64,000 nt of DNA from Shewanella waksmanii ATCC BAA-643. GTDB lineage: Bacteria; Pseudomonadota; Gammaproteobacteria; Enterobacterales; Shewanellaceae. Location: contig NZ_JAEH01000001.1 of NCBI RefSeq assembly GCF_000518805.1, forward strand, positions 124,001 through 188,000, given 5' to 3'. Of the stretch, positions 1 to 64,000 are shown piece after piece (the stretch's first letter is position 1; each line of letters begins with the position of its first letter). Position numbers and translations under genes: made by a program. The notes beneath the pieces are model-generated. The model was given only the letters and a program-made list of their open reading frames with translations, was not told the DNA's origin and made no database searches.

Positions 1-846
1 GACAATGATTCCGATAATGATGGTGTTAACGACGATGAAGATGCATTTCCTTATGATAATCAAGAATCGGTCGACACAGATAATGACGGCATAGGTAACA
101 ATGCTGATAACGATGATGATAACGACGGTGTCGCTGATCACGAGGATGCTTTCCCGGTTGACGCTAGCGAATGGGTCGATACCGACAGTGATGGCATAAG
201 CAACAATGCCGACACCGATGATGATAACGATGGCGTGGCTGACACTGCCGATATTTTCCCACTCGACGCTTCAGAATGGCTAGATACCGACAACGATGGT
301 ATCGGTAATAATGCCGACAATGATGACGACAATGATGGCGTTGTTGATTCAGAAGATGCGTTGCCGCAAGATCCAACCGAGTCGGTTGATACTGACAATG
401 ACGGTATAGGCAACAATGCTGACACAGATGATGATAACGATGGTGCAGCTGATACTGCCGATGCTTTCCCACTCGACGCTTCAGAATGGCTAGATTCTGA
501 CAGCGATGGTATAGGCAACAATGCCGATACCGATGATGACAACGACGGCGTAGCAGATAGTCTAGATGCCTTCCCACTTGATTCGACTGAATCTGTAGAC
601 ACTGACAACGATGGCATTGGCAACAACACTGATACCGATGATGATAACGATGGTGTTAGCGATACCATTGACGCCTACCCACTCGACCCATCACGTTCAA
701 GTAACAGCAGTTCAAATGGCGGTAGTGGTAATAGTGATAATAATGACAATGCCGATTCAGGTGGCTCTGGAGGGGGCAGTATGAACTTCTGGGTTATAGC
801 GTTAGTGACATTAGCCCTATTTAGAAGACGTAGCATGACCAGGTAA
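1..846 (+). CDS. C-terminal part of a calcium-binding TSP3-repeat protein with GlyGly-CTERM tail (5' truncated by window)
   Basis: The frame is open from the first base, so the start lies outside the window; 281 residues are visible. Residues 1 to about 220 are tandem Asp/Asn-rich repeats of the thrombospondin type 3 kind, with the motif DTDNDGIGNNADTDDDNDG recurring about every 36 residues and separated by AFPLD-type segments. Such repeats bind calcium. A Ser/Gly linker follows, then a GlyGly-CTERM signature: a GGSGGGS stretch, a hydrophobic helix and a terminal RRR cluster. In the known system rhombosortase cleaves this tail and the protein leaves through type II secretion. The catalytic or adhesive N-terminal part is not visible, so the role is open. 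The repeats are nearly identical at DNA level, so copy number may vary between strains. Confidence 0.85.
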   Translation, partial: DNDSDNDGVNDDEDAFPYDNQESVDTDNDGIGNNADNDDDNDGVADHEDAFPVDASEWVDTDSDGISNNADTDDDNDGVADTADIFPLDASEWLDTDNDGIGNNADNDDDNDGVVDSEDALPQDPTESVDTDNDGIGNNADTDDDNDGAADTADAFPLDASEWLDSDSDGIGNNADTDDDNDGVADSLDAFPLDSTESVDTDNDGIGNNTDTDDDNDGVSDTIDAYPLDPSRSSNSSSNGGSGNSDNNDNADSGGSGGGSMNFWVIALVTLALFRRRSMTR

Positions 847-858
847 TTGGCACAGTAT

Positions 859-888
859 ACAGTAAGGGGGATAGACACCTCTTACTGT
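859..888 (+). terminator. Hairpin after the TSP3 protein gene
   Basis: ACAGTAAG at 859-866 is complementary to CTTACTGT at 881-888. The hairpin starts 13 bases after the stop codon, but no long T-run follows. It is a probable weak terminator or mRNA-end structure. Confidence 0.4.
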
Positions 889-1116
889 CTGCCCTACCAG
901 CCTACAAAGTTCTAGCAACATCAGCTTCTACATCGGCTCTAAAACAAACCACACTTCACTCACTACACACCTTAAGCCTTTGTAATAGCGTAAACACATT
1001 TTCACTAAACGCTGTTTTTAACAAATTAAGCTTTACTCCCCGATAGTAAACAGCTCAAAATAGCGCTTAGGTAAGTTAATTGATTTGAAAAGCATAAATT
1101 TAGGAGTTTCAAACAA

Positions 1117-1554
1117 ATGATGACTAAATGGGCGACACGTTTTTTACAGATGGCCGAGCTCGTTGCATCTTGGAGCAAGGACCCCTCCACACAAGTTGGC
1201 GCGGTGATCACCGAAGATAACCGCATTGTTGCACTCGGTTTTAACGGTTACCCTCACGGCATATCTGATAGTGCTGAGACTGACAACCGTGAAATGAAGC
1301 TGCTCAAAACCCTACATGCTGAAGAGAATGCCATTTTATATGCTAAGCGAGACCTGAGTGGCTGTGAAATTTGGGTCACCCATTTCCCCTGCCCCAATTG
1401 TGCGGCGAAGATAATCCAAACAGGACTAACGGCGGTACACAGCCCACAACCTAGTGAAGATTTTCTGTCACGCTGGGGAGATAAAATTAAGATAAGCCAA
1501 GATATGTTTGACCAAGCTGGAGTCAATGTCGATTGGTTGCAGGTTAACAAGTAA
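1117..1554 (+). CDS. dCMP deaminase family protein (cytidine/deoxycytidylate deaminase fold)
   Basis: A 145-residue zinc-dependent deaminase. The HAEENA motif (zinc-binding His plus catalytic Glu) and PCPNCA (the two zinc Cys) are both present, as is the N-terminal SKDPSTQVGAVI stretch typical of dCMP deaminases. The known family reaction is dCMP to dUMP, feeding thymidylate synthesis, in the cytoplasm. The start at 1117 follows a TAGGAG ribosome site at 1101-1106; the adjacent ATG at 1120 is equally possible. The gene stands alone and converges on ppiB. It could instead act on another nucleotide or be a ComEB-like member; the deaminase assignment itself is secure. Confidence 0.85.
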   Translation: MMTKWATRFLQMAELVASWSKDPSTQVGAVITEDNRIVALGFNGYPHGISDSAETDNREMKLLKTLHAEENAILYAKRDLSGCEIWVTHFPCPNCAAKIIQTGLTAVHSPQPSEDFLSRWGDKIKISQDMFDQAGVNVDWLQVNK

Positions 1555-1571
1555 TAGCAACCTCGCAAGCA

Positions 1572-1606
1572 GTGGTGCTGCCGATAAATATCTGCAGCAC
1601 TAACCA
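1572..1606. terminator. Hairpin between the convergent deaminase and ppiB genes
   Basis: GTGCTGC at 1575-1581 pairs with GCAGCAC at 1594-1600, and the flanks GGT and ACC can extend the stem. It lies between convergent stop codons and could act for both strands. No clear T-run is present. Confidence 0.35.
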
Positions 1607-1615
1607 TCACCACAT

Positions 1616-2113
1616 TTAATCCATATTTACGCTAACTTTCTCAATAATGATAGGCTCTCGGGGCACATCATCATGACCTAGTATTGATGTGGTTCGAACC
1701 CGTTCTATCTTCTTCACCACATCCATTCCGGCGGTCACAGCGCCAAATACAGCGTAACCCCAACCGGCATTAGTGGTTGCCCGATGATCCAAAAAGTCAT
1801 TATTTTCAAGGTTGATAAAAAACTGTGCCGTTGCGGAATGTGGCGCGTCGGTGCGAGCCATGGCAATGGTGCCTTTAATGTTCTTTAAACCGCGATTGGC
1901 CTCGTTAACAATAGCAGCATGGGTAGGTAATTCTTGCATGTCGGCATCGAACCCACCGCCTTGCACCATAAACCCTTTAATGACTCGATGGAAAATCGTG
2001 CCTTCATAAAAGCCTTCGCGGCAATAACGCAAAAAGTTCTTACAGCTTACCGGCGCCGTTTGCATATCGAGCTCTATCTCAATATCGCCGTAGTTGGTGG
2101 TAAAAGTGATCAT
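1616..2113 (-). CDS. ppiB: Peptidyl-prolyl cis-trans isomerase B (cyclophilin)
   Basis: 165 residues, the usual length of the cytoplasmic bacterial cyclophilin PpiB. It catalyses cis-trans isomerisation of proline peptide bonds. The cyclophilin active-site stretches are intact: FHRVIKGFMVQGG with the catalytic Arg (residues about 41-53), then a GTIAMAR loop followed by the SATAQFFINL segment, and a Trp in the GWGYAVFG segment where cyclosporin binds in sensitive members. There is no signal peptide, so this is the cytoplasmic PpiB rather than periplasmic PpiA. It converges with the deaminase gene and is not in an obvious operon. Confidence 0.93.
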   Translation of the reverse strand: MITFTTNYGDIEIELDMQTAPVSCKNFLRYCREGFYEGTIFHRVIKGFMVQGGGFDADMQELPTHAAIVNEANRGLKNIKGTIAMARTDAPHSATAQFFINLENNDFLDHRATTNAGWGYAVFGAVTAGMDVVKKIERVRTTSILGHDDVPREPIIIEKVSVNMD

Positions 2114-2219
2114 AAACGCTCGTAATTAGCAGTAACTATCTAGCCGTTATTATACCTTAACCAGCAGCCTTTTAAGTTCGTAATTAAACACGGTTGCCTA
2201 TTTCCCCCGCCGTGCAGAC

Positions 2220-3230
2220 TTAAAAATCATCGCCGTCATGGCCCATTTCAGCGCTATAGTCACTCAAATTACTGTCCTGCATGGCGCTCTCTTCATACCA
2301 ACTTTCTGTATTGCCAGCATGCTCAGCTGCTACATGGCTACCAGTGTAACAAGCAGCGTAAGCACTCAATTGCCCCTTGGCAGAAGCATGACCCATAACA
2401 GACTTGTGTGGTGAAACAAGCTTGCCCTTTGGCACCTCGATGCCTTGCTGCTTAGCCTGCGTCCTAGTTTGCGCTCTTGCTCCTATTCTCGCGGCATATT
2501 CAGGACTCACCCCAGAGCCATGGCATATTGAGCAGCAACAGCCGTTTGAATAGGCTCCTAGGCCATCACAGCTAAAACAGCGCCCCCGCTTAGTTACGCT
2601 AGGCTGCGCCGCAACTGAATGAGGAGCTAATGTATTACTATGGGTTGGGCTAACTGAAGCAGAACCTGTAATTTCAGTACCTGTAGTTTCAGTGCCTGTA
2701 GTTTCACTGCCAGGGAATTCAGCGACAGAAGTGAATGACTCAGCCATTGATGGCTTGGACTGGGTTAACTCGTTATCATCAAGCAGGTAGTTAACCAGCG
2801 TGCTATAGCCTTGCACACTAAGCGCCTTAAGCACATCGACACAACCATTGAGAAAGTACTTCAAGCTAAAGTGCAAGTGATCAACCACTAAACAGTTAAC
2901 TATGGGCAAACCATAGCTAAACTCAACGCCCACCTCATGCTTTTTGGTCTGAAAAGCACTCAAACAAACAAAGCTATTATCCAAACGTTTGTTGATAAAG
3001 CCCAGTTCAGCCTGAATAACGTCTAACACAATTGGCTCTTGCTGCTTAAAAATCACATCGCCAAAGTGCAATATCAACATCTGCTCTTTCACTACGCAGC
3101 TAAATTGATAACGTTCAAATGAGAAATCAACTTGCACAGCATCTTTTACTCTTGGGGCTATGCCCCACTGGTGCAATAAAGCCGCCACCGTGTACGATGA
3201 GACATTGTCACTGGCTATAAAATCATTCAT
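2220..3230 (-). CDS. Hypothetical protein with a Cys-rich DnaJ-like zinc motif
   Basis: 336 residues; I do not recognise the family. The N-terminal 160 residues look globular. A low-complexity linker at about 170-185 repeats TGTET. Residues about 215-245 hold CFSCDGLG and CCCSICHGSG, resembling the CXXCXGXG zinc repeats of the DnaJ central domain, though only about two units are present. The C-terminal 90 residues are polar and probably disordered. There is no signal peptide or membrane helix, so it is likely cytoplasmic. It stands alone, transcribed toward ppiB with a 106-bp gap. A zinc-stabilised binding module is inferred from the Cys pattern only. Confidence 0.6.
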   Translation of the reverse strand: MNDFIASDNVSSYTVAALLHQWGIAPRVKDAVQVDFSFERYQFSCVVKEQMLILHFGDVIFKQQEPIVLDVIQAELGFINKRLDNSFVCLSAFQTKKHEVGVEFSYGLPIVNCLVVDHLHFSLKYFLNGCVDVLKALSVQGYSTLVNYLLDDNELTQSKPSMAESFTSVAEFPGSETTGTETTGTEITGSASVSPTHSNTLAPHSVAAQPSVTKRGRCFSCDGLGAYSNGCCCSICHGSGVSPEYAARIGARAQTRTQAKQQGIEVPKGKLVSPHKSVMGHASAKGQLSAYAACYTGSHVAAEHAGNTESWYEESAMQDSNLSDYSAEMGHDGDDF

Positions 3231-3555
3231 CGGTACTCGTTTTCTCGGTCATGTTGTCAGGTAACATCTAGAACTGTTGTTGACTTGAAGCAGGACATAA
3301 AGCTGACATGCCACTTCAGTTTGTGCCCGCCAGCCTATGCACTCAAAGCGACCTAAACAAGCGCAAACTTTAGCGAATCTTGATATTAGCGACACAGATC
3401 AAATATTGCTTAGGCTAGTCAACATCAGCTTAACTTTACCTAAATAAAACGACACAGTTGACGAACAAGCAGACTACGCAAAATAGGGAAACGCCAAGCG
3501 CTAATCTCGCCACTCAAATCCCGTCAACGAGCAATTAATTCATCAAATACTAATA

Positions 3556-3577
3556 AAAGTGATCCAAATCGATTTTT
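3556..3577. promoter_or_regulatory. Possible CRP-like site upstream of the tetraheme cytochrome gene
   Basis: AAAGTGATCCAAATCGATTT resembles the CRP palindrome (TGTGA-N6-TCACA). The left half is good (GTGATC) and the right half weak (TCGATT). It lies about 120 bp before the cytochrome start in the 409-bp gap 3231-3639, where nothing else is evident. CRP controls anaerobic respiratory genes in Shewanella, which fits, but the match is imperfect. Confidence 0.35.
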
Positions 3578-3696
3578 AATCGCTATTGTATAGCTGTACC
3601 AATCGTTAAAACTGGTGCTTTCGGCGGCGATGGAAATGAATGCATTCTCAGGCTGACAAGATAATCACAATGCTATTGAAGGCGGGATCGACTGTT

Positions 3697-4284
3697 ATGC
3701 AAAAACTCAAAGCGCTGCTTAACACAATATGGCAGGTCATAAACAAACCAAGTGTTCACTACAGCTTAGGTTTTTTGGTTATAGGCGGTTTTATTGCGGG
3801 GATCATTTTCTGGGGGGCATTTAACACTGCGCTAGAGATGTCCAGTACCGAAGAGTTTTGCAGTAGCTGCCACCAAAACGTCTATCAAGAGATGCAGCCG
3901 ACTATTCACTACTCTAACCGCAGTGGCGTTAGAGCAACCTGTCATGATTGCCATGTCCCCCATAAATGGACCGACAAAATTGCCCGAAAAATGCAGGCAT
4001 CCAAAGAGATTTGGGCACATTTAGTCGGTTCGATTAACACACCAGAGAAATTTGAGGCTAAACGTCGGCAACTGGCGCAACACGAATGGAACCGCTTAAA
4101 AGCGAATAACTCGTTAGAATGTAGAAACTGCCATGAGTTTGACTACATGGACTTCACCGCCCAATCTGAACGCGCTGCCGCAATGCACTCAACTCACTTA
4201 GCATCAGGAGAAAAAACCTGTATTGATTGTCACAAAGGCATAGCACACCAACTACCTGATATGGCTGGCGTTGAAGGCTGGTGA
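3697..4284 (+). CDS. NapC/NirT-family tetraheme c-type cytochrome (membrane quinol dehydrogenase)
   Basis: 195 residues from the chosen start. One N-terminal membrane helix ([19 protein letters not shown]) anchors a periplasmic domain with four CXXCH heme sites: CSSCH, CHDCH, CRNCH and CIDCH. The stretch [11 protein letters not shown] is typical of NapC/NirT/NrfH/CymA proteins. The known family role is to take electrons from menaquinol or ubiquinol and pass them to periplasmic acceptors. The start at 3697 is preferred over 3640 because AGGCGGGA lies about 9 bases upstream and the protein then begins directly before the helix. Neighbours are a LysR regulator and an OmcA/MtrC-type cytochrome, suggesting a shared electron path; no dedicated terminal reductase gene is adjacent. 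Confidence 0.88.
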
Positions 4285-4530
4285 TATCAATTTAAGCAAA
4301 TAAAAGTGCACTAAACAGCGAGAATGATGATACAAATGTAAGCACTTTTAACACTGAATCACTAACTTATCTAAGGCCAAATTGCCTAGATCAACATCGC
4401 AGCATATGATGTGATCTACTGCCAACAATTTTCAGCAAAATTTACAATTCACACCGTTAACCGCTCTATATTAGATATCTATGTGTTATACATAATCCAT
4501 GGTATTCCTAATTAACTTTGAGTTTTCATT

Positions 4531-5496
4531 ATGCTGAGCAAGTCTTTAAAGAAAATATCCGACCTAGATGTTTTTAGCCTAATTGTATTCAAAGTGCTTT
4601 ACGAGAATGGCTATGCCAATAACACCGCCAATGAGCTGCAAGTCTCCGCACCTAAGGTCAGCCGCTGTTTAGCGTCGCTTCGAGCCACATTTGACGACGA
4701 GTTATTTTACCGTCGACAACAAGGCCTAAAACCAACACCGCTAGCAGAAATGCTCTACAAACCTATTTGCGATGTATATCAAACCATTAGTCAATTAGAG
4801 CAAGTCGCTCAATATGAACCTGCCTCCGATACCGTGCCCGTTATCAATATTGCTGTGGCCAAAAATATTATGACTAGCCTAGCCATCGCCATTGAACAAC
4901 ACCCTAAAAATGACGTACTGGGAAAAATACGCCTACAGCAATGGGTGCACAATTCTCAAGAGTGGATTCACAATGGCGAGGTCGACTTTGGCATCGCATT
5001 AGAAAGCTGCCAATCTTCCGAGCTCAGTTGTGAGTATATCGGTACCCATACTAAGCTCTATTTGGCCGCCAAAAAAGATCACCCAATATGGGATAATGAC
5101 ACCACGATTACCTTAGAAGCAATTGCGAACCATCCATTCACATACCTCGAAAGTAAGGGGTTTAACGATAGAGTCGACCCGCTGGAAATGTATTGTAAAA
5201 ATGCGCGTGTCGATCTGCTTGAAGTAGACAAGGTCAATAACAGAGAAGAGTTAATTAGCCATTTATTAACAATGGGTAGCGTCGCCTTCACCCCCGCTTT
5301 AGATGCGCAGTTTTATACCAATATTCCCACACTCAGAACAGAGATTCTCGCTGAAGAACAGTTTAGTAAGTTGCATCAAGGCTTAACCGCACCACAATAC
5401 TATATAATTGAAAAACAAGAAAAAAACAGAAGATATAATGAAGAAAGAAGACAAATACTATTCGAAATCGTTACCAATTTACTCCAATCATCATAA
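4531..5496 (+). CDS. LysR-family transcriptional regulator
   Basis: 321 residues. An N-terminal winged helix-turn-helix (residues about 12-70: a DLDVFSLIVFKVLYENG start and an AAPKVSRCLASLR-like recognition helix with SAPKVSRCL) is followed by a LysR substrate-binding-like domain. It is divergent from textbook LysR proteins; the usual hydrophobic FxxVAExGS opening is replaced by VLYENGYANNTA. It lies between two multiheme cytochrome genes, all on the same strand, with 246 bp before it and 183 bp after it, so it probably controls one or both. The ligand cannot be inferred. Confidence 0.8.
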   Translation: MLSKSLKKISDLDVFSLIVFKVLYENGYANNTANELQVSAPKVSRCLASLRATFDDELFYRRQQGLKPTPLAEMLYKPICDVYQTISQLEQVAQYEPASDTVPVINIAVAKNIMTSLAIAIEQHPKNDVLGKIRLQQWVHNSQEWIHNGEVDFGIALESCQSSELSCEYIGTHTKLYLAAKKDHPIWDNDTTITLEAIANHPFTYLESKGFNDRVDPLEMYCKNARVDLLEVDKVNNREELISHLLTMGSVAFTPALDAQFYTNIPTLRTEILAEEQFSKLHQGLTAPQYYIIEKQEKNRRYNEERRQILFEIVTNLLQSS

Positions 5497-5525
5497 CTGC
5501 TCACTAATTTAGGTAACCAAATTTC

Positions 5526-5544
5526 AGTAATTGCAATTATTACT
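5526..5544. promoter_or_regulatory. Palindrome upstream of the OmcA/MtrC-type gene, candidate LysR operator
   Basis: AGTAATTGCAATTATTACT has AGTAAT/ATTACT arms around a 7-base spacer and contains T-N11-A-type symmetry usual for LysR operators. It sits 30 bp after the LysR gene and about 136 bp before the cytochrome start. Assignment is positional inference. Confidence 0.3.
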
Positions 5545-5679
5545 TTCAATTATCGAAATTTCGGTGGCAGAATCTTTAATTTTCAGTCACAGACTTTATA
5601 CACATATGTTCAGATTTTGTTGAATTCTTCTATATTGTATTTACTGCATTTGCAGAAAAATACCTATAAAGGGATAAAA

Positions 5680-7629
5680 ATGATGAGAACATATAACAAA
5701 TCAGTACTTGCGATGGCGTTAGTGGCCGCCATCGGTATGGCGGGGTGTAGTGACGGTGAAGATGGTAAAGACGGTGCTCCAGGTGAACCAGGAGCGCCAG
5801 GTGAACCTGGTGGTTCGCCTGTTGTAGAAACTTCCGAAGTCACTAATGTTGAGTTTATCTCTCACCTAGTTGAAGAAGGTAAAGTCACTCTTGAGTTTGA
5901 AATCACTAACGAAGAAGGCAATCTAATTAATGGCTTAACAGACGCAGCAGTCTATTTAGCCCTTAAGACAGACAGCGGTATTCAGCGCTCTCGTGACGGC
6001 GAAGTCGGTGGCAGCGTAACAGTAGGAGGTGATGCACCTACTGAAGGCGCTACATTAACTATGCTAGATGATGGCCATTATCAGCTTGTTGCACCAATCG
6101 CTTCGGTTCAGGCTGATTCAGAAGTGTTAACTCGTTTACAAGTGGGTGACGGCGAAACCATTGCTGACTCGCCTTACATTATTGTTAACAAACCAGAAGG
6201 CATTCATACCACAACGACTGAAACCTGCTATTCATGTCACGTTGACTATGCGACTTCTGATATTAAACATGCCAAATATGTTGCACTAAACACTAGCGGA
6301 GAAGTTGATTTTGTTGGCGGTTGTATGGTGTGTCACAACAACGTACCACGCGATATTGCAGAAGATGGTTCTTCTTTAGACACTGGTGGCTACGCTAAAA
6401 ACACCATGCAAAAGCTGGGTCATATTAATCACCAAAAATTTGAAAAAGATTTTGCTCCAACTAACTGCTATACCTGTCACGCTGAACCTGTAATCAATAC
6501 AAGTATTGCGGGCAATGGCTGTTCAGATTGTCACGGAACAGGTCAATCAGCGGTAATTGTTCCTTCTGATGGTTTCGATGCGCGTGCATTCCATGCTGAA
6601 AAATCAGGTCTTGATACACTTCAAGCAATGCGTGTTGGTTATAGAGCTGAAACTACTGACCCATTTAAAAACGACTTAGGTGAGTGGTGTACGACTATGT
6701 CGCTGTATGAAGTCACTGGTGAGACCGAAACAATGGTTAACATCGGTGATTCTTATAACCCAGATGGCGGTGCTCATATCCCAGGACAACCCATTGTATA
6801 TGCAGGCGCATATCTACACGGTTATTATGATGAATCAATCGTAGGTCGTTTTGGTGGTCATACTGATGGCGAGTACAAAACTGACAATGCCGATGGTAGT
6901 CGTACACATTGTTACCCTGTAACGAATGCTGGTTTTGAAAGCTCTGCAATTATGGCTTCTGCCCGTATTGGCTTAAGTTATGATGGCTGGGTAGATAGTG
7001 ACAGTGAATATAGCATCTCATTTACCGCATATTCTGATGCCGTAGATTACGACACACTTGAGCCAGCTATGGCTTATGAGCGTCGCTTATCTGTGACTAG
7101 TGACAGCTGTACGACTTGTCACACAAATGAGACAAACTTCCACAAAAATGGTGCTTACAATAATGGCGGTATGGACTGTGTAGCTTGTCATAACAATGGT
7201 CAAGATCGTCGCGGAGCATACTCAGCGCCAGGTTATGGACCAATGGTTCACAGCATGCACTGGGGTCGCGGTAACATGTTAGGTGACAAAGCTCCAGAAG
7301 CGAACTCAGCAGCAAGCTTAAATGGTGATAACTGTGTATCTTGTCATGCTGACGGTGTCAGCCTAGCTGATATCCCTAACCAATACATCCTTTCTAAAGC
7401 GTTTAATGAAGGGGTTGCTGGTGTAATGACTAGCCCAGTGACGGCCAACTGTATTGCTTGTCACGACAGTGCTTCTGCTCAGAACCATATGGAACAAAAT
7501 GGTGGTGAATACAATGTTCCAGCGGTAACGGGTGAGTGGTACAAGCAAGATACAATGGAATCTTGTGCAACCTGTCATGATACTGGTAAGTCGTTCGGTA
7601 TCGATATGTTCCATAACTTTGAACGTTAG
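5680..7629 (+). CDS. OmcA/MtrC-family outer-membrane multiheme c-type cytochrome lipoprotein (nine CXXCH)
   Basis: 649 residues. A signal peptide ends in a lipobox (IGMAGC, Cys23), followed by a collagen-like Gly-rich stretch (GAPGEPGAPGEPGG), the same opening as in OmcA and MtrC. Heme motifs, in order: CYSCH, CMVCH, CYTCH, CSDCH in the first half and CTTCH, CVACH, CVSCH, CIACH, CATCH in the second. That is nine; family members usually carry ten, five per half, so one appears missing in the first domain. Two further Cys (EWC, THC) fall in the central beta region. These proteins pass electrons from the periplasm to minerals or soluble acceptors at the cell surface. The start at 5680 has AAAGGGA 5 bases upstream; ATG 5683 is also possible. 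No mtrAB-type partners are adjacent. Confidence 0.9.
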   Translation: MMRTYNKSVLAMALVAAIGMAGCSDGEDGKDGAPGEPGAPGEPGGSPVVETSEVTNVEFISHLVEEGKVTLEFEITNEEGNLINGLTDAAVYLALKTDSGIQRSRDGEVGGSVTVGGDAPTEGATLTMLDDGHYQLVAPIASVQADSEVLTRLQVGDGETIADSPYIIVNKPEGIHTTTTETCYSCHVDYATSDIKHAKYVALNTSGEVDFVGGCMVCHNNVPRDIAEDGSSLDTGGYAKNTMQKLGHINHQKFEKDFAPTNCYTCHAEPVINTSIAGNGCSDCHGTGQSAVIVPSDGFDARAFHAEKSGLDTLQAMRVGYRAETTDPFKNDLGEWCTTMSLYEVTGETETMVNIGDSYNPDGGAHIPGQPIVYAGAYLHGYYDESIVGRFGGHTDGEYKTDNADGSRTHCYPVTNAGFESSAIMASARIGLSYDGWVDSDSEYSISFTAYSDAVDYDTLEPAMAYERRLSVTSDSCTTCHTNETNFHKNGAYNNGGMDCVACHNNGQDRRGAYSAPGYGPMVHSMHWGRGNMLGDKAPEANSAASLNGDNCVSCHADGVSLADIPNQYILSKAFNEGVAGVMTSPVTANCIACHDSASAQNHMEQNGGEYNVPAVTGEWYKQDTMESCATCHDTGKSFGIDMFHNFER

Positions 7630-7723
7630 TACCAACATCGCTTAAAGGCGAGAACCTGGGCGACCTGAGCAATAGCAGGAAGCCCGCTACAATTACTGCT
7701 TTGCAGCATCGCGAGTAGTATAT

Positions 7724-7775
7724 GGGGGATGGAAAATGGCTACCCTGCAGGCCGTCATTTCTATCCCCCTTTTTC
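7724..7775 (+). terminator. Strong intrinsic terminator after the multiheme cytochrome gene
   Basis: GGGGGATGGAAAATGGC (7724-7740) pairs with GCCGTCATTTCTATCCCCC (7751-7769) with small mismatches, followed by TTTTTC. It lies 95 bp after the stop. It is a classical rho-independent terminator and confirms the cytochrome gene as a transcription-unit end. Confidence 0.8.
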
Positions 7776-7838
7776 TTGTCTAGGTTTTAGCGGCTAACTA
7801 GGTTGGTACCTTGCTATCTCAGCCAAGATATACAGCGG

Positions 7839-8243
7839 TTAAGACAAGCTCTGTAACCCATGTTGCCGCCCAACCTCGTTGGCTACCGTTAACAACCTAT
7901 CTTTAATTGCTTGCTCAATCCCAGACCCAGCCTGGACTATATCTGCCACAGCGATAAACGCAACCGTCTCCAATTTGTCGCTGTCATGATGGTAGGCAAC
8001 GCCCGCTTCCTGTACCCAACTCGGCGCCGCTATCTGTTCGGCTTGACTTGCGAGCGTATTGACTAAGGTAAACCTAAAGGTCAAAACACACGCTTCATTG
8101 GCATACCAGTCGGTTTTCAACGCTTGAAAATTCAGCCACATCTCCAATTGCGCTAATAGGGGGTTAAGCAATTTTGAAAAGTTGCCATCGGCGATGACGG
8201 TCATTGGAAACTCTTGCTGCATGTATTGATCCCTTGATTTCAC
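7839..8243 (-). CDS. Hypothetical protein
   Basis: 134 residues; family not recognised. There is no signal peptide, membrane helix or Cys motif. The composition is that of a small soluble alpha/beta protein, with a hydrophobic core stretch (ETVAFIAVADIVQAGSGIEQ) near residues 90-110. The start could also be Met8 or Met14; Met14 would begin at MTVIADGNF. It is convergent with the cytochrome gene and divergent from the YHS gene. No functional claim is made. Confidence 0.5.
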   Translation of the reverse strand: MKSRDQYMQQEFPMTVIADGNFSKLLNPLLAQLEMWLNFQALKTDWYANEACVLTFRFTLVNTLASQAEQIAAPSWVQEAGVAYHHDSDKLETVAFIAVADIVQAGSGIEQAIKDRLLTVANEVGRQHGLQSLS

Positions 8244-8502
8244 TTAAGTCAGACTGCCGCCCGCTGCAAAGCCGGGCATCGATACTCATTGAGCTAGCTT
8301 GCGACCTTATCCACCTTGATGCAACTAATGCTTAAAAACAATACACCTAGTTGAGCTTAGACACTTGGCTCTTAGTAGCCGATAAAGCTTGGCTTATCAC
8401 CATCCGGACTTTTAGACATAACAAGCTGACTTTTGGCCATATCGTCCACTAATACGCTTATCTAAACTAAATAACACTTAAACCAAACCAAGAGAATTTA
8501 TT

Positions 8503-8982
8503 ATGTCTTTCGCTAAATTGATGACTAAATCAGCCACAACACTGATTGCTGCTATCGCACTCACTATCAGTACTTTTTCCCATGCTGGTGTCGATACTGA
8601 AACTGACGCTAATGGGGTTATTCTGGCTGGCCATGATGTGGTCGCCTATTTTACTGAAAACAAGCCCGTAGAAGGATTGCCGCAATTTACTGCAAGTTAT
8701 AATGACGCCATTTATCGTTTTAGTAGCGCCGAAAACCGCGATACCTTTGTAGCAAATCCAGATAAATACGCACCGCAATATGGTGGGTTTTGCGCCTATG
8801 GCATGACCTTTGGTAAGAAGTTTGAAATCGATGGTAAAGCCTTTGAAATCGTCGACGGCAAACTATTTGTCAACAAAAACCTCAGTGTATATGAAGCTTG
8901 GAAGAAAGATGTACCAACCCATATCAACCAAGCACAAGCGCAATGGCCTAAGGTGAAAGACGTGGCTGCCAGCAAGCTATAA
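8503..8982 (+). CDS. Secreted YHS-domain protein
   Basis: 159 residues with an N-terminal signal peptide ending near SHAG (residue 28). The YHS domain covers residues about 40-95: LAGHDVVAYFTENKPVEG, then YRFSSAENRDTFVANPDKY and APQYGGFCAYG. This arrangement is common in periplasmic YHS proteins of proteobacteria. YHS domains are thought to bind metal ions through Cys residues; only one Cys is obvious here, in GGFCAYG. It is a single-gene unit with its own ribosome site (AAGAGAA) and a downstream hairpin. The physiological role is not established. Confidence 0.82.
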   Translation: MSFAKLMTKSATTLIAAIALTISTFSHAGVDTETDANGVILAGHDVVAYFTENKPVEGLPQFTASYNDAIYRFSSAENRDTFVANPDKYAPQYGGFCAYGMTFGKKFEIDGKAFEIVDGKLFVNKNLSVYEAWKKDVPTHINQAQAQWPKVKDVAASKL

Positions 8983-9003
8983 CGATTGCTATCCCTTATT
9001 ATC

Positions 9004-9036
9004 AAACAGCGACCTGTATTATACTGGCCGCTGTTT
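9004..9036. terminator. Terminator between the YHS and AraC genes
   Basis: AAACAGCG (9004-9011) pairs with CGCTGTTT (9029-9036), extended by CC/GG on the loop side; T-rich sequence follows. It lies between convergent genes. Confidence 0.55.
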
Positions 9037-9064
9037 GTATATTTACAGCTTAAATCTCGCCATA

Positions 9065-9979
9065 TTATGCTTTGTGAGCCCGAACAACTCCCGGAGGTTC
9101 ACCCAAAGTATTTCGATAAGCTTTACGAAACGCCGCTTCTGATTCATAACCACTTTGCTGCGCGATCTGCGATACCGACAACTGGGTCGTTTGCAGCATA
9201 TGCCTAGCTTGAGTCATACGCCATAGCGTTAAATACTTCATTGGTGACAAACCAACAGTTTTGCTAAACATCTCAGCAAACGTCGAGCGACTCATAAACG
9301 CTTGTTCCGCTAGGGTCGACAGTGTCCATGGTTTTTCCGGCCCCTGGTGAATCGCATTTAACGCCTTGCCCAAACGCGCATCAAATAATGCCCCAAGTAA
9401 CCCTGTTTCTAATTCACCGCTGGCCATTTGCTGGCGCAGCAGTTCAATAAACAGCAAAAACGCAATTTGGTCGATGACGCTATAAAATCCAGGCTGGCGC
9501 TGCTGCAATTCATTGAGCATTTGGCTAATCAAACCAGCAACTCGCTGCCCTTTTTGCTCACTATCTGATTTAAGCACTATCACTGATGGCAATGCCGCCA
9601 GCACCGGAAATAAGGCAGGATTGCCAAATTCAAAAAAGCCACACAGCATATTTGTGGCTTCACCCTCGTGCTCTATTGGCGCATTAACTAGTGCTGGAGC
9701 TGGCCGCGTAGCCGAGCTTGATATCACATGGTGTGCATCATGTGGAAATACCACCAAATCATGAGTCGTTAACTGCTGTGGGGTTTTACCTTCGAAATGT
9801 AGCCAGGCGCTGCCGGATCCAATGAGATGAAATGGAATACGTTTACTACCCGCAGTATCAACCGCCCAAGATCCACAGAAGTCACCGTTGACATAAACTT
9901 CCGCTTTTAAGTCTAAACGGGTCAACAACTCGCTAAGCGGGTCGGGGTCGTTAAGGTAGATATTTGGATTCTGAGACAT
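9065..9979 (-). CDS. AraC-family transcriptional regulator with N-terminal cupin domain
   Basis: 304 residues. The N-terminal half is a cupin-type ligand domain of the class often paired with AraC helices (LSELLTRLDL..., with a HDLVVFPHDAHHVI segment carrying His residues). The C-terminal 100 residues hold two helix-turn-helix motifs, ending in the AraC signature (SVSQIAQQSGYESEAAFRKA). Members of this group commonly control nearby transport or redox genes, but no target is evident: upstream lies a 1.2-kb gene-free stretch. The ligand is unknown. Confidence 0.85.
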   Translation of the reverse strand: MSQNPNIYLNDPDPLSELLTRLDLKAEVYVNGDFCGSWAVDTAGSKRIPFHLIGSGSAWLHFEGKTPQQLTTHDLVVFPHDAHHVISSSATRPAPALVNAPIEHEGEATNMLCGFFEFGNPALFPVLAALPSVIVLKSDSEQKGQRVAGLISQMLNELQQRQPGFYSVIDQIAFLLFIELLRQQMASGELETGLLGALFDARLGKALNAIHQGPEKPWTLSTLAEQAFMSRSTFAEMFSKTVGLSPMKYLTLWRMTQARHMLQTTQLSVSQIAQQSGYESEAAFRKAYRNTLGEPPGVVRAHKA

Positions 9980-11166
9980 AATGTTGCCGGTGAAACTAAC
10001 CTAGTAGCGAATAACAACTCAGTATACTCAATCTATAACAAACAGATACCGCTAACACCGTTAAACCTTAGGTGATGGGCGTAACCCATTAAACCAGTAT
10101 CAATTGCACTTTTTTCCACGGTACGAAGTCGTCATAGTGATGAGTAAACATGGGGTAAAATAGCCATGCAGCAATATCGCATAAAGTTAATTGTTTTTAT
10201 CAGCCAGGCCCCTTGGCCTATAAGCCCGCTGAAATGCATTGCGATACCCAACATGATGGCGTAGGCAGACAATGGGTAACCGCATGGTCAGCCAAGCAGC
10301 TATCAGTGAAAATAGCTTAAACAGCCGCTGGCTCGCTGACCATTCATTTTAGTGTTTAGCAGTAGTCGCAATGTCCGCAACAATTGATAGACGTACTCTA
10401 AAAAACGCACAAAACACAAACTGTTCCGCTGCTAAAAAGTGATAATAAACGGCGTTTTACACGATGCTAACCATGACAATTTTAACCGAATAGATTAGCA
10501 ATACTGTGCATTGCAAACTATCAATCTAAGCTAACCTTACCCGCTAAATTCACATCTATTTTAGCGTCAAAATAGGCAGTCGCTAACGAGTTGATTTTGA
10601 TAATAACCCGACAACAAAACTTAAAATAAACTTAAAAACAACTTAAGCTTAAATTAAAACAGGCTTAACCTAACATAAATGAAAACTTAACCCACAGCCG
10701 CTTTGGTACTTAAACAAACATCAAAATGCCTTACAGCACGTGGGTTAACAAGGGTTTGATAGTACAACTCGAAATTCCCGTCATGTAGCGAAACAATATC
10801 CGAGTTTACTCTGGGTTGGTATTTAAACTTAAATAATTTATGTTATAAATAAATGAGTGGAGCAAAAGAAGTTGGTTTCACATTGATTTCATGTTGATTT
10901 AAGTAAGCGTATTACTGATACAAACGTAGCAAGGATATCAATACCTTACTACACTTATCACTAAGGAACGTCACTTAAAACAGGCAAAGTCAGCGCGCAA
11001 TGCCAAAACATACCAGTAAGTAATAAAGGTAATAAAGGTAATAAAGGTAATAAAGGTAATAAAAATTTACCGTAAACCAAAAGACTTACTGCAATGAGCA
11101 ATGATGAATCTAAGTTCTGCTAATTACTTATCGATGAATAAGAAAATATTAAACCAAGGGGTTTAT
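9980..11166. other. Long gene-free stretch
   Basis: About 1.19 kb without a convincing gene on either strand. It is AT-rich, especially 10570-10900. No tRNA or known structured RNA could be recognised. The only clear structure is the 9-bp tandem repeat at 11022-11066, recorded separately. An unannotated small RNA or very short ORF cannot be excluded. Confidence 0.5.
11022..11066 (+). repeat. 9-bp tandem repeat before the Rap1a/Tai-like gene
   Basis: Four perfect copies of AATAAAGGT (11022-11057) followed by a degenerate fifth copy. The array lies about 100 bp before the start of the next gene, within its probable leader. Each unit contains a Shine-Dalgarno-like AAAGGT. Such arrays can change length by slippage. 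Confidence 0.85.
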
Positions 11167-11619
11167 ATGGGGATCATTCGACTCTTAGTGCTAGTAACAT
11201 TGACTCTACCAGTTTCATTCTCAACCACGGCAAATAACGCACAAGATGAAGAGCAACTGTTACTTTCATCTTGTATGTCACTCAAAAACTCGACTGCAGA
11301 TATATCTGCAAGTCCATGCGCCTATTATATTCAAGGTTTTCTCGCTGGCTCATTAAATACCAGCCACCATTATGAAGTCAGAAAAAGTTCTGGCGGCTTT
11401 CAAGACAGGGCTTACCGCACCCGTGTCGGTAACCAAACATCAAAAAAGCAACCTGCAGATGTTTGTATTTCAACAAATAAAGATCAACAACAACTGGTTG
11501 AAAATGTCGTCAATCGAACACTAGAACAGATGCCAGCATCGACTGACTCTTTACAGCTTTTACATAACCAAATTTATCAAGCATTAGCCGCTGAATCATC
11601 ATGTGAACAAGATGATTAA
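11167..11619 (+). CDS. Secreted Rap1a/Tai-like protein
   Basis: 150 residues from the chosen start at 11167, which follows AAGGGG and begins a clear signal peptide (MGIIRLLVLVTLTLPVSF). The mature part has the pattern of the Rap1a/Tai immunity family: a CAYYIQGFLAG segment, then VCIS followed by QLVENVVN and a C-terminal Cys. In Serratia, Rap1a/Tai proteins protect against type VI amidase effectors by binding them in the periplasm; homologues without an adjacent effector are common. No effector gene is adjacent here, so function is uncertain. In-frame upstream ATGs exist from 11101 but would hide the signal peptide. Confidence 0.6.
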   Translation: MGIIRLLVLVTLTLPVSFSTTANNAQDEEQLLLSSCMSLKNSTADISASPCAYYIQGFLAGSLNTSHHYEVRKSSGGFQDRAYRTRVGNQTSKKQPADVCISTNKDQQQLVENVVNRTLEQMPASTDSLQLLHNQIYQALAAESSCEQDD

Positions 11620-11688
11620 CCGACTAATGTCGCGTTAAAACTAACGCAAAAAGCAACTAGACTAGGATGAATACAGCTTCAACATGCC

Positions 11689-11708
11689 GGCACCCAAAGT
11701 GCCTTTTT
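11689..11708 (+). terminator. Intrinsic terminator after the Rap1a/Tai-like gene
   Basis: GGCAC-CCAAA-GTGCC followed by TTTTT at 11704-11708. It separates this gene from the antiporter operon. Confidence 0.65.
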
Positions 11709-11763
11709 ATGCAGTTACGCTAGGTTTAACGACAACCTAAAATGAGACAAAGTACTAACTAAC

Positions 11764-12264
11764 ATGACTGAAAAAAATAACCGCAGCTTTGTTCCAAGCC
11801 ATAAGCTCAGCCTACTGTTAACTCTGGCGCTATTCTGGTGGATTAACTCCAACTACAGTAATCCACTGTTACTTTCATTAGGTGCAGCATCCATCATGCT
11901 GGTGCTCTATATCGCGCAAAAAATGGATGTGATAGATCAAGAGTCACAGCCGATTCACTTATCCGCCAAACTGCCTAGCTACATTGTTTGGTTAGCCAAA
12001 GAAGTAGTGCTATCTAATATCAGTGTTGTTAAGCATATTTGGTCAGGTAATAGCGGTATCTCCCCCACCCTAACAACCATTGATACCCGCCAGTGCACCG
12101 ACATAAGCAAAGTGATCTACGCCAACTCCATCACTTTAACCCCCGGCACTGTCGCCATTGATTTAATAGATGATCAACTCACTGTTCATGCCTTAGATAA
12201 GGCTGATATCGACACACTAAAAACCGGCGAGATGGACAGCCGGGTAAGAGAGCTAGAAAACTAA
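11764..12264 (+). CDS. mrpE: Mrp/Mnh cation:proton antiporter subunit E
   Basis: 166 residues with two or three N-terminal membrane helices and a C-terminal soluble part. It carries the MrpE hallmarks: an ANSITLTPGTV segment, followed by HALDKADID. MrpE is a structural subunit of the multi-subunit Na+ (or K+/Li+)/H+ antiporter in the inner membrane. It is the first gene of an eight-gene operon; its stop overlaps the next start as TAATG. A terminator precedes the gene, so the operon promoter lies between 11709 and 11763. Confidence 0.93.
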   Translation: MTEKNNRSFVPSHKLSLLLTLALFWWINSNYSNPLLLSLGAASIMLVLYIAQKMDVIDQESQPIHLSAKLPSYIVWLAKEVVLSNISVVKHIWSGNSGISPTLTTIDTRQCTDISKVIYANSITLTPGTVAIDLIDDQLTVHALDKADIDTLKTGEMDSRVRELEN

Positions 12265-12560
12265 TGTTAGCTGCTGCCACCGTTGCCATTCTTGTCGTTA
12301 TGCTGCTCGCGATCATTCGCTGCATTGTAGGCCCTACACTTTACGACCGGATACTGGCTTTCAATATGTTTGGTACCAAAACGGTACTCTTGATCTCAGT
12401 GTTGGGCTTTTTAATGGGTCGACCAGAGTTTCTCGATATCGCCCTTGTGTATGCGCTGATTAACTTTATCAGTGTCATCGGCGTCCTACGCTTTTCTGAC
12501 TCGGCCGAGTTTAAGGTTACCCCTTACGACAGTCACACAAACAAGGAGAGTGAAAAATGA
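12264..12560 (+). CDS. mrpF: Mrp/Mnh antiporter subunit F
   Basis: 98 residues, three membrane helices. The conserved RCIVGPTLYDRILAFN stretch identifies MrpF/MnhF (MbhB-like). It is a small membrane subunit needed for antiporter assembly. Its start overlaps the mrpE stop and its own end overlaps mrpG by four bases (ATGA), so translation is coupled. Confidence 0.93.
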   Translation: MLAAATVAILVVMLLAIIRCIVGPTLYDRILAFNMFGTKTVLLISVLGFLMGRPEFLDIALVYALINFISVIGVLRFSDSAEFKVTPYDSHTNKESEK

Positions 12561-12898
12561 GTCTCTTGCTCGATATAAGCAGCGGCTTATGCCTGCTCAT
12601 CGGTTGCTTTCTTTGTCTGTCAGGCGGTGTGGGCATTTTGCGCTTCCCAGATTTTTATACTCGCATGCATGCGGTCAGTGTCACCGACACTTTAGGGGCT
12701 GGCTTAGTACTTTTAGGATTAATGCTACAAACCCCTGACGGTTTAGTGCTGATAAAGTTGATTTTGATTTTAGTCTTCACCTTGTTTATCAATCCTTCAG
12801 CCAGTCATGCGTTAGCAAAAGCTGCGCTGCATAACGGCTTATCGCCTAAAGAAGGCCGCCGTGCAGATAAGGGAGGAAACACGTCATCGAAGCTTTAG
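12557..12898 (+). CDS. mrpG: Mrp/Mnh antiporter subunit G
   Basis: 113 residues, three membrane helices, with the MrpG signature GVGILRFPDFYTRMHA and a following DTLGAGLVLLGL. The ATG overlaps the mrpF stop. A GGGAGGA ribosome site at 12871-12877 lies inside its 3' end and must serve the next gene, although no canonical start codon is correctly spaced from it. Confidence 0.93.
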   Translation: MSLLLDISSGLCLLIGCFLCLSGGVGILRFPDFYTRMHAVSVTDTLGAGLVLLGLMLQTPDGLVLIKLILILVFTLFINPSASHALAKAALHNGLSPKEGRRADKGGNTSSKL

Positions 12899-12927
12899 TT
12901 GATATTGTACTGCTCACCTTTCTGGTC

Positions 12928-13920
12928 GTGATCGCGATTGCGATTGTACGCAGTAGAGATTTGTTAGCGGTCGTCATGTTAACCGGCATTTATGGTTTAC
13001 TCTCTGCCAGTTTCTTTGTGGTACTTGATGCCGTGGATGTCGCGTTCACCGAAGCATCAGTAGGTGCCGGTATTTCAGGCTTACTCATGTTGTCAGCCAT
13101 CACAATGACCGGCCGTAAAGAAGCGCCAAGACGCCATAAACCTTTCCTCGCACTGTTTGTTGTACTGGTTACTGGCGGCATGCTGATCTACGGCACCATG
13201 GATATGCCGTATTTTGGTGCAGTTGATGCGCCAGTTCATCAGCATGTAGCACCGCGGTATATTCATGAGTCGATGCAAGAAGTGGGCGTGCCTAACATTG
13301 TGACCGCAGTATTAGGTAGCTACCGTGCCTTCGATACTTTAGGCGAAGTTGCAGTTATCTTTACCGCTGGTATTGGTGTGCTCTCATTGCTGTCTCTTCC
13401 TAGACGCCGCAAGAAATACCAAACAGACGAAGCCACAGAAGAGCAAATGCATGAGCGCCACATGGTACTGCGCATTGTCAGTAAAGCGCTGATCCCCTTT
13501 ATCCTTTTGTTTGCCCTGTATGTGCAATTTCATGGCGACTTTGGCCCAGGCGGCGGCTTCCAAGCAGGTGTCATCTTTGCGGCAGCCATTATTCTCTACA
13601 CCATGCTATTTGGCTTAGATACTGCTAAGCGGGTATTTAACCCAGCACTGATCCAAATCCTCGCAGCGGTGGGACTATTGCTGTACGCCTGTGTCGGGGT
13701 CGTGTCGATGCTCAATGGCGCTAACTTCCTAGATTACAACGCGCTTGCTGAAGATGCAGTTGCCGGACAGCACTTGGGGATTTTGCTGATTGAATTGGGC
13801 GTAGGTATTACCGTTGCCGCAGTCATGTTAAGCATCTTTTTCAACTTTGAAGGTCGCAGACAAGCACAGCTACACAACGCTAAACAAAAAGGGGAGCAAG
13901 ATGTTTCTCGGACTCTATAA
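12928..13920 (+). CDS. mrpB: Fused MbhD(DUF4040)-MbhE-MrpB/MnhB antiporter subunit
   Basis: 330 residues from the first usable start codon, a GTG. Three domains in order: a DUF4040/MbhD-like part (residues 10-70, GIYGLLSASFFVV, FTEASVGAGIS), an MbhE-like part (70-160, SYRAFDTLGEVAVIF), and MnhB/MrpB (180-310, HGDFGPGGGFQAGVI). These correspond to the C-terminal end of MrpA plus MrpB in classical operons. The real start is probably upstream: the frame reads VIEALVDIVLLTFLVV from 12883, completing the first helix, and GGGAGGA sits 8-11 bases before GTC(12883)/ATC(12886). Neither is a normal start codon. The 3' end overlaps mrpC by 20 bases. Confidence 0.88.
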   Translation: MIAIAIVRSRDLLAVVMLTGIYGLLSASFFVVLDAVDVAFTEASVGAGISGLLMLSAITMTGRKEAPRRHKPFLALFVVLVTGGMLIYGTMDMPYFGAVDAPVHQHVAPRYIHESMQEVGVPNIVTAVLGSYRAFDTLGEVAVIFTAGIGVLSLLSLPRRRKKYQTDEATEEQMHERHMVLRIVSKALIPFILLFALYVQFHGDFGPGGGFQAGVIFAAAIILYTMLFGLDTAKRVFNPALIQILAAVGLLLYACVGVVSMLNGANFLDYNALAEDAVAGQHLGILLIELGVGITVAAVMLSIFFNFEGRRQAQLHNAKQKGEQDVSRTL

Positions 13921-14263
13921 CTATTGGATTGTGGTGCTGTTGATGATGATCGGTTTTTATATCGTTATCGCCCACGGCAATTTAATTAAGAAGCTGGTTG
14001 GACTCACTATTTTTCAAACCTCGGTCTTTATTTTCTATATCAGTGTAGGCATGGTCGAGCGCGGCAGTGCGCCGATTTTAGCAGAAGGAATTAGCGATTA
14101 CTCAAACCCGCTACCCCATGTGCTAATTCTTACCGCCATTGTGGTTGGCATAGCGACCACAGCATTAGGGCTGGCTCTGGCGATCAGAATCAAAGAAGCC
14201 TATGGCTGCGTAGAAGAGGATGAGATCCAAAGACAAGATCAGCTTAACGAGGACAAATCATAG
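13901..14263 (+). CDS. mrpC: Mrp/Mnh antiporter subunit C (NuoK-like)
   Basis: 120 residues, three membrane helices, homologous to NuoK of respiratory complex I. LVGLTIFQTSVFIFYISVG and the later PLPHVLILTAIVVGIATTA are typical of MrpC/MbhG. The start at 13901 follows GGGGAG at 13891-13896 and overlaps the end of the preceding gene. The stop overlaps the next GTG start (TAGTG). Confidence 0.92.
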   Translation: MFLGLYNYWIVVLLMMIGFYIVIAHGNLIKKLVGLTIFQTSVFIFYISVGMVERGSAPILAEGISDYSNPLPHVLILTAIVVGIATTALGLALAIRIKEAYGCVEEDEIQRQDQLNEDKS

Positions 14264-15741
14264 TGTTAGCTCACCTGCCTGTTTTACAAGTTGTGCTGCC
14301 ACTGATGGCAGCGCCGTTATGCTGGTTCTTAAACCGCTCTAAACTCGTGTGGATATTTGCCTTAATAGTTAGTGCAGCAACCTGCGTCAACAGCATCTTG
14401 CTGCTGATGGAGGTGATGAAGTCTGGCACGATTATCTATGAACTTGGTGGCTGGGAAGCACCATGGGGAATTGAATATCGCATCGATAAGCTGAATGCCT
14501 TTTTGCTGCTTATCATCTCCACGATAGGCACTGTGGTGCTGTTTGCTGCCAACACCAGCATACAAAAAGAGTTAGACGAAGATCGCCATACCCTGTTTTA
14601 TAGCCTCTACCTACTGTCGTTAACCGGTATGTTCGGTATTGTGGCCACCGGCGATGCGTTCAACGTATTTGTATTCTTAGAAATATCTTCCTTATCAGCT
14701 TATGCCTTGATTGCACTCGGACGAGACCGACGGGCACTGTGGGCCGCATACCAATACCTGATCATGGGAACCATTGGTGCCACATTTATCCTCATTGGTA
14801 TCGGCATGCTCTATCAGATGACCGGTACGCTCAACATGAGTGACTTGGCTACCCGGCTCGTTGATGTGGGTCATACTCGCACTGTGTTTGCCGCGTTTGC
14901 GTTCCTGATTGTTGGTATCTGCTTAAAGCTGGCATTGTTCCCACTGCACCTGTGGCTGCCCAATGCTTATGCCTATGCGCCTTCAATCGTGACTGCGTTT
15001 TTAGCGGCCACCGCCACCAAAGTCGCGGTGTACTTACTCATACGCTTCACCTTTACCGTATTCGGCATTTCATTTTCGTTCACCACCTTGCCACTGCAAA
15101 GCATTCTGATGGTGCTTGGGCTTGTGGGGGTATTTGCCGCCTCCATCACCGCAATTTATCAGCAAAATGTGAAACATATTTTGGCCTACTCAAGTATCGC
15201 GCAAGTGGGCTATATGATTATTGGTTACTCCATTAATACCAGTACCGGTGTTATGGCGAGCTTGCTGCACTTGTTTAATCACGCCTTGATGAAAGGCGCA
15301 CTATTTTTAGCATTAGGGGCGGTGATGTACCGCATTGGTAGTGTGCAGCTTAGTCAATTCCAAGGCTTGGGCCGACAAATGCCCTTAACCATGTCAGCCA
15401 TTGTGATTGGCGGATTGAGCCTAATTGGCGTGCCATTAACCGTTGGTTTTGTCAGTAAATGGTACCTACTCATTGCCAGCGTTGAAGCGGGTATGTGGCC
15501 AGTAGCCGTGTTGATTCTACTCGGCTCGTTGCTAGCAATAGTCTATATCTGGCGCATTGTGGAAACGGCTTACTTTAAGCCACCACTGCCAGGGCGTGAA
15601 GCGGTGAAAGAGGCGCCTTGGACATTCCTTGGTCCTATTTGGGCACTTGTCATCGCCAATATCTATTTTGGTATCGATACTCGTCTGAGTGTGCAGGTCG
15701 CACAGGCGGCTTCTCAAAGCTTGTTTGGAATTAACCCATGA
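14263..15741 (+). CDS. mrpD: Mrp/Mnh antiporter subunit D (first MrpD/NuoL-like subunit)
   Basis: 492 residues, about 14 membrane helices, of the proton-conducting MrpD/NuoN/NuoL fold. The conserved helix-5 Glu is present in FNVFVFLEISSLSAY, and the helix-7 Lys region in FPLHLWLPNAYAYAPS and ATKVAVYLL. It starts with GTG at 14263, preceded by GAGGA. It corresponds to MbhH in the Mbh-type gene order. This is one of three paralogous channel-type subunits in the operon. Confidence 0.92.
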   Translation: MLAHLPVLQVVLPLMAAPLCWFLNRSKLVWIFALIVSAATCVNSILLLMEVMKSGTIIYELGGWEAPWGIEYRIDKLNAFLLLIISTIGTVVLFAANTSIQKELDEDRHTLFYSLYLLSLTGMFGIVATGDAFNVFVFLEISSLSAYALIALGRDRRALWAAYQYLIMGTIGATFILIGIGMLYQMTGTLNMSDLATRLVDVGHTRTVFAAFAFLIVGICLKLALFPLHLWLPNAYAYAPSIVTAFLAATATKVAVYLLIRFTFTVFGISFSFTTLPLQSILMVLGLVGVFAASITAIYQQNVKHILAYSSIAQVGYMIIGYSINTSTGVMASLLHLFNHALMKGALFLALGAVMYRIGSVQLSQFQGLGRQMPLTMSAIVIGGLSLIGVPLTVGFVSKWYLLIASVEAGMWPVAVLILLGSLLAIVYIWRIVETAYFKPPLPGREAVKEAPWTFLGPIWALVIANIYFGIDTRLSVQVAQAASQSLFGINP

Positions 15742-17228
15742 ATCTTTCTTTGACGCTGATGTTACAGCTCACTATTTTGTTGCCGCTAGTGGCAACCTTG
15801 GCAATAGCGGTAACGGGAAACAAACCTAACCTTCGTGAAGCCGTTACTATCAGTATCAGCTTGGTGGTGCTTTACTGCGTAGTTAACCTCTACCAAGCCT
15901 TGAATGCGGGCGCGACGATTGCTGTGTCGTGGTGGACATTGATGCCCGGCTTAGAAATAAGCTTTGTCATTGAACCACTAGGGATGCTTTTTGCACTGAT
16001 AGCCAGCTTCCTTTGGTTAATCACCACCATTTATGCCATTGGCTATATGCGTGGCCATAACGAGCAAAATCAAACCCGTTTCTATATCTGCTTCGCGTTA
16101 GCCATTAGTGCGGTAATGGCACTGGCATTTTCGGCCAACCTATTCACCCTATTTATCTTCTACGAAGTGCTCACCCTTTCAACCTATCCATTGGTGACTC
16201 ACGCGGGCACCGACAAAGCGAAACAGGGCGGTCGGGTCTATCTGGGTATCTTATTGAGTACCTCCATTGCCTTTTTCCTACTGGCCATTATTCTCACTTG
16301 GTTTGTCGGTGGCAGCCTAGACTTCACACCGGGCGGCGTATTTGATGCCAATGTCGACACGACTGTGGCTGGGGCCATTTTGGTACTGTTTATCTTTGGT
16401 ATTGGTAAGGCAGCCATAATGCCATTTCATCGCTGGTTGCCTGCGGCAATGGTGGCGCCGACACCGGTCAGTGCACTACTACACGCCGTTGCGGTAGTAA
16501 AAGCAGGGGTATTTACTGTACTTAAAGTCTGTATCTTTATTTTCGGATTAGATTTACTGCCTCAACTGCCAACTACCGAATTTTTGCTTTATTTAGCCGC
16601 ATTTTCGGTACTGATGGCATCGATTGTGGCAATGAAACAAGACAACCTTAAAGCCAGATTAGCCTACTCAACCGTCAGTCAATTAGGCTACATCACCATA
16701 GGTGCGCTGCTGGCCACATCGTCGGGGGTCATTGGCAGCTCGATGCATATCGCTTCGCACGCATTCGGTAAAATCACCCTATTCTTCTGTGCTGGCGCTA
16801 TTTTGGTTGCTGCACATAAATCTAAAGTCAGTGAATTACGCGGTTTAGGCTTTACTATGCCAATCACTATGGCGGCATTTTTCATCGCCAGCCTCAGTAT
16901 TATCGGCGTGCCACCAGCCGGCGGCACTTGGAGTAAATGGTTCTTATTAATGGGCACAGTCGAAACTGGTTATTGGGTCATTATGGTGACCTTAATGTTG
17001 AGCTCATTACTCAATATCGCCTATCTGTTGCCGATCCCATACCATGCCTTCTTCCCTGGGAAAGGGTATCAAAAGGCTAGCGGCGGCATTAAAGAAGCGC
17101 CCCTGTCGTCACTAATTGCAATAACCATCACCACTCTAGGCTGCTTGACTATGTTCATCTACCCACAGCCCTTTTATGAATTGGCGAAAGCTATCTTGAC
17201 TGTATCTGGAGTCAGCCATGGACAATGA
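15738..17228 (+). CDS. Second MrpD/NuoL-like proton-conducting membrane subunit
   Basis: 496 residues, about 14 helices. The key ion-path residues are retained: Glu in LFTLFIFYEVLTLSTYP and Lys in HAVAVVKAGVF after PFHRWLPAAMVAPTPVS. It differs clearly from the preceding subunit, for example MRGHNEQNQTRFYICFA near residue 100, so it is an ancient paralogue, not a recent duplication. Start and upstream stop overlap as ATGA; its end overlaps the next gene by 11 bases. It may pump independently or pair with the third subunit. Confidence 0.9.
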   Translation: MNLSLTLMLQLTILLPLVATLAIAVTGNKPNLREAVTISISLVVLYCVVNLYQALNAGATIAVSWWTLMPGLEISFVIEPLGMLFALIASFLWLITTIYAIGYMRGHNEQNQTRFYICFALAISAVMALAFSANLFTLFIFYEVLTLSTYPLVTHAGTDKAKQGGRVYLGILLSTSIAFFLLAIILTWFVGGSLDFTPGGVFDANVDTTVAGAILVLFIFGIGKAAIMPFHRWLPAAMVAPTPVSALLHAVAVVKAGVFTVLKVCIFIFGLDLLPQLPTTEFLLYLAAFSVLMASIVAMKQDNLKARLAYSTVSQLGYITIGALLATSSGVIGSSMHIASHAFGKITLFFCAGAILVAAHKSKVSELRGLGFTMPITMAAFFIASLSIIGVPPAGGTWSKWFLLMGTVETGYWVIMVTLMLSSLLNIAYLLPIPYHAFFPGKGYQKASGGIKEAPLSSLIAITITTLGCLTMFIYPQPFYELAKAILTVSGVSHGQ

Positions 17229-17568
17229 GAAGCAGTACTTATTTGATAAACCAAAGAATATCCAGCGTATCTTATATCTTCTATACGCCTGCTGTGCATT
17301 GCTTGTGGTACTGGATTTCGTTATTCACCGCCACGTGTACCATAGCTGGGAAAACCTTCCTATTTTCTACCCCATCTATGGCTTTATTGGCTGCGTGATT
17401 TTGGTATTGATTGCCAGCTGGATGCGCACCTTTTTGATGCGCCCTGAAGATTACTATGGCCCCGTTGAAGAGCCTGATAACAGTAAGATTAAAATAGTCG
17501 ACGTCAGCCATGACCACGCCAAAGAAGCTAACAATAACAATATAGGTGATCGCAATGTGGATGCTTGA
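17218..17568 (+). CDS. Small two-helix membrane protein within the antiporter operon
   Basis: 116 residues; family not named with confidence. Two membrane helices (residues about 19-36 and 51-70) flank a short loop with a HRHVYHSWENLPIFYPIYG segment; the C-terminal 40 residues are polar and probably cytoplasmic. It overlaps the genes on both sides, so it is very likely made together with the antiporter and may link the two extra MrpD-like subunits. That role is inferred only from operon position. Confidence 0.75.
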   Translation: MDNEKQYLFDKPKNIQRILYLLYACCALLVVLDFVIHRHVYHSWENLPIFYPIYGFIGCVILVLIASWMRTFLMRPEDYYGPVEEPDNSKIKIVDVSHDHAKEANNNNIGDRNVDA

Positions 17569-19255
17569 GTTACCGCCGTTTGTACTGTTTTTAATTGGCG
17601 GACTAATTGCTGCTACAACACGCGGAAAACTGCGTGGTGCGTTAATGGTAGCGATTCCGGTGATCAGTGGGTTGCATTTGTGGACCGTCCCTGAAGGCAT
17701 CCATCTACAGTTGATGTTTTTAGACTATCAATTGGTTCCCTATCGCGCCGATAAATTGAGCCTGATGTTTGGCTACATATTCCATATCGCCGCCTTTATT
17801 GCCATTGTGTATTCTTTACATGTTAAAGATACCGTGCAACAAGTCGCAGCCATGCTTTACGCAGGTAGCGCTATTGGTGCAGTGTTTGCGGGTGATCTGC
17901 TTACCCTGTTTGTATTCTGGGAACTACTCGCCTTTACCTCAGTATTTTTAATTTGGGCCCGCCGCACCCCCGCAGCATACAGTGCCGGGATGCGCTACCT
18001 GATCATGCAGGTACTCTCAGGGGTGATTCTGTTGGTCGGGGCACTATTTTATATTGCCGAAACCGGCAGCGTCGCGTTTGACTTTATCGGCCTAGAGGGC
18101 ATTGCTGGCTGGCTCATCTTTATCGCATTTGGTATCAAGTGCGCCTTTCCATTCGCCCATACTTGGCTTACCGATGCCTATCCAGAAGCCACGCCAACCG
18201 GCACAGTAATACTCAGCGCCTTTACCACTAAGGTAGCGGTTTATGCCTTAGCCCGTGGCTATCCGGGAACAGATTTGCTGGTATACATTGGGGCCGCCAT
18301 GACCTGCTTCCCTATCTTCTTTGCCGTGATTGAAAACGATTTACGCCGAGTACTGGCTTATAGTTTAATAAACCAAGTAGGCTTTATGGTGGTCGGTATT
18401 GGTATCGGTACAGCGCTAGCGTTAAATGGCGCGGTATCTCATGCCTTTAATGACGTGATCTTTAAAGGCTTGTTGTTTATGAGTATGGGCGCAGTGTTAC
18501 ATATGACTGGGCGCATCAATGGTTCAGATCTTGGCGGCCTGTATAAAACCATGCCTAAAACCACCATTTTATGTATTGTCGGCGCCGCCTCCATCTCGGC
18601 CTTCCCACTGTTTAGTGGCTTTGTGAGTAAATCGATGGTGATGTCTGCCGCGATAGAAAATGGTCATGATTGGGTTTGGTTGATGCTGCTATTTGCCTCT
18701 GCGGGTGTGTTCCACCATGCAGGTATCAAGATCCCTTATTTTGCATTCTTTGCCCATGACTCAGGGATCAGAGCCAACGATCCACCCAATAACATGGTCT
18801 TGGCAATGTTCATTGCAGCCTGTTTATGTATAGGTATTGGTATCTATCCGGCAGCCCTGTATTCGCTATTGCCATATGACACAGGTTACAACCCATATGA
18901 TGCGACCCATGTACTGGCTCAAACGCAATTATTGTTGTTCTCAGCACTGGCATTTGTATGGCTAAACCTTAAAGGGATGTACCCACCGGAATTGCGCTCA
19001 ACTCACCTCGATGTGGACTGGGTGTACCGCCGTCTAGTGCCTAATGCCTTGCAGCGGATGTTTGCGGTTATCTGGAAAGTTGATGGTAGCGTACGCCAAG
19101 CCGTACTGGGCAAACTAGACCAATGCCAACAATTTTTTGCCCGACAACTGAAAGGCGGCGGTAGCTTTATCTCTAGTGCTTACCCATCTGGCAATATGGT
19201 GCTGTGGGTCGCTGTAATTCTTGCGGCCTACCTGTTCATTGGTTTTGTTAAATAG
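17555..19255 (+). CDS. Third MrpD/NuoL-like proton-conducting membrane subunit
   Basis: 566 residues. The channel fold keeps Glu in LLTLFVFWELLAFTSVF and Lys in SAFTTKVAVYAL after PFAHTWLTDAYPEATPTG. A C-terminal extension of about 100 residues with an amphipathic segment and a final helix (VLWVAVILAAYLFIGF) goes beyond ordinary MrpD. ATG 17555 is chosen because AGGTG ends 6 bases upstream; GTG 17546 is an alternative. It is the last gene of the operon, followed by a 13-bp perfect hairpin. Confidence 0.9.
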   Translation: MWMLELPPFVLFLIGGLIAATTRGKLRGALMVAIPVISGLHLWTVPEGIHLQLMFLDYQLVPYRADKLSLMFGYIFHIAAFIAIVYSLHVKDTVQQVAAMLYAGSAIGAVFAGDLLTLFVFWELLAFTSVFLIWARRTPAAYSAGMRYLIMQVLSGVILLVGALFYIAETGSVAFDFIGLEGIAGWLIFIAFGIKCAFPFAHTWLTDAYPEATPTGTVILSAFTTKVAVYALARGYPGTDLLVYIGAAMTCFPIFFAVIENDLRRVLAYSLINQVGFMVVGIGIGTALALNGAVSHAFNDVIFKGLLFMSMGAVLHMTGRINGSDLGGLYKTMPKTTILCIVGAASISAFPLFSGFVSKSMVMSAAIENGHDWVWLMLLFASAGVFHHAGIKIPYFAFFAHDSGIRANDPPNNMVLAMFIAACLCIGIGIYPAALYSLLPYDTGYNPYDATHVLAQTQLLLFSALAFVWLNLKGMYPPELRSTHLDVDWVYRRLVPNALQRMFAVIWKVDGSVRQAVLGKLDQCQQFFARQLKGGGSFISSAYPSGNMVLWVAVILAAYLFIGFVK

Positions 19256-19292
19256 GCCCAATTGAGCAACGCTTTTCAGCATTAACTACTCA

Positions 19293-19326
19293 GCTCGCTA
19301 AGTCACAAATCATTGACTTAGCGAGC
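19293..19326 (+). terminator. Terminator-like hairpin after the antiporter operon
   Basis: GCTCGCTAAGTCA (19293-19305) and TGACTTAGCGAGC (19314-19326) form a perfect 13-bp stem with an 8-base loop, 37 bp after the last stop. The following CGTTTC has only a short T-run. Confidence 0.65.
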
Positions 19327-19524
19327 CGTTTCATCAAAACCTTATGACCCCAAGCAATACGCATTAACGCTGCGCTTCAGCTCGTCACTCAACTTAATCG
19401 CCGTTAAACACCGCAAAATAGCAGGATTATTAGAAGATACCAGCTTGTTTTACTGTTAATCATTTACAATGGCGCCGCGACAAGAAATAATAATGCCAAC
19501 ATCGATTTGCTGCTAGATTGGACT

Positions 19525-19995
19525 ATGCCTACCCCTGATAACACTGCTATTTTTGTTAAAGCCGAACAGATATGTCGCGACAATGGCGTAAAGCTAACAG
19601 CCAAAAGACGCAATGTGTTAGGCGTATTGCTTGATTCCAGCAAACCTTTGTCAGCCTATGAAATTGCCGACATCTACCGCGATACCCATAATGAGTCACT
19701 CGCGCCCATGTCGGTGTACCGTATGCTTGATATTTTAAGTGCACTCCCTTTAGTGCATAAGCTGTCATCTGAAAACAAGTACTTGGCTTGCTCCCATATT
19801 ACTTGCAGCCATGCCCATCAAGTCCCGCAATTTTTAATCTGTAAAAGCTGCGGCAAAGTGGCAGAAAAAGGCATACAAACTAGCGTAATCGAGGCCCTTA
19901 AAGAGAGCATCGAACAAGCCGACTTTCAACTGCTTAACTCGCAGATTGAACTGCAGTGCTTATGTAATGAGTGCGCTAACCCAAGCAATAGCTAG
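19525..19995 (+). CDS. zur: Fur-family regulator, probably Zur (zinc uptake repressor)
   Basis: 156 residues from ATG 19525; an upstream TTG at 19507 would add six residues. The N-terminal winged helix (LTAKRRNVLGVLLDS, APMSVYRMLDIL) and the C-terminal metal domain (CSHITCSHAHQVPQF, CKSCGKV, CLCNEC) show the Fur fold with two structural Cys pairs. An early CR at the N-terminus and a Cys-rich core match Zur more than Fur. Zur with bound zinc represses uptake genes. Two Zur-box-like palindromes lie 3 kb downstream, at the TonB receptor and MerC-like gene, supporting this choice over Fur or PerR. No Zur box was seen at its own promoter. Confidence 0.75.
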   Translation: MPTPDNTAIFVKAEQICRDNGVKLTAKRRNVLGVLLDSSKPLSAYEIADIYRDTHNESLAPMSVYRMLDILSALPLVHKLSSENKYLACSHITCSHAHQVPQFLICKSCGKVAEKGIQTSVIEALKESIEQADFQLLNSQIELQCLCNECANPSNS

Positions 19996-20046
19996 CTAAT
20001 CCCAACTCCCCACAAAGCGGCTGATGCTAGTTAACTAGATTTAACG

Positions 20047-20580
20047 CATTGCGTCGCTGGCGATGCTAAGACAATGAAGTTTGGTGTTTTGCCGCCAAGT
20101 TGACTCCTTGCGATCAATAATAGCGTTACTGCCGAAAGTAAGACAAAAAAGCCGCTGTTTTTCAACACGGAGTTGACTGTTGTCAAACTCCCTATTTCGA
20201 GAAGTGAAAAACTGCAGCTGACGCAGTATTACTGAGGCTAAGTAGCTCCTTAAAATCATTGCGTCGCTGGCGATGCTAAGACAATGAAGTTTGGTGTTTT
20301 CGCCGCGGAGTTAGCACCTATATGCTTAAAAATAGCGTTACTGCCGAAAGTAAGACAAAAAAGCCGCTGTTTTTCGACACGGAGTTGACTGTTGTCAATG
20401 AGTATCGAAAAACTGCGGCTGATGCAGTATTACTGAGGCTAAGTAGCTACTTAAAATCATTGCGTCGCTGGCGATGCTAAGACAATGAAGTTTGGTGTTT
20501 TCGCCGCGGAGTTGACTAGTGTCAATGAGCAGCGAAAACAGCAAACTGAGGCAGTATTAGCAAGCCTAAGCAGCTATTAA
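20047..20580 (+). repeat. Three tandem copies of a structured approximately 200-bp repeat
   Basis: Units start at 20047, 20257 and 20458 with ATTGCGTCGCTGGCGATGC; spacing is 210 and 201 bp, and the third unit is shortened. Each full unit contains nested inverted repeats: CATTG...CAATG at the head, then AGCCGCTGTTTTTC...GAAAAACTGCGGCT around an inner GTTGAC-TGTT-GTCAA. In copy two the outer arms match at 15 of 16 positions. Related copies lie at 33388 and 33690. The array ends just after the stop of the TonB receptor gene on the other strand. Short reading frames within it are by-products of the repeat. It is probably a MITE-like or REP-like element. Confidence 0.85.
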
Positions 20581-20588
20581 CCTAAAAG

Positions 20589-22700
20589 TTAGAATTGATA
20601 CTTAACACTGGCCGTAAAATTCAAAGGCTCACCCGGCATAGTCCAGAGCTTATGGTAGGAGCTTTCAAAGTACTTCTCATTAAACAGGTTATTTACGTCC
20701 AGCATCACGCTAAATCTACTGGTTAAATCCATTGTCGCTGACAAGTTGACTAAGGTATAAGCGGGCAGGATATAGTCAGGATCGGTTGTTTCACCTAGAC
20801 GATCACCAACATAGTTCACTGTGGCGCCAAAGTAGGTTTCTTTGCCCATAATGTCAGTGAAATGCCTCAGTGAAACATGACCTGCATGCTTGGCTACGTT
20901 GATAAGACGTGAGCCTTTGGGGATAGGCACGCCCCAGTCATTATCAATAAGATCTTTGGCTGTTCTTGCATCTGTATAAGCATAAGCCACATCAATACTG
21001 GTATCAGATGTCAGATAGGTGGTCATTTGAAACTCAACCCCCTGACTCTCTACTTCACCTAAGGTCGCTGACAGGCCAGTATCTGGCTCTGCGGTCAACA
21101 TGTTAGTCTTGCTGGCATCATACAGCGCTAGACTACCCGAGAAGCGGTTGGCTACATTTTGCCATTTAAGGCCGATTTCAAACGATTTAGTTTGCTCTGG
21201 CTCAAACGGATTTCTGTCGGAATCTAGTCCTGGGTTGGGTCTAAAGCCTTCTGCATAACTGGTGTATGCATTGATGCTGTCAGTCAGTTCATAGACAAAA
21301 CCGAAGCGCGACGAAACCTCTGTTTGGTCTTGCTCTTGAAACTCATCATCTAATTTGTTGAGAATTTCTTGGTTGAACTTATCGACCCTAAAACCGAGCA
21401 ATAACTTGGCCTTGTCGGTCAGTTCAATCAGATCTTGAGCGTAAAAGCCTACGCCATTTTGCTCTTCCTCTGTCAAAGTTGTCGGTGTGGTTTCAGGTCG
21501 ATCCATCGTGTAGTCTGGGCTATTGGGATCGATTGAGTAAGTCGGATCGCCAGAGCCCCAAGCGGTGCGCCACACTCGATAATCAGTATCTAATTGGAAG
21601 TTATAATAATCTAAACCAATCAATAGGTTATTTGTAAACCCAGCGAGTTCAACATCACCACTAACTTCAAAACGCGCCGAGAAATCTTGCGCTTGATAGT
21701 CACGCTCACGTCTTTGTCTTGAAAGCGTATTCGGGTCTTCGTACACCAGTTGTCGACCATCGGAGAGCTCTGTATCTGACGATTGACCTTTAAAAGATGA
21801 ATCACGGTACGCTAAACCAGTAAGGATATGCCAACTATTGCTAAGTTGATGATTTAACACTAACTGATGACCTAAAGCCTTTACAGTATGATCACCATCG
21901 CGAGTATCACCATAGAAAGCAGATGTATCAACAGAGTCGAAATCATTATCAAGCACATAGACACCACGCTCTAATGGTTTGCGCTGATCAAGAATCTCCA
22001 TTTCATAGCTAATACTGGTGGCATCTGAGATATTCCAAAGCAATGATGGGCTCAAGTTAAAGCTTTGAACATCAACATGATCACGGTGTGTCTCTGAATC
22101 CTCATAAAAGCCATTGATGCGGTAGGCCACATCATCTGTCAAACCTTTAGTATGATCAAATTCGACCTGCTTTTGATTAAAGTTACCTAACGTTCCCTTG
22201 ATGTAACCTTGCTCGTAAAATTGTGGTTTTTTGGTGATGATATTAACGGTGCCACCGGGTTCACCTTGACCGTACAGCGATGAACCAGGCCCTTTCATCA
22301 CCTCAATAGTTTCAATGTTGGCGGTATTTCGGTTGCCGTTATAACCGCGAGAGTTAAAGCCGTTAACTAAGTAGCCCGTTGGATTATTCTCGTCCCCTGA
22401 AAATCCACGAATTGCAAAGCTGTCAAACATACCGCCAGAGTTATTTTGTCTTACCACGCTTGGAGAAAAGTCCAAGGCATCCATGAAGCGGGTTATCCCC
22501 TCTTTGTCCAACGTGTCGCCGGTAATTCTGTCTACTGCTTGCGGTGTTTGTATCAGCGGGACATTACCTCGATAAGGCTGCCATAAGCGCTTCACCTCAA
22601 TACGTTCTATATCATCTGAAGTTTCTATGGTTTGGTTACTATCTTGGGCTAACGCTCCATTGGATACGATAATGGCTGAATATAGAAAATACTTGTTCAC
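20589..22700 (-). CDS. TonB-dependent receptor, siderophore-receptor type, with Zur-box promoter
   Basis: 703 residues from GTG 22700, which gives a signal peptide cleaved near NGALA-Q. Plug domain: residues about 35-170, with the PQAVDRITGDTL, DSFAIRGFSGD and EVMKGPGSSLYGQGEPGG segments; barrel to the C-terminus, ending in Phe (ASVKYQF). In sequence it resembles ferric-siderophore receptors of the FpvA/FhuE kind. However, a 17/18 Zur-box match at 22737-22755 lies 37 bp before the start, so it is more likely derepressed by zinc limitation. An in-frame ATG at 22766 is rejected because the operator would fall inside the gene and the signal peptide would be displaced. It needs energy from TonB-ExbBD, not encoded here. 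Confidence 0.9.
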   Translation of the reverse strand: MNKYFLYSAIIVSNGALAQDSNQTIETSDDIERIEVKRLWQPYRGNVPLIQTPQAVDRITGDTLDKEGITRFMDALDFSPSVVRQNNSGGMFDSFAIRGFSGDENNPTGYLVNGFNSRGYNGNRNTANIETIEVMKGPGSSLYGQGEPGGTVNIITKKPQFYEQGYIKGTLGNFNQKQVEFDHTKGLTDDVAYRINGFYEDSETHRDHVDVQSFNLSPSLLWNISDATSISYEMEILDQRKPLERGVYVLDNDFDSVDTSAFYGDTRDGDHTVKALGHQLVLNHQLSNSWHILTGLAYRDSSFKGQSSDTELSDGRQLVYEDPNTLSRQRRERDYQAQDFSARFEVSGDVELAGFTNNLLIGLDYYNFQLDTDYRVWRTAWGSGDPTYSIDPNSPDYTMDRPETTPTTLTEEEQNGVGFYAQDLIELTDKAKLLLGFRVDKFNQEILNKLDDEFQEQDQTEVSSRFGFVYELTDSINAYTSYAEGFRPNPGLDSDRNPFEPEQTKSFEIGLKWQNVANRFSGSLALYDASKTNMLTAEPDTGLSATLGEVESQGVEFQMTTYLTSDTSIDVAYAYTDARTAKDLIDNDWGVPIPKGSRLINVAKHAGHVSLRHFTDIMGKETYFGATVNYVGDRLGETTDPDYILPAYTLVNLSATMDLTSRFSVMLDVNNLFNEKYFESSYHKLWTMPGEPLNFTASVKYQF

Positions 22701-22736
22701 GTGCTCTGCTCTAAATGGACGACAAAATAAAAGCGC

Positions 22737-22755
22737 AATGTTATAACATAACATT
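22737..22755. promoter_or_regulatory. Zur box upstream of the TonB-dependent receptor
   Basis: AATGTTATAACATAACATT matches the gammaproteobacterial Zur consensus AATGTTATANTATAACATT at 17 of 18 defined positions and is a near-perfect palindrome. It is 37 bp upstream of the GTG start of the minus-strand receptor gene, in promoter position. Confidence 0.75.
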
Positions 22756-23027
22756 TTAACCGTCAAAGACAGATATGTGACAAATTATCAAAGTCGCTGC
22801 TACGCCTTGCTAGTACATCAAGTCAGTTAACACATATCCAAGCTGGCTTTTAATCATCCAGTGTTGAATGTTCAATAGACAAAAGCCATTCCCTATTAAT
22901 CCCTATATGGCTAAGTCGCTGACACCTTTAATTAAACGTAAGCCCTATTGCCTACGCTACGGCACCATGCTTTCCTGTGACGAGTAAACGCAGCAAAAGA
23001 CAACTGAACACATCAATTACAAGTGAT

Positions 23028-23046
23028 AATGATATGTTATAGCATT
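23028..23046. promoter_or_regulatory. Second Zur-box-like palindrome upstream of the MerC-like gene
   Basis: AATGATATGTTATAGCATT matches the Zur consensus at 15 of 18 defined positions, 45 bp before the MerC-like start. The overlapping GATAATGAT also resembles half a Fur box, so Fur control is an alternative reading. Confidence 0.5.
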
Positions 23047-23090
23047 TCAATTTATTTTAATGTCTAATAGCGCTAACACTGAACAACAGG

Positions 23091-23507
23091 ATGTTTACGC
23101 CAAACCTTATGAACTATACAACGCAAGCTGTACTCGATAAATTCGCCATTAGCATTTCGGCGCTGTGTGCAATCCATTGTGCCCTCACCCCAGTATTATT
23201 GGCCCTTATGCCGTCGTTATCCGCCTTAGGATTAGCCGATCACCTATATCATGAAGTGATGGTATTGATTGTATTACCGACCAGTATGTTAGCGGTATTG
23301 CTCGGCTGTAATAAGCACAAAGACATGCGAGTATTGGTGTTGGCAGTTATCGGCTTACTGACACTCGCAGGCTCAGCCATTTTTGGCCATGATTTTCTGG
23401 GTGAGACAGGAGAAAAAGCAGCCACCATGATTGGTGCAATCATTATTGCAATGGCACATTGGCGAAACCTTGGCCTTTGCCGTAAACAAGCCTGTGCCGA
23501 AAAATAA
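23091..23507 (+). CDS. MerC-domain membrane protein
   Basis: 138 residues, four membrane helices, with the MerC signature LCAIHCALTP (Cys26, His29, Cys30) in the first helix. MerC proteins move metal ions across the inner membrane; the founding members carry mercuric ions. The gene is divergent from the TonB receptor, and both have Zur-box-like sites, so zinc transport is a more likely role than mercury resistance; no merA, merR or merP is near. Start uncertain: ATG 23091 has AACAGG immediately before it, ATG 23109 has it 14 bases away. The Cys-rich tail (GLCRKQACAEK) may also bind metal. Confidence 0.82.
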   Translation: MFTPNLMNYTTQAVLDKFAISISALCAIHCALTPVLLALMPSLSALGLADHLYHEVMVLIVLPTSMLAVLLGCNKHKDMRVLVLAVIGLLTLAGSAIFGHDFLGETGEKAATMIGAIIIAMAHWRNLGLCRKQACAEK

Positions 23508-23706
23508 CGGCCATATAAGTACGTTACTATTAGCCAGCTGCGGCAATAGATCACAGCAAACGAATCAAAGCGCGCTGATATTACATGCTGGCGCAAAGGG
23601 AGAAACAACCCGTTGCCTCCCAATGCCCTGTTTTGCACTGGGAGTACGAGCATGTCAGCCCTGAGCTGTGCTCCCGAACCTGTGCTCCCTAACCTATAGA
23701 CTTAGG

Positions 23707-25215
23707 TTATTTAAGCCCCGAAATTAGCGGTGGAATACCAGGTAGCAAACCAACCATCGCCATCACCCCGGTAAGGATAACAAACATAATACTCGGCGCT
23801 ATCCAGCGATTCATTTTGGTGAGTTTAGCGCTTCTGTCTTTGCAGCCAATTAAACCTAAGTTATCCAGCAACATGGTCAATGACCAACCAAAGGCGGGGT
23901 TAACCAATACCGACGAGAACACCACGATAGCCGCAGATTGAGTGGTTTTACCCTCACGGGTCATCTCCATGCCCGCTTCAAGCAGCGGAATAAACACCCC
24001 AACAACTAATGCCACACACAGAACCGGCTCCCAGATGGCCAGATCCATTGGGTAACCCCATAACGCAGCAATCACACAAAACAGCGCTGTAAGCAGAGCA
24101 CCAGCGGGAATAGGCCGCTTGGCAATTGCCGCCGGTACAATGTACGTGCCCCAAGATGAGGTAAAGTTGGCCCCACCAAGCAAAGAGCCCACAGTTTGAC
24201 GAATCGATGCACTGGTCATGGTGTCGTCAATGTTCATATGCACTTTTTCAGTACGTGGTGGGTAGTTAATCTTTTGAAAAACTTGATGACCTAAAAAGTC
24301 AGGCGACCACATAGCAACCGCTAAAATGGCAAACGGTAGCACCACCATAAAGCTTTCAATAGTGGGCAAACCTAACATCCAGCCAGAATCATCCCCCCAC
24401 CAATACATGGGGTTCATGTTTGGCAAACCAGGCGCGGTTTGAAACTCAAAAGGCGCGCCCATAGCAAACGCTAACGTACCACCAAGCAAACAACTTAAGG
24501 GCACAGCCAGCCAACGCTTGCGCCAATGCTCAAGCAACGCGTATAAAATAATGGTGCAAAATATCACCACAAACGCGATATGCGCCATGCCAATGCCTTC
24601 AGCCCACGCATACAGCTTTTTCACCTGAGAGGCGGTGCCAACAAAGCCGAGGTACAGCAGTAACCCGCCGCACACTCCTTTACTGGTTAGGTTGGCCAAC
24701 ATACTGCCACCTTTGCTGATGGCCAATATTAAGCCTAGCGCACCAATCAATAAGCCAAATGCCATCGGGTGGCCACCCGCTGCCACCACAATGGGAATGA
24801 TAGGAATCAACGGACCATGGGTACCCGCCAAATTAGCTGTAGGTAGAAGAAAACCGGAAAAGACCACAATGAAAAACGCGGCAATGATCAGCTCGTAACG
24901 AACATTTTCTAAAATAAAGCTTTCTTGTAAACCAAGTGAGGTGGCAAAGGTTGTGGCAATGGCACCAACCATCACGACCTTACCTATGGTAGCCGCCATT
25001 GCGGCAATCGAATCTTCTGCCTCAAAGCGATAATCTCGCCGCGGTAAATTGGCCCGCCAACGCTTGGGGTTCATGATGGTCAGTTCATGTTCTAGATACG
25101 CTTCGCGTGACTCAAACGTTGAACTGGCTCGGTGTTGCTGCTGATAACTTTGACCGTCACCCGCCCTGTGCTCTGCATCTGCTGACGCATGCACTGACTT
25201 TGAATTACTGCTCAT
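23707..25215 (-). CDS. DUF3360 family membrane protein, putative anion/solute transporter
   Basis: 502 residues, about 12-13 membrane helices after a soluble 70-residue N-terminus. I place it in the DUF3360 family by recall of its sequence, including the NLAGTHGPLIPIIPIVVAAG and MWSPDFLGHQVFQ segments. The overall plan (NCS2/SulP-like, with a TSSWGTYIVPAAIAK segment after a helical core) suggests a secondary transporter, substrate unknown. ATG 25215 is chosen because AGGG lies 5 bases upstream. The N-terminal 30 residues are polar and His/Gln-rich. It is a single-gene unit. Confidence 0.78.
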   Translation of the reverse strand: MSSNSKSVHASADAEHRAGDGQSYQQQHRASSTFESREAYLEHELTIMNPKRWRANLPRRDYRFEAEDSIAAMAATIGKVVMVGAIATTFATSLGLQESFILENVRYELIIAAFFIVVFSGFLLPTANLAGTHGPLIPIIPIVVAAGGHPMAFGLLIGALGLILAISKGGSMLANLTSKGVCGGLLLYLGFVGTASQVKKLYAWAEGIGMAHIAFVVIFCTIILYALLEHWRKRWLAVPLSCLLGGTLAFAMGAPFEFQTAPGLPNMNPMYWWGDDSGWMLGLPTIESFMVVLPFAILAVAMWSPDFLGHQVFQKINYPPRTEKVHMNIDDTMTSASIRQTVGSLLGGANFTSSWGTYIVPAAIAKRPIPAGALLTALFCVIAALWGYPMDLAIWEPVLCVALVVGVFIPLLEAGMEMTREGKTTQSAAIVVFSSVLVNPAFGWSLTMLLDNLGLIGCKDRSAKLTKMNRWIAPSIMFVILTGVMAMVGLLPGIPPLISGLK

Positions 25216-25521
25216 ATCAACCCTATTACTCACCCGCAACCGAGTGGACTACAAAATAGATTAGAGGCACCTTAACTGAAGGGCGCAGCCATAGCGAACA
25301 ATAAAAGCGGAATTGGACTCAGACATTAGTCGTAGATAAACAATGATTTACGAGCAGAAATGCAATAATTGATCAACTTAACAGCTTGAAATAGCAATAA
25401 GAAATTGTGGCTAGCAGGCGAACAACTCCTCTGTTTAATAAGAGTCACTCGACTATCTATTCGGGCTAATGCGCTACCGTTTAGCTTTGCACACAAACGA
25501 GATTGTGCCCTAACTACAGGC

Positions 25522-25743
25522 TTACTTTGCCTCTTTAGCAAATAAGCTTTTAATCTTTTTAAATAACCAGCCAATGCCATCGCAAATCATACCAAAGACG
25601 CGGCCAATCCCCATCATCACCAGACCAATAACAAAGTAGAGCACAAATGTTTGCCAAGAATCCGCTTCTAGAAAAAGAAACAGCAGCACCCCGAGTGGAA
25701 TAGACAGCAGTAACCCTATCTTCAAGTAATATTTATAACCCAT
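25522..25743 (-). CDS. Small two-helix membrane protein
   Basis: 73 residues from ATG 25743 (MGYKYYLKIG). Two hydrophobic helices (about 8-26 and 34-53) are followed by a basic tail (KKIKSLFAKEAK). The family is not recognised. A TTG at 25767 would add eight residues but has no ribosome site. It is isolated, with no operon partner. It could be a small stress or envelope protein; this is speculative. Confidence 0.5.
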   Translation of the reverse strand: MGYKYYLKIGLLLSIPLGVLLFLFLEADSWQTFVLYFVIGLVMMGIGRVFGMICDGIGWLFKKIKSLFAKEAK

Positions 25744-26302
25744 AATTTCGATAGCTCTTGTTGGCAAAGTGAGTTTAAGGACAAAGACGGCTGAGCGATC
25801 GTCCGCTCAGAGCTGGGGAATGATAAAAAAGTATTTACTAGAGTGACAGACAGAACAGGCGAAATGTATAAAACTGCTAAGTTCAGAACTAGCAGCAGTA
25901 TGTCATCACTCAAAAGAGCGAATAACCAAAATATAAATTGGCGATTAATTACTCTTAGTAAATGCGGGCTACCAGCGCACTTCGCTTAACCTAGACACCT
26001 ACACACAAAAACCGCACATAGATTGCTATAGAGTGGTAATCACAAAGTAACCTAGGTATTTCTATGGGGTAATTGTTAAAGAAATAAGCAACCGGCAACC
26101 AGTTTGCTTTTACCCACTTCCTCTATTACCTTGTCTGACAACAACCTAGTATGCCCCTCCTTTATACATACTAAATAAACTGTAAGTATTAAATAATAGA
26201 AACTATCAGTTTTCGAACAGCTAGCGGCTATAAAAGAGAAAGGTTTCGTCGTAGAATCGTTTTCAACCAATGGATGGTTGAGAAAGATTAAAGGAATAAA
26301 AC
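25744..26302. other. Non-coding stretch, left flank of the accessory island
   Basis: 560 bp without a convincing gene. The only structure seen is a small hairpin, TGAGCG (25792-25797) with CGCTCA (25804-25809). Base composition becomes AT-rich from here to about 33.3 kb, marking the left flank of the accessory region. The ribosome site of the next gene (AAAGGAAT) is at its right end. Confidence 0.5.
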
Positions 26303-27229
26303 ATGTCTGCGACTTTTTTACGTTCTCCCTTGCAAGAACACAAAGAACAAAGCCTCAAAATACGCCTAAAAAACCAATTGAATGTAGCTAATATATTCAA
26401 AGCCCTAGATTCAGACCCAAAAACAACAGGTGCTGGTGTCGTTTTCATCGACCATGAATTCACGGTAGTAACATTAAGACCATTCGTCCCAATTTGCCGC
26501 AAAGATCCAATACGGCTGATTTTAAGGGAGCCTCCAAAACAAATATCAGCATCAAACTACGCAAACGAACTAAAAACATCTCGCCGTGAAAGCAAGCTAA
26601 CAGGCGAGCTATTGAATACAGGGTTAAGTTGCAGTGCAGCAGTTCTTAGTTGGATTGTCATTTATGGTAGTGCAGTTGCAATCCCGCTGACAGGCGGCGC
26701 GAGCACTGTTGTTACCTATCTAGGCGGCGCCGCTGCAGTAGCTTCGCTTGGACAGTGCTTTAATGGCATAGCCCGCTCATTTACGGAGGCAAATAGCCCC
26801 GAAACACTAGATAAAATTGACGAAAAGGAATGGTATCAAGCTGCTGTCAAAGCTTTAGATGTGATCTCATTAGGCGGCGCAGCCGCAGCGGGAGCCACAA
26901 CAATTAAAATGATTAAGACAATTAACCTCACGACATCAAAGTCTATCCTACAAGTGCTTAAAGGATTGAGCCGGCCCGAAAGAAAACGTCTAACAATGGA
27001 AATACAAAGATTAAATAGCCCTGGAATAAGCGCGCAAACCATGAAGGCACTAACAAACTCAGGAAAGCTCACTGGGCGTTACAGTAGCCAAGCATTAGTC
27101 AATGCTATTTCACTAAACTTGAAAAATGCTATTAGCGCGAGCCTGAGCGTCACAGGTAGTTCATTTGATGGTAGTTTGAAAAATATTGCAGTGGGTATTT
27201 ATGAGGAAATCTCTTCTTATGAAAGATAG
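26303..27229 (+). CDS. Hypothetical protein, candidate membrane-acting effector
   Basis: 308 residues, no signal peptide. Residues 1-85 form a soluble N-terminal part. Two Gly/Ala-rich hydrophobic stretches follow, about 102-150 (SWIVIYGSAVAIPLTGG, YLGGAAAVASLGQCF) and 188-202 (ISLGGAAAAGATTIK). The C-terminal 100 residues are basic, with LKGLSRPERKRL and LNSPGISAQ segments. The layout recalls membrane-disrupting type VI effectors such as the Tme family, and the next gene, overlapping by 11 bases, encodes a multi-helix membrane protein as an immunity partner would be. No PAAR, VgrG or MIX marker is present. The effector reading is inference; an orphan island protein is the alternative. Confidence 0.55.
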   Translation: MSATFLRSPLQEHKEQSLKIRLKNQLNVANIFKALDSDPKTTGAGVVFIDHEFTVVTLRPFVPICRKDPIRLILREPPKQISASNYANELKTSRRESKLTGELLNTGLSCSAAVLSWIVIYGSAVAIPLTGGASTVVTYLGGAAAVASLGQCFNGIARSFTEANSPETLDKIDEKEWYQAAVKALDVISLGGAAAAGATTIKMIKTINLTTSKSILQVLKGLSRPERKRLTMEIQRLNSPGISAQTMKALTNSGKLTGRYSSQALVNAISLNLKNAISASLSVTGSSFDGSLKNIAVGIYEEISSYER

Positions 27230-27692
27230 CATTTTCGATAGGTACAAATTTAGTATAGGGACTTTTGCTACAGGTATTGCTGTCATCATGCTACTGATCA
27301 TCAGTGGGAGTGCAGCATTATCTTTATTAGGGCTTTCAATAAAACAGAACTTCAGCCAATTCTCAGATGATAACTACCTAACCTTTTTAACTGCCGCGGC
27401 CACATTTTTAGCCGTTATCACCATCATCCCTAATATAATGATCACGCGGGGAAAACCAAAGGCAGCAAAGGTCAATCAATACAATATCTGGCTTCAGTTG
27501 TTAATATATCTCGTCGTAATCGTGACTTTTGAACACGCCCACAAATGGCTAACCGTTTGTTTAATATCACTCCCCGTTTTAACCCATAGCCTAATGAAAT
27601 CTAATAAATATGCGGCATGCCTTGTTTACTTTGAGGAAATGCATAAAAACCCAGAGGCTTTTCGGGAACAGCTGTTAAAAAGGCTTAAATAA
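27219..27692 (+). CDS. Membrane protein, possible immunity partner of the upstream gene
   Basis: 157 residues with four predicted membrane helices (about 10-35, 55-75, 88-110, 112-130 of this start) and a charged C-terminus (HKNPEAFREQLLKRLK). The start at 27219 uses GAGGAAA located inside the end of the upstream gene, with 11 bp of overlap, so the two are translated together. An adjacent multi-helix membrane protein is what protects against membrane-acting toxins in several known systems; here that is inference from overlap and topology. The family is not recognised. Confidence 0.55.
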   Translation: MKDSIFDRYKFSIGTFATGIAVIMLLIISGSAALSLLGLSIKQNFSQFSDDNYLTFLTAAATFLAVITIIPNIMITRGKPKAAKVNQYNIWLQLLIYLVVIVTFEHAHKWLTVCLISLPVLTHSLMKSNKYAACLVYFEEMHKNPEAFREQLLKRLK

Positions 27693-27802
27693 AGCGAGAG
27701 CTCATTAGCTTAATCGTCGCTCACATCTTGATACGTAAATCAACGTCGGCCTTGAATTGATAACGCTGCTTAGTCAACACAAGAGAATAATAACAGTAAT
27801 CA

Positions 27803-28372
27803 ATGAGACTAATGACCAGAAAAGTGACTCAGTCACTGTTGGCCATCCTAGTGCTGACACTCTTCATCATTGGTTACTGTTATGCACTAAATGATGAAAT
27901 CGCGATGCTAGCTAGAGCCAAAGAACAAGCGGCCCTGCTGAAAATTAGGCCGTTGTTGCCGCCTCTATTTTTCATGATGCCCGCATTAATCATCCTAATA
28001 TGGGGGTTAATTCAGAGAATCAATAACACGCATTCCATGCACAAGCAAAAACGCCAAATATTATTAATAGGCCTCTGCCTACCACTCTATATACTCGCTG
28101 CCACTATCTATAATTTACAGATCACGAGCTGGCTGACAACAAAAGGATATACACAATGTCATTGGTATTCCGGCGCTTCATTTGGAGCCGCGACTATCAT
28201 GGTTAACAATACTCAACTATGCATACCTGACGGCTACCAAGTAAGAACAGAGCTTCTAGAGTGGTTTGAAATCCAATACCAAACAGGGGTTAGTCCAACA
28301 CCAAGTCAGGCTGCCTCACAACAACAGCAGTTACTTCAAGACTATCAGAAACGATACGATCTGGTATTGTGA
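27803..28372 (+). CDS. Hypothetical membrane protein, weakly DUF1240-like
   Basis: 189 residues with three membrane helices (about 10-30, 48-68, 85-108) and a C-terminal extracytoplasmic part carrying GYTQC and NTQLC Cys residues, likely disulfide-bonded. The plan (three helices, then GYxxC...C) resembles enterobacterial DUF1240 proteins, but I cannot confirm membership. It follows the effector-like pair by 110 bp on the same strand and may be a further accessory or immunity gene. The C-terminus is Gln-rich. Confidence 0.45.
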   Translation: MRLMTRKVTQSLLAILVLTLFIIGYCYALNDEIAMLARAKEQAALLKIRPLLPPLFFMMPALIILIWGLIQRINNTHSMHKQKRQILLIGLCLPLYILAATIYNLQITSWLTTKGYTQCHWYSGASFGAATIMVNNTQLCIPDGYQVRTELLEWFEIQYQTGVSPTPSQAASQQQQLLQDYQKRYDLVL

Positions 28373-28450
28373 AGCGATTAATTTATAAATGACTGAGTAC
28401 CAACCAATTTAGTATTGCTCTATTGCAAGCTGTCAAACAAGGAGTCGCTT

Positions 28451-28699
28451 ATGTTATCTAAAGCCTATAACGAAGGAATGCTAGCGGAGTCGTATTTAGA
28501 CAATCCCTACGAGATAAACACCGAAGCATTTAACGACTTTGAACGAGGGTTAACCCAGGGTTTAAAGCGCAATCCGCATAAACAGCTTAGGCAGCATCAC
28601 TCTCTAAATAAACATCAACGGCCTCATAAACCCAGTTTCACAGCAGAATCAGTACCCATCAAAAAAGGCTACGACTACAAACAGCGAAAAGAAAAGTAA
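28451..28699 (+). CDS. Small basic hypothetical protein
   Basis: 82 residues with an excellent ribosome site (AAGGAGT) before ATG 28451. The N-terminal 40 residues (KAYNEGMLAESYLDNPY, then FERGLTQGLKR) faintly recall the ribosome modulation factor/CrpP pattern of a helical hairpin with NPY and paired Gly. The C-terminal half is His/Lys/Gln-rich and probably disordered. No function is claimed. Confidence 0.5.
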   Translation: MLSKAYNEGMLAESYLDNPYEINTEAFNDFERGLTQGLKRNPHKQLRQHHSLNKHQRPHKPSFTAESVPIKKGYDYKQRKEK

Positions 28700-28761
28700 C
28701 CGCTCTAATCGTTCGCATGGTTACTATTAGGGCACCAAAATTAGGTTCAATCTCATCATAC

Positions 28762-29631
28762 TTATTTACTCGCAGAACCATCAATAATGGTGATGACGCC
28801 TTTGGGGACTACTTGCCTATTTACGTCAACCACCACCAGTCCGTATGCTTCTATAGCGCGATGAAGCGATTGCCAAGACTGTAAAGAGAATCCACTTACA
28901 TCATAAAACTCAGAGAATGGATTTTGCGCTTTCAAATCCACTACATTGCCATTGTTATCGATAACTTTAGTAAACTTATAATGGATATTGTTATCCATAT
29001 CGACAAAGTCCACTATCGCATAGGCCTTACTTTTATCTACAAACTCAAAAGCTATCGCGGGTGCTGTGAGTGACATACCTATATCAATTATTTTTGAGGC
29101 GGCTTCAATATAGTGAATCACCTTCTCATAAATTTTGTTCTTACTAGGTTGGCCATTAAAGTAATCGATAACATCGTTTTGACGAAAAGAAGCGCCTACT
29201 AAGTCATAGCCGCTAGGAACAAGCCTTTCTGGAATACTAACTGAGGTGCCTTCTGACAGCGCTCTGAACTCTATCAATGCCGAAGAAAAGTCATGAAAGT
29301 TTGTCTGCTCAACATCTATCAAACTCTGCTTTTTAGCGGTCAAAATGTTTTCTTGCCAACAATTAACGATAACATCGCCCTTTCCATCGGGCTCTCTACC
29401 ATCTGAATCGCATACCGTTCTCGAACCTTTCTCAACTAAGTATTTGCGTAAGTCAGCATTTTCCGCATTAAACACATTAACGACAATGGTCTGTTTATCA
29501 ATAGCATTTTCTTTCGCAACCTGAACAAACTCACTTTCAGTAAAGCAGCTTGTGCATTCCACATGAAAAGCATCTATCGCTAGCGATGAAAACGGGATGG
29601 CAAGCAAGAATAAGGCTGGTAAACATCTCAT
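28762..29631 (-). CDS. Hypothetical periplasmic protein
   Basis: 289 residues with a clear signal peptide (MRCLPALFLLAIPFSSLA). The mature protein has an ECTSC pair near its start and two further Cys (TVC, VNC), suggesting disulfides in an oxidising compartment. No known domain was recognised. It is the only rightward-facing minus-strand gene in the island and converges with the small basic protein gene. Confidence 0.6.
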   Translation of the reverse strand: MRCLPALFLLAIPFSSLAIDAFHVECTSCFTESEFVQVAKENAIDKQTIVVNVFNAENADLRKYLVEKGSRTVCDSDGREPDGKGDVIVNCWQENILTAKKQSLIDVEQTNFHDFSSALIEFRALSEGTSVSIPERLVPSGYDLVGASFRQNDVIDYFNGQPSKNKIYEKVIHYIEAASKIIDIGMSLTAPAIAFEFVDKSKAYAIVDFVDMDNNIHYKFTKVIDNNGNVVDLKAQNPFSEFYDVSGFSLQSWQSLHRAIEAYGLVVVDVNRQVVPKGVITIIDGSASK

Positions 29632-29920
29632 AAAAATCCCTTATATGTACAACCAATATGAACACTGCTTTCATAAAAACAGGCTACAAACAACAAAAAC
29701 CTTTATCTAAAAAACCACTTATAACGTACTTTCTGTTACATATTCGAATATCTCATAGTTTCTAATTAACTACAGAGCTTAGGTCTAAATATAATATCCA
29801 GAAATCTACAGGAACACTCCGCACAATGTAGCGATCGATTGCAAGCCTAACACCATCTTTTAACAGAAATACAATGAGCGGTTGCTATTAGTTACCCACA
29901 AATCTACAGAGTCAATTGAC

Positions 29921-30412
29921 ATGAGAAAATTAATCACATTTTGTATCGCCAGCCTTTTATCACTAGCCGTTTCTGCATCAAACGAGGGAATAGACCATAG
30001 ATTTTCTTGCAACTATACTGTAGAAGACTCAGCTGACGGAGAAAACAGGTACTATCCCCGAAAATTACTTTTATCAGTAAAAGGAGAAACAGCTGTCCTA
30101 ACATTTGGGGCAGACGATCGCATTACAGGAATGTACACTTGGAACCAAGCGAGCTCTAAAACCCCTGAGTACACAGGAAGTGTTTGGAATGTCCATCACT
30201 ACAACAAAGAAAGTAATGGTGTTGAGGTTCTCACCTCATACGCTTTCAATAGAGTTAGTCCGGATGCTTTGTATACAAAAGAAGACGGCACAATGGGTAT
30301 AATTAATACTGTTAAGCTAGCCAAAGTGACTACTAACTTAACCAAAGACTTGATTGTACGTGCTGAAACCTTTGTATTAGCGCAATGCGAAACCTACTAT
30401 AAGCCCCTTTAA
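29921..30412 (+). CDS. Hypothetical secreted protein
   Basis: 163 residues from ATG 29921, which begins a signal peptide (MRKLITFCIASLLSLAVSA). The mature protein has one Cys near each end (FSCNYTV and AQCETYY), probably a closing disulfide, and beta-rich content. No family was recognised. An upstream in-frame TTG at 29882 would bury the signal peptide and is rejected. Confidence 0.55.
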   Translation: MRKLITFCIASLLSLAVSASNEGIDHRFSCNYTVEDSADGENRYYPRKLLLSVKGETAVLTFGADDRITGMYTWNQASSKTPEYTGSVWNVHHYNKESNGVEVLTSYAFNRVSPDALYTKEDGTMGIINTVKLAKVTTNLTKDLIVRAETFVLAQCETYYKPL

Positions 30413-30683
30413 GCGACAAACTTACCTCAGCGCCTCTGTGGTTCCACCCAGCCACGGCGGTGCTCATAATTTTTACCAGTGTATTTATCATCACCACATA
30501 CTCTTTATTTTAAAAGATGGCACGCCTTACAACGCGACTACAACAGTGATAATAGGATCATCTTATTGATAAGAGTTCGAGACTAATGAGGGTTCGTCTA
30601 GGTCTTGGCATGCAACCTCCTTGTTATATGCGCAAATCAAGCACAGTAGAAGGTCGTCACCCACGCCATTAACAATGGCTGTC

Positions 30684-30715
30684 TAATGCTTTAATGCTTT
30701 AATGCTTTAATGCTT
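30684..30715 (+). repeat. 8-bp tandem repeat
   Basis: Four perfect copies of TAATGCTT. The unit length is not a multiple of three and the array lies outside any gene. Confidence 0.85.
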
Positions 30716-30753
30716 TGTGGTCAAGCACTAAATATATATTTTCAGAAAGACCG

Positions 30754-30805
30754 ATAAACAATAAACAATAAACAATAAACAATAAATAATAAATAATAAA
30801 TAATA
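30754..30805 (+). repeat. 7-bp tandem repeat with two unit variants
   Basis: Four copies of ATAAACA followed by three of ATAAATA, then a partial unit. The switch from one variant to the other indicates growth by slippage after a point change. Confidence 0.85.
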
Positions 30806-31011
30806 GGCCCACCTTTCAAATAAAGATATTGAAAACAAAATCCATTATGTATCTATATAAACTCTATTTAAAATCCTCGCCTTGCATTACAAAGACATAC
30901 TAAAGTCAGCCCAATATAATTCATTACCCTACAACCTAGACACTTACTCTCTTTATATGCTAGCGTTATTTACTCGATAAACTTTTACACCACAATAAAT
31001 AAGGGAATAAC

Positions 31012-31545
31012 ATGATAAAAAATGGACTATTATTTTTTCTTGCCACATTTTTTTTTACAATGGACTTAACCAAATCTCCTACAAGCCCTAATTTACATAG
31101 TTCCTCCTATCATTTGGGATTCAATAACGCATCAGCGATTGAAGACAAAATGTATGATGAAGATGAAGATGAAGATGATATGGAGCGCTTTGAAGTCTTA
31201 GGACAAGAATGGGATGATTACTGGGATGATTGGGATGATAATGATTGGGAGGAAGATGGCTGGAATGATGACCATTGGGATGAAGATGATTGGGACGTGT
31301 TCGAAGATAACCAAGAAGAGCTAGAATTAAGTTCGTCACAACAGTGTATAATCGATGCACATGAAGACAGAAGATACTGCAGAAATACTGCAAACGCTTT
31401 AGCTGTCACTGGCGCCACCCTTTGCCTTGGGTTTGCTCCAAATGTAGTTGCCATTGGTGTTTGTGAGGGTGCCAATGCAGTAGCTCACGACGATGCGCTA
31501 TCTCAATGTGATATAGAGCTTGAAAAGCAAAAAGTTAAATGCTGA
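31012..31545 (+). CDS. Secreted acidic Asp/Glu/Trp-rich protein with Cys-containing C-terminus
   Basis: 177 residues. An N-terminal hydrophobic segment (residues 5-18) looks like a signal sequence or anchor. Residues about 47-108 are extremely acidic and Trp-rich, with recurring DDW, DDY and EDGW units. The last 65 residues contain six Cys and a Gly/Ala-rich hydrophobic core (ATLCLGFAPNVVAIGVC). No family was recognised. The acidic belt could bind cations or a basic partner; the C-terminal part resembles small disulfide-rich secreted modules. A two-helix protein gene follows by 39 bp, likely co-transcribed. Confidence 0.6.
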   Translation: MIKNGLLFFLATFFFTMDLTKSPTSPNLHSSSYHLGFNNASAIEDKMYDEDEDEDDMERFEVLGQEWDDYWDDWDDNDWEEDGWNDDHWDEDDWDVFEDNQEELELSSSQQCIIDAHEDRRYCRNTANALAVTGATLCLGFAPNVVAIGVCEGANAVAHDDALSQCDIELEKQKVKC

Positions 31546-31584
31546 ACATAAACGCTTTATAATTAAAGTAACTAAGGGGTTTAT

Positions 31585-31821
31585 ATGTTAATAAAATACC
31601 TATTTTTACTACCTAAAAACCAAGTAAAACGCACAGCTGTGATTTTTATTTGTTTTTTTGCTCCGGTCTATGGACTTTATTTGTTTGATATTATCACGCA
31701 ACAGCCCGCCTTCTGGCAGTTGCTATTTTGGCTTTTCATTTCTATTGCTTTTGGGTATATGACTGATGAAAAAGGAATAAATATTCAAGGAAGCAGCAAA
31801 CAAAAAACTGGTAACAAGTAA
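31585..31821 (+). CDS. Small membrane protein downstream of the acidic protein
   Basis: 78 residues with two membrane helices (about 16-34 and 41-60) and a Lys-rich tail. A ribosome site (AAGGGG) precedes the ATG. Position suggests partnership with the acidic secreted protein; no family was recognised. It is followed within 11 bp by a perfect 17-bp inverted repeat. Confidence 0.5.
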   Translation: MLIKYLFLLPKNQVKRTAVIFICFFAPVYGLYLFDIITQQPAFWQLLFWLFISIAFGYMTDEKGINIQGSSKQKTGNK

Positions 31822-31831
31822 AAACGATGTC

Positions 31832-31874
31832 AACGACAATCAACAAGTGAAAAAACTACTTGTTGATTGTCGTT
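31832..31874. repeat. Perfect 17-bp inverted repeat
   Basis: AACGACAATCAACAAGT (31832-31848) and its exact complement (31858-31874) are separated by 9 bases. The stem is long and perfect but no T-run follows on the plus strand, so it may be a terminator of unusual form, an mRNA stabiliser or a recombination or protein-binding site. Confidence 0.75.
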
Positions 31875-31979
31875 AATGATAAAGTCCTCAAATTTACAAT
31901 AGACCATTCAGATTTAAAACCAACCTCTTAAAAAGAATTATAAAGCTGACACAAAGACAAGTAAAAAGGAATTTAGCAC

Positions 31980-32849
31980 TTGACAAATCTAAAAAATATG
32001 ATTTTTATAAAAAAAGTAATTTCATTACCCTTAGTTATAGTACTGTTAACTGCTTTAATGCTTTTCTTACTTGAAAGCCAAGGGCAAAATGACGCAGACT
32101 ATAGTAAGCCTCATATAAGCTCACACCCCCACAATAAATCACAACTAGAAAAAACCGACATGTCAGAACAACCTAAAAACGACATTTCTCCTCCCCAAAC
32201 AATCAAAACTCAATCGAAAGAAACCGTTACCTCAGATAAAAGTGACCCAACAGATTTCAATATTGGAGTAGCGCTAGGAGAAAATATATTTAGCTTAACT
32301 AAAAAGGGGGAATGGAATGAATTAATCAGCTTAGCTAATTCCATGAAAGAAATATCACCTCAGATTATGCAGGTTATGGTATTACAAGCAATTAGGCAGG
32401 ACGCACCATTATTTGTAATCATTGAACTGTTGAATCAGGGGGCAACCTTACCTGACAACACTATCTTCATACTAGTAATTAAGGGACAAATTGAAAAAAT
32501 CATAGAACTACAAAACTATGGGTTAAACATGTTTTATTCCTCAGAATCTCTTGGTAACGCAGTTAACGTTGCGGTCAAGTACAAAGCTAAGATTCCGATA
32601 CTGACATTATTATTAGAAAATGATGTTGATACAAACATAAAAGTAAATGGACAAGACCCTCTAAATACAGCTATCAATGAATATTTCCGAAAAGGTCATA
32701 ATATAGAGACTATATCTAAACTTATTGAATACCATGCTGCCATTGACTCTAGCCATTTCAACACTGTTGAATCAAATAGATTAAAAAATAATAAATACTA
32801 CAGCGAGTTAGCCTTAGAAATACCTAGCTTAACCATCAAGTTGCTGTAG
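31980..32849 (+). CDS. Membrane-anchored ankyrin-like repeat protein
   Basis: 289 residues from TTG 31980, with AAAAGGAA about 9 bases upstream; ATG 31998 lacks a ribosome site. One membrane helix (about 12-31) is followed by a polar, Pro/Lys/Ser-rich linker to about residue 90, then helical pairs that look like degenerate ankyrin repeats (LLNQGATLPDNT, LLENDVDTNIKVNGQDPL). The topology suggests a periplasmic binding domain on a flexible tether. AT-rich codon use matches the island. The partner is unknown. Confidence 0.55.
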   Translation: MTNLKNMIFIKKVISLPLVIVLLTALMLFLLESQGQNDADYSKPHISSHPHNKSQLEKTDMSEQPKNDISPPQTIKTQSKETVTSDKSDPTDFNIGVALGENIFSLTKKGEWNELISLANSMKEISPQIMQVMVLQAIRQDAPLFVIIELLNQGATLPDNTIFILVIKGQIEKIIELQNYGLNMFYSSESLGNAVNVAVKYKAKIPILTLLLENDVDTNIKVNGQDPLNTAINEYFRKGHNIETISKLIEYHAAIDSSHFNTVESNRLKNNKYYSELALEIPSLTIKLL

Positions 32850-33022
32850 ACGAGAATTATAACCTACTAAGGATCAAATACTATTTTCAATGCCCCTATA
32901 AAGCGAGGCTTAGCTTGACCATACTGGGTAAGCGAGAAAATGCTAATGACAGCTCATTGGTAAGCCCCTAGATCAGTAGACACTTCATAGAATTATAATG
33001 AACCAAAAATATGAAGTGTTAC

Positions 33023-33139
33023 ATGCGCGAAAAACATTATCCCGACGAGTTCAAAATTGAAGCTGTCAAACAAGTCACTGAACGTGGTAATAAAATCGCT
33101 GATGTTGCAGAAAGATTAGTACCTATATACATAATATGA
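33023..33139 (+). pseudogene. Truncated IS3-family transposase OrfA fragment
   Basis: The frame reads MREKHYPDEFKIEAVKQV and continues ERGNKIADVAERL, the start of the helix-turn-helix of IS3/IS911-type OrfA. Similarity ends at about codon 32 and a stop follows at 33137-33139. The rest of OrfA, all of OrfB and a recognisable right end are absent, so this is a dead insertion-sequence remnant at the right side of the island. A 34-codon frame (33136-33237) overlaps its end and is not supported as a gene. Confidence 0.75.
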
Positions 33140-33317
33140 GTGATAACGAGCTTCAAGAGTCTGGTATCCTCGAAATGTTCGATACAATAAATAAAAATAC
33201 TAGCACACTTCAATATAGACTATTAAGGCATGAGTAATCTCTTCACCTAAATCAGATTAGAAAGTATAACACTTTAACCCCAAATACATTCACGTGAAAT
33301 ATATCTTTACCCCGAAC

Positions 33318-33344
33318 AAAAAAGCGTCCCTAAGGTCGCTTTTT
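33318..33344. terminator. Terminator-like hairpin near the island end
   Basis: AAAAAGCG...CGCTTTTT with one internal mismatch and T/A-rich flanks, able to act on either strand. A near-identical sequence recurs at 33628-33655. Confidence 0.55.
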
Positions 33345-33387
33345 CTCTTTATAAGTAACTAACTTCAATCAAGCCAACTACCACTAT

Positions 33388-33627
33388 CATTGTGTCGCTG
33401 GCGATGCTAATGCTAGGCGAACCGATGGCTCTAGCCCTGCTTTGGCTGGTAGCAATGAACACTCAAACAATGCTAGCCCCCCCAATCAACACCAATAGCG
33501 TTACTGCCGATAGTAAGACAAAAAAGCCGCTGCTTTTTGCCACGGAGTTGACTATTATCAAACTCTTAACTTCGAGCCATGCAAAAAGTTGCAACTGATA
33601 CAGTATTACTGAGGTTAAATAGCCAAC
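33388..33627 (+). repeat. Dispersed structured repeat, copy 4
   Basis: Begins CATTGTGTCGCTGGCGATGC and shares with the 20047-20580 array the blocks AATAGCGTTACTGCCGA, AGTAAGACAAAAAAGCCGC, CACGGAGTTGACT and CAGTATTACTGAGG. The segment after the head (TAATGCTAGGCGAACCGATG) differs from copies 1-3 and is shared with copy 5, defining a subfamily. Reading frames inside it are not genes. Confidence 0.8.
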
Positions 33628-33655
33628 AAAAAAGCGACTCTAAGGTCGCTTTTTT
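33628..33655 (-). terminator. Intrinsic terminator about 155 bp downstream of gcvP
   Basis: AAAAAAGCGAC-TCTAA-GGTCGCTTTTTT, symmetric and usable from both directions. It lies between repeat copies 4 and 5, downstream of the minus-strand gcvP stop. Confidence 0.65.
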
Positions 33656-33689
33656 AATATCTTTTCTTTTATAACCCAACTACCACCAT

Positions 33690-33805
33690 CATTGCGTCGC
33701 TGGCGACGCTAATGCTAGGCGAACCGAAGGCTCTAGCCCGGAGTTGACTGTTGTCAATGAGGACTGGAGCCGAGGTTCAACACCGCAGTAGCGAGCCTAA
33801 GCAGC
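33690..33805 (+). repeat. Dispersed structured repeat, copy 5 (shortened)
   Basis: Starts CATTGCGTCGCTGGCGACGC, continues with the copy-4-specific TAATGCTAGGCGAACCGA, then jumps to GGAGTTGACTGTTGTCAATG and ends AGCGAGCCTAAGCAGC, like the short copy 3. It abuts the gcvP stop codon, as copy 3 abuts the TonB receptor stop. Confidence 0.8.
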
Positions 33806-33810
33806 AAAGA

Positions 33811-36696
33811 TTACTCGTAGTCGCTCATTGGCACACAGGCGCAAAAGAGGTTTCTATCCCCATACACATCATCAATACGATTAACCGCTGGCCAGAACTT
33901 GTTGCTCTTAACCGCTTCGGTTGGGAACACGGCTTCTTCACGCGTATAAGGGCGTGAATCGAACGCTGGGTCCATGATGTCGGCCATGGTGTGTGGTGCG
34001 TTATGTAGCGGGTTGTTGTCCGCTGGCCACTCACCTGCTTCAACGCGGGCAATCTCACCACGGATGGCAATCATTGCGTCAACAAAACGGTCTAGCTCAA
34101 CTTTCGACTCAGACTCAGTTGGCTCAATCATTAGCGTACCTGCAACAGGGAAGCTCATGGTTGGCGCGTGGAAGCCATAGTCGTTAAGACGCTTAGCAAT
34201 ATCCATTTCGGTTACACCAGAGGCTTCTTTAAGCGGGCGTAGGTCGATAATACACTCGTGAGCGATACGTCCGTTACGGCCGGTATAAAGTACTGGGTAA
34301 TGCTCGCTTAGGCGCTTAGTCATGTAGTTGGCATTTAATAGTGCCATCTGCGTTGACTGTTTAAGGCCTTGCTTGCCTAACAGCTTTATATACATCCAAG
34401 TGATAGGTAGAATACCTGCACTGCCATATGGCGCTGCTGATACCGCACCATTGTTGTCAGAATCACGACCGTGCTTGACGACTGCGTGGCCAGCAACAAA
34501 TGGTGCTAGGTGCGATTTAACACCAATTGGGCCCATACCTGGTCCACCGCCACCGTGTGGGATAGCAAAGGTTTTATGCAGGTTAAGGTGTGATACGTCG
34601 GCGCCGATAAAGCCAGGTGATGTTAGACCTACCTGAGCGTTCATGTTGGCACCATCAAGGTAAACTTGACCGCCATGACTGTGGATCACTTCGCAAATCT
34701 CACGCACAGTTTCTTCATATACACCGTGAGTTGATGGGTAAGTGATCATGATGCAAGACAAGTTCTCAGCCACTTCAGCCGCTTTAGCTTTCAAGTCTTC
34801 CATGTCGACGTTACCGTCTTTATCACACGCAGTCACTACCACTTTCATACCCGCAAGCTGAGCTGATGCTGGGTTAGTACCGTGGGCAGACTGCGGGATC
34901 AAGCAGATGTTACGGTGGGCATCACCACGAGACTCGTGATATTTTTGAATAGCGAGTAGACCTGCGTACTCACCTTGTGCACCTGAGTTAGGTTGCATAC
35001 ATACGGCATCGTAACCGGTGATATCCACTAACCAATCAGATAGCTCTTGAACTAGCTGCGCATAACCTTCGGTTTGATCTAGCGGTGCAAACGGGTGCAT
35101 GTTGGCAAATTCAGGCCAGCTCACCGGTAGCATTTCAGTGGCCGCATTTAGCTTCATGGTGCACGAGCCAAGTGAGATCATTGAGTGGTTAAGGGCTAAA
35201 TCTTTGTTCTCTAGACGCTTGATGTAACGCATCATCTCAGTTTCACTGTGATAACGGTTAAAGGTTGGATGCGTCAAGATAGCATCGTCACGTACCAGCG
35301 CCGCTGGGACTGATGCGCTATTCGCCATTACCTCTGCATCTAGTGCATCAACATCTAGGCCATGACCTACACCTAAAATCACATCGAACAACTCAGCAAT
35401 ATCGCTGCGCAGTGTGGTTTCGGCGAGGCTGACGCCAACAATGCCGTCGGCATCGATACGTAGGTTAACACCAGCAGCTTCAGCGCGTTGCTTAACGGCT
35501 GCAACCTCTAGGCCGCTAAACGATACGGTATCAAACCAAGTATCGTTAACTAGCTGCACGCCTTTTTGGCTTAGGCCAGTGGCTAGAATGTCAGTTAGGC
35601 GGTGGATACGCTCGGCAATGGTTTTCAGGCCTTGTGGACCATGGAAAACCGCATAGAACGACGCCATGTTGGCAAGTAGTACCTGTGCGGTACAGATGTT
35701 TGAGTTCGCTTTTTCGCGGCGGATATGTTGCTCACGGGTTTGCATTGCCATACGCAGTGCACGATTACCACGGGTATCTTGTGATACACCGATAATACGG
35801 CCAGGCAGTGAACGCTTGTGGGCATCACGCGAGACGAAGAACGCGGCGTGTGGACCACCAAAGCCCATTGGCACACCAAAGCGTTGCGCGCTACCAAAGA
35901 CTACGTCAGCGCCCATAGAACCCGGTGATTTCAACATCACTAGCGACATGATGTCAGCAGCTACTGTTACGACGGCTTTTTTCGCTTTTAGCTCGGCGAA
36001 TAGCTCAGTGAAATCGGTGATTTGACCGTGCTTGTTGGTGTACTGGAATAACGCACCAAATAGCTCGTAGTTAACCGCTTCGCTTGCTGGGCCAACCACG
36101 ACTTCAAAACCAAAGCATTCTGCGCGGGTTTGAATAACATCAAGGGTTTGTGGGAACACATCGTCTGCCACAAAGAAGATATTGGCTTTTTTGGCTTTTG
36201 ATACACGCTTAGCTAAGGCCATGGCTTCGGCAGCAGCGGTGGCTTCATCAAGCAGTGAAGCTGATGCTAGGTCTAGGCCGGTTAGGTCCATAGACAGTTG
36301 CTGGAAGTTCAAAATAGCTTCAAGACGGCCTTGGGCAATCTCTGGCTGGTATGGCGTGTAAGCCGTGTACCAACCTGGGTTTTCAAATACGTTACGTAGG
36401 ATAACCGATGGCACTTCAGTACCATAATAGCCCATACCAATATAGCTTTTGTTGACCTTGTTCTTATCGGCAACGGTGCGCAGATAAGCTAAGCCTTCAG
36501 CTTCGCCAACGCTATCACCAACCAAAAGGTCACGGTTTAAGCGGATCGCTTCTGGGACGATCTGAGCGGTTAAATCTTCTAAAGATTCAGCACCAACAAA
36601 GTTCAACATCTCTTGTTGTTGCTCGCTATCTGGGCCAATGTGACGACCGATAAAGCGATCATGCTGCTCTAACTGAGTGAGTGTTTCTTTGGTCAT
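33811..36696 (-). CDS. gcvP: Glycine dehydrogenase (decarboxylating), P protein of glycine cleavage
   Basis: 961 residues from ATG 36696 ([13 protein letters not shown]), matching the one-chain P protein length (about 957 in E. coli). It decarboxylates glycine and passes the aminomethyl group to the lipoyl arm of GcvH. The PLP-binding Lys is in [17 protein letters not shown] near residue 707. The N-terminal half ([35 protein letters not shown]) and the C-terminal half, with the [11 protein letters not shown] entry, are both intact. An in-frame ATG at 36795 would add 33 unlikely residues. Last gene of gcvT-gcvH-gcvP; a terminator-like hairpin lies 210 bp upstream, after gcvH. Confidence 0.96.
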
Positions 36697-36908
36697 GATT
36701 AACCTAGTTCCATATTTGCCAGTATCTTGCCTGTAGGGTGCAGAGTTACCGGTCTCGTTGTTAAGTCGCGTTTGCTTGGTATAAACCAAATACAAACCCT
36801 TGTACGCAATAGCTAAATAACTTCAGCAAGCCCATTTTGCTTGGGCCTTAATTAACCTTGCCGTGATAAAGTCACTTAGCTATAGGATTAAAAGCGAGTA
36901 TAACGAAC

Positions 36909-36938
36909 AAAGCCCCAAGCTTGTCGCGTTGGGGCTTT
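36909..36938 (-). terminator. Hairpin between gcvH and gcvP
   Basis: AAAGCCCCAA (36909-36918) pairs with TTGGGGCTTT (36929-36938) with a 10-base loop. On the minus strand it follows gcvH by about 15 bases and is followed by TTTG, so it may partly terminate or process the transcript and adjust gcvP level relative to gcvH. Confidence 0.6.
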
Positions 36939-36953
36939 GCCATCAACAACGAT

Positions 36954-37343
36954 TTACTCGTCGTCGACCACTGCTTGATAGCCTTCAGCATCAAGCAAGT
37001 TTTCAATTTCAGCGACATCTGATGGCATAACGCGGAAGAACCAACCGTCGCCGTATGCATCGCTGTTCACTAGCTCTGGCGAATCTTCTAAAGATTCGTT
37101 GATAGCAAGTACTTCACCAGACAGTGGTGAGTAGATGTCAGAAGCCGCTTTAACAGACTCTGCAACAGCACAATCTTCACCAGCGCTTACTGTGTCGCCC
37201 ACTTCTGGTAGTTCAACGAATACCATGTCACCCAATAGCTCTTGGGCGTGCTCACTGATACCCACAGTGTAAGAACCGTCTTCTTCTTTACGGATCCATT
37301 CGTGTGAAGAGGCATATTTAAGTTCAGCAGGGATATTGCTCAT
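36954..37343 (-). CDS. gcvH: Glycine cleavage system H protein
   Basis: 129 residues, the usual size. The lipoyl-carrier Lys65 sits in [16 protein letters not shown]. GcvH shuttles the aminomethyl group between GcvP, GcvT and dihydrolipoamide dehydrogenase. The C-terminus is complete. It lies 215 bp after gcvT, a larger gap than usual, containing one small hairpin. Confidence 0.96.
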
Positions 37344-37528
37344 TTTTTCGATCCTTTATCTGATGTTCTAATGCTTTTTATAAAGCCTATTAGGCAAAAC
37401 TGTATCTAGGTTGATGAGCTTGTGGCTTATACGCAACAAGTTAGCCAAAGGTTTACTTGTTGAACGCGATTAACTCAATTAGCCATTTGGCTAACAAAGC
37501 CGCTCATCACATAATGCTGTTCTTGATT

Positions 37529-37550
37529 GGTTGAGCGTCTCCACTCAACC
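37529..37550. other. Small hairpin between gcvT and gcvH
   Basis: GGTTGAG...CTCAACC with an 8-base loop, directly after the gcvT stop on the minus strand. No T-run follows, so an mRNA-processing or stabilising role is more likely than termination. Confidence 0.35.
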
Positions 37551-37558
37551 AGCAAAAA

Positions 37559-38653
37559 CTAGAATGCTTGTTTACCATTGCGTACAAACGATGGTGCGAT
37601 AACTTTAACAGGGACGCGCTTCTTTCGCATCTCTACTTCTGCGACTTCGCCAACAGAATTAGGTACGCGTGCCATGGCAATAGAATAGCCTAAGGTTGGC
37701 GAGAAAGTACCACTGGTGATCGCGCCTTGCTGTTCAACACCGTCGCTGTCGGTGAAAAATACCGCCATACCTGGGCGAATCACGCCTTTGGCTTCCATCA
37801 CTAAACCAACGAGTTTATCGGTACCCGCCGCTTTAATAGCCGTTAACGCTTCACGACCAATAAAGTCACGGTCAGTCGGTTCCCACGCAACAGTCCAGCC
37901 CATGTTGGCCGCTAGCGGGTTAACGCTTTCGTCCATGTCTAGACCATAAAGGTTCATGCCTGCTTCTAAACGTAGCGTGTCACGCGCACCAAGACCACAT
38001 GGACGCACGCCATTGTCTAACAGTGCTTGCCATAGTGCTTCGGCTTCTGCATCGGGTACGATAATTTCGTAACCTGCTTCACCGGTATAACCAGTGGTTG
38101 CAATAAACAATGAGTCAGCTTGTACACCAAAGAATGGCTTCATGCCTTCAACCGCTTGGTTTTGTGCATCGTTAAATACGCTAGCCGCTTTTGCTTTGGC
38201 ATTTGGGCCTTGAACAGCAATCATTGCCAGCTCAGGACGCTCAGTGATGGTGACATCAAAGCCTTTAACTTGCTCGGCAATCCAAGCTAAGTCTTTTTCG
38301 CGGGTAGCAGAGTTAACTACGATACGGTAATGGGTGTCGCTAAGATAATAGGTGATGAGGTCGTCAATGACGCCTGCATTGTGGTCTAACATGCCACCGT
38401 AAAGCGCCTTACCCGGTACTTTCAGTTTGGCAACGTCGTTAGCAAGCAGCTTGCGAAGGAAATCACAAGCTTGTGCACCCGTTACGTCTACTACTGTCAT
38501 GTGTGACACGTCAAACATACCGGCGTCTTGGCGCACTGCATGGTGTTCTTCGATTTGAGAGCCATAGTTAATTGGCATATCCCAACCGTGGAAATCAACC
38601 ATTTTGGCGCCAGCTTCTAAGTGCTTGTTAAAGAGTACAGTTTTATTAGCCAT
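37559..38653 (-). CDS. gcvT: Aminomethyltransferase, T protein of glycine cleavage
   Basis: 364 residues, close to the E. coli length. It transfers the methylene group from GcvH to tetrahydrofolate. The folate-binding family features are intact: [17 protein letters not shown] near the start, MFDVSHM, the Asp-bearing LLANDVAKL stretch, and [14 protein letters not shown]. First gene of the gcv cluster; its 340-bp upstream gap carries a long hairpin. No glycine riboswitch consensus is visible. Confidence 0.96.
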
Positions 38654-38719
38654 TATTATCTCTTCTTTATGCCCTTTCGGGGCCTCGCCTACTGTAGGGT
38701 ACGCAGGTCAAGGTGTGAG

Positions 38720-38748
38720 CCTAACGATAGCCTTGCTATCGATTTAGG
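38720..38748 (-). promoter_or_regulatory. Long hairpin in the gcvT leader
   Basis: On the minus strand CCTAA-AT-CGATAGC pairs with GCTATCG-TTAGG around a three-base loop, giving 12 pairs with a two-base bulge, about 65-95 bp before gcvT. There is no following T-run. It may be a protein- or small-RNA-responsive leader structure, or an operator at DNA level. Confidence 0.45.
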
Positions 38749-38997
38749 TGAAATAAAGATGCATCGATAATCTGTAATACGTTTATGGTATAGATCCATC
38801 AATGGTATCAAAATGCGGCGAAATTATACCTTGCGTCACAGTTTTGTATACAAGAGAATTTTCTAATCCGAACGGTTTTGTCATTACTTTTTCTCATGTT
38901 ACTTTTGTAGTTTTTTTACATGAAAAAAAGTAAAGCAGAATAAACCAAAACAACTCACTGTTTTATTTAGCTTATTCTGCGTTTTTATCGCAAAACT

Positions 38998-40212
38998 CTA
39001 CTGAGGTTGGCAGGGGGTGGGTAACTTACCTTTATTGCCCATGGCTTGTTGCATGAACAGTGTTTTCACAGGAGAAAGGTTATCAACCAAATTGAGGCCG
39101 ATATCTCGCACCGCTTTCTTAATAGGATTACTGCCATCGAATAGGCGTTTAAAGCCTTCCATTGCCGCAATCATCTCTAAAGCATCCGCTTTACGCCAGC
39201 GCTCTAGGTTACGTAAATGCGCATAATCCCCAATATCTTTACCTTTAGCGTGTAATTCGGTAATGGTTTCAATAATGGCGCCAGCATCTAAAAAGCCTAA
39301 GTTTACCCCTTGCCCAGCTAATGGATGAATAGTGTGCGCCGCGTCGCCTGCCAACACTAAACGGTGGCGAGCAAAGTGACGTGCATAACGCATTTTTAAC
39401 GGGAAGGCATGCAGCTCGCTGGTTAAATGACAATAACCCAATCGACCATCAAAAGCTGCGGTTAATTGACGTTCAAATGCCTGAGTTTCGCCATTTTGTA
39501 GCGCTTTAGCTTGCTCGGGTGGGAGTGACCACACAATCGAACACAGATTAGTTTCAAATAAAGGTAAAAAGGCTAATGGCCCAGAATTTAAAAACACCTG
39601 ACGGGCGGTATCGCCATGGGGGATCTCGGTGCGAATAGTCGCCACCACCGCATGGTGGCCATAATCCCAGAAAGTCAGTGGAATATTGCACTGGCTACGA
39701 ACCCAAGAGTTCGCGCCGTCGGCGCCGATGACTAATGCAGCGCTAAGATTGTCACCGTTTTCTAAACTCAACCATGCTTCACGCTCGCCAAAAGCTATAT
39801 TGGCTAAGCGTTGGTTCTCAATATGATTGATATTGCTAAACTCACCAGCACGTTTGGCCAGTGCTTGGCAAATGTTGTCGTTTTCAATAATGCTGCCTAA
39901 GTGGCTTTCACTCATAGAATCAGCATCAAAGCCAATTTTGCCTAAGCTGTCTTTATCCCACACTGCCATTTTTGAATACGGCGCCGCACGGCTTTCATCT
40001 AAATAATGCCAAGCGCCCAGGTAGTTGAGCAACCGCTCACTGGCTTTGTTAATGGCGCTCACCCGCAAGCGCGCCTCGCCCGATAGCGTTTGTGTTTCAC
40101 CGGCATCAATCACAACCACTCGCAAATCTGCCATCGCTAAGCCGATTGCGGTGGCTAAGCCCACCATACCACCGCCAACAATGGCGACATCATAGGTTTG
40201 TGCACTAAACAT
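38998..40212 (-). CDS. ubiI: FAD-dependent ubiquinone-biosynthesis hydroxylase (UbiI/VisC type)
   Basis: 404 residues of the UbiH/UbiF/UbiI/COQ6 group. FAD-binding motifs: VAIVGGGMVGLATAIGLA at the N-terminus, an ADGANSWVR region, and LAGDAAHTIHPLAGQGVNLG near residue 290. UbiI hydroxylates C5 of the ring in aerobic ubiquinone synthesis. Assignment to UbiI rather than UbiF rests on position after ubiH and before gcvT, the same order as in E. coli. Its start is 50 bp after the ubiH stop; the two probably form an operon with ygfB. Confidence 0.88.
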   Translation of the reverse strand: MFSAQTYDVAIVGGGMVGLATAIGLAMADLRVVVIDAGETQTLSGEARLRVSAINKASERLLNYLGAWHYLDESRAAPYSKMAVWDKDSLGKIGFDADSMSESHLGSIIENDNICQALAKRAGEFSNINHIENQRLANIAFGEREAWLSLENGDNLSAALVIGADGANSWVRSQCNIPLTFWDYGHHAVVATIRTEIPHGDTARQVFLNSGPLAFLPLFETNLCSIVWSLPPEQAKALQNGETQAFERQLTAAFDGRLGYCHLTSELHAFPLKMRYARHFARHRLVLAGDAAHTIHPLAGQGVNLGFLDAGAIIETITELHAKGKDIGDYAHLRNLERWRKADALEMIAAMEGFKRLFDGSNPIKKAVRDIGLNLVDNLSPVKTLFMQQAMGNKGKLPTPCQPQ

Positions 40213-40262
40213 GAAACATTCCTCTAGCCAATTGAGTTACTATTTGGGCCCTGCCCTAGCAA

Positions 40263-41528
40263 TTAATTTACGGTTAACTTACGTGGCGCTTTCCAGCCCA
40301 TCGCCTTTCTTGCTACCGGTGTTTTTAACGGCGGCAACCAGGACAGAAGGCGCAAACCTAGGCTGCGCCCAGCCACTAATGGCCAATGATTATTGGAAAA
40401 CCCGCGCACCAAAAACTCGACATTATTGATGGTACTGTTGCGATCTGACTCGCGCGCGCTCAAGTAACGATGCAGCAGTTCAGTGCTGCCAACATCGTCA
40501 TTGTCTTGCTGCAAATAATCCTGCATCTCGGCCAGTAAGGTGGCGATATCACGCAGCCCTAGGTTAAATCCTTGCCCTGCAATCGGGTGTAGGGTTTGGG
40601 CAGCATTGCCGACAAACACAGTACGGTGGTATATCGGCCTAGGCATATAAGACAGTGCCAGCGGGTAGCTCACGCGTTTACCCACGGCGGTAAACCGGCC
40701 TGCACGATGACCAAAGGCTTGCTGTAACTCGGCTAAAAACCCGCTGTCATCAAGGGACAGTACCCGCTCTGCTTCTGCGCTTTTTAAAGCCCATACCAGT
40801 GAAATACGCGATCGGCCTTCGCTGTTGCTCATCGGCAATACAGCAATAGGGCCAGACTCGGTAAAGCGCTCATAAGCGCGGCCATGGTGGGGCGTGTCTA
40901 CACAGACATTAGCCACTATCGCTACTTGGTCAAATTCCACTTTAGTGATGGGCTGCTGTACGCTTTGGCGCACTTGGGATTGAACCCCATCGGCTGCAAC
41001 CACTAATTTGGCATGGATGACGCTGCCATTATCTAAAGTGAGGACCTGTTTATCGCTGTGGGTGTCTAACTGGCTTAACTTTGCCGGACAATGCAGTTCA
41101 ATTTCGGCTTTACTGATCTGATCAAACAAGGCTGCCCCCACTGGGGCTAGCTCAACCACTTCACCAAAACAATCCACATGAAAGTCTTCAACATCAAGGC
41201 TTGTCATGCCAAAGTGGCCGCGATCGGAAACATGGATATGCTCAATTCCGGTGCCCAAATGTGCAATATGCGGCCATACACCTAATCGCTTAAGTTCAAA
41301 AATAGACCCGTGAGAGATAGCAATTGAGCGAGCATCAAACCCAGGATGGTGCTGATTAGGGGCGCTGGCTTCAACCAGTGCCACCTTCAACGGTTTGCCT
41401 AGCGATTGACTCAGTTGTTGCAACCCCAGCGCTAAGGTGCTGCCAGCCATTGCGCCACCCACAATGGCAATATCGACCTGTGCCACGGCTTGCTCGCTGA
41501 CAGCGGCTTCGGGCGTGTAATGACTCAT
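40263..41528 (-). CDS. ubiH: 2-octaprenyl-6-methoxyphenol hydroxylase
   Basis: 421 residues from ATG 41528; a further in-frame ATG at 41543 is less likely because the AGAG ribosome site lies between them. FAD-binding: IAIVGGAMAGSTLALGLQQL, an AADGVQSQVRQ region, and GNAAQTLHPIAGQGFNLGL. Family role: aerobic ring hydroxylation in ubiquinone synthesis. It is 26 bp downstream of ygfB, same strand. In E. coli pepP lies between these two; here it is missing. Confidence 0.9.
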   Translation of the reverse strand: MSHYTPEAAVSEQAVAQVDIAIVGGAMAGSTLALGLQQLSQSLGKPLKVALVEASAPNQHHPGFDARSIAISHGSIFELKRLGVWPHIAHLGTGIEHIHVSDRGHFGMTSLDVEDFHVDCFGEVVELAPVGAALFDQISKAEIELHCPAKLSQLDTHSDKQVLTLDNGSVIHAKLVVAADGVQSQVRQSVQQPITKVEFDQVAIVANVCVDTPHHGRAYERFTESGPIAVLPMSNSEGRSRISLVWALKSAEAERVLSLDDSGFLAELQQAFGHRAGRFTAVGKRVSYPLALSYMPRPIYHRTVFVGNAAQTLHPIAGQGFNLGLRDIATLLAEMQDYLQQDNDDVGSTELLHRYLSARESDRNSTINNVEFLVRGFSNNHWPLVAGRSLGLRLLSWLPPLKTPVARKAMGWKAPRKLTVN

Positions 41529-41554
41529 AGTGTTTCTCTGCAAAAGTATCGTGA

Positions 41555-42130
41555 TTAATGGATTACAGGCTCGTCGCCTTGCGCTTCATCACTTGGCTCT
41601 GGACCAAACTCTGAGTAACAAAGTAGCGCCGCCATACGGGCAAACTCCATCAGTTCGATATATGCTGCTTCTGACTCATCATCTTCTGCTACATCAAATT
41701 CGACTTGTGCGATTTCGGCTAAGTCGCCAATCACTTCACGGACATCGGCAGAGGCTTTATTGAGTTTAGGTTGCACCATAGCAATCCCGGTCAGGAAGCT
41801 TTGTACCCACAATGACAAGGCCTCCACACGCTGACTTAGCGGCTCTTCCTCTTCGGGTAGCATAGGACTAAAACCAAAATCAGGGTCACTAATGCGCGCT
41901 AAGGTGTCTTGAAACAGTTCATCAATCAGTTGCTGTAGCTTTTCTGGTAATAACTGACCGTCATTAATCAATTCGAGTAACGGTTTGACCCAAGCATGTT
42001 TAGCCGGTTTGACTCCGCCACAAATTAATCCAACTAACGCGCCATGCACTTCAACGGGATGCTGACCAATTTCAGCGGCATTGAGTTCTGCAAGTAAACT
42101 GTCGATACCAAGTGAAGGGGGAGTTGCCAT
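41555..42130 (-). CDS. ygfB: UPF0149/YgfB family protein
   Basis: 191 residues, all-helical, of the YgfB family (EVHGALVGLICGG and EDLAEIAQVEFD-like GDLAEIAQVEFD segments, acidic LPEEEEPLSQR stretch). In Pseudomonas, YgfB modulates AmpDh-dependent peptidoglycan signalling; a general role is not settled. The start at 42130 (third residue of a longer ATG frame from 42136) has GGA 8 bases upstream. Divergent from zapA across about 370 bp, in which nothing further was identified. Confidence 0.88.
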   Translation of the reverse strand: MATPPSLGIDSLLAELNAAEIGQHPVEVHGALVGLICGGVKPAKHAWVKPLLELINDGQLLPEKLQQLIDELFQDTLARISDPDFGFSPMLPEEEEPLSQRVEALSLWVQSFLTGIAMVQPKLNKASADVREVIGDLAEIAQVEFDVAEDDESEAAYIELMEFARMAALLCYSEFGPEPSDEAQGDEPVIH

Positions 42131-42502
42131 AACCATTGTCCAAATCTAAATATTCTTGCGCCATGCTAGCAGATCTGCTGTGCGCCACCAAGGAAAAGCC
42201 GAGGTCACATCGGTGTAAAACTGGGCAAATAACCTGCAAGCTCAAGGGTTTTATATAACTCTGTGAACTGTCCCCTGCCCAACGCTCGCCCCAATTGCTA
42301 ACATGTTGGTCAACCACAGTGTCACTAGCCGGGTTAAATTTGCTGATAAATAGCCCGACATATACCCAGAAAAACGTCATTTTGGTTATCTAAACAACAT
42401 TTAATCTAACTATATCTTATTAGCAGGGCCTGCTTATTGCACTTTACCTAGCAGACCGATATAGTCCGCACAAGAGCCACATTAACGGATGCCCTTTTTG
42501 CA

Positions 42503-42811
42503 ATGAGTAGCCATGCTATTGAGATTAGCTTATTAGGCCGAGCCTACTCCATCGCTTGTCCAGCTGGACAAGAGAGTGCATTGCGGCAGGTGGCAGACAA
42601 GCTTGAAAAACAGCTAAGTTCGCTTAAATCACGTACCAATAATTTAAGCCGTGAAGAAATTGCTATCATGGCGGCATTAAATATTGGCTATGAGCTTTTA
42701 GAAGAACAGCAGAAAAACCAAGATTATATCAAGCAGATGGATGATAAAATCGGTCTGTTACAATCTACACTTGAAGATGCACTGGTTGAGCGCTCTTCAA
42801 AAGAAGATTAA
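42503..42811 (+). CDS. zapA: Cell division protein ZapA
   Basis: 102 residues with the ZapA fold: VEISLLGR-like IEISLLGRAYSIAC opening, then a long C-terminal coiled coil from about residue 45 (EEIAIMAALNIGYELLEEQ) to the end. ZapA cross-links FtsZ filaments at mid-cell. Position divergent from ygfB and directly before 6S RNA is conserved in gammaproteobacteria. Confidence 0.93.
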   Translation: MSSHAIEISLLGRAYSIACPAGQESALRQVADKLEKQLSSLKSRTNNLSREEIAIMAALNIGYELLEEQQKNQDYIKQMDDKIGLLQSTLEDALVERSSKED

Positions 42812-42872
42812 ACTGTAGCAATACAGTAGTCAGCATTGCTGGCGAGGTACCCAAAAGGTATCGATGAAACGT

Positions 42873-43061
42873 CTTTGCTCCCTGGGGTGTGCGTCAGTTG
42901 GTTATGTCCCTGTGCCGATATTTACAAACTCAGGGTGAATGCTTTATTGACATTGTGCAAGCTCGGCTTGAACCGAGAAGCCTTAGGATTTAATCGTTTA
43001 CCCGCCTTGAACCTACGGTTCAAGGGCTACACCGACAGGTCGGCCCTCTGGGGAGCAATTC
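42873..43061 (+). ncRNA. ssrS: 6S RNA
   Basis: About 189 nt located directly after zapA, the conserved ssrS position. Shared E. coli 6S landmarks include GTCCCTGTGCCGATATTT near the 5' side, CGAGAAGCCTTA in the middle and CCTTGAACC...GGTTCAAGGG toward the 3' side. The ends pair (GCTCCC near the start with GGGAGC near the end), leaving a large internal bubble as required. 6S RNA binds sigma70 polymerase and mimics an open promoter in stationary phase. Exact termini are estimated from pairing. An intrinsic terminator follows. Confidence 0.92.
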
Positions 43062-43067
43062 AAATAT

Positions 43068-43097
43068 AAAAAGCCACCTTTTTAAGGTGGCTTTTTT
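43068..43097 (+). terminator. Terminator after 6S RNA
   Basis: AAAAAGCCACCTT (43068-43080) pairs with AAGGTGGCTTTTTT (43084-43097). Confidence 0.85.
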
Positions 43098-43364
43098 CTT
43101 GGCTAATTTTTGCTACGTTTAGCCTGCCCCTGCCTATCCGTACAGGCAATCACAGCGAGATCAAAGTGATTAATTGCCACTGCGACGACAAGCTGCCCTC
43201 AGCCCAACACAAGAGAGGTCATTACACTCCCGATTAAATAAACGCAGAGGTAAAAGCCTTTACTAAAGCAGTTTGGTGACAGGTTACATTTGGATACAGA
43301 GTCCTTATTCGCCTTCAAATATAGTGAACCCACTGATATTTGAAAGACGAAAAAGGACCATCCG

Positions 43365-44138
43365 ATGAAAAAGATTTATTTGGTTATCTCAACATTACTG
43401 CTTGCCAATTCTGCATTAGCCGCTGACAACACCTATATCCGTAACGGCAACATTTACAGTCACCAAGGCCAGTTCTTTGCTGGCGCCGGAGGAGCGACAG
43501 GCAGTGAGTTCTATAAAGGCCAAGACCATAAAACCGGGGTATATTTTAACGGCGGTTATCATGGTGAGGACTTTAACGCTGATCTGGCAGGGATTAACTA
43601 TCGTTTTTTCGGTGACAACAATAGCGGTATCAATTTCAGTGCCTTTGTGGTCGCCAACCCAGGATTTGATGCAAGTGATGCCGACATCCTAAAAGGTATG
43701 AAGGATCGAAAGATCAGTGGTGATTTAGGCTTAAACGCTGATATTCACCTTGGCAGAGGCACGCTTTCAACTAAGTTCCAACATGATGTAACAGGTGTGT
43801 ATGACGGTTATCAAGCAGATATCACTTACTACCACCCAATGAAGCTTGGCTTTGCCGATTTTGTGCCTTTTGCTGGCGTGCATTATTACAGTGAAAAGTA
43901 TATTAACTACTATGCGGGCGTATCTAAATCTGACGCCACCCAAGACCGCGCCGAATATAAGGGCGACGCTGCATTTTCCTATCACGCCGGTTATGCCTTA
44001 GTGATCCCCATTACCGATAACTTAGACATAACCCAATCGAGCGCCCATTCCCATTTAAGTGAGGAATTGGCTGACTCGCCACTGATTAGCAGCAATAACC
44101 AATGGGTAACCACCCTTGGCGTAACCTACAGTTTTTAG
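43365..44138 (+). CDS. MipA/OmpV family outer-membrane protein (first)
   Basis: 257 residues with a signal peptide ending ANSALA-AD. A beta-barrel pattern with a terminal aromatic residue (VTYSF) and the family stretch YYAGVSKSDATQDRAEY. MipA/OmpV proteins are outer-membrane barrels, some linked to murein synthesis, osmolarity or antibiotic sensing. It is followed at 16 bp by a lipoprotein gene and forms the right-facing arm of a cassette that also carries a second MipA protein and a two-component system. Confidence 0.85.
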   Translation: MKKIYLVISTLLLANSALAADNTYIRNGNIYSHQGQFFAGAGGATGSEFYKGQDHKTGVYFNGGYHGEDFNADLAGINYRFFGDNNSGINFSAFVVANPGFDASDADILKGMKDRKISGDLGLNADIHLGRGTLSTKFQHDVTGVYDGYQADITYYHPMKLGFADFVPFAGVHYYSEKYINYYAGVSKSDATQDRAEYKGDAAFSYHAGYALVIPITDNLDITQSSAHSHLSEELADSPLISSNNQWVTTLGVTYSF

Positions 44139-44154
44139 TTAGAAAGGAGTGATG

Positions 44155-44610
44155 ATGAAACACATTAGAAATCTATCCATCTGCGTGGTACTGGCGGTTG
44201 TACTAAGCGCATGTGCCACGCCGTACGATACAGAAAAGAGCTTTTGGACCTTTGGTAAAGGCTTTGAAACGATGCAAATTGCGCCTGATAGTTGGCAAAT
44301 TAGCTTTGTGGGCAATACCAATACCAACCGTTCACTAACGCGTAAATATGTAATGCTTAAGTCTGCGGAGATCTGCCAACAAGCTGGCTACCCCTACTTT
44401 ACCTTTACTAACGAGCAAACTAACCGTGACTCGGTAGGTCAATTCGGTGCTGGGACACAAAGTAGTGATATCTTTTGGGGAAGCTCAAGCATAGATAAAG
44501 AAACCTCTACGGTAGTCGAAGTCACTGGGCTAAAACACAAACCCAGTGATAGCAACTCACGGGTATACAATACTCAATATATCCTGCAACATGTGTCAGC
44601 TGACAGCTAA
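44155..44610 (+). CDS. Lipoprotein of the CC0125/CC1285 type
   Basis: 151 residues from ATG 44155, which has AGGAG 5 bases upstream; two nearer-5' starts (GTG 44149, ATG 44152) overlap the ribosome site. The signal peptide ends in a lipobox (VLSACA). The mature part carries YVMLKSAEICQQAGYPYF, which I associate with the CC0125/CC1285 lipoprotein family. The function of the family is unknown. Co-transcribed with the MipA-like gene. Confidence 0.75.
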   Translation: MKHIRNLSICVVLAVVLSACATPYDTEKSFWTFGKGFETMQIAPDSWQISFVGNTNTNRSLTRKYVMLKSAEICQQAGYPYFTFTNEQTNRDSVGQFGAGTQSSDIFWGSSSIDKETSTVVEVTGLKHKPSDSNSRVYNTQYILQHVSADS

Positions 44611-44621
44611 CTGCCACGTGT

Positions 44622-44653
44622 CAATCACAGTGCCCTTAAGCGCACTGTGATTG
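44622..44653. terminator. Hairpin between the convergent lipoprotein and kinase genes
   Basis: CAATCACAGTGC (44622-44633) and GCACTGTGATTG (44642-44653) form a perfect 12-bp stem. It is positioned for bidirectional termination but lacks a strong T-run. Confidence 0.6.
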
Positions 44654-44685
44654 TTATGGCACAAGCAATGGCTTTAACGTCAGTT

Positions 44686-45975
44686 TTAAGCCAGCTCAAT
44701 ACTCAGTGACATGCGCGCCCCGCCTAGGGTGTTTGAGCGACCGATGCTAAGCTCGGTGCCCATCCAAATAGCAATACGTTTAACAATCGCCAGTCCCATA
44801 CCATGACCTGCGTTGTCTCGGCTTTGCTGACCTCGCACAAATGGCTTCACCACTTGCTCGACTTCGCTTAAATCGATCCCCTTGCCGTCATCTGCAACAT
44901 GCACCCAGACTCGGCCAGCAGTCACTTCAACCGACACTTCAATGGCTGACTGACCGAACCGCTCAGCGTTATTGAGCAGATTCGCAACTTGCATCGATAA
45001 ATATTTAGGATCGGTTTTCACCTTGATGGCTAGCCGCGAAGCTTCAAACGCAATCGGGTAAGCAATATTACTATGACTGGCTAGTTTCTGTGTTAGCCAG
45101 TCATTGAGTTCTATAACCTGCAGCTCAGGCTTGATATTCGCTTCGTCGAGGCGAGCATAGCTCAGTAAAGTGGCAACCAACTCTTCCATGGTGTCTATGT
45201 CACGGTTCAAGCGAGTAAAGTACTTAACTCGCAATTGTTCATTATCGGTCTCTTCTAGCGCTTCCATGCCAAATCTCAACCTCGCTATCGGGGTTTTTAG
45301 ATCATGAGACACTGCACGGCTAAGCAGCTTATTGTCATCCACCAGTTGCTCAATCCTATCTGCCATGCGATTAAACTCGGTTTCAATCTCAGCGATGTAA
45401 GAGGTTTTACTCACCTTAATTCGTTGTTGCAACTGACCCATACCAAAGGCCTTGGTAGTTTTACTCAGGTTCATCAGTTGCCGAATTAACGGTGACACCC
45501 ACACCAGTAGGATGATGATAACGCCGGTGTAAAACAGCATGGTATAGAGCTTATTTAAGCTCAATTCACTTTCTTGGGGAGAGACCAACTGGGTTTTGAT
45601 ATTGAGCACTTTACCCAGGTTAGGCAAACGGTAATGCAGCGAAATCCCCTCTTCTGATTCAAGCAGTAGCGAGGCTTCAGCTTTAAACTGCGCAGTTAGC
45701 GATGGCGGTAAAGCAAATGCGGCTTCAGCAATGATAGAGAGTTGCTGTTGGTTCTGTTGATTCCAGCTTTCGATAAAGCGGGTTTGGTCGACGGTTTCGT
45801 CATCTAAACTGCGGGCCAGTGCCACACCAAGCAGTTTTAGCGCGGTCAATTGCTCTTTGGTTGTCGGCCCATTGCCATTAGGGCTGCTGAGACTGGCAAA
45901 CTCACTGATTGACCAACCTAGACTAACAATCGAGAGCAATACCACAAGCACTAACGAGATAATGAGCTTTTTCAT
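44686..45975 (-). CDS. Sensor histidine kinase
   Basis: 429 residues. Two membrane helices (about 3-22 and 146-165) bound a 120-residue periplasmic sensor region, followed by a HAMP linker, HisKA with His224 in AVSHDLKTPIARLRFG, and a HATPase domain (NLLNNAERFG, DDGKGIDLSE, GHGMGLAIVKR). All catalytic boxes are intact. The partner regulator gene is 21 bp upstream. The neighbourhood of MipA and DUF3019 genes suggests sensing of an envelope or antibiotic signal, which is inference. Confidence 0.9.
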   Translation of the reverse strand: MKKLIISLVLVVLLSIVSLGWSISEFASLSSPNGNGPTTKEQLTALKLLGVALARSLDDETVDQTRFIESWNQQNQQQLSIIAEAAFALPPSLTAQFKAEASLLLESEEGISLHYRLPNLGKVLNIKTQLVSPQESELSLNKLYTMLFYTGVIIILLVWVSPLIRQLMNLSKTTKAFGMGQLQQRIKVSKTSYIAEIETEFNRMADRIEQLVDDNKLLSRAVSHDLKTPIARLRFGMEALEETDNEQLRVKYFTRLNRDIDTMEELVATLLSYARLDEANIKPELQVIELNDWLTQKLASHSNIAYPIAFEASRLAIKVKTDPKYLSMQVANLLNNAERFGQSAIEVSVEVTAGRVWVHVADDGKGIDLSEVEQVVKPFVRGQQSRDNAGHGMGLAIVKRIAIWMGTELSIGRSNTLGGARMSLSIELA

Positions 45976-45996
45976 TTGTCGCTTCCCGTTGCTGGG

Positions 45997-46701
45997 TCAA
46001 TATTGTGGATCGTCTTCGCGGCAAAACAGATAACCTTTACCGCGGATGGTTTTAATTTTGTAAGGCTGGTTTTGCGCTTCATGGAGCTTTTTACGTAGGC
46101 GCGACACTCTAATATCCACGGAACGATCAAAGCCGTCGTATTCAATCCCCCGCAGCTCAGCGATCAGCTCAGAGCGACTGACGACGGTCCCCACCTTCAC
46201 CGCGAGTAACCAAAACACATCAAACTCGTTAGCATTTAAAGCGAGCGGTTGCTGATCTATTGTCACCGATTTTGCCACTGCATTGAGCACCAGAGAGTCA
46301 AAAACTAATTGCTGCTTGATATTATCAAACGTTGTGCGCCTGAGTAGCGCCTTAATACGAGCAAGCATCACTTGAGGGCGTATCGGCTTAGTTAAATAAT
46401 CGTCTGCTCCCACTTCTAAGCCCTGTATTTCATCGCCATCTTCAACACAAGCAGTCATGAACAATATCGGTCCACTATAAAATGCCCGCGCTTGTTGGCA
46501 TACATCGAAGCCGTTTTTCACTGGCAACATCACATCTAACAGCACAAGATCAGGCTGCTCTTCTGCAATCATTGCCAAGGCAAAATCCCCTTGGCTCGCC
46601 ACAGTAATATTGTAGCCGTGGTCGAGTAAATAATCACTGATCCATTCAGACAGCGAGGTATCATCTTCCACCACTAAGATGTGCTTTTGCGGCGCTGACA
46701 T
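45997..46701 (-). CDS. OmpR-family response regulator
   Basis: 234 residues from ATG 46701, with GGAG about 9 bases upstream. The receiver domain has acidic residues in VVEDD, the phospho-acceptor Asp56 in LVLLDVMLP, and Lys105 in TKPIRP. A C-terminal winged helix follows (IEYDGFDRSVDIRVSRLRKK, IRGKGYLF). Its ATG overlaps the stop of the DUF3019 gene (TAATG), so the four minus-strand genes MipA-like, DUF3019, regulator and kinase form one operon. Confidence 0.92.
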   Translation of the reverse strand: MSAPQKHILVVEDDTSLSEWISDYLLDHGYNITVASQGDFALAMIAEEQPDLVLLDVMLPVKNGFDVCQQARAFYSGPILFMTACVEDGDEIQGLEVGADDYLTKPIRPQVMLARIKALLRRTTFDNIKQQLVFDSLVLNAVAKSVTIDQQPLALNANEFDVFWLLAVKVGTVVSRSELIAELRGIEYDGFDRSVDIRVSRLRKKLHEAQNQPYKIKTIRGKGYLFCREDDPQY

Positions 46702-47096
46702 TAAAACAATCTCCAACCTGACTGACTTTGCTTAGGTGCCTTATAAACCCAAGTAACCACCACTTTCACCTCCGCTAACGGTGTCAGCTCATTATTACGA
46801 ATTAAACTATATGCTGTACTGGTGTTACTTTCAAAACCGTACCGATATTGCTGGACTGCCCGCCCATCCCAGCAGGTTAACTGTTGACCATTTTTAGACT
46901 CAACTAAACAGTAACGCCCAACTGCAGGTGTTTGCCATTGGAACAACACATCTTGATAGCAAGTTTGACCTTTGTGCAACGCCACACATTGCTCAGGCGT
47001 TGCGGTAAAATTAATGTCCGCATGGTCTGCAACGGCGCTTAAAGGCGCAATTAATAGCAGTATCAGTATCACCCTAAATAAACAGCATTTAGTCAT
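46701..47096 (-). CDS. DUF3019 family secreted protein
   Basis: 131 residues from ATG 47096 (AGGTGG just upstream), starting a signal peptide (CCLFRVILILLLIAPLSAVA). The mature domain has the DUF3019 features: a FTATPEQCVALHKGQTCYQD opening and C-terminal VVTWVYKAPKQSQSGWRLF with several conserved Cys. DUF3019 genes are often found beside MipA and OmpR-type two-component systems, as here. The role is unknown; a periplasmic input or accessory protein of the kinase is plausible. Confidence 0.83.
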   Translation of the reverse strand: MTKCCLFRVILILLLIAPLSAVADHADINFTATPEQCVALHKGQTCYQDVLFQWQTPAVGRYCLVESKNGQQLTCWDGRAVQQYRYGFESNTSTAYSLIRNNELTPLAEVKVVVTWVYKAPKQSQSGWRLF

Positions 47097-47103
47097 AGGC
47101 CAC

Positions 47104-47979
47104 CTAAAAGACATAGCTGATTGAGGCGTTAAAAAACGACACATAGCCAGATTCATTAAAGGGGCTGTCTGTGACTTCATCAGAAAGCACATTCATACGG
47201 TACATGGCACGAAAGACAAAGCTCTCGCTAATCGGGTAGGCCACGCCAAGTTCTAAGCCGTAGCTAATCGAACTACTCGGGGTATACTCAGGGAAACGTG
47301 CAGTTGCTTCGTCACCGCTAATACCAAACAGCTGCTGGTTTAAACTCGACGATGCGTATTCAAGGCTGGCAAGGGCATGAAAATTCCAGTTGCGCACCTG
47401 CCATGACTTGCCTAATCGGGCACTACTTTGAATACCCTGACCATCGTAATAATCGCTGACAATGTGGTATTGGAACACATAATGATCATCCCAGTAGCGG
47501 GTAGCGCGTAAACCTGCACCTATGTATAAAGACTCTTCTGACATCAGGTAGTCGTTACGCTGTGCCTCAATAAGGTCCTCTGGATTAACCCCTTCAGGGC
47601 GTGCCCAAGAACTTTTTAAATTGGCAGCGAGTATATCTAACGACCAGTTTTCAGAATTCCAAAAATTAAAGCCTAGGTTAATGCCATCTTGAGACTGATG
47701 TACCATCTCAACAAACGCACCTTTATATTGATAGATACCACTGATCAGCAAGCTAGGTTGAATTGCTTCATGCTCAGTCTGACGCACATCGAACTTATTG
47801 ACACTGTATACACTAGCACCAAGCTCAAAATAGCCACCATCCGCAAAGCGATTATCGACGCCACCTGTAACACTACTAGCAATATCCGATGCACTAACCT
47901 TGGTGGGCAACAAGCTAAATAACAACCACCACACCAAGTAAATTATGCGCCCAAAATGACGCTGGTAACGGCCTAACAT
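47104..47979 (-). CDS. MipA/OmpV family outer-membrane protein (second)
   Basis: 291 residues from ATG 47979; a GTG at 48033 would add 18 residues, and neither start has a good ribosome site, so the N-terminus is uncertain. A hydrophobic stretch (IIYLVWWLLFSLLP) followed by KVSASD is the signal peptide. Beta-barrel features with family stretches SEESLYIGAGLRATRYWDDH and SDYYDGQGI; the C-terminus ends ASISYVF. It is 7 bp upstream of the DUF3019 gene and first in the two-component operon, as expected for a co-regulated target or sensor. Confidence 0.82.
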   Translation of the reverse strand: MLGRYQRHFGRIIYLVWWLLFSLLPTKVSASDIASSVTGGVDNRFADGGYFELGASVYSVNKFDVRQTEHEAIQPSLLISGIYQYKGAFVEMVHQSQDGINLGFNFWNSENWSLDILAANLKSSWARPEGVNPEDLIEAQRNDYLMSEESLYIGAGLRATRYWDDHYVFQYHIVSDYYDGQGIQSSARLGKSWQVRNWNFHALASLEYASSSLNQQLFGISGDEATARFPEYTPSSSISYGLELGVAYPISESFVFRAMYRMNVLSDEVTDSPFNESGYVSFFNASISYVF

Positions 47980-48536
47980 AGCAAAGAGTACTGTGCAGGT
48001 AATAACAGCCGGATTAACACGAATCAGCACCACTTATTTGTTTCATCATCACATCCTTAATTTGCCCAACATAGGTGAGAGAGTTAAGTAAACCATCGCG
48101 GCGAATTTTCATTTAATAACAACAGCGCGTTATCGGGTAAAAATGAATTTAAGCCAAGATTTGTACTTTACTTCTATCGCTACAGCCGAAATACCCAATG
48201 CAGTAGCGCCAAATCACAGCAGTTTACGCTACTAAAATACTACACAAATCACCAACCACGCAACGCCAAAACGCTGACAATCAATCACAATTATCAACAA
48301 AGGTCACAGCAACACAGCAGCCGTAACGGGAAGTTTAATCTTCTAAGTGATAACCTCGACAATTCCCCCGTTATGTAAGCCTAGGGGGGCTCGATTCGAA
48401 TCCGAGTACTAGTCTAAACCGGAAGCCCTTTGCACCATACCAGCCTTGAATTAAGCAAATGTTCTAGTCTTCTCAGATTTTGCTTTTAATAAAGCGCAAA
48501 GGTAAGCTGCAGTGACCATCAATAGGAGCCAAATAG
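47980..48536. other. Intergenic stretch with a tRNA T-arm-like fragment
   Basis: 557 bp without a gene. At 48389-48405 CTCGATTCGAATCCGAG forms a T-arm-like stem with a TTCGAAT loop, and CCCCC/GGGGG lies just before it (48366-48390), but no acceptor stem, anticodon arm or CCA could be built, so no tRNA is called. The segment 48034-48365 shows nothing else. Confidence 0.4.
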
Positions 48537-49163
48537 ATGCCAGCAATTACGCCGTCACTATCGCCTGCAACAGCAGATTTAAACAGCCGCCAGACGATTA
48601 GAGCGCGAATTCGCCAAGCAAGGCGTGAGTTGTCCTTTGCACAGCAACAGCAGTATGCCAATACAGCTATGGCGCCAATGCTCGCAGCATTGCTATCAAA
48701 AAATGCGCGTAGTGTAGCCGCTTACTTAAGTAACGACGGTGAACTTGATACTCGGCCTTTAATTGATGCGTTGTGGTCGACTGGAATTGATGTATATCTG
48801 CCAAGGCTGCATCCCTTTAGCAAGGGCAATTTGATCTTTTTACGCTATCAGCCCACCACTCCATTACAAAAGAACCACCTCGGCATTTGGGAACCCGCCC
48901 TAGATATTCGCCAGCTGATTTTACCCCAACAACTTGATGTGGTTATCACCCCCTTGGTCGCCTTTGATAGCCAAGGGAATAGAATGGGAATGGGCGGCGG
49001 CTACTACGACAGAACGTTAGCCAATTGGCAGCAACAAGGTAAACCACTGCCGGTTGGTTATGCACATAACTGTCAGCAGGTCGCCAAACTCGATCAAGCT
49101 CACTGGGACGTGCCACTGCCTTTAATTGTGACCCCGCAGCAAGTATTTGAATTTGTTAAATAG
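48537..49163 (+). CDS. fau: 5-formyltetrahydrofolate cyclo-ligase
   Basis: 208 residues. It converts 5-formyl-THF to 5,10-methenyl-THF using ATP. The family signature GMGGGYYDRTL is present at about residue 150, with the N-terminal RQTIRARIRQARR helix and the DVVITPLVAFD stretch. In E. coli this gene (ygfA) directly follows 6S RNA; here 5.5 kb of envelope and signalling genes intervene. The stop is one base from the end of the convergent solute-binding gene. Confidence 0.92.
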   Translation: MPAITPSLSPATADLNSRQTIRARIRQARRELSFAQQQQYANTAMAPMLAALLSKNARSVAAYLSNDGELDTRPLIDALWSTGIDVYLPRLHPFSKGNLIFLRYQPTTPLQKNHLGIWEPALDIRQLILPQQLDVVITPLVAFDSQGNRMGMGGGYYDRTLANWQQQGKPLPVGYAHNCQQVAKLDQAHWDVPLPLIVTPQQVFEFVK

Positions 49164-49164
49164 A

Positions 49165-49974
49165 CTAATCAGGTGATGGGCGCGCTAACTCCTTTTTCCA
49201 ATAGCCATTTTCTTCAAAGCCATGCAGTCGCAAGATATCTCCTACCCGGCCACTACTCTTCATGTTGTTTAGCGCCAGATTAAACTGCTCGACAATTTGC
49301 AAATGATCTTGGCGATGTTTAGATACCCCAAAGTGGAACAGCTCAACACTTAATGGCTTGCCAACAACCTCAAACGCTTGTCGATACTCTATTGGGCCTA
49401 GAGCCACGAAGTGATGGGCAACATCTTCACTGATTAGCACTAAATCAACCCGTCCTAAAAACAGCTTCTTTAAATTTTCTTCATCGGAACTACCGGCTTC
49501 GGTTTTGAGCTTGGCCTGTTTAAACACTTCAGGATTGGCATAACCGCGGCCGATGCCGATACGGTAAGAACTGAGCTCTTGTAATTGCTGGTAGCTAATA
49601 TTGCGATCTTTGCGCTTGAGCAACACGATATTGACCGATAGCAGCGGCTCTGAGTAGCTCGCCCACTGCTCACGCTCTTGTCGATACCATAAGCCGATGA
49701 TGCCATCGGCTAAGCCATTTTGAGTCAGCGCTGCAGCACGAACAAAGGGATAGAATTGGTGCGATGTTTGGTAACCGCTTTGTGTAAGCGCTTCTGTAGC
49801 GAGCTGATAAACCACTCCATTTAAGTGCATATTTTGCGAATAAAAGGGGGCGTAGTCGTTAGAAACGGTCTTTAAAGCTGTCCCTTGCACACTCCAAGGC
49901 ACAGCGATAAATAACAACAGGCTGCACCACACAAACAAACGCTCACAGACAACATTTTTCACGCTTTGTAACAT
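49165..49974 (-). CDS. Periplasmic solute-binding protein (amino-acid type, SBP family 3)
   Basis: 269 residues from ATG 49974 (AGGT 6 bases upstream); a longer frame from 50019 would delay the signal peptide (CSLLLFIAVPWSVQG). The mature protein has the periplasmic-binding fold: an NDYAPFYSQNMHLNG opening, ADGIIGLWYRQERE, YRIGIGRGYANPE, and VDLVLISEDVAHHF. No permease or ATPase genes are near, so it may be a stand-alone binding protein or sensor rather than an ABC component. The ligand is unknown. Confidence 0.8.
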   Translation of the reverse strand: MLQSVKNVVCERLFVWCSLLLFIAVPWSVQGTALKTVSNDYAPFYSQNMHLNGVVYQLATEALTQSGYQTSHQFYPFVRAAALTQNGLADGIIGLWYRQEREQWASYSEPLLSVNIVLLKRKDRNISYQQLQELSSYRIGIGRGYANPEVFKQAKLKTEAGSSDEENLKKLFLGRVDLVLISEDVAHHFVALGPIEYRQAFEVVGKPLSVELFHFGVSKHRQDHLQIVEQFNLALNNMKSSGRVGDILRLHGFEENGYWKKELARPSPD

Positions 49975-50196
49975 AGATACCTGACACCTACACCAATCGG
50001 GGTTGAAGGAGTGCTTCAATTGCCATCATTTCAGCTCAAAAGCGACAATTGGTCATTGAACTTTGAGTATAGTCAGGTTTACTTCAAATGCTGGGTTTAG
50101 CTGGTGCGGTTTCAGCCACGATAGCCAAAAAAACTAGACAACAAGCGTAATTATTCTGATGATAACTGCACGAATATCATTTGGTTATTACCCGTT

Positions 50197-50664
50197 ATGA
50201 AACGAATATCTCTGATCTCAATCGTGCTTTTGATTGCTGGCTGCACCAGCGCTCAACCAAACAATAACTTAGCTGCAAACGATAACGTTAACAGCAATAC
50301 TCGGTTGCAACCCGCCGAGTTAACGCCTGTAGGCGATACCAGCCAAAATGCACTCGACTGGAATGGTACCTATCAAGGCACCCTTCCCTGTGCAAGTTGC
50401 GAAGGCATTGCCACCACAGTGCAATTAAATCGTGACAATAGTTTCACTATGAGCAGTCAGTACCTAGGCGAAGGCGATAAAGTGTTTAGCTCAGAAGGGA
50501 AATTATTTTGGCTTGGGCGTGGCAATATTATTCGTTTAGGTGAAGGCGAGTCACAGCCACTGTTTTTAGTGGGTGAAAACCAACTGTTTATGCTAGATAG
50601 ACAAGGCAATCGGATTACCGGGGCATTGGCTGAGCATTACCGCTTAGAAAAAGTTCAGCCTTAA
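50197..50664 (+). CDS. NlpE-like lipoprotein
   Basis: 155 residues with a lipobox (LIAGCTS, Cys at about 16), a polar Asn-rich linker to residue 45, then the NlpE N-terminal domain: YQGTLPCASCEGIATTVQLN with the CXXC pair, and FWLGRGNIIRL. Full NlpE in E. coli has a second OB-fold domain and activates the Cpx response on surface contact or lipoprotein stress; this protein has only the first domain. Copper resistance is the older family label. Divergent from the solute-binding gene. Confidence 0.85.
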   Translation: MKRISLISIVLLIAGCTSAQPNNNLAANDNVNSNTRLQPAELTPVGDTSQNALDWNGTYQGTLPCASCEGIATTVQLNRDNSFTMSSQYLGEGDKVFSSEGKLFWLGRGNIIRLGEGESQPLFLVGENQLFMLDRQGNRITGALAEHYRLEKVQP

Positions 50665-50678
50665 GCAATCTCTACATG

Positions 50679-51257
50679 CTATGGATTGATGCACCACAAG
50701 CTTAAACAGGACGATTGTCCCACTTGCGTTTGCATGTTGGGGCAATGCGCCACATAGTGCCGCGCTTCACCACAAGAGCTCATCTGCATACACTGAGTTT
50801 TACCCTCGCAGTTAAACACCATATCACTAGTATCAGTTTTACCCACATAGTGCTCAGAACCGGCAGGAAACAGCCCTGCTGGCGGCAGCACTCGATCACT
50901 AACAAACGGGTTATATTCCACATTAAGGCTTAAGAAAATCATCCCAACGGTCAACACCACCACCAACAACAGATTCATTCTTGATAACCAATCAACATCA
51001 AAACCTTGGCGCTTAAAGCGACTAAGTCGAATCGGTTCACCGTTATCTATTTGTGCGCGAACACTGAGCAGGGGGTGTTGGGTGCTAGAAGTACGAAGGT
51101 AAGCAACGCGGTCGCCAACTTTAGGTAAGTAATTTATGGGTTCGATATGTTTCGCTGCGACCATCAGAGGCTCTGAGCCATCATCAGGGGCAATAAAGCC
51201 CACATGACTATGACCATCCCACTTGGTTAATGATCCACGCTTGATTGCAAAAAACAT
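50679..51257 (-). CDS. Cold-shock-like domain, membrane helix and Cys-rich (excalibur-like) protein
   Basis: 192 residues. Residues 1-70 form a cold-shock-like OB fold (GSLTKWDGHSHVGFIAPDDG). A single membrane helix follows (about 93-112, MNLLLVVVLTVGMIFLSL), then an extracytoplasmic tail with FNCEGKTQC, MSSCGEARHYVAHCPN, resembling the excalibur calcium-binding module (Cys-x-Met-x-Ser-Cys-x-Glu-Ala). The tail ends with two further Cys, and the usual acidic DxDxDG calcium loop is absent. It converges with the NlpE-like gene, 14 bp apart. Confidence 0.75.
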   Translation of the reverse strand: MFFAIKRGSLTKWDGHSHVGFIAPDDGSEPLMVAAKHIEPINYLPKVGDRVAYLRTSSTQHPLLSVRAQIDNGEPIRLSRFKRQGFDVDWLSRMNLLLVVVLTVGMIFLSLNVEYNPFVSDRVLPPAGLFPAGSEHYVGKTDTSDMVFNCEGKTQCMQMSSCGEARHYVAHCPNMQTQVGQSSCLSLWCINP

Positions 51258-51409
51258 AAGCCACTACCTTCCTCCATCACGCGGAGGTTAATCCATTAAT
51301 CAGGTAAATTTCACTCGCTGTACAAAGCCAGTGCAGTCAGTACATCCATTGAACTGCCAACCCTATTAACTATAATCAGCTTTCGCTGATACGGCAAGTT
51401 TGAGCAGCG

Positions 51410-52072
51410 TTAATCTAACCGCCAGTCAATCACTGATTGTTGCGTGTTATTCAGTAGCTGATTGATTTTAGAAAAGTGTTTGCAACCAAAAAAACCACGA
51501 TAAGCCGACAGTGGCGATGGATGCGGGCCCGACACTATTTGGTGCTGCGAGGCTGTGATTAACTTGCCCTTTTTAATGGCGTGGGCACCCCAAAGTACAA
51601 AGATAATCGGCCGCGTTTGTTGATTGAGCAGCATCAGGGCTTGGTCAGTAAACACCTGCCAACCGGCTTTAGCGTGCGAGTGCGCCTGCCCTTGCTCAAC
51701 GGTCAATACCGTATTGAGCAATAACACACCTTGGTTTGCCCACTGACTTAAATTACCATGGCTTGGAATATTAAAACCGTCGATATCATCCGCCAGTTCT
51801 TTGTAGATATTCACCAGCGAAGGTGGCACTTTTTGCCCTTTTTGCACCGAAAAACATAAACCGTGAGCTTGATTAGGGCCGTGATAGGGGTCTTGCCCCA
51901 AAATCACCACTTTAACCTTATCTAATGGCGTGACATCAAAGGCGCTAAATACCTGAGATTGCGGCGGGTAAATCACTTTGCCCGCATCACGTTCTGCCGC
52001 GACAAAAGCCTGTAACTGCTTAAAATAGCTTTGCTGTTGCTGCTGCTCGATAAAGCTTTGCCAATCTTTCAT
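51410..52072 (-). CDS. ung: Uracil-DNA glycosylase, family 1
   Basis: 220 residues from ATG 52072 ([10 protein letters not shown]), compared with 229 in E. coli; an upstream frame from 52102 adds ten weakly supported residues. It removes uracil from DNA. The catalytic motifs are intact: [13 protein letters not shown] with Asp61, and [13 protein letters not shown] with His184. It stands alone, divergent from the pilin-like gene. Confidence 0.95.
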
Positions 52073-52266
52073 TGTTATCTCTGTTGTTTCCAATACCGCC
52101 AATGCTCACAAGCTTAAGGCCCGTCAACAAGCGATGCAAGCGAGCTAACCCGCTCACTTAACCGCAAACTTTGCAGCGCCAATGTTAAATAATTTAAATG
52201 CTTGGCTATCTGATTGAAAACACCAGTGTTATACTAATATTCTTGTCAGTAATTACAGGATGTCAC

Positions 52267-52818
52267 GTGAGTTTCAATATGCCGACTAAATCGCAAGCAA
52301 CACAGCACGGTTTTACATTAATAGAACTGGTGGTGGTTATTATTGTGTTGGCCATATTAGCCGTGGTCGCCCTGCCTAAGTTTATTAATATTAAACAAGA
52401 TGCCGAAGTTGCCACGGTGCAAGGTATGGGAGGGGCATTTAGCGGCGGCATCACCCTGGCAAATGTAAAATGGGCAACCTTAGGCAATACCGGACCTGCC
52501 GATAACTTGCAGATTTTCCCCGGTGGAAGCGAAGGACAACTCGATATGAACTTATGGGGCTTTCCTGCGCAAAACTACCCGCCCTTTGAGTCCAGCCCTC
52601 GACTTAACAACACCAACGATTGCATCTCGGTGTGGGAAACGGTGTTGCAAGATGCACCAAGCATCTCAACCTCAACTGACGCCGAAGACTCAACCTATCG
52701 TGCCACCTATATTTCACCAGATCAGTGCCGCTATATTTATAACCCCTTGCCGACTCTCTCTATTTACTATGACTCGCGCGACGGGACTGTGATCACAGAC
52801 GACGACCCTAGTAGCTAA
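52267..52818 (+). CDS. Type IV pilin-like / pseudopilin protein
   Basis: 183 residues from GTG 52267 (AGGAT 6 bases upstream). A 15-residue leader ends in Gly before FTLIELVVVIIVLAILAVVA, the prepilin peptidase site with Phe+1 and Glu+5. The mature protein has two Cys in the C-terminal part (NDCISVW, DQCRYIY), typical of an MSHA-type or minor pilin D-region. There are no other pilus genes nearby, so it is an orphan, perhaps assembled by the MSHA or type II system elsewhere. ATG 52279 is the alternative start. Confidence 0.85.
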   Translation: MSFNMPTKSQATQHGFTLIELVVVIIVLAILAVVALPKFINIKQDAEVATVQGMGGAFSGGITLANVKWATLGNTGPADNLQIFPGGSEGQLDMNLWGFPAQNYPPFESSPRLNNTNDCISVWETVLQDAPSISTSTDAEDSTYRATYISPDQCRYIYNPLPTLSIYYDSRDGTVITDDDPSS

Positions 52819-52942
52819 GTTATTAGCTTCATCTTGAGTTAGATCCCATAAACTTAAAATTGATGATTCATTCATTGCTGAATTACGTTAGTATTCATCC
52901 ACGAAAATAACATCAAACTTGTCATTTTAGAGTGAGTAAAGC

Positions 52943-53263
52943 ATGTCAGAAGAACAGAAAGCGACAACGATTTTTCAACTAGCCGATAAGTTCATCGCGC
53001 TAGCAAACGAGCTAAACAACCAAGAACAAGATGTTGGCAAAGTGGGCACGGCAATGCGTTTTGCTGCGTCACGATTCAATGCGTTTGAAGCAGCCATTAA
53101 GTCTTCTGATCTACAAGCTGAAAAAGACAATGCACTTGAGTGGTTCACCAAAGAATACCACGATATGCTAAGTGACAACTTAGATGACCACATTCAAAAC
53201 CCGCCAAGATCAGCAGAAGAACCTAAGAAAGATGAATCTGTACAGGTTTTTAACGGTCAATAA
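52943..53263 (+). CDS. DUF3144 family protein
   Basis: 106 residues, soluble and helical, with the DUF3144 pattern: FIALANELNNQEQDVGKVG, then MRFAASRFNAFEAA, and YHDMLSDNLDDHIQNP. The C-terminal 20 residues are charged and probably disordered. Function unknown. A ribosome site (GAGTGAG) precedes the ATG. It has its own terminator at 53284-53313. Confidence 0.8.
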   Translation: MSEEQKATTIFQLADKFIALANELNNQEQDVGKVGTAMRFAASRFNAFEAAIKSSDLQAEKDNALEWFTKEYHDMLSDNLDDHIQNPPRSAEEPKKDESVQVFNGQ

Positions 53264-53283
53264 TATCGCCCGCTTAAGCCAAT

Positions 53284-53313
53284 AAAAAAGCCATCATCAT
53301 TGATGGCTTTTTA
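53284..53313. terminator. Bidirectional terminator between DUF3144 and LysE genes
   Basis: AAAAAAGCCATCA-TCAT-TGATGGCTTTTTA, symmetric with A-run and T-run flanks, between convergent genes. Confidence 0.85.
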
Positions 53314-53335
53314 GTCTCTGTCATCTAACCTGGCT

Positions 53336-53950
53336 TTAGAGAGTAACTAGAACTCGCACCGCCAGTAATATCAGTACCACACCTGAAAGCTTATCGATTA
53401 GCGCTGCACGCTGGCGTAATTTGGGCAACACCGCACTGTGAGACAGTACCAACGCGATAAGCGTGTACCACAATCCATCGACAATTAACGGCGTCAACAC
53501 GATCAGTGATTTCCCCCACAGATCATCTGCCACCATGACAAACTGGCTAAACAAAGCCAAAAAGAACAACATGATTTTAGGGTTAAACAGTGAAATTGCG
53601 ATCCCATCTCGCGCCGCAGTCCAAGCATCGGTTTGCTCGCCAGCTTGCAGCTTCTCAGACATGCCGCCCTTAGAGCGTAATGCTTGAACGCCCATCCAAG
53701 CCAAGTAGAGTGCCCCTAAAATCGCAATCGCATTGAAAACCATCGGTGCCTGCTTGAGCAGTACCGCTAACCCAAGCAAAGTGATCAATGCATAAATGCC
53801 AATACCAATAGAATGAGCCCATGCGCAGATAATGCCTTTAGCGCGGCCGCCACCTAACGTATGACGCACCACCATAGCTAAACTGGGTCCCGGTGACATC
53901 GCCCCCAAACAACAAATAGCCAGCAGCCCAAACCATGCACTCAATGTCAT
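53336..53950 (-). CDS. LysE/RhtB family exporter
   Basis: 204 residues from ATG 53950 (AGGGAAAG upstream), six membrane helices. The family stretch GAMSPGPSLAMVVRHTLGGG is at about residues 16-36, and SLFNPKIMLFFLALF is in the fourth helix region. LysE/RhtB proteins export amino acids such as lysine, arginine, threonine or homoserine; the substrate cannot be read. It is a single gene, divergent from the thioredoxin-like gene. Confidence 0.9.
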   Translation of the reverse strand: MTLSAWFGLLAICCLGAMSPGPSLAMVVRHTLGGGRAKGIICAWAHSIGIGIYALITLLGLAVLLKQAPMVFNAIAILGALYLAWMGVQALRSKGGMSEKLQAGEQTDAWTAARDGIAISLFNPKIMLFFLALFSQFVMVADDLWGKSLIVLTPLIVDGLWYTLIALVLSHSAVLPKLRQRAALIDKLSGVVLILLAVRVLVTL

Positions 53951-54083
53951 TAACACTTTCCCTATTACACTTAAAAATAAGGTCGCCAGCTTATCGTGAT
54001 TTTTGTGACTGAGCAAAAGCTGCAGAGTAATTATTTAGGCTATTGTTTGCTACACTAGCATTTTTCCACACACCAAGGTGCTT

Positions 54084-54623
54084 ATGAGCGCTATCGTTAT
54101 TGTCAGTCTAATCAGCTTAGCTTTGCTCATATTGCTAAGTTTATGGCTGAGCTATAAAAAATTGACTGGTCAGCCTATTCCAACTGCAGTGATCGTGTTA
54201 TTGCTGATTTTTAGTAGCTGCAACGCCGCGGTGTGCTACTTTGTCTACCCCAAAGAGGATTTTCAAGCCTATAAAAAGTTGCAGTGGCAACCTTTGGTGC
54301 CAACAGAAATTGCCACATTAGTGAAGCAAGGCAACACAGTATTTATCGATGTGACTGCCGATTGGTGTAGCATCTGCAAGCGCAATAAAGACAGCGTGCT
54401 AAACCGCGAAGTCATCGTACAGCAGTTGGCTAAAAGTCATGTGATATTGATGCGCGGAGATTTAAGTCAACCCAACCCTAGAATTGAAGCGTTTTTGCAA
54501 AGTCAGGGCCAGTCAGGTATTCCTTATAACCGTGTCTATGGCCCGAATGCGCCCAATGGTGTAGTGCTGCCAGGCAGTTTAACCATTACCGATGTTGAGC
54601 AAGCCCTCGCCTATGTACAATAA
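54084..54623 (+). CDS. Membrane-anchored thioredoxin-like protein (DsbD C-terminal-like)
   Basis: 179 residues from ATG 54084 (AAGGTG upstream). Two membrane helices (about 4-22 and 34-55) are followed by a thioredoxin domain with TADWCSICKRN (Cys95, Cys98), the same ADWC-x2-CK context as the DsbD gamma domain. The ending PYNRVYGPNAPNGVVLPG is also DsbD-like. It lacks the DsbD alpha domain and the eight-helix core, so the electron source is unclear; a periplasmic disulfide or cytochrome-maturation role is possible. Confidence 0.8.
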   Translation: MSAIVIVSLISLALLILLSLWLSYKKLTGQPIPTAVIVLLLIFSSCNAAVCYFVYPKEDFQAYKKLQWQPLVPTEIATLVKQGNTVFIDVTADWCSICKRNKDSVLNREVIVQQLAKSHVILMRGDLSQPNPRIEAFLQSQGQSGIPYNRVYGPNAPNGVVLPGSLTITDVEQALAYVQ

Positions 54624-54630
54624 AGACAAT

Positions 54631-54656
54631 AAAAAGCCCTGCTAAGTGCAGGGCTT
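54631..54656 (+). terminator. Terminator after the thioredoxin-like gene
   Basis: AAGCCCTG-CTAAGTG-CAGGGCTT with A-rich upstream and TGTTGT downstream, between convergent genes. Confidence 0.75.
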
Positions 54657-54681
54657 GTTGTAAAAACTAACCGCTTAGCAA

Positions 54682-57342
54682 TTAGAAGTTATACGCCCCT
54701 TTTAGGTAGTAGTAGCCGCCATTAAAACCAAATGGCGAGGTTTCATAATACTTACCACCCCACTGGTTATTAACACAACCGCCACAAGCCGCAGCACCTT
54801 CTTCAGTAAAGTTAATTTCTGTCGCTTGCTGGTCAAAGATATTTTGCGCACCAATTGAGACCGTAAACGACTCATTGATAAAGTAGCTCAGTTCCATATC
54901 AACCGTCACTGCCGCTTCTCCGGTGTTGATAGTGGCATCATAATCGACGTGAACCCCTTGATATTCACCAAAGTAATTCACCCGGGTAAACAGACCAATA
55001 TGATCCCAGTTTGACGCCCAAGTAAAGGTGGCACGATGGTTGGGCAAATCGTTCTCTAAACGAGAGACTTTAAAGTCACCTGTAATATCTGAATAACTAT
55101 CAACTTGAGTCTCGTTCCAGTTGTAGGCCAGTGAGAACGTTGAATCACCTGCAAGTAAATCTGCACTGTAGTTGGCAACAACATCAAGACCTTCTGTCGT
55201 GGTATCGAAATCGTTGGTAAAGAAACTTACCTGCGACAAGCCGTCTACATTGGGCACACCCGCTTGTTTGAGCGCTTCTTTATCTGCTTCAGATAAGGTG
55301 ATTTTTTCAGACTGACTAATACGATCTTCCACTTGGATATTGTAGTAATCCACCGTTAGGAAGAAATCGCCTTGATTATAAACCGCACCAAAGGTGTAGC
55401 TTTTAGACTCTTCTGGGGTTAACTCTGTACCGCCAAGTTGCACCGAAATCGGGTTAGTCGGTGGCAGCAGCGCAGAGTCAACCAACTGGCCGTTGGATAA
55501 GTTAGTTTGCACATTACTCACATTAGCCTGACCTACCGTTGGCGCACGAAAGCCAGTATTGTATGAGCCACGTAACGCAATATTGTCGGTGATGGCGTAG
55601 TTGGCGGCCACTTTGTAGTTTACCGTCGAACCAAAGCTATCGTAGTCTTCGTAACGGACTGCCAATTCAGCGAGCAAGCTCTCTGTAAACGGCAGCGAGA
55701 AATCCAAATAAATAGCGGAGTTATTACGGCTATACTCGCCTGCTGCTGAAGGTTGGAAACCTGGGAAGCCATTGGAGCCAATACCAAAACCTTGGTCTGT
55801 TAACGGCCCAGCAATGAAGGATGGCTCGTCACCGGCAACCACTTCAAATGTTTCATCGTGCCACTCTAGACCTGCAGCAATCGACACATCGTCAGCTAAA
55901 CCAAAATCAGCAAATTTAACGAAATCTGCATTGAAGTTAGTTTCTGACTGAATGTATTTACCCGGACTAAAGTCTCTTGGTGTATCGGGACCGAGCGAAG
56001 CGTTGACCGTGTTATAGATAAAGTAGCGTGATTCGTTACGGCCCATATTGGCACTAAAATCATACAGCACGCCGCTTAGCCACTCTATTTCAAACTCACC
56101 TTTGGTACCTAAGGTCAGCGAGCTATCTTTGATGTTGCCACCAAAGTTTGGCGTGAAGCCTCCCGGGATCATATTGTTAAATGCAAAACAGTTTGCTGCT
56201 GCCAGAGAATCCAGCGCCGCTTGATTAGGTAAACCATTAGCGCCAATTTCTACCAATGGACAATTGAGTTGCTGGTCGCGGCCATCGAGTGAACCGACCA
56301 ACACAGTGGGGGTCGCATTATCCCAGGCTTCTTGGCCGCTTGGGTTATCATCGCCTGGGCGATACATATTTACCCCGCCGACGCTGCGTACATTACCGCC
56401 ATATACGCCCGCACGACTGTTGGGATTACGGTAATAGAAACCGCCTTTAACATCACGCTCAGAATAGTTACCAAACATATAGGCTTCTGATTTATCGTCT
56501 AAATCTATACCAAAATTGGCAAAAATAGAGATATCATCTTTAATCTCTGGCGAGCCCCAAATCTGCGCAGGATCAGCAACTTCTAATCCAGCATCATTGA
56601 ACGCTTGTGCGTCAGGACGCTGCACACTGCGACTGGTGGGATCGGCGTTTTTATATTGAAAGCTAAAGTTAGCAAAACCGTTTTCAGTCAGTGGCATACC
56701 TATGTTGCCCGACACCTCAGTGGTTTGGCCATCACCTTCATAATACTCACCGGCTTTGGCCTCAATGCTGCCGCCTTCGGCATTGTCTTTAAGCACAAAG
56801 TTAATCACGCCCGCAATGGCGTCCGATCCGTACTGGGCTGCAGCACCGTCTCTAAGCACTTCGACCTGCTTTAAAGCAATACTAGGGATCACTGAAATAT
56901 CTGGGCCATGGGCACCATCGTTAATACCGCCGCCCAAAAAGGTAATTACCGATGAGCGATGTCTACGCTTACCATTAAGCAGAATCAAAGTACTGTCGGC
57001 AGACAAGCCGCGTAAGTTAGCTGGCCTCACCAAACTGGCGGCATCACTAATCGGATTTGAGTGCACGTTAAGTGATGGCACTGAGCCCTTTAATACCTCT
57101 AGCATGTCTGAGTTACCAGATTTGGTCAGTTCGTCGGCGCCAATGATATCGATGGGAACCGGTGAATCACCGATAGATCTGGGTGTTGCTCTGGAGCCCA
57201 CCACCGCGATTTTTTCTACGTCCTCCAAGCTAACTTCCTCTTCAGCTTGAACGGCGAAACTCGCACCAGATAAAGCCATAGAAATAGCTAAACTGAGCGC
57301 ACTTATGTTGGTTGCATTGTTATTGTTGTCAAAGGTCATCAT
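54682..57342 (-). CDS. TonB-dependent receptor
   Basis: 886 residues. After a signal peptide (cleavage near VQA-EE, residue 33) comes an EKIAVVGSRATPRSIGD TonB-box-like segment, a plug domain to about residue 180 (VPIDIIGADELTKSGN, VRPANLRGLSADSTLILLNG) and a large beta barrel ending in GAYNF. Extracellular loops hold paired Cys (QLNCPL, AANCFAF; ACGGC). The layout fits receptors for large organic substrates more than classical siderophore receptors, but the ligand is unknown. Two close ATGs (57342, 57339) are equivalent. Confidence 0.92.
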   Translation of the reverse strand: MMTFDNNNNATNISALSLAISMALSGASFAVQAEEEVSLEDVEKIAVVGSRATPRSIGDSPVPIDIIGADELTKSGNSDMLEVLKGSVPSLNVHSNPISDAASLVRPANLRGLSADSTLILLNGKRRHRSSVITFLGGGINDGAHGPDISVIPSIALKQVEVLRDGAAAQYGSDAIAGVINFVLKDNAEGGSIEAKAGEYYEGDGQTTEVSGNIGMPLTENGFANFSFQYKNADPTSRSVQRPDAQAFNDAGLEVADPAQIWGSPEIKDDISIFANFGIDLDDKSEAYMFGNYSERDVKGGFYYRNPNSRAGVYGGNVRSVGGVNMYRPGDDNPSGQEAWDNATPTVLVGSLDGRDQQLNCPLVEIGANGLPNQAALDSLAAANCFAFNNMIPGGFTPNFGGNIKDSSLTLGTKGEFEIEWLSGVLYDFSANMGRNESRYFIYNTVNASLGPDTPRDFSPGKYIQSETNFNADFVKFADFGLADDVSIAAGLEWHDETFEVVAGDEPSFIAGPLTDQGFGIGSNGFPGFQPSAAGEYSRNNSAIYLDFSLPFTESLLAELAVRYEDYDSFGSTVNYKVAANYAITDNIALRGSYNTGFRAPTVGQANVSNVQTNLSNGQLVDSALLPPTNPISVQLGGTELTPEESKSYTFGAVYNQGDFFLTVDYYNIQVEDRISQSEKITLSEADKEALKQAGVPNVDGLSQVSFFTNDFDTTTEGLDVVANYSADLLAGDSTFSLAYNWNETQVDSYSDITGDFKVSRLENDLPNHRATFTWASNWDHIGLFTRVNYFGEYQGVHVDYDATINTGEAAVTVDMELSYFINESFTVSIGAQNIFDQQATEINFTEEGAAACGGCVNNQWGGKYYETSPFGFNGGYYYLKGAYNF

Positions 57343-57804
57343 TATTCTCGTTTGTTTATAAGAATCTTGACCCGATTGCTAACTGACTCGCTCTATTTAA
57401 CGGCGATTTTTACAGCAATTAGGATCTTCCCCAGAAATGAAATTAAACATTTCATTTACTTTTTTATAGCAAACGAATCATAAAAGCTAATGCTAAATTA
57501 GCCAGGCAAGACTAAGGTATAGGTTGATAATTTAAACAATTACGCCACCACGCTAATAAATAATGAATAAAAACCATGAGTTCAGTGTAAATAACCATCA
57601 AATAATGACCTTGCAAGATCTGACCAGTTGGGAAAATATATTGCTTCTAAACATCAATTGTTAACAAATACCTTGCCGTGACCAAATTAAATCAATGTCT
57701 GCACCGCAACATGGGCTATTCAAGCCAACACCTTTCGCGATATATCGCCAATTATGTCTAATACCACTATACTAGCTCCATAATCGGTATTCGCTGGACT
57801 CAGT
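57343..57804. other. Divergent promoter region, TonB receptor / sigma54 activator
   Basis: 462 bp, AT-rich, holding the palindrome at 57737-57748 (separate entry). No Fur or Zur box was found near the receptor end and no small gene is evident. Confidence 0.5.
57737..57748. promoter_or_regulatory. CGATATATCG operator before the sigma54 activator gene
   Basis: GCGATATATCGC, a perfect 12-bp palindrome, 57 bp before the activator start. The same 10-bp core CGATATATCG occurs twice before the ccoG-like gene, so this is probably the activator's own binding site (autoregulation). Confidence 0.65.
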
Positions 57805-59271
57805 ATGGCCACTTCAAATTTGCGCATCGATAGCACTCACCCTAACGATGCTAATCAGCAACTCATGCAGTTTTTGCCAGAAAATAAATTAATTCTCGAC
57901 GCAGTTAACGAGGGAATTTATGGCTTTGACCTTAACGGCAATGCGGTATTTATTAACCCGGCCGCAGAGAAGATGACCGGCTGGGATAGCGCAGAACTAC
58001 TTGGCAAAAATATTCATGATTGCCATCACCATAGCCATGCAGATGGCAGCCATTACCCGCAGGAAGATTGCCCAATTTACAACACCTTGCATGATGGATT
58101 GGCGCGGGAGATCAGCCATGACGTGTTCTGGCGCAAAGATGGCAGCAGCTTTCCAGTACATTACACCTCGACCCCAGTGTATCGCGACAACAAACTGATT
58201 GGTGTAGTCGCGATATTTCGTGACATTAGTATTCAGAAGCAAACTGAGGACTCATTACGTCAGGCGTTAGAGCAGGTCCAAGCCCTGTCTGAAAAGCTCG
58301 CCACCGAAAACCACTACCTGTTAAGCGAGTTAGCCAGCCATACAGGCGATGTTAGCCTTTCCGGTGACAGTCCTAAAATGCAGCAAGTTGCCCAGCAGAT
58401 AAAGTTAGTGGCCCACACCAATAGCACAGTGCTGATCAGCGGCGAGAATGGTACAGGTAAAGAGTTGGTTGCAAGAAACCTTCATCAACTCAGCGACCGT
58501 GCTGATAAGCCACTCATCAGTGTAAACTGCGCCGCTTTCACTCCTAGCCTGCTTGAGAGCGAGCTATTTGGTCATGAAAAAGGCGCATTTACCGGCGCAT
58601 CAAGTCGCCGCAAAGGCCGCTTTGAACTGGCTGACAACGGTACCCTGTTTCTTGATGAGGTAGCGGAACTCTCCCTTGAAGCACAATCGAAACTACTGCG
58701 AGTAATACAAGAGCAAGCGTTTGAGCGTGTTGGTAGTAGCCGCAGTATTAAGGTTGATATCCGTTTAATTGCCGCCACCCACCATGATCTCAATAAACGC
58801 GTTGAACAAGGGTTGTTTAGAATGGATCTGTTCTACCGCCTTAATGTGTTCCCAATCCATGTGCCGCCACTACGGGACCGTTTAGATGACTTACCCTTGT
58901 TAGTGAAAGATATCTTGTTAGATATCAATAAGAAGCTCGGAAAGAAAATCACTGGCATTAGCAAGACTAGCCTGAAACATCTCGCCGCTTATGGCTGGCC
59001 TGGCAATGTGCGCGAGCTGCAAAACCTGTTGGAACGCTACAGTATTTTAGCCCAAGGCGAGCTTTTACACCTGCCAAAGTTAACACCACAGGCTAGCACT
59101 CAACCGGACGATGTCCTGCTGCTTGCAGAAGCTGAAAAGCTGCATATAGAAATGGTATTGCAACGCTTTGGCTGGCGTATTTCTGGGCCAAATGGTGCAG
59201 CCAATGCACTTGGGCTCCCGCCAAGCACGTTGCGTTCAAAAATGGCTAAGCTGGGTATCAAGCGCGACTAA
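57805..59271 (+). CDS. PAS-domain sigma54-dependent transcriptional activator
   Basis: 488 residues. A PAS sensor domain (about 25-150) contains an unusual His/Cys-rich insertion, CHHHSHADGSHYPQEDC. A short coiled coil leads to an AAA+ domain (about 190-410) with Walker A (GENGTGKE), the sigma54 contact ELFGHEKGAFTGAS, Walker B (TLFLDEV) and the FRMDLFYRLNVFPI segment. A C-terminal Fis-type helix-turn-helix follows (GAANALGLPPSTLRSKMAKL). All motifs for sigma54 activation are intact. The next gene, ccoG-like, has a -24/-12 promoter and two matching operators. The signal sensed is unknown; redox or metal via the PAS Cys/His cluster is plausible. Confidence 0.92.
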   Translation: MATSNLRIDSTHPNDANQQLMQFLPENKLILDAVNEGIYGFDLNGNAVFINPAAEKMTGWDSAELLGKNIHDCHHHSHADGSHYPQEDCPIYNTLHDGLAREISHDVFWRKDGSSFPVHYTSTPVYRDNKLIGVVAIFRDISIQKQTEDSLRQALEQVQALSEKLATENHYLLSELASHTGDVSLSGDSPKMQQVAQQIKLVAHTNSTVLISGENGTGKELVARNLHQLSDRADKPLISVNCAAFTPSLLESELFGHEKGAFTGASSRRKGRFELADNGTLFLDEVAELSLEAQSKLLRVIQEQAFERVGSSRSIKVDIRLIAATHHDLNKRVEQGLFRMDLFYRLNVFPIHVPPLRDRLDDLPLLVKDILLDINKKLGKKITGISKTSLKHLAAYGWPGNVRELQNLLERYSILAQGELLHLPKLTPQASTQPDDVLLLAEAEKLHIEMVLQRFGWRISGPNGAANALGLPPSTLRSKMAKLGIKRD

Positions 59272-59310
59272 TCCACACTATTCAACCTCGATCTACCACG
59301 CTCAAAATCA

Positions 59311-59341
59311 CGATATATCGCCAAATCACGATATATCGTGA
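59311..59341. promoter_or_regulatory. Paired CGATATATCG operators (upstream activating sites) before ccoG
   Basis: CGATATATCG at 59311-59320 and again at 59329-59338, the second within the perfect 16-bp palindrome TCACGATATATCGTGA (59326-59341). Centre-to-centre spacing is 18 bp. They lie about 65-90 bp upstream of the -24/-12 promoter, the standard place for sigma54 activator sites, and match the palindrome before the activator gene. Confidence 0.75.
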
Positions 59342-59402
59342 CTTATCAATAAACAACTAAAAATAAAAACGCTAATAATCATAAACTTATATAACTAAAA
59401 AC

Positions 59403-59420
59403 TTGGTATCGACTTTGCTA
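59403..59420 (+). promoter_or_regulatory. Sigma54 (-24/-12) promoter of the ccoG-like gene
   Basis: TTGGTATCGACTTTGCTA fits the TGGCAC-N5-TTGCW consensus with the invariant GG and GC separated by exactly ten bases. It lies 45 bp before the gene start. Confidence 0.78.
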
Positions 59421-59464
59421 TTACAGGCTTACTTACTAGGCATGTCAGCAGTTGGAACCTAACA

Positions 59465-60937
59465 ATGACTAATCAAGCTTTTAACCACAAAAATAACAAG
59501 GTTAAATATCACCTTAATGCACAAAGTAGCGATGCTGTGGCTATTTCCGCAAGCAATAAGGTGAACCAAAAATATCAACAGCAAGCCATTAAAGTAAAAA
59601 ATCTAGATACAACTAAAAAAATCCACATCAAGTCGCAAAAGGGCCACTTCCAAAAACTGCGCACTATTTTTAATAGCCTTTTAATCGCGCTATTTTTTGC
59701 TATTCCATTCATTCAATATCAAGGCCAGCAAGCCATTTTATTTGATTTAGATCTGCAACAGTTTCGCTTTTTTGGTACCACCTTATGGCCACAAGACTTT
59801 ACCTTACTTGCCTGGGTATTTATTGCCGCAGCCTTTTTGTTGTTTTTTATCACGGTATTTTGGGGACGCATTTGGTGTGGTTATCTGTGTCCGCAAACCG
59901 CTTGGTCGTTTATCTATGTATGGGTAGAAGAGAAAATTGAAGGCAGTAGCAATAAACGCCACGCGCTCGACAAAGCGCCATGGAGCCAAAAAAAGCTGCT
60001 TAAGAGAACCAGTAAGCATCTGCTCTGGAGTGTGATAGCCCTGCTTACCGGTTGCGGCTTTATCGCCTATTTTGTGCCAGCAACTGAACTCTATGTCGAT
60101 GTATTTAGTTTCAGTACTTCCTTTTGGGTTGGCGCTTGGGTGTGGTTCTTTGCCGCCTGTACTTATCTTAATGCTGGCTGGATGCGCGAGCAGATGTGTT
60201 TGCACTGCTGCCCGTACGCCCGATTTCAATCAGCAATGTATGATGCCAACACGCTTGCGGTAACTTATGATGCGCAGCGGGGTGAATCTCGTGGCCCACG
60301 CAAGCGTAATCAGTCCACTGAGCTTGGTGATTGTGTAGATTGCCACCTATGCGTAGATGTATGCCCAACCGGGATAGATATTCGCAATGGCTTGCAATAT
60401 GAGTGCATTAACTGCGGTGCTTGCGCCGATGCGTGCGATGAAACCATGACCAAATTTGGTTATGCCAAAGGCTTAATTCGCTACAGCAGTGAAAACGAGA
60501 TGGCGGGCATAAAAGTGAATCGATTTATGTCATTGAAGTTTGTTGGCTATGGCCTTGCCTTTGCTGCGTTCATAGCTATTTTTGCTGTCGATCTGCAACA
60601 AAAGTCGGCAATTGAGCTTAATATTCTTCGCGACAGGCAGGCCCTTTATCGCGAAAATAGCGACGCCCAAATAGAAAACAGTTACACCTTGAAGATACGC
60701 AATAAAACCCAACAAGATCGACACTATGAGCTGGCTACCACGGCGAAACAAACCTATGTGATTAACGCAGATACCCAGTTGTTTATTAAGGCTGGTGAGC
60801 AACTCACCTACCCCGTCACCATAGTGCAAGCCGCGCCAATGGATAGCCACGGCTTCAGTAAACTGACCCTCATAGTGCAAGACATTAGTGACTACAGCCA
60901 ACAGGTTGCCCAAGACACTAACTTCTATCGTCCATAA
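59465..60937 (+). CDS. ccoG: CcoG/RdxA/FixG-family cytochrome c oxidase accessory protein
   Basis: 490 residues, about 45 longer at the N-terminus than many members, the extra part being polar. Membrane helices carry the Cys motifs CGYLCPQTAW and CLHCCPYARFQ. Two [4Fe-4S] ferredoxin sites follow (CVDCHLCVDVCPTG and CINCGACADACDE), then a final helix and a periplasmic immunoglobulin-like C-terminus. CcoG reduces copper for insertion into cbb3 oxidase. No other cco genes are near; instead the gene is wired to the sigma54 activator upstream, so this may be a specialised paralogue. Confidence 0.92.
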   Translation: MTNQAFNHKNNKVKYHLNAQSSDAVAISASNKVNQKYQQQAIKVKNLDTTKKIHIKSQKGHFQKLRTIFNSLLIALFFAIPFIQYQGQQAILFDLDLQQFRFFGTTLWPQDFTLLAWVFIAAAFLLFFITVFWGRIWCGYLCPQTAWSFIYVWVEEKIEGSSNKRHALDKAPWSQKKLLKRTSKHLLWSVIALLTGCGFIAYFVPATELYVDVFSFSTSFWVGAWVWFFAACTYLNAGWMREQMCLHCCPYARFQSAMYDANTLAVTYDAQRGESRGPRKRNQSTELGDCVDCHLCVDVCPTGIDIRNGLQYECINCGACADACDETMTKFGYAKGLIRYSSENEMAGIKVNRFMSLKFVGYGLAFAAFIAIFAVDLQQKSAIELNILRDRQALYRENSDAQIENSYTLKIRNKTQQDRHYELATTAKQTYVINADTQLFIKAGEQLTYPVTIVQAAPMDSHGFSKLTLIVQDISDYSQQVAQDTNFYRP

Positions 60938-61121
60938 AACTATCCTCACTGCTAGTGCATACACCGACAAGTGATATGCACTGGCCATTGTGCTAACTAG
61001 CTGGCCTGAATTAAGCCTCTGGCCAGCTTTTACACCGGCTGTTTCCCCGTGCCGACCAGACTCATCTTACCAGTTGCACTGTGCATATTAGCTGTTGACC
61101 TATGGTGAATTTTAGCTCTAA

Positions 61122-61139
61122 TCTAAACACCTGTTTGAA
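61122..61139. promoter_or_regulatory. PsrA-like site upstream of fadD
   Basis: TCTAAACACCTGTTTGAA approximates the palindrome TTCAAACA-N2-TGTTTGAA (one half strong). PsrA is the TetR-type fatty-acid regulator controlling fad genes in Shewanella and Pseudomonas. The site is 62 bp before the start codon. Confidence 0.5.
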
Positions 61140-61201
61140 AATAAATATCGTAGTTCAAATTACGCCAACGACAACAATAATATTAACTTACGAGGTAGAC
61201 T

Positions 61202-62800
61202 ATGGCCTATGACGCCGATACAAGCATCGATATGACCCAATATGAATCGATGATTGATCTGATCGAACAATCAGCACTGCGCTATGGTGACAAAACAGCC
61301 TATTCCTGTTTAAAAAAGGCCACCAGCTTTGCCGAAGTTGAGCGTCTATCTCGTGCCTTTGCCGCCTATCTTCAGCAGCATACCGAGTTAGTGAAAGGTG
61401 ATAGAGTCGCAATTCAATTGCCTAATATTACCCAATTTGCCATTGCAGCCTACGGCGCCATGCGCGCCGGTATGATCTTAGTCAACACCAACCCGCTATA
61501 CACGCCTCGAGAGCTTATTCACCAATATAATGACTCAGGTGCTAAAGCACTGATTGTATTATCTGATCTGCTGCCAACCTTAACAGATGTCGTCGCCAGC
61601 ACCGACATTGACTATGTTTTTGCCACCCATGCGCTTGATATGCATGCAGCGCAAGACATTGAAACAGGTAGCGTCAACTTTACCCGTTTAATGGATGCTA
61701 TCGACACCGGCCTATCACTAGATTACCAGCCAGTAAAAGCGACATTATCCGATCTTGCAGTGCTGCAATATACCGGCGGCACCACCGGGCTGTCTAAAGG
61801 CGCGATGCTCAGCCATGGCAATCTGATTGCTAACGCTATGCAAATTAAATCACGCATTGGCGAGCGACTTGTTCAGGGTGAAGAGGTGTTTGTTGCGCCG
61901 CTGCCGGTGTACCATATCTACGCATTCATGGTGAATTTGGTACTGTATTTTGAGCAAGGTGGCTGCTCAGTGTTGATCCCAAATCCCCGTGATATTTCAG
62001 GCTTGATTGATACCCTTAGCCAGCACCCGTTTACTGGTTTTGCCGGCCTCAATACCCTGTTTGTTGGCCTCTGCCACCAGCCCAGTTTCAAAGCCCTTGA
62101 TTTTAGCCACCTTAAGGTCACTATTTCCGGCGGCACAGCGCTAACCCAAGCGGCAGCTTCTATGTGGCAGCAAACTACTGGCTGTACCATTAGTGAAGGT
62201 TACGGTTTATCTGAAACCTCGCCGGTGGTATCGCTTAATGCCCCTGGGCTGGAGCAGCTGGGTACCATTGGCAAACCGGTTATAGAAACCTCAGTTAAGA
62301 TCCTCGATTTAGACGATAACGAAGTGCCAATCGGAGAGATTGGAGAACTGGCTGTCAGCGGACCACAGGTTATGCAAGGTTACTGGAACAAGCCTGAAGA
62401 GACCGCCAAAGTGATGACCCAAGACGGCTATTTTAAAACCGGTGATGTGGCACTGGCCACGCCTGATGGCCTACATAAGATTGTCGATCGCAAGAAAGAT
62501 ATGATTATTGTTTCAGGCTTTAATGTTTACCCCAATGAAGTCGAAGATATCTTATCTAACCATGATGCGGTATTGGAATGTGCGGTTGTCGGAGTCGACG
62601 ATCAACACAGCGGCGAAGCAGTGAAAGCGGTCATTGTACTGAGCGACCCTAATAGCGATGAAGCGACAGCTAAACAGCAAATAGAAGGTTATTGTCGTGA
62701 ACAACTTACCGCTTATAAGGTGCCTAAAATCATCGACTTTGTTGCCAGCTTACCCAAGTCGACCGTCGGTAAGATTTTGCGCCGAGAACTAAGAAAGTAG
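61202..62800 (+). CDS. fadD: Long-chain fatty-acid--CoA ligase
   Basis: 532 residues, ANL superfamily. Core motifs: the nucleotide loop YTGGTTGLSKGAMLSHGN, the GYGLSETSPVVS segment, GDVA, and DRKKDMIIVSGFNVYPNE; the C-terminal catalytic Lys is in STVGKILRREL. It activates fatty acids to acyl-CoA for beta-oxidation or lipid synthesis, usually at the inner membrane. The start at 61202 has GAGGTAG upstream. A PsrA-like operator precedes the gene. About 20 residues shorter than E. coli FadD. Confidence 0.92.
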   Translation: MAYDADTSIDMTQYESMIDLIEQSALRYGDKTAYSCLKKATSFAEVERLSRAFAAYLQQHTELVKGDRVAIQLPNITQFAIAAYGAMRAGMILVNTNPLYTPRELIHQYNDSGAKALIVLSDLLPTLTDVVASTDIDYVFATHALDMHAAQDIETGSVNFTRLMDAIDTGLSLDYQPVKATLSDLAVLQYTGGTTGLSKGAMLSHGNLIANAMQIKSRIGERLVQGEEVFVAPLPVYHIYAFMVNLVLYFEQGGCSVLIPNPRDISGLIDTLSQHPFTGFAGLNTLFVGLCHQPSFKALDFSHLKVTISGGTALTQAAASMWQQTTGCTISEGYGLSETSPVVSLNAPGLEQLGTIGKPVIETSVKILDLDDNEVPIGEIGELAVSGPQVMQGYWNKPEETAKVMTQDGYFKTGDVALATPDGLHKIVDRKKDMIIVSGFNVYPNEVEDILSNHDAVLECAVVGVDDQHSGEAVKAVIVLSDPNSDEATAKQQIEGYCREQLTAYKVPKIIDFVASLPKSTVGKILRRELRK

Positions 62801-62829
62801 TCCTGTGGTCTGGGCTAAATAGCAATAAA

Positions 62830-62856
62830 AAAACAGGGAGCTTTCGCTCCCTGTTT
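62830..62856. terminator. Bidirectional terminator between fadD and the lipocalin gene
   Basis: AAACAGGGAGC-TTTC-GCTCCCTGTTT with an A-run before it, between convergent genes, starting about 30 bp after fadD. Confidence 0.85.
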
Positions 62857-62860
62857 CATG

Positions 62861-63379
62861 TTAGTTGTTGCGGCTTTGATCGACCCAGATGATCTGCTCG
62901 CTGGCAAAGCCCATCTGCTTGGCTTGCTGACTAAAGCGCGCCATTAATGCCTCGTCCACTGTGGGAGTTCGCGACAAAAACCACAGATAGTCGCGGCTAT
63001 AGCTGGTAATAAATGCGTACTGATACTCGGCATCGAGTTCATACACCACATAGGCACCGTAGAAAGGACCAAAAAAAGACACTTTCAAGTGGCCCACATC
63101 GGTGCCGTCAACAAAATAGGCTTTACCTTGGGCATCGTCCCATTGCTGCTCGGCATCAATGAAGCCGCGATTAAGCACCTTAACACCGCCATCTTCACGC
63201 ATGGAATAGGTCGCAGTTACCGCCGACATTCCGCGCTCAAAACTATGATCTAGCCTAGCAACTTCATACCAAGTGCCTAAATATTTTGGCAACTCAAAGT
63301 TATCTACTGGGGTAATATCGTCGGGTAAACTGGTACACCCCGACAATAACAACATGATGATACCTATCCACTTTGCCAT
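62861..63379 (-). CDS. blc: Outer-membrane lipocalin lipoprotein
   Basis: 172 residues with a lipobox (LLLSGCTS). The lipocalin signature is GTWYEVARLDHSFERG with the GxW of strand A, then YSMREDGGVKVLNRG and YLWFLSRTP near the end. Bacterial lipocalin binds fatty acids or lysophospholipids at the inner face of the outer membrane and is usually stationary-phase or stress induced. Gene position next to fadD is consistent with lipid handling but may be chance. Confidence 0.92.
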   Translation of the reverse strand: MAKWIGIIMLLLSGCTSLPDDITPVDNFELPKYLGTWYEVARLDHSFERGMSAVTATYSMREDGGVKVLNRGFIDAEQQWDDAQGKAYFVDGTDVGHLKVSFFGPFYGAYVVYELDAEYQYAFITSYSRDYLWFLSRTPTVDEALMARFSQQAKQMGFASEQIIWVDQSRNN

Positions 63380-63468
63380 GATGGCTTCCTCAACTGAGCT
63401 TAATGACTGCTTAATTGTACGTGCTATGCCAACAAAAGGTTCATTATTTTAGTGAGCTAAATCAACTA

Positions 63469-64000
63469 TTAGGACACATTTTTCTCTGCTAAATCGTCAG
63501 CGGGCTTATTGGCAAGCTGGTCACCATCGTCGGTTAATAGCTGTAGACTGGCGAACTCACGATACAGACTGCTACTTTGCATTAACTCTTGGTGCGTGCC
63601 GCTGGCAACGAGCTGGCCTTTATCCATAACTAGAATCCGATCGGCATTAATGACCGTTGCTAAGCGATGCGCAATAATTAAGGTGGTCTTGCCAACCATT
63701 AATGTATCAAGCGCCTGTTTTACCTTTAACTCGCTAACGGCATCAAGTGCGCTGGTTGCTTCATCAAGTAACAAGATAGGACGGTCAGCCAAAATGGCCC
63801 GAGCAATCGCAATACGCTGCTTTTGACCACCGGATAAACGCACGCCTCGCTCGCCGAGATAGGTCTGATAGCCGTCACTGAATTCAGTAATAAACTCATC
63901 CGCTCTTGCTGCAACACAAGCCTGTTTAACCTGCTCTTCACTCGCATCTAAGCGGCCATAGCGTACGTTCTCTAACACACTGGTCGCAAAAATAACTGAC
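63469..64000 (-). CDS. ABC transporter ATP-binding domain, C-terminal part (truncated by window end)
   Basis: At least 176 residues; the frame continues through the window edge ([15 protein letters not shown]), so the GTG at 63978 is not the true start. Present: the region just after the Q-loop, the ABC signature [17 protein letters not shown], Walker [14 protein letters not shown], and the switch His in [10 protein letters not shown]. This is the nucleotide-binding half of an exporter-type (ABCB/MsbA-like) transporter; the membrane part would lie upstream. The C-terminal tail after about 150 residues is acidic. Substrate unknown. Confidence 0.88.

Follow-up and report, generated by a model that had tools for sequence, protein, structure and literature searches.

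ERIC repeats are widely used in strain typing, and in 2005 De Gregorio reportedly described an orientation preference of the Yersinia ERIC copies that adjoin stop codons. In a 2007 review, ERIC is an extragenic unit of about 127 bp with 7-bp ends, TA termini and a target duplication, the Yersinia copies are linked to mRNA stability, and movement of the element was not known experimentally at that date (PMC2229807). In a 2024 review the hosts of ERIC are Enterobacteriaceae and Vibrionaceae, and the 3' inverted end is described as containing an RNase E site (PMC10969869). REP sequences are palindromes of 20-40 bp with a tag (PMC3733652). In E. coli we counted ERIC in 5376 of 5426 genomes, at a median of 11 places; it carries TATACTC..GAGTATA ends, CTGCGTT and TCACTTACTTATGTAAGCTCC. 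Here we describe a repeat of Shewanella waksmanii that is, in our judgement, quite probably a non-autonomous, ERIC-like (MITE-type) element situated at stop codons.

The window, the whole 64,000-nucleotide stretch of S. waksmanii DNA that was analysed, contains five copies of the repeat, just as the preliminary description had reported: three in tandem, with start-to-start distances of 210 and 201, and two at 33388 and 33690. One orientation is common to all five, and each has the inner hairpin GTTGAC-TGTT-GTCAA. The same description took the unit to be about 200 bp long, with copies 1, 2 and 4 full and copies 3 and 5 shortened, and here the alignment led to a different division. The head of the long copies is homologous to their middle, so that the true unit is about 124 nt. 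A search of the window with the unit profile (nhmmer) recovered eight pieces, of which five were complete units and three were broken halves, and all five complete units matched the genus model R1 (124 model positions; full-length matches mostly 118-137 nt) from end to end. Copies 3 and 5 are thus complete units, and copies 1, 2 and 4 each combine a broken half with a complete unit. The features are as follows.

20048-20106, minus strand: broken half unit preceding copy 1 (nhmmer positions 2-61)
20119-20253, minus strand: complete unit within copy 1, with an insertion beside the loop (R1 126.7 bits, full length)
20258-20312, minus strand: broken half unit preceding copy 2 (nhmmer positions 2-56)
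20331-20454, minus strand: complete unit within copy 2 (R1 142.9 bits, full length)
20458-20581, minus strand: complete unit, copy 3 (R1 133.4 bits, full length)
20589-22766, minus strand: TonB-dependent receptor, host of copy 3 (Pfam PF00593, PF07715)
33389-33468, minus strand: broken half unit preceding copy 4 (nhmmer positions 2-81)
33494-33630, minus strand: complete unit, copy 4, with an insertion of about 13 nt beside the loop (R1 108.6 bits, full length)
33628-33655, no strand assigned: terminator-like hairpin in the interval between copies 4 and 5 (0.6 expected by chance per region; the scan lists it only on the plus strand, and the stem is symmetric)
33690-33812, minus strand: complete unit, copy 5 (R1 97.1 bits, full length; R2 94.4 bits)
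33811-36795, minus strand: gcvP (glycine dehydrogenase), host of copy 5 (Pfam PF02347, PF21478)

Copies 3 and 5 had been said to abut stop codons. The overlap between copy 5 and the stop codon of gcvP (TTA, 33811-33813) amounts to 2 nt, and the end of copy 3 is 7 nt from the stop codon of the TonB receptor (20589-20591). The two head subfamilies proposed for the window became three stem types when units across the genus were compared by eye. The core motif occurred 66 times in 1.93 Mb of Shewanella DNA, a set of loci mostly picked around gcvP, and not once in 19.3 Mb of Markov sequence. The variable stretch separating the two repeat sites includes a gene at 26303-27229 (plus strand) that matches NCBIfam NF053808, an Ssp4 family T6SS effector, followed by small proteins with no Pfam match. 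By eye, positions 33013-33120 (plus strand) resemble the broken start of an IS3-type transposase gene, and positions 1-720 hold a 105-base tandem repeat (five overlapping copies of 300 nt), perhaps of a repetitive protein.

The preliminary description considered the family active and regarded the absence of copies elsewhere in the genome as a sign of local duplication only. Our genome-wide count lends no support to activity in S. waksmanii: neither the 534-base query, nor the core pattern, nor the covariance model R2 found a further copy outside the window, in an 82-contig draft where copies may have been collapsed. R2 was built from 23 sequences (18 from the genus g7, two from families f6 and f15, and three window units). 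The exact core pattern had five matches in the genome, all inside the window, and with two mismatches allowed it gave 15 matches versus 12 for a reversed control pattern. The five complete units are confined to a single 13.7-kb stretch, unlike the many dispersed copies by which ERIC/IRU are recognised. Seven weak R2 matches elsewhere in the genome (E 0.003-0.21) were discarded, most of them being inside a different dispersed repeat. This separate repeat consists of hairpins of about 100 nt at L221 and L223-L227 (contigs C40, C8, C1, C7, C10 and C27); in L223 and L226 two hairpins face each other around GCCAGAATGGCG, and its CTGCGTTGAATAA..TTCGCCTTGAATTAG boxes resemble boxes of the ERIC-like family. 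With no copies beyond the window, the extra copies within it may be local duplications, and tandem duplication probably made some of them. Local tandem duplication might also be the entire explanation, an old palindrome of the gcvP 3' UTR having been spread nearby by recombination with no transposition. The window array, which repeats a composite of about 200 nt, fits that reading, as does the position of copies in other Shewanella genomes, where among the matches listed all those sharing a contig with gcvP, except one in G067, were within about 35 kb of the gene.

We surveyed 129 Shewanella genomes, that of S. waksmanii included, and found the unit in 67 by BLAST and in 90 by the covariance model R1. 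When the lists were compared by eye, 81 of the 90 unit-bearing genomes had a match no more than 15 nt from the gcvP coding end, eight had none within that distance (G007, G019, G034, G059, G075, G080, G091 and G121), and G055 had a degraded gcvP end beside its units. In a collection of 101 stretches (100 plus the window, the first 20 chosen because they carry the unit), 94 loci had a gcvP end, and in 72 of these a unit was located within -10 to +60 nt of it. At least 8 of the 22 unit-less gcvP ends kept the first 10 nt or so, or more, of the unit (by eye). Other hosts in Shewanella are the TonB receptor and a protein of about 143 aa with no Pfam family; reading of the sequences added a multihaem-cytochrome-like protein and a cysH-like gene (G119, G121).

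We also observed Tn7-like genes 3' of gcvP in L114 (G002), L066 (G059) and L098 (G011), and further ones in L052 (G034, on a contig that lacks gcvP). L114 encodes a TnsA-like protein (PF08722), AAA/TniB, TniQ and TnsD (PF15978), and L066 a TnsA-like protein and a weakly matching TniQ; the genes of L098 and L052 were assigned through cluster membership. Two or three direct repeats of about 20 bp, similar to transposon ends, directly follow the gcvP stop codon in L065, L079, L092, L098, L114 and L133. The 3' end of gcvP resembles an attachment site of the TnsD type; 'gcv' is absent from the main text of the published Tn7 surveys that we examined.

We compared the first units behind gcvP with the genes themselves, keeping only units of at least 110 nt for which at least 1300 nt of gcvP were present (68 of 72). 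In 20 of the 25 locus pairs with gcvP more than 93% identical, the first units were less than 80% identical. Vertical descent of the gcvP unit was rejected, since unit identity tracked gcvP identity only weakly (Spearman 0.13, although none of 200 label permutations reached this value). Some pairs of loci from closely related Shewanella differed by a whole unit; for these, the second unit of one locus was compared with the first unit of the other. In the alignment of L063 with L103, an entire extra unit lies between the gcvP stop codon and a shared older unit (95% identical). L093 and L096 compared with L134 have an extra unit in the same arrangement, the shared unit being 93% identical in L093 and 82% identical, with an insertion, in L096. 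L057 and L056 are similar by identity only (89%), with a spacer of about 60 nt. The type of the first unit differs between L131 and L135 and between L054 and L102, and in L131 a remnant of the other type's end persists behind the first unit. The TA repeat at the far junction is imperfect, reading TG in L063 (TA/TG) and being absent from L093 and L096. The extra units could be either gains or precise losses.

Beyond Shewanella, R1 was run over 394 genomes of the order and matched 36, of which 18 were Shewanella, 16 belonged to genus g7 and two were others. R2 gave 12-46 dispersed matches per genome in all 20 g7 genomes (567 in total) and one to seven matches in 8 of the 13 genomes of genus g22, which may be Vibrio. 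Over the order R2 matched at least 109 of 394 genomes and at least 35 of 114 genera, lower bounds because eight candidates per genome were scored. The exact core pattern was present in at least 120 stretches of named genomes, and the 80 loci listed came mostly from Pseudomonas, and also from Halomonas and its relatives, Salinicola, Colwellia, Vibrio, Photobacterium, Shewanella and a few others. R2 matched all 80 (86 matches, E up to 0.01; seven at the core only), which is expected as the core pattern is part of R2. Among the matches listed from open-licence literature, with subscription papers mostly outside the search, we found no publication on ERIC-like elements in Shewanella, Pseudomonas or Halomonas.

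A copy was scored as anchored when the stop codon of an ORF of at least 80 aa fell within -20 to +25 nt of it on the sense strand. By this measure 90 of 135 Shewanella copies were anchored in sense and 3 in antisense, compared to 24 of 675 random positions; the anchored copies belong mostly to one gene, gcvP. In g7, where 52 copies, mostly the best-scoring, were positioned, 45 were anchored in sense and 3 in antisense (random 9/260). The copies thus start at stop codons, mostly in one orientation. We recovered 32 distinct 12-residue C-termini at the anchored g7 copies; orthologues were tallied apart, so the host genes are fewer than 32. Sequence reading indicated a dozen or more different g7 hosts, including fumarase, an AhpC-type peroxiredoxin, FtsK, LysS, PrfB, PurL, EF-P, topoisomerase I and citrate synthase. 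For anchoring and end counts beyond Shewanella, matches below 95 nt, duplicates and loci L221-L227 were left out; one comparison used 76 of the 86 named-genome matches, omitting ten short or cut ones. The named-genome set yielded 40 of 74 copies in sense and 9 in antisense (random 27/370), and 17 copies from other genera of the order yielded 8 and 6 (random 8/85), so that the bias is weak there. A MITE-type element placed at the 3' ends of genes, as first suggested, is thus backed by the relatives, through stop anchoring and whole-unit presence or absence, and not by the S. waksmanii genome. The unit's dispersal behind many unrelated genes in g7 and its presence in other genera argue against local duplication as the sole process, which we consider quite improbable; in Shewanella, one copy far from gcvP exists in G067.

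At the two ends of many Shewanella units stand sequence pairs such as TAATTGC..GCAATTA, TAATGGC..GCCATTA, TAAATGAC..GTCATTT or similar pairs. TA-bounded 7-bp inverted ends pairing at six or more of seven positions were present in 58 of 135 Shewanella copies (controls 11/405), 20 of 52 in g7 (5/156) and 21 of 74 in the named-genome set (2/222), and were at background in the other genera of the order (2/17 versus 4/51). In 27 of the 56 stop-anchored Shewanella copies with TA ends, the left TA is that of the stop codon itself. Clean TA ends are missing from 77 of 135 Shewanella copies, and the window gcvP copy (copy 5) has degenerate ends. The preliminary description had suggested a REP-type family with a TnpA-REP partner, that is, a REP/REPIN element moved by a TnpA-REP (RAYT) protein. 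REP/REPIN elements and the unit are both extragenic palindromes, and RAYT-like genes do occur in the region (cluster C3, 30 members in 21 loci, named by sequence reading), one of which coincides with a PF01797 match in G082. We searched 12 congeners, S. waksmanii included, for the Y1 gene and found it in four of nine with hairpins and one of three without. PF01797 (Y1) had no match in the S. waksmanii genome, nor in the hairpin-bearing G034, G042, G055 and G019, and 29 of the 30 C3 genes lie at least 596 nt from the nearest unit. The unit, at about 124 nt, also exceeds the REP length cited above, and no GTAG/CGTC tag was seen by eye at its ends. The TnpA-REP reading is refuted for S. waksmanii, barring a Y1 gene that the 82-contig assembly fails to include, and overall we give it hardly any credence. 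Separately, the unit at 6208-6328 of L046 (G003) has at its foot an inserted gene that reads as RAYT-like and whose ends carry GGGGTCAGAGTAAACTT-type repeats.

The fold of the unit is conserved, with strong covariation. RNAalifold of 36 units gave 26 pairs, 15 with compensatory change. In an alignment of 88 units that had been fitted to the covariance model, 91.2% of cells pair, versus 77.5% in shuffles, and the covariation score was 0.427, versus 0.191 when shuffled and at most 0.097 for slid structures. Such covariation might reflect an RNA structure in the 3' UTRs of gcvP and further genes, its fold under selection, that for example stabilises mRNA or gives rise to small RNA; units located by eye between the stop codon and a terminator-like hairpin at several loci, and long persistence behind gcvP (72 of 94 ends), agree with this. 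The wobble pairs speak against it. Sense G-U versus sense A-C cells numbered 130:157 in Shewanella, 34:50 in g7 and 44:65 in the named-genome set (the latter two after leaving out units outside 105-132 nt and three named Shewanella loci), or 208:272 pooled, with a binomial p of 0.004 that wrongly takes cells as independent. A control of 12 tRNAs gave 21 G-U and no A-C, a result partly true by construction as bracket notation may omit A-C pairs. With no G-U enrichment on the mRNA strand, selection acting solely on the mRNA fold is disfavoured; DNA folding, or correction of an arm against its partner during replication, would also yield the wobble pattern. Moreover, in 88 of 127 Shewanella units it is the antisense strand that folds more stably, different unit sequences replace each other at the same site, and no Rfam family matched the unit at gathering score in the window search, with only weak sub-cut-off matches elsewhere. 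We therefore regard a selected 3'-UTR RNA as an unlikely explanation.

The lean of the wobble counts to the template strand would also suit an attC-like recombination site of an integron-like cassette system building arrays behind gcvP. Integron attC sites vary in sequence and keep their structure, and, as with the unit, the folded site comes straight after a stop codon; here a folded hairpin closes each of several genes in arrays of the form gcvP-unit-genes-unit. However, in g7 the units are scattered behind single housekeeping genes, the attC core boxes were not matched by eye, and there was no recombinase among the 15 cluster sequences inspected. We judge this reading very improbable.

The ERIC-like reading was compared with ERIC itself. 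Both units measure about 124-127 nt and have 7-bp TA-bounded inverted ends and a long imperfect hairpin, and they share the core TCA-YTTAC..GTAAR-CTCC, the box CTGCGTT and the box order. In E. coli, ERIC starts within 10 nt of the stop codon in the same orientation at cusC and ybhI, but not at psuT (about 55 nt). A single orientation by stop codons, reportedly preferred by ERIC in Yersinia, is likewise seen in the present family, the sense and antisense counts given above being 90/3 in Shewanella, 45/3 in g7 and 40/9 in named genomes, with 8/6 in other genera. The stem arms and most positions are unalike; the unit described here is found in Shewanella, g7, Pseudomonas, Halomonas and Colwellia, and the Shewanella copies are few and mostly gcvP-bound. 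R2, which contains no E. coli sequence, was searched against 125 kb of E. coli DNA drawn from the surroundings of ERIC copies, and its five best matches were ERIC copies (E 0.011-0.26), in five of six ERIC-bearing loci and at three distinct sites. The search covered seven of nine loci, L249 and L250 being the same site as L248. R2 matched the ERIC copy of the psuT-yeiL interval at 19 bits, and it overlapped the L376 copy, whose core is altered, with no match at the core. R1 had no match to E. coli ERIC, and neither did a sequence-only HMM of 144 family members, whereas 61 of 2000 ERIC shuffles did match it (up to 7.1 bits). Homology to ERIC is likely; the unit works like ERIC and probably descends with it. 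We classed the unit as ERIC-like and not as ERIC proper, since the sequence relation scores weakly and multi-copy dispersal is absent in S. waksmanii.

In gene sense, the anatomy of the ERIC-like element runs TA, a 5-bp inverted end, a box close to CTGCGTT, a long stem arm, the core TCAyTkAC..GTmArCTCC, the complementary stem arm, a box close to GCCTTG, the inverted end and TA. The element may insert at TA, and insertion into the TA of TAA or TAG would do no harm, since the element's own TA is usually followed by A, so that a stop codon would be rebuilt. Later copies would land ahead of the resident copy, or the resident copy would be exchanged, producing the tandem arrays and the turnover at gcvP, and the RNA of the element would join the 3' UTR. 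A wider proposal, which we advance as speculation and consider rather unlikely, is that of a gammaproteobacteria-wide superfamily with ERIC as one branch, targeting the stop-codon TA in one orientation and folding as template-strand DNA. The Shewanella gcvP would then be a renewable landing pad, with the newest unit by the stop codon and older ones pushed outward, giving a polarised array with no adjoining integrase. A broad sister family of ERIC anchored at stop codons, sites that are filled or empty behind one fixed gene (gcvP) and a genus in which copies number in the tens would together offer a route to the mobilising enzyme, and the same materials a way to test why a single orientation is kept.
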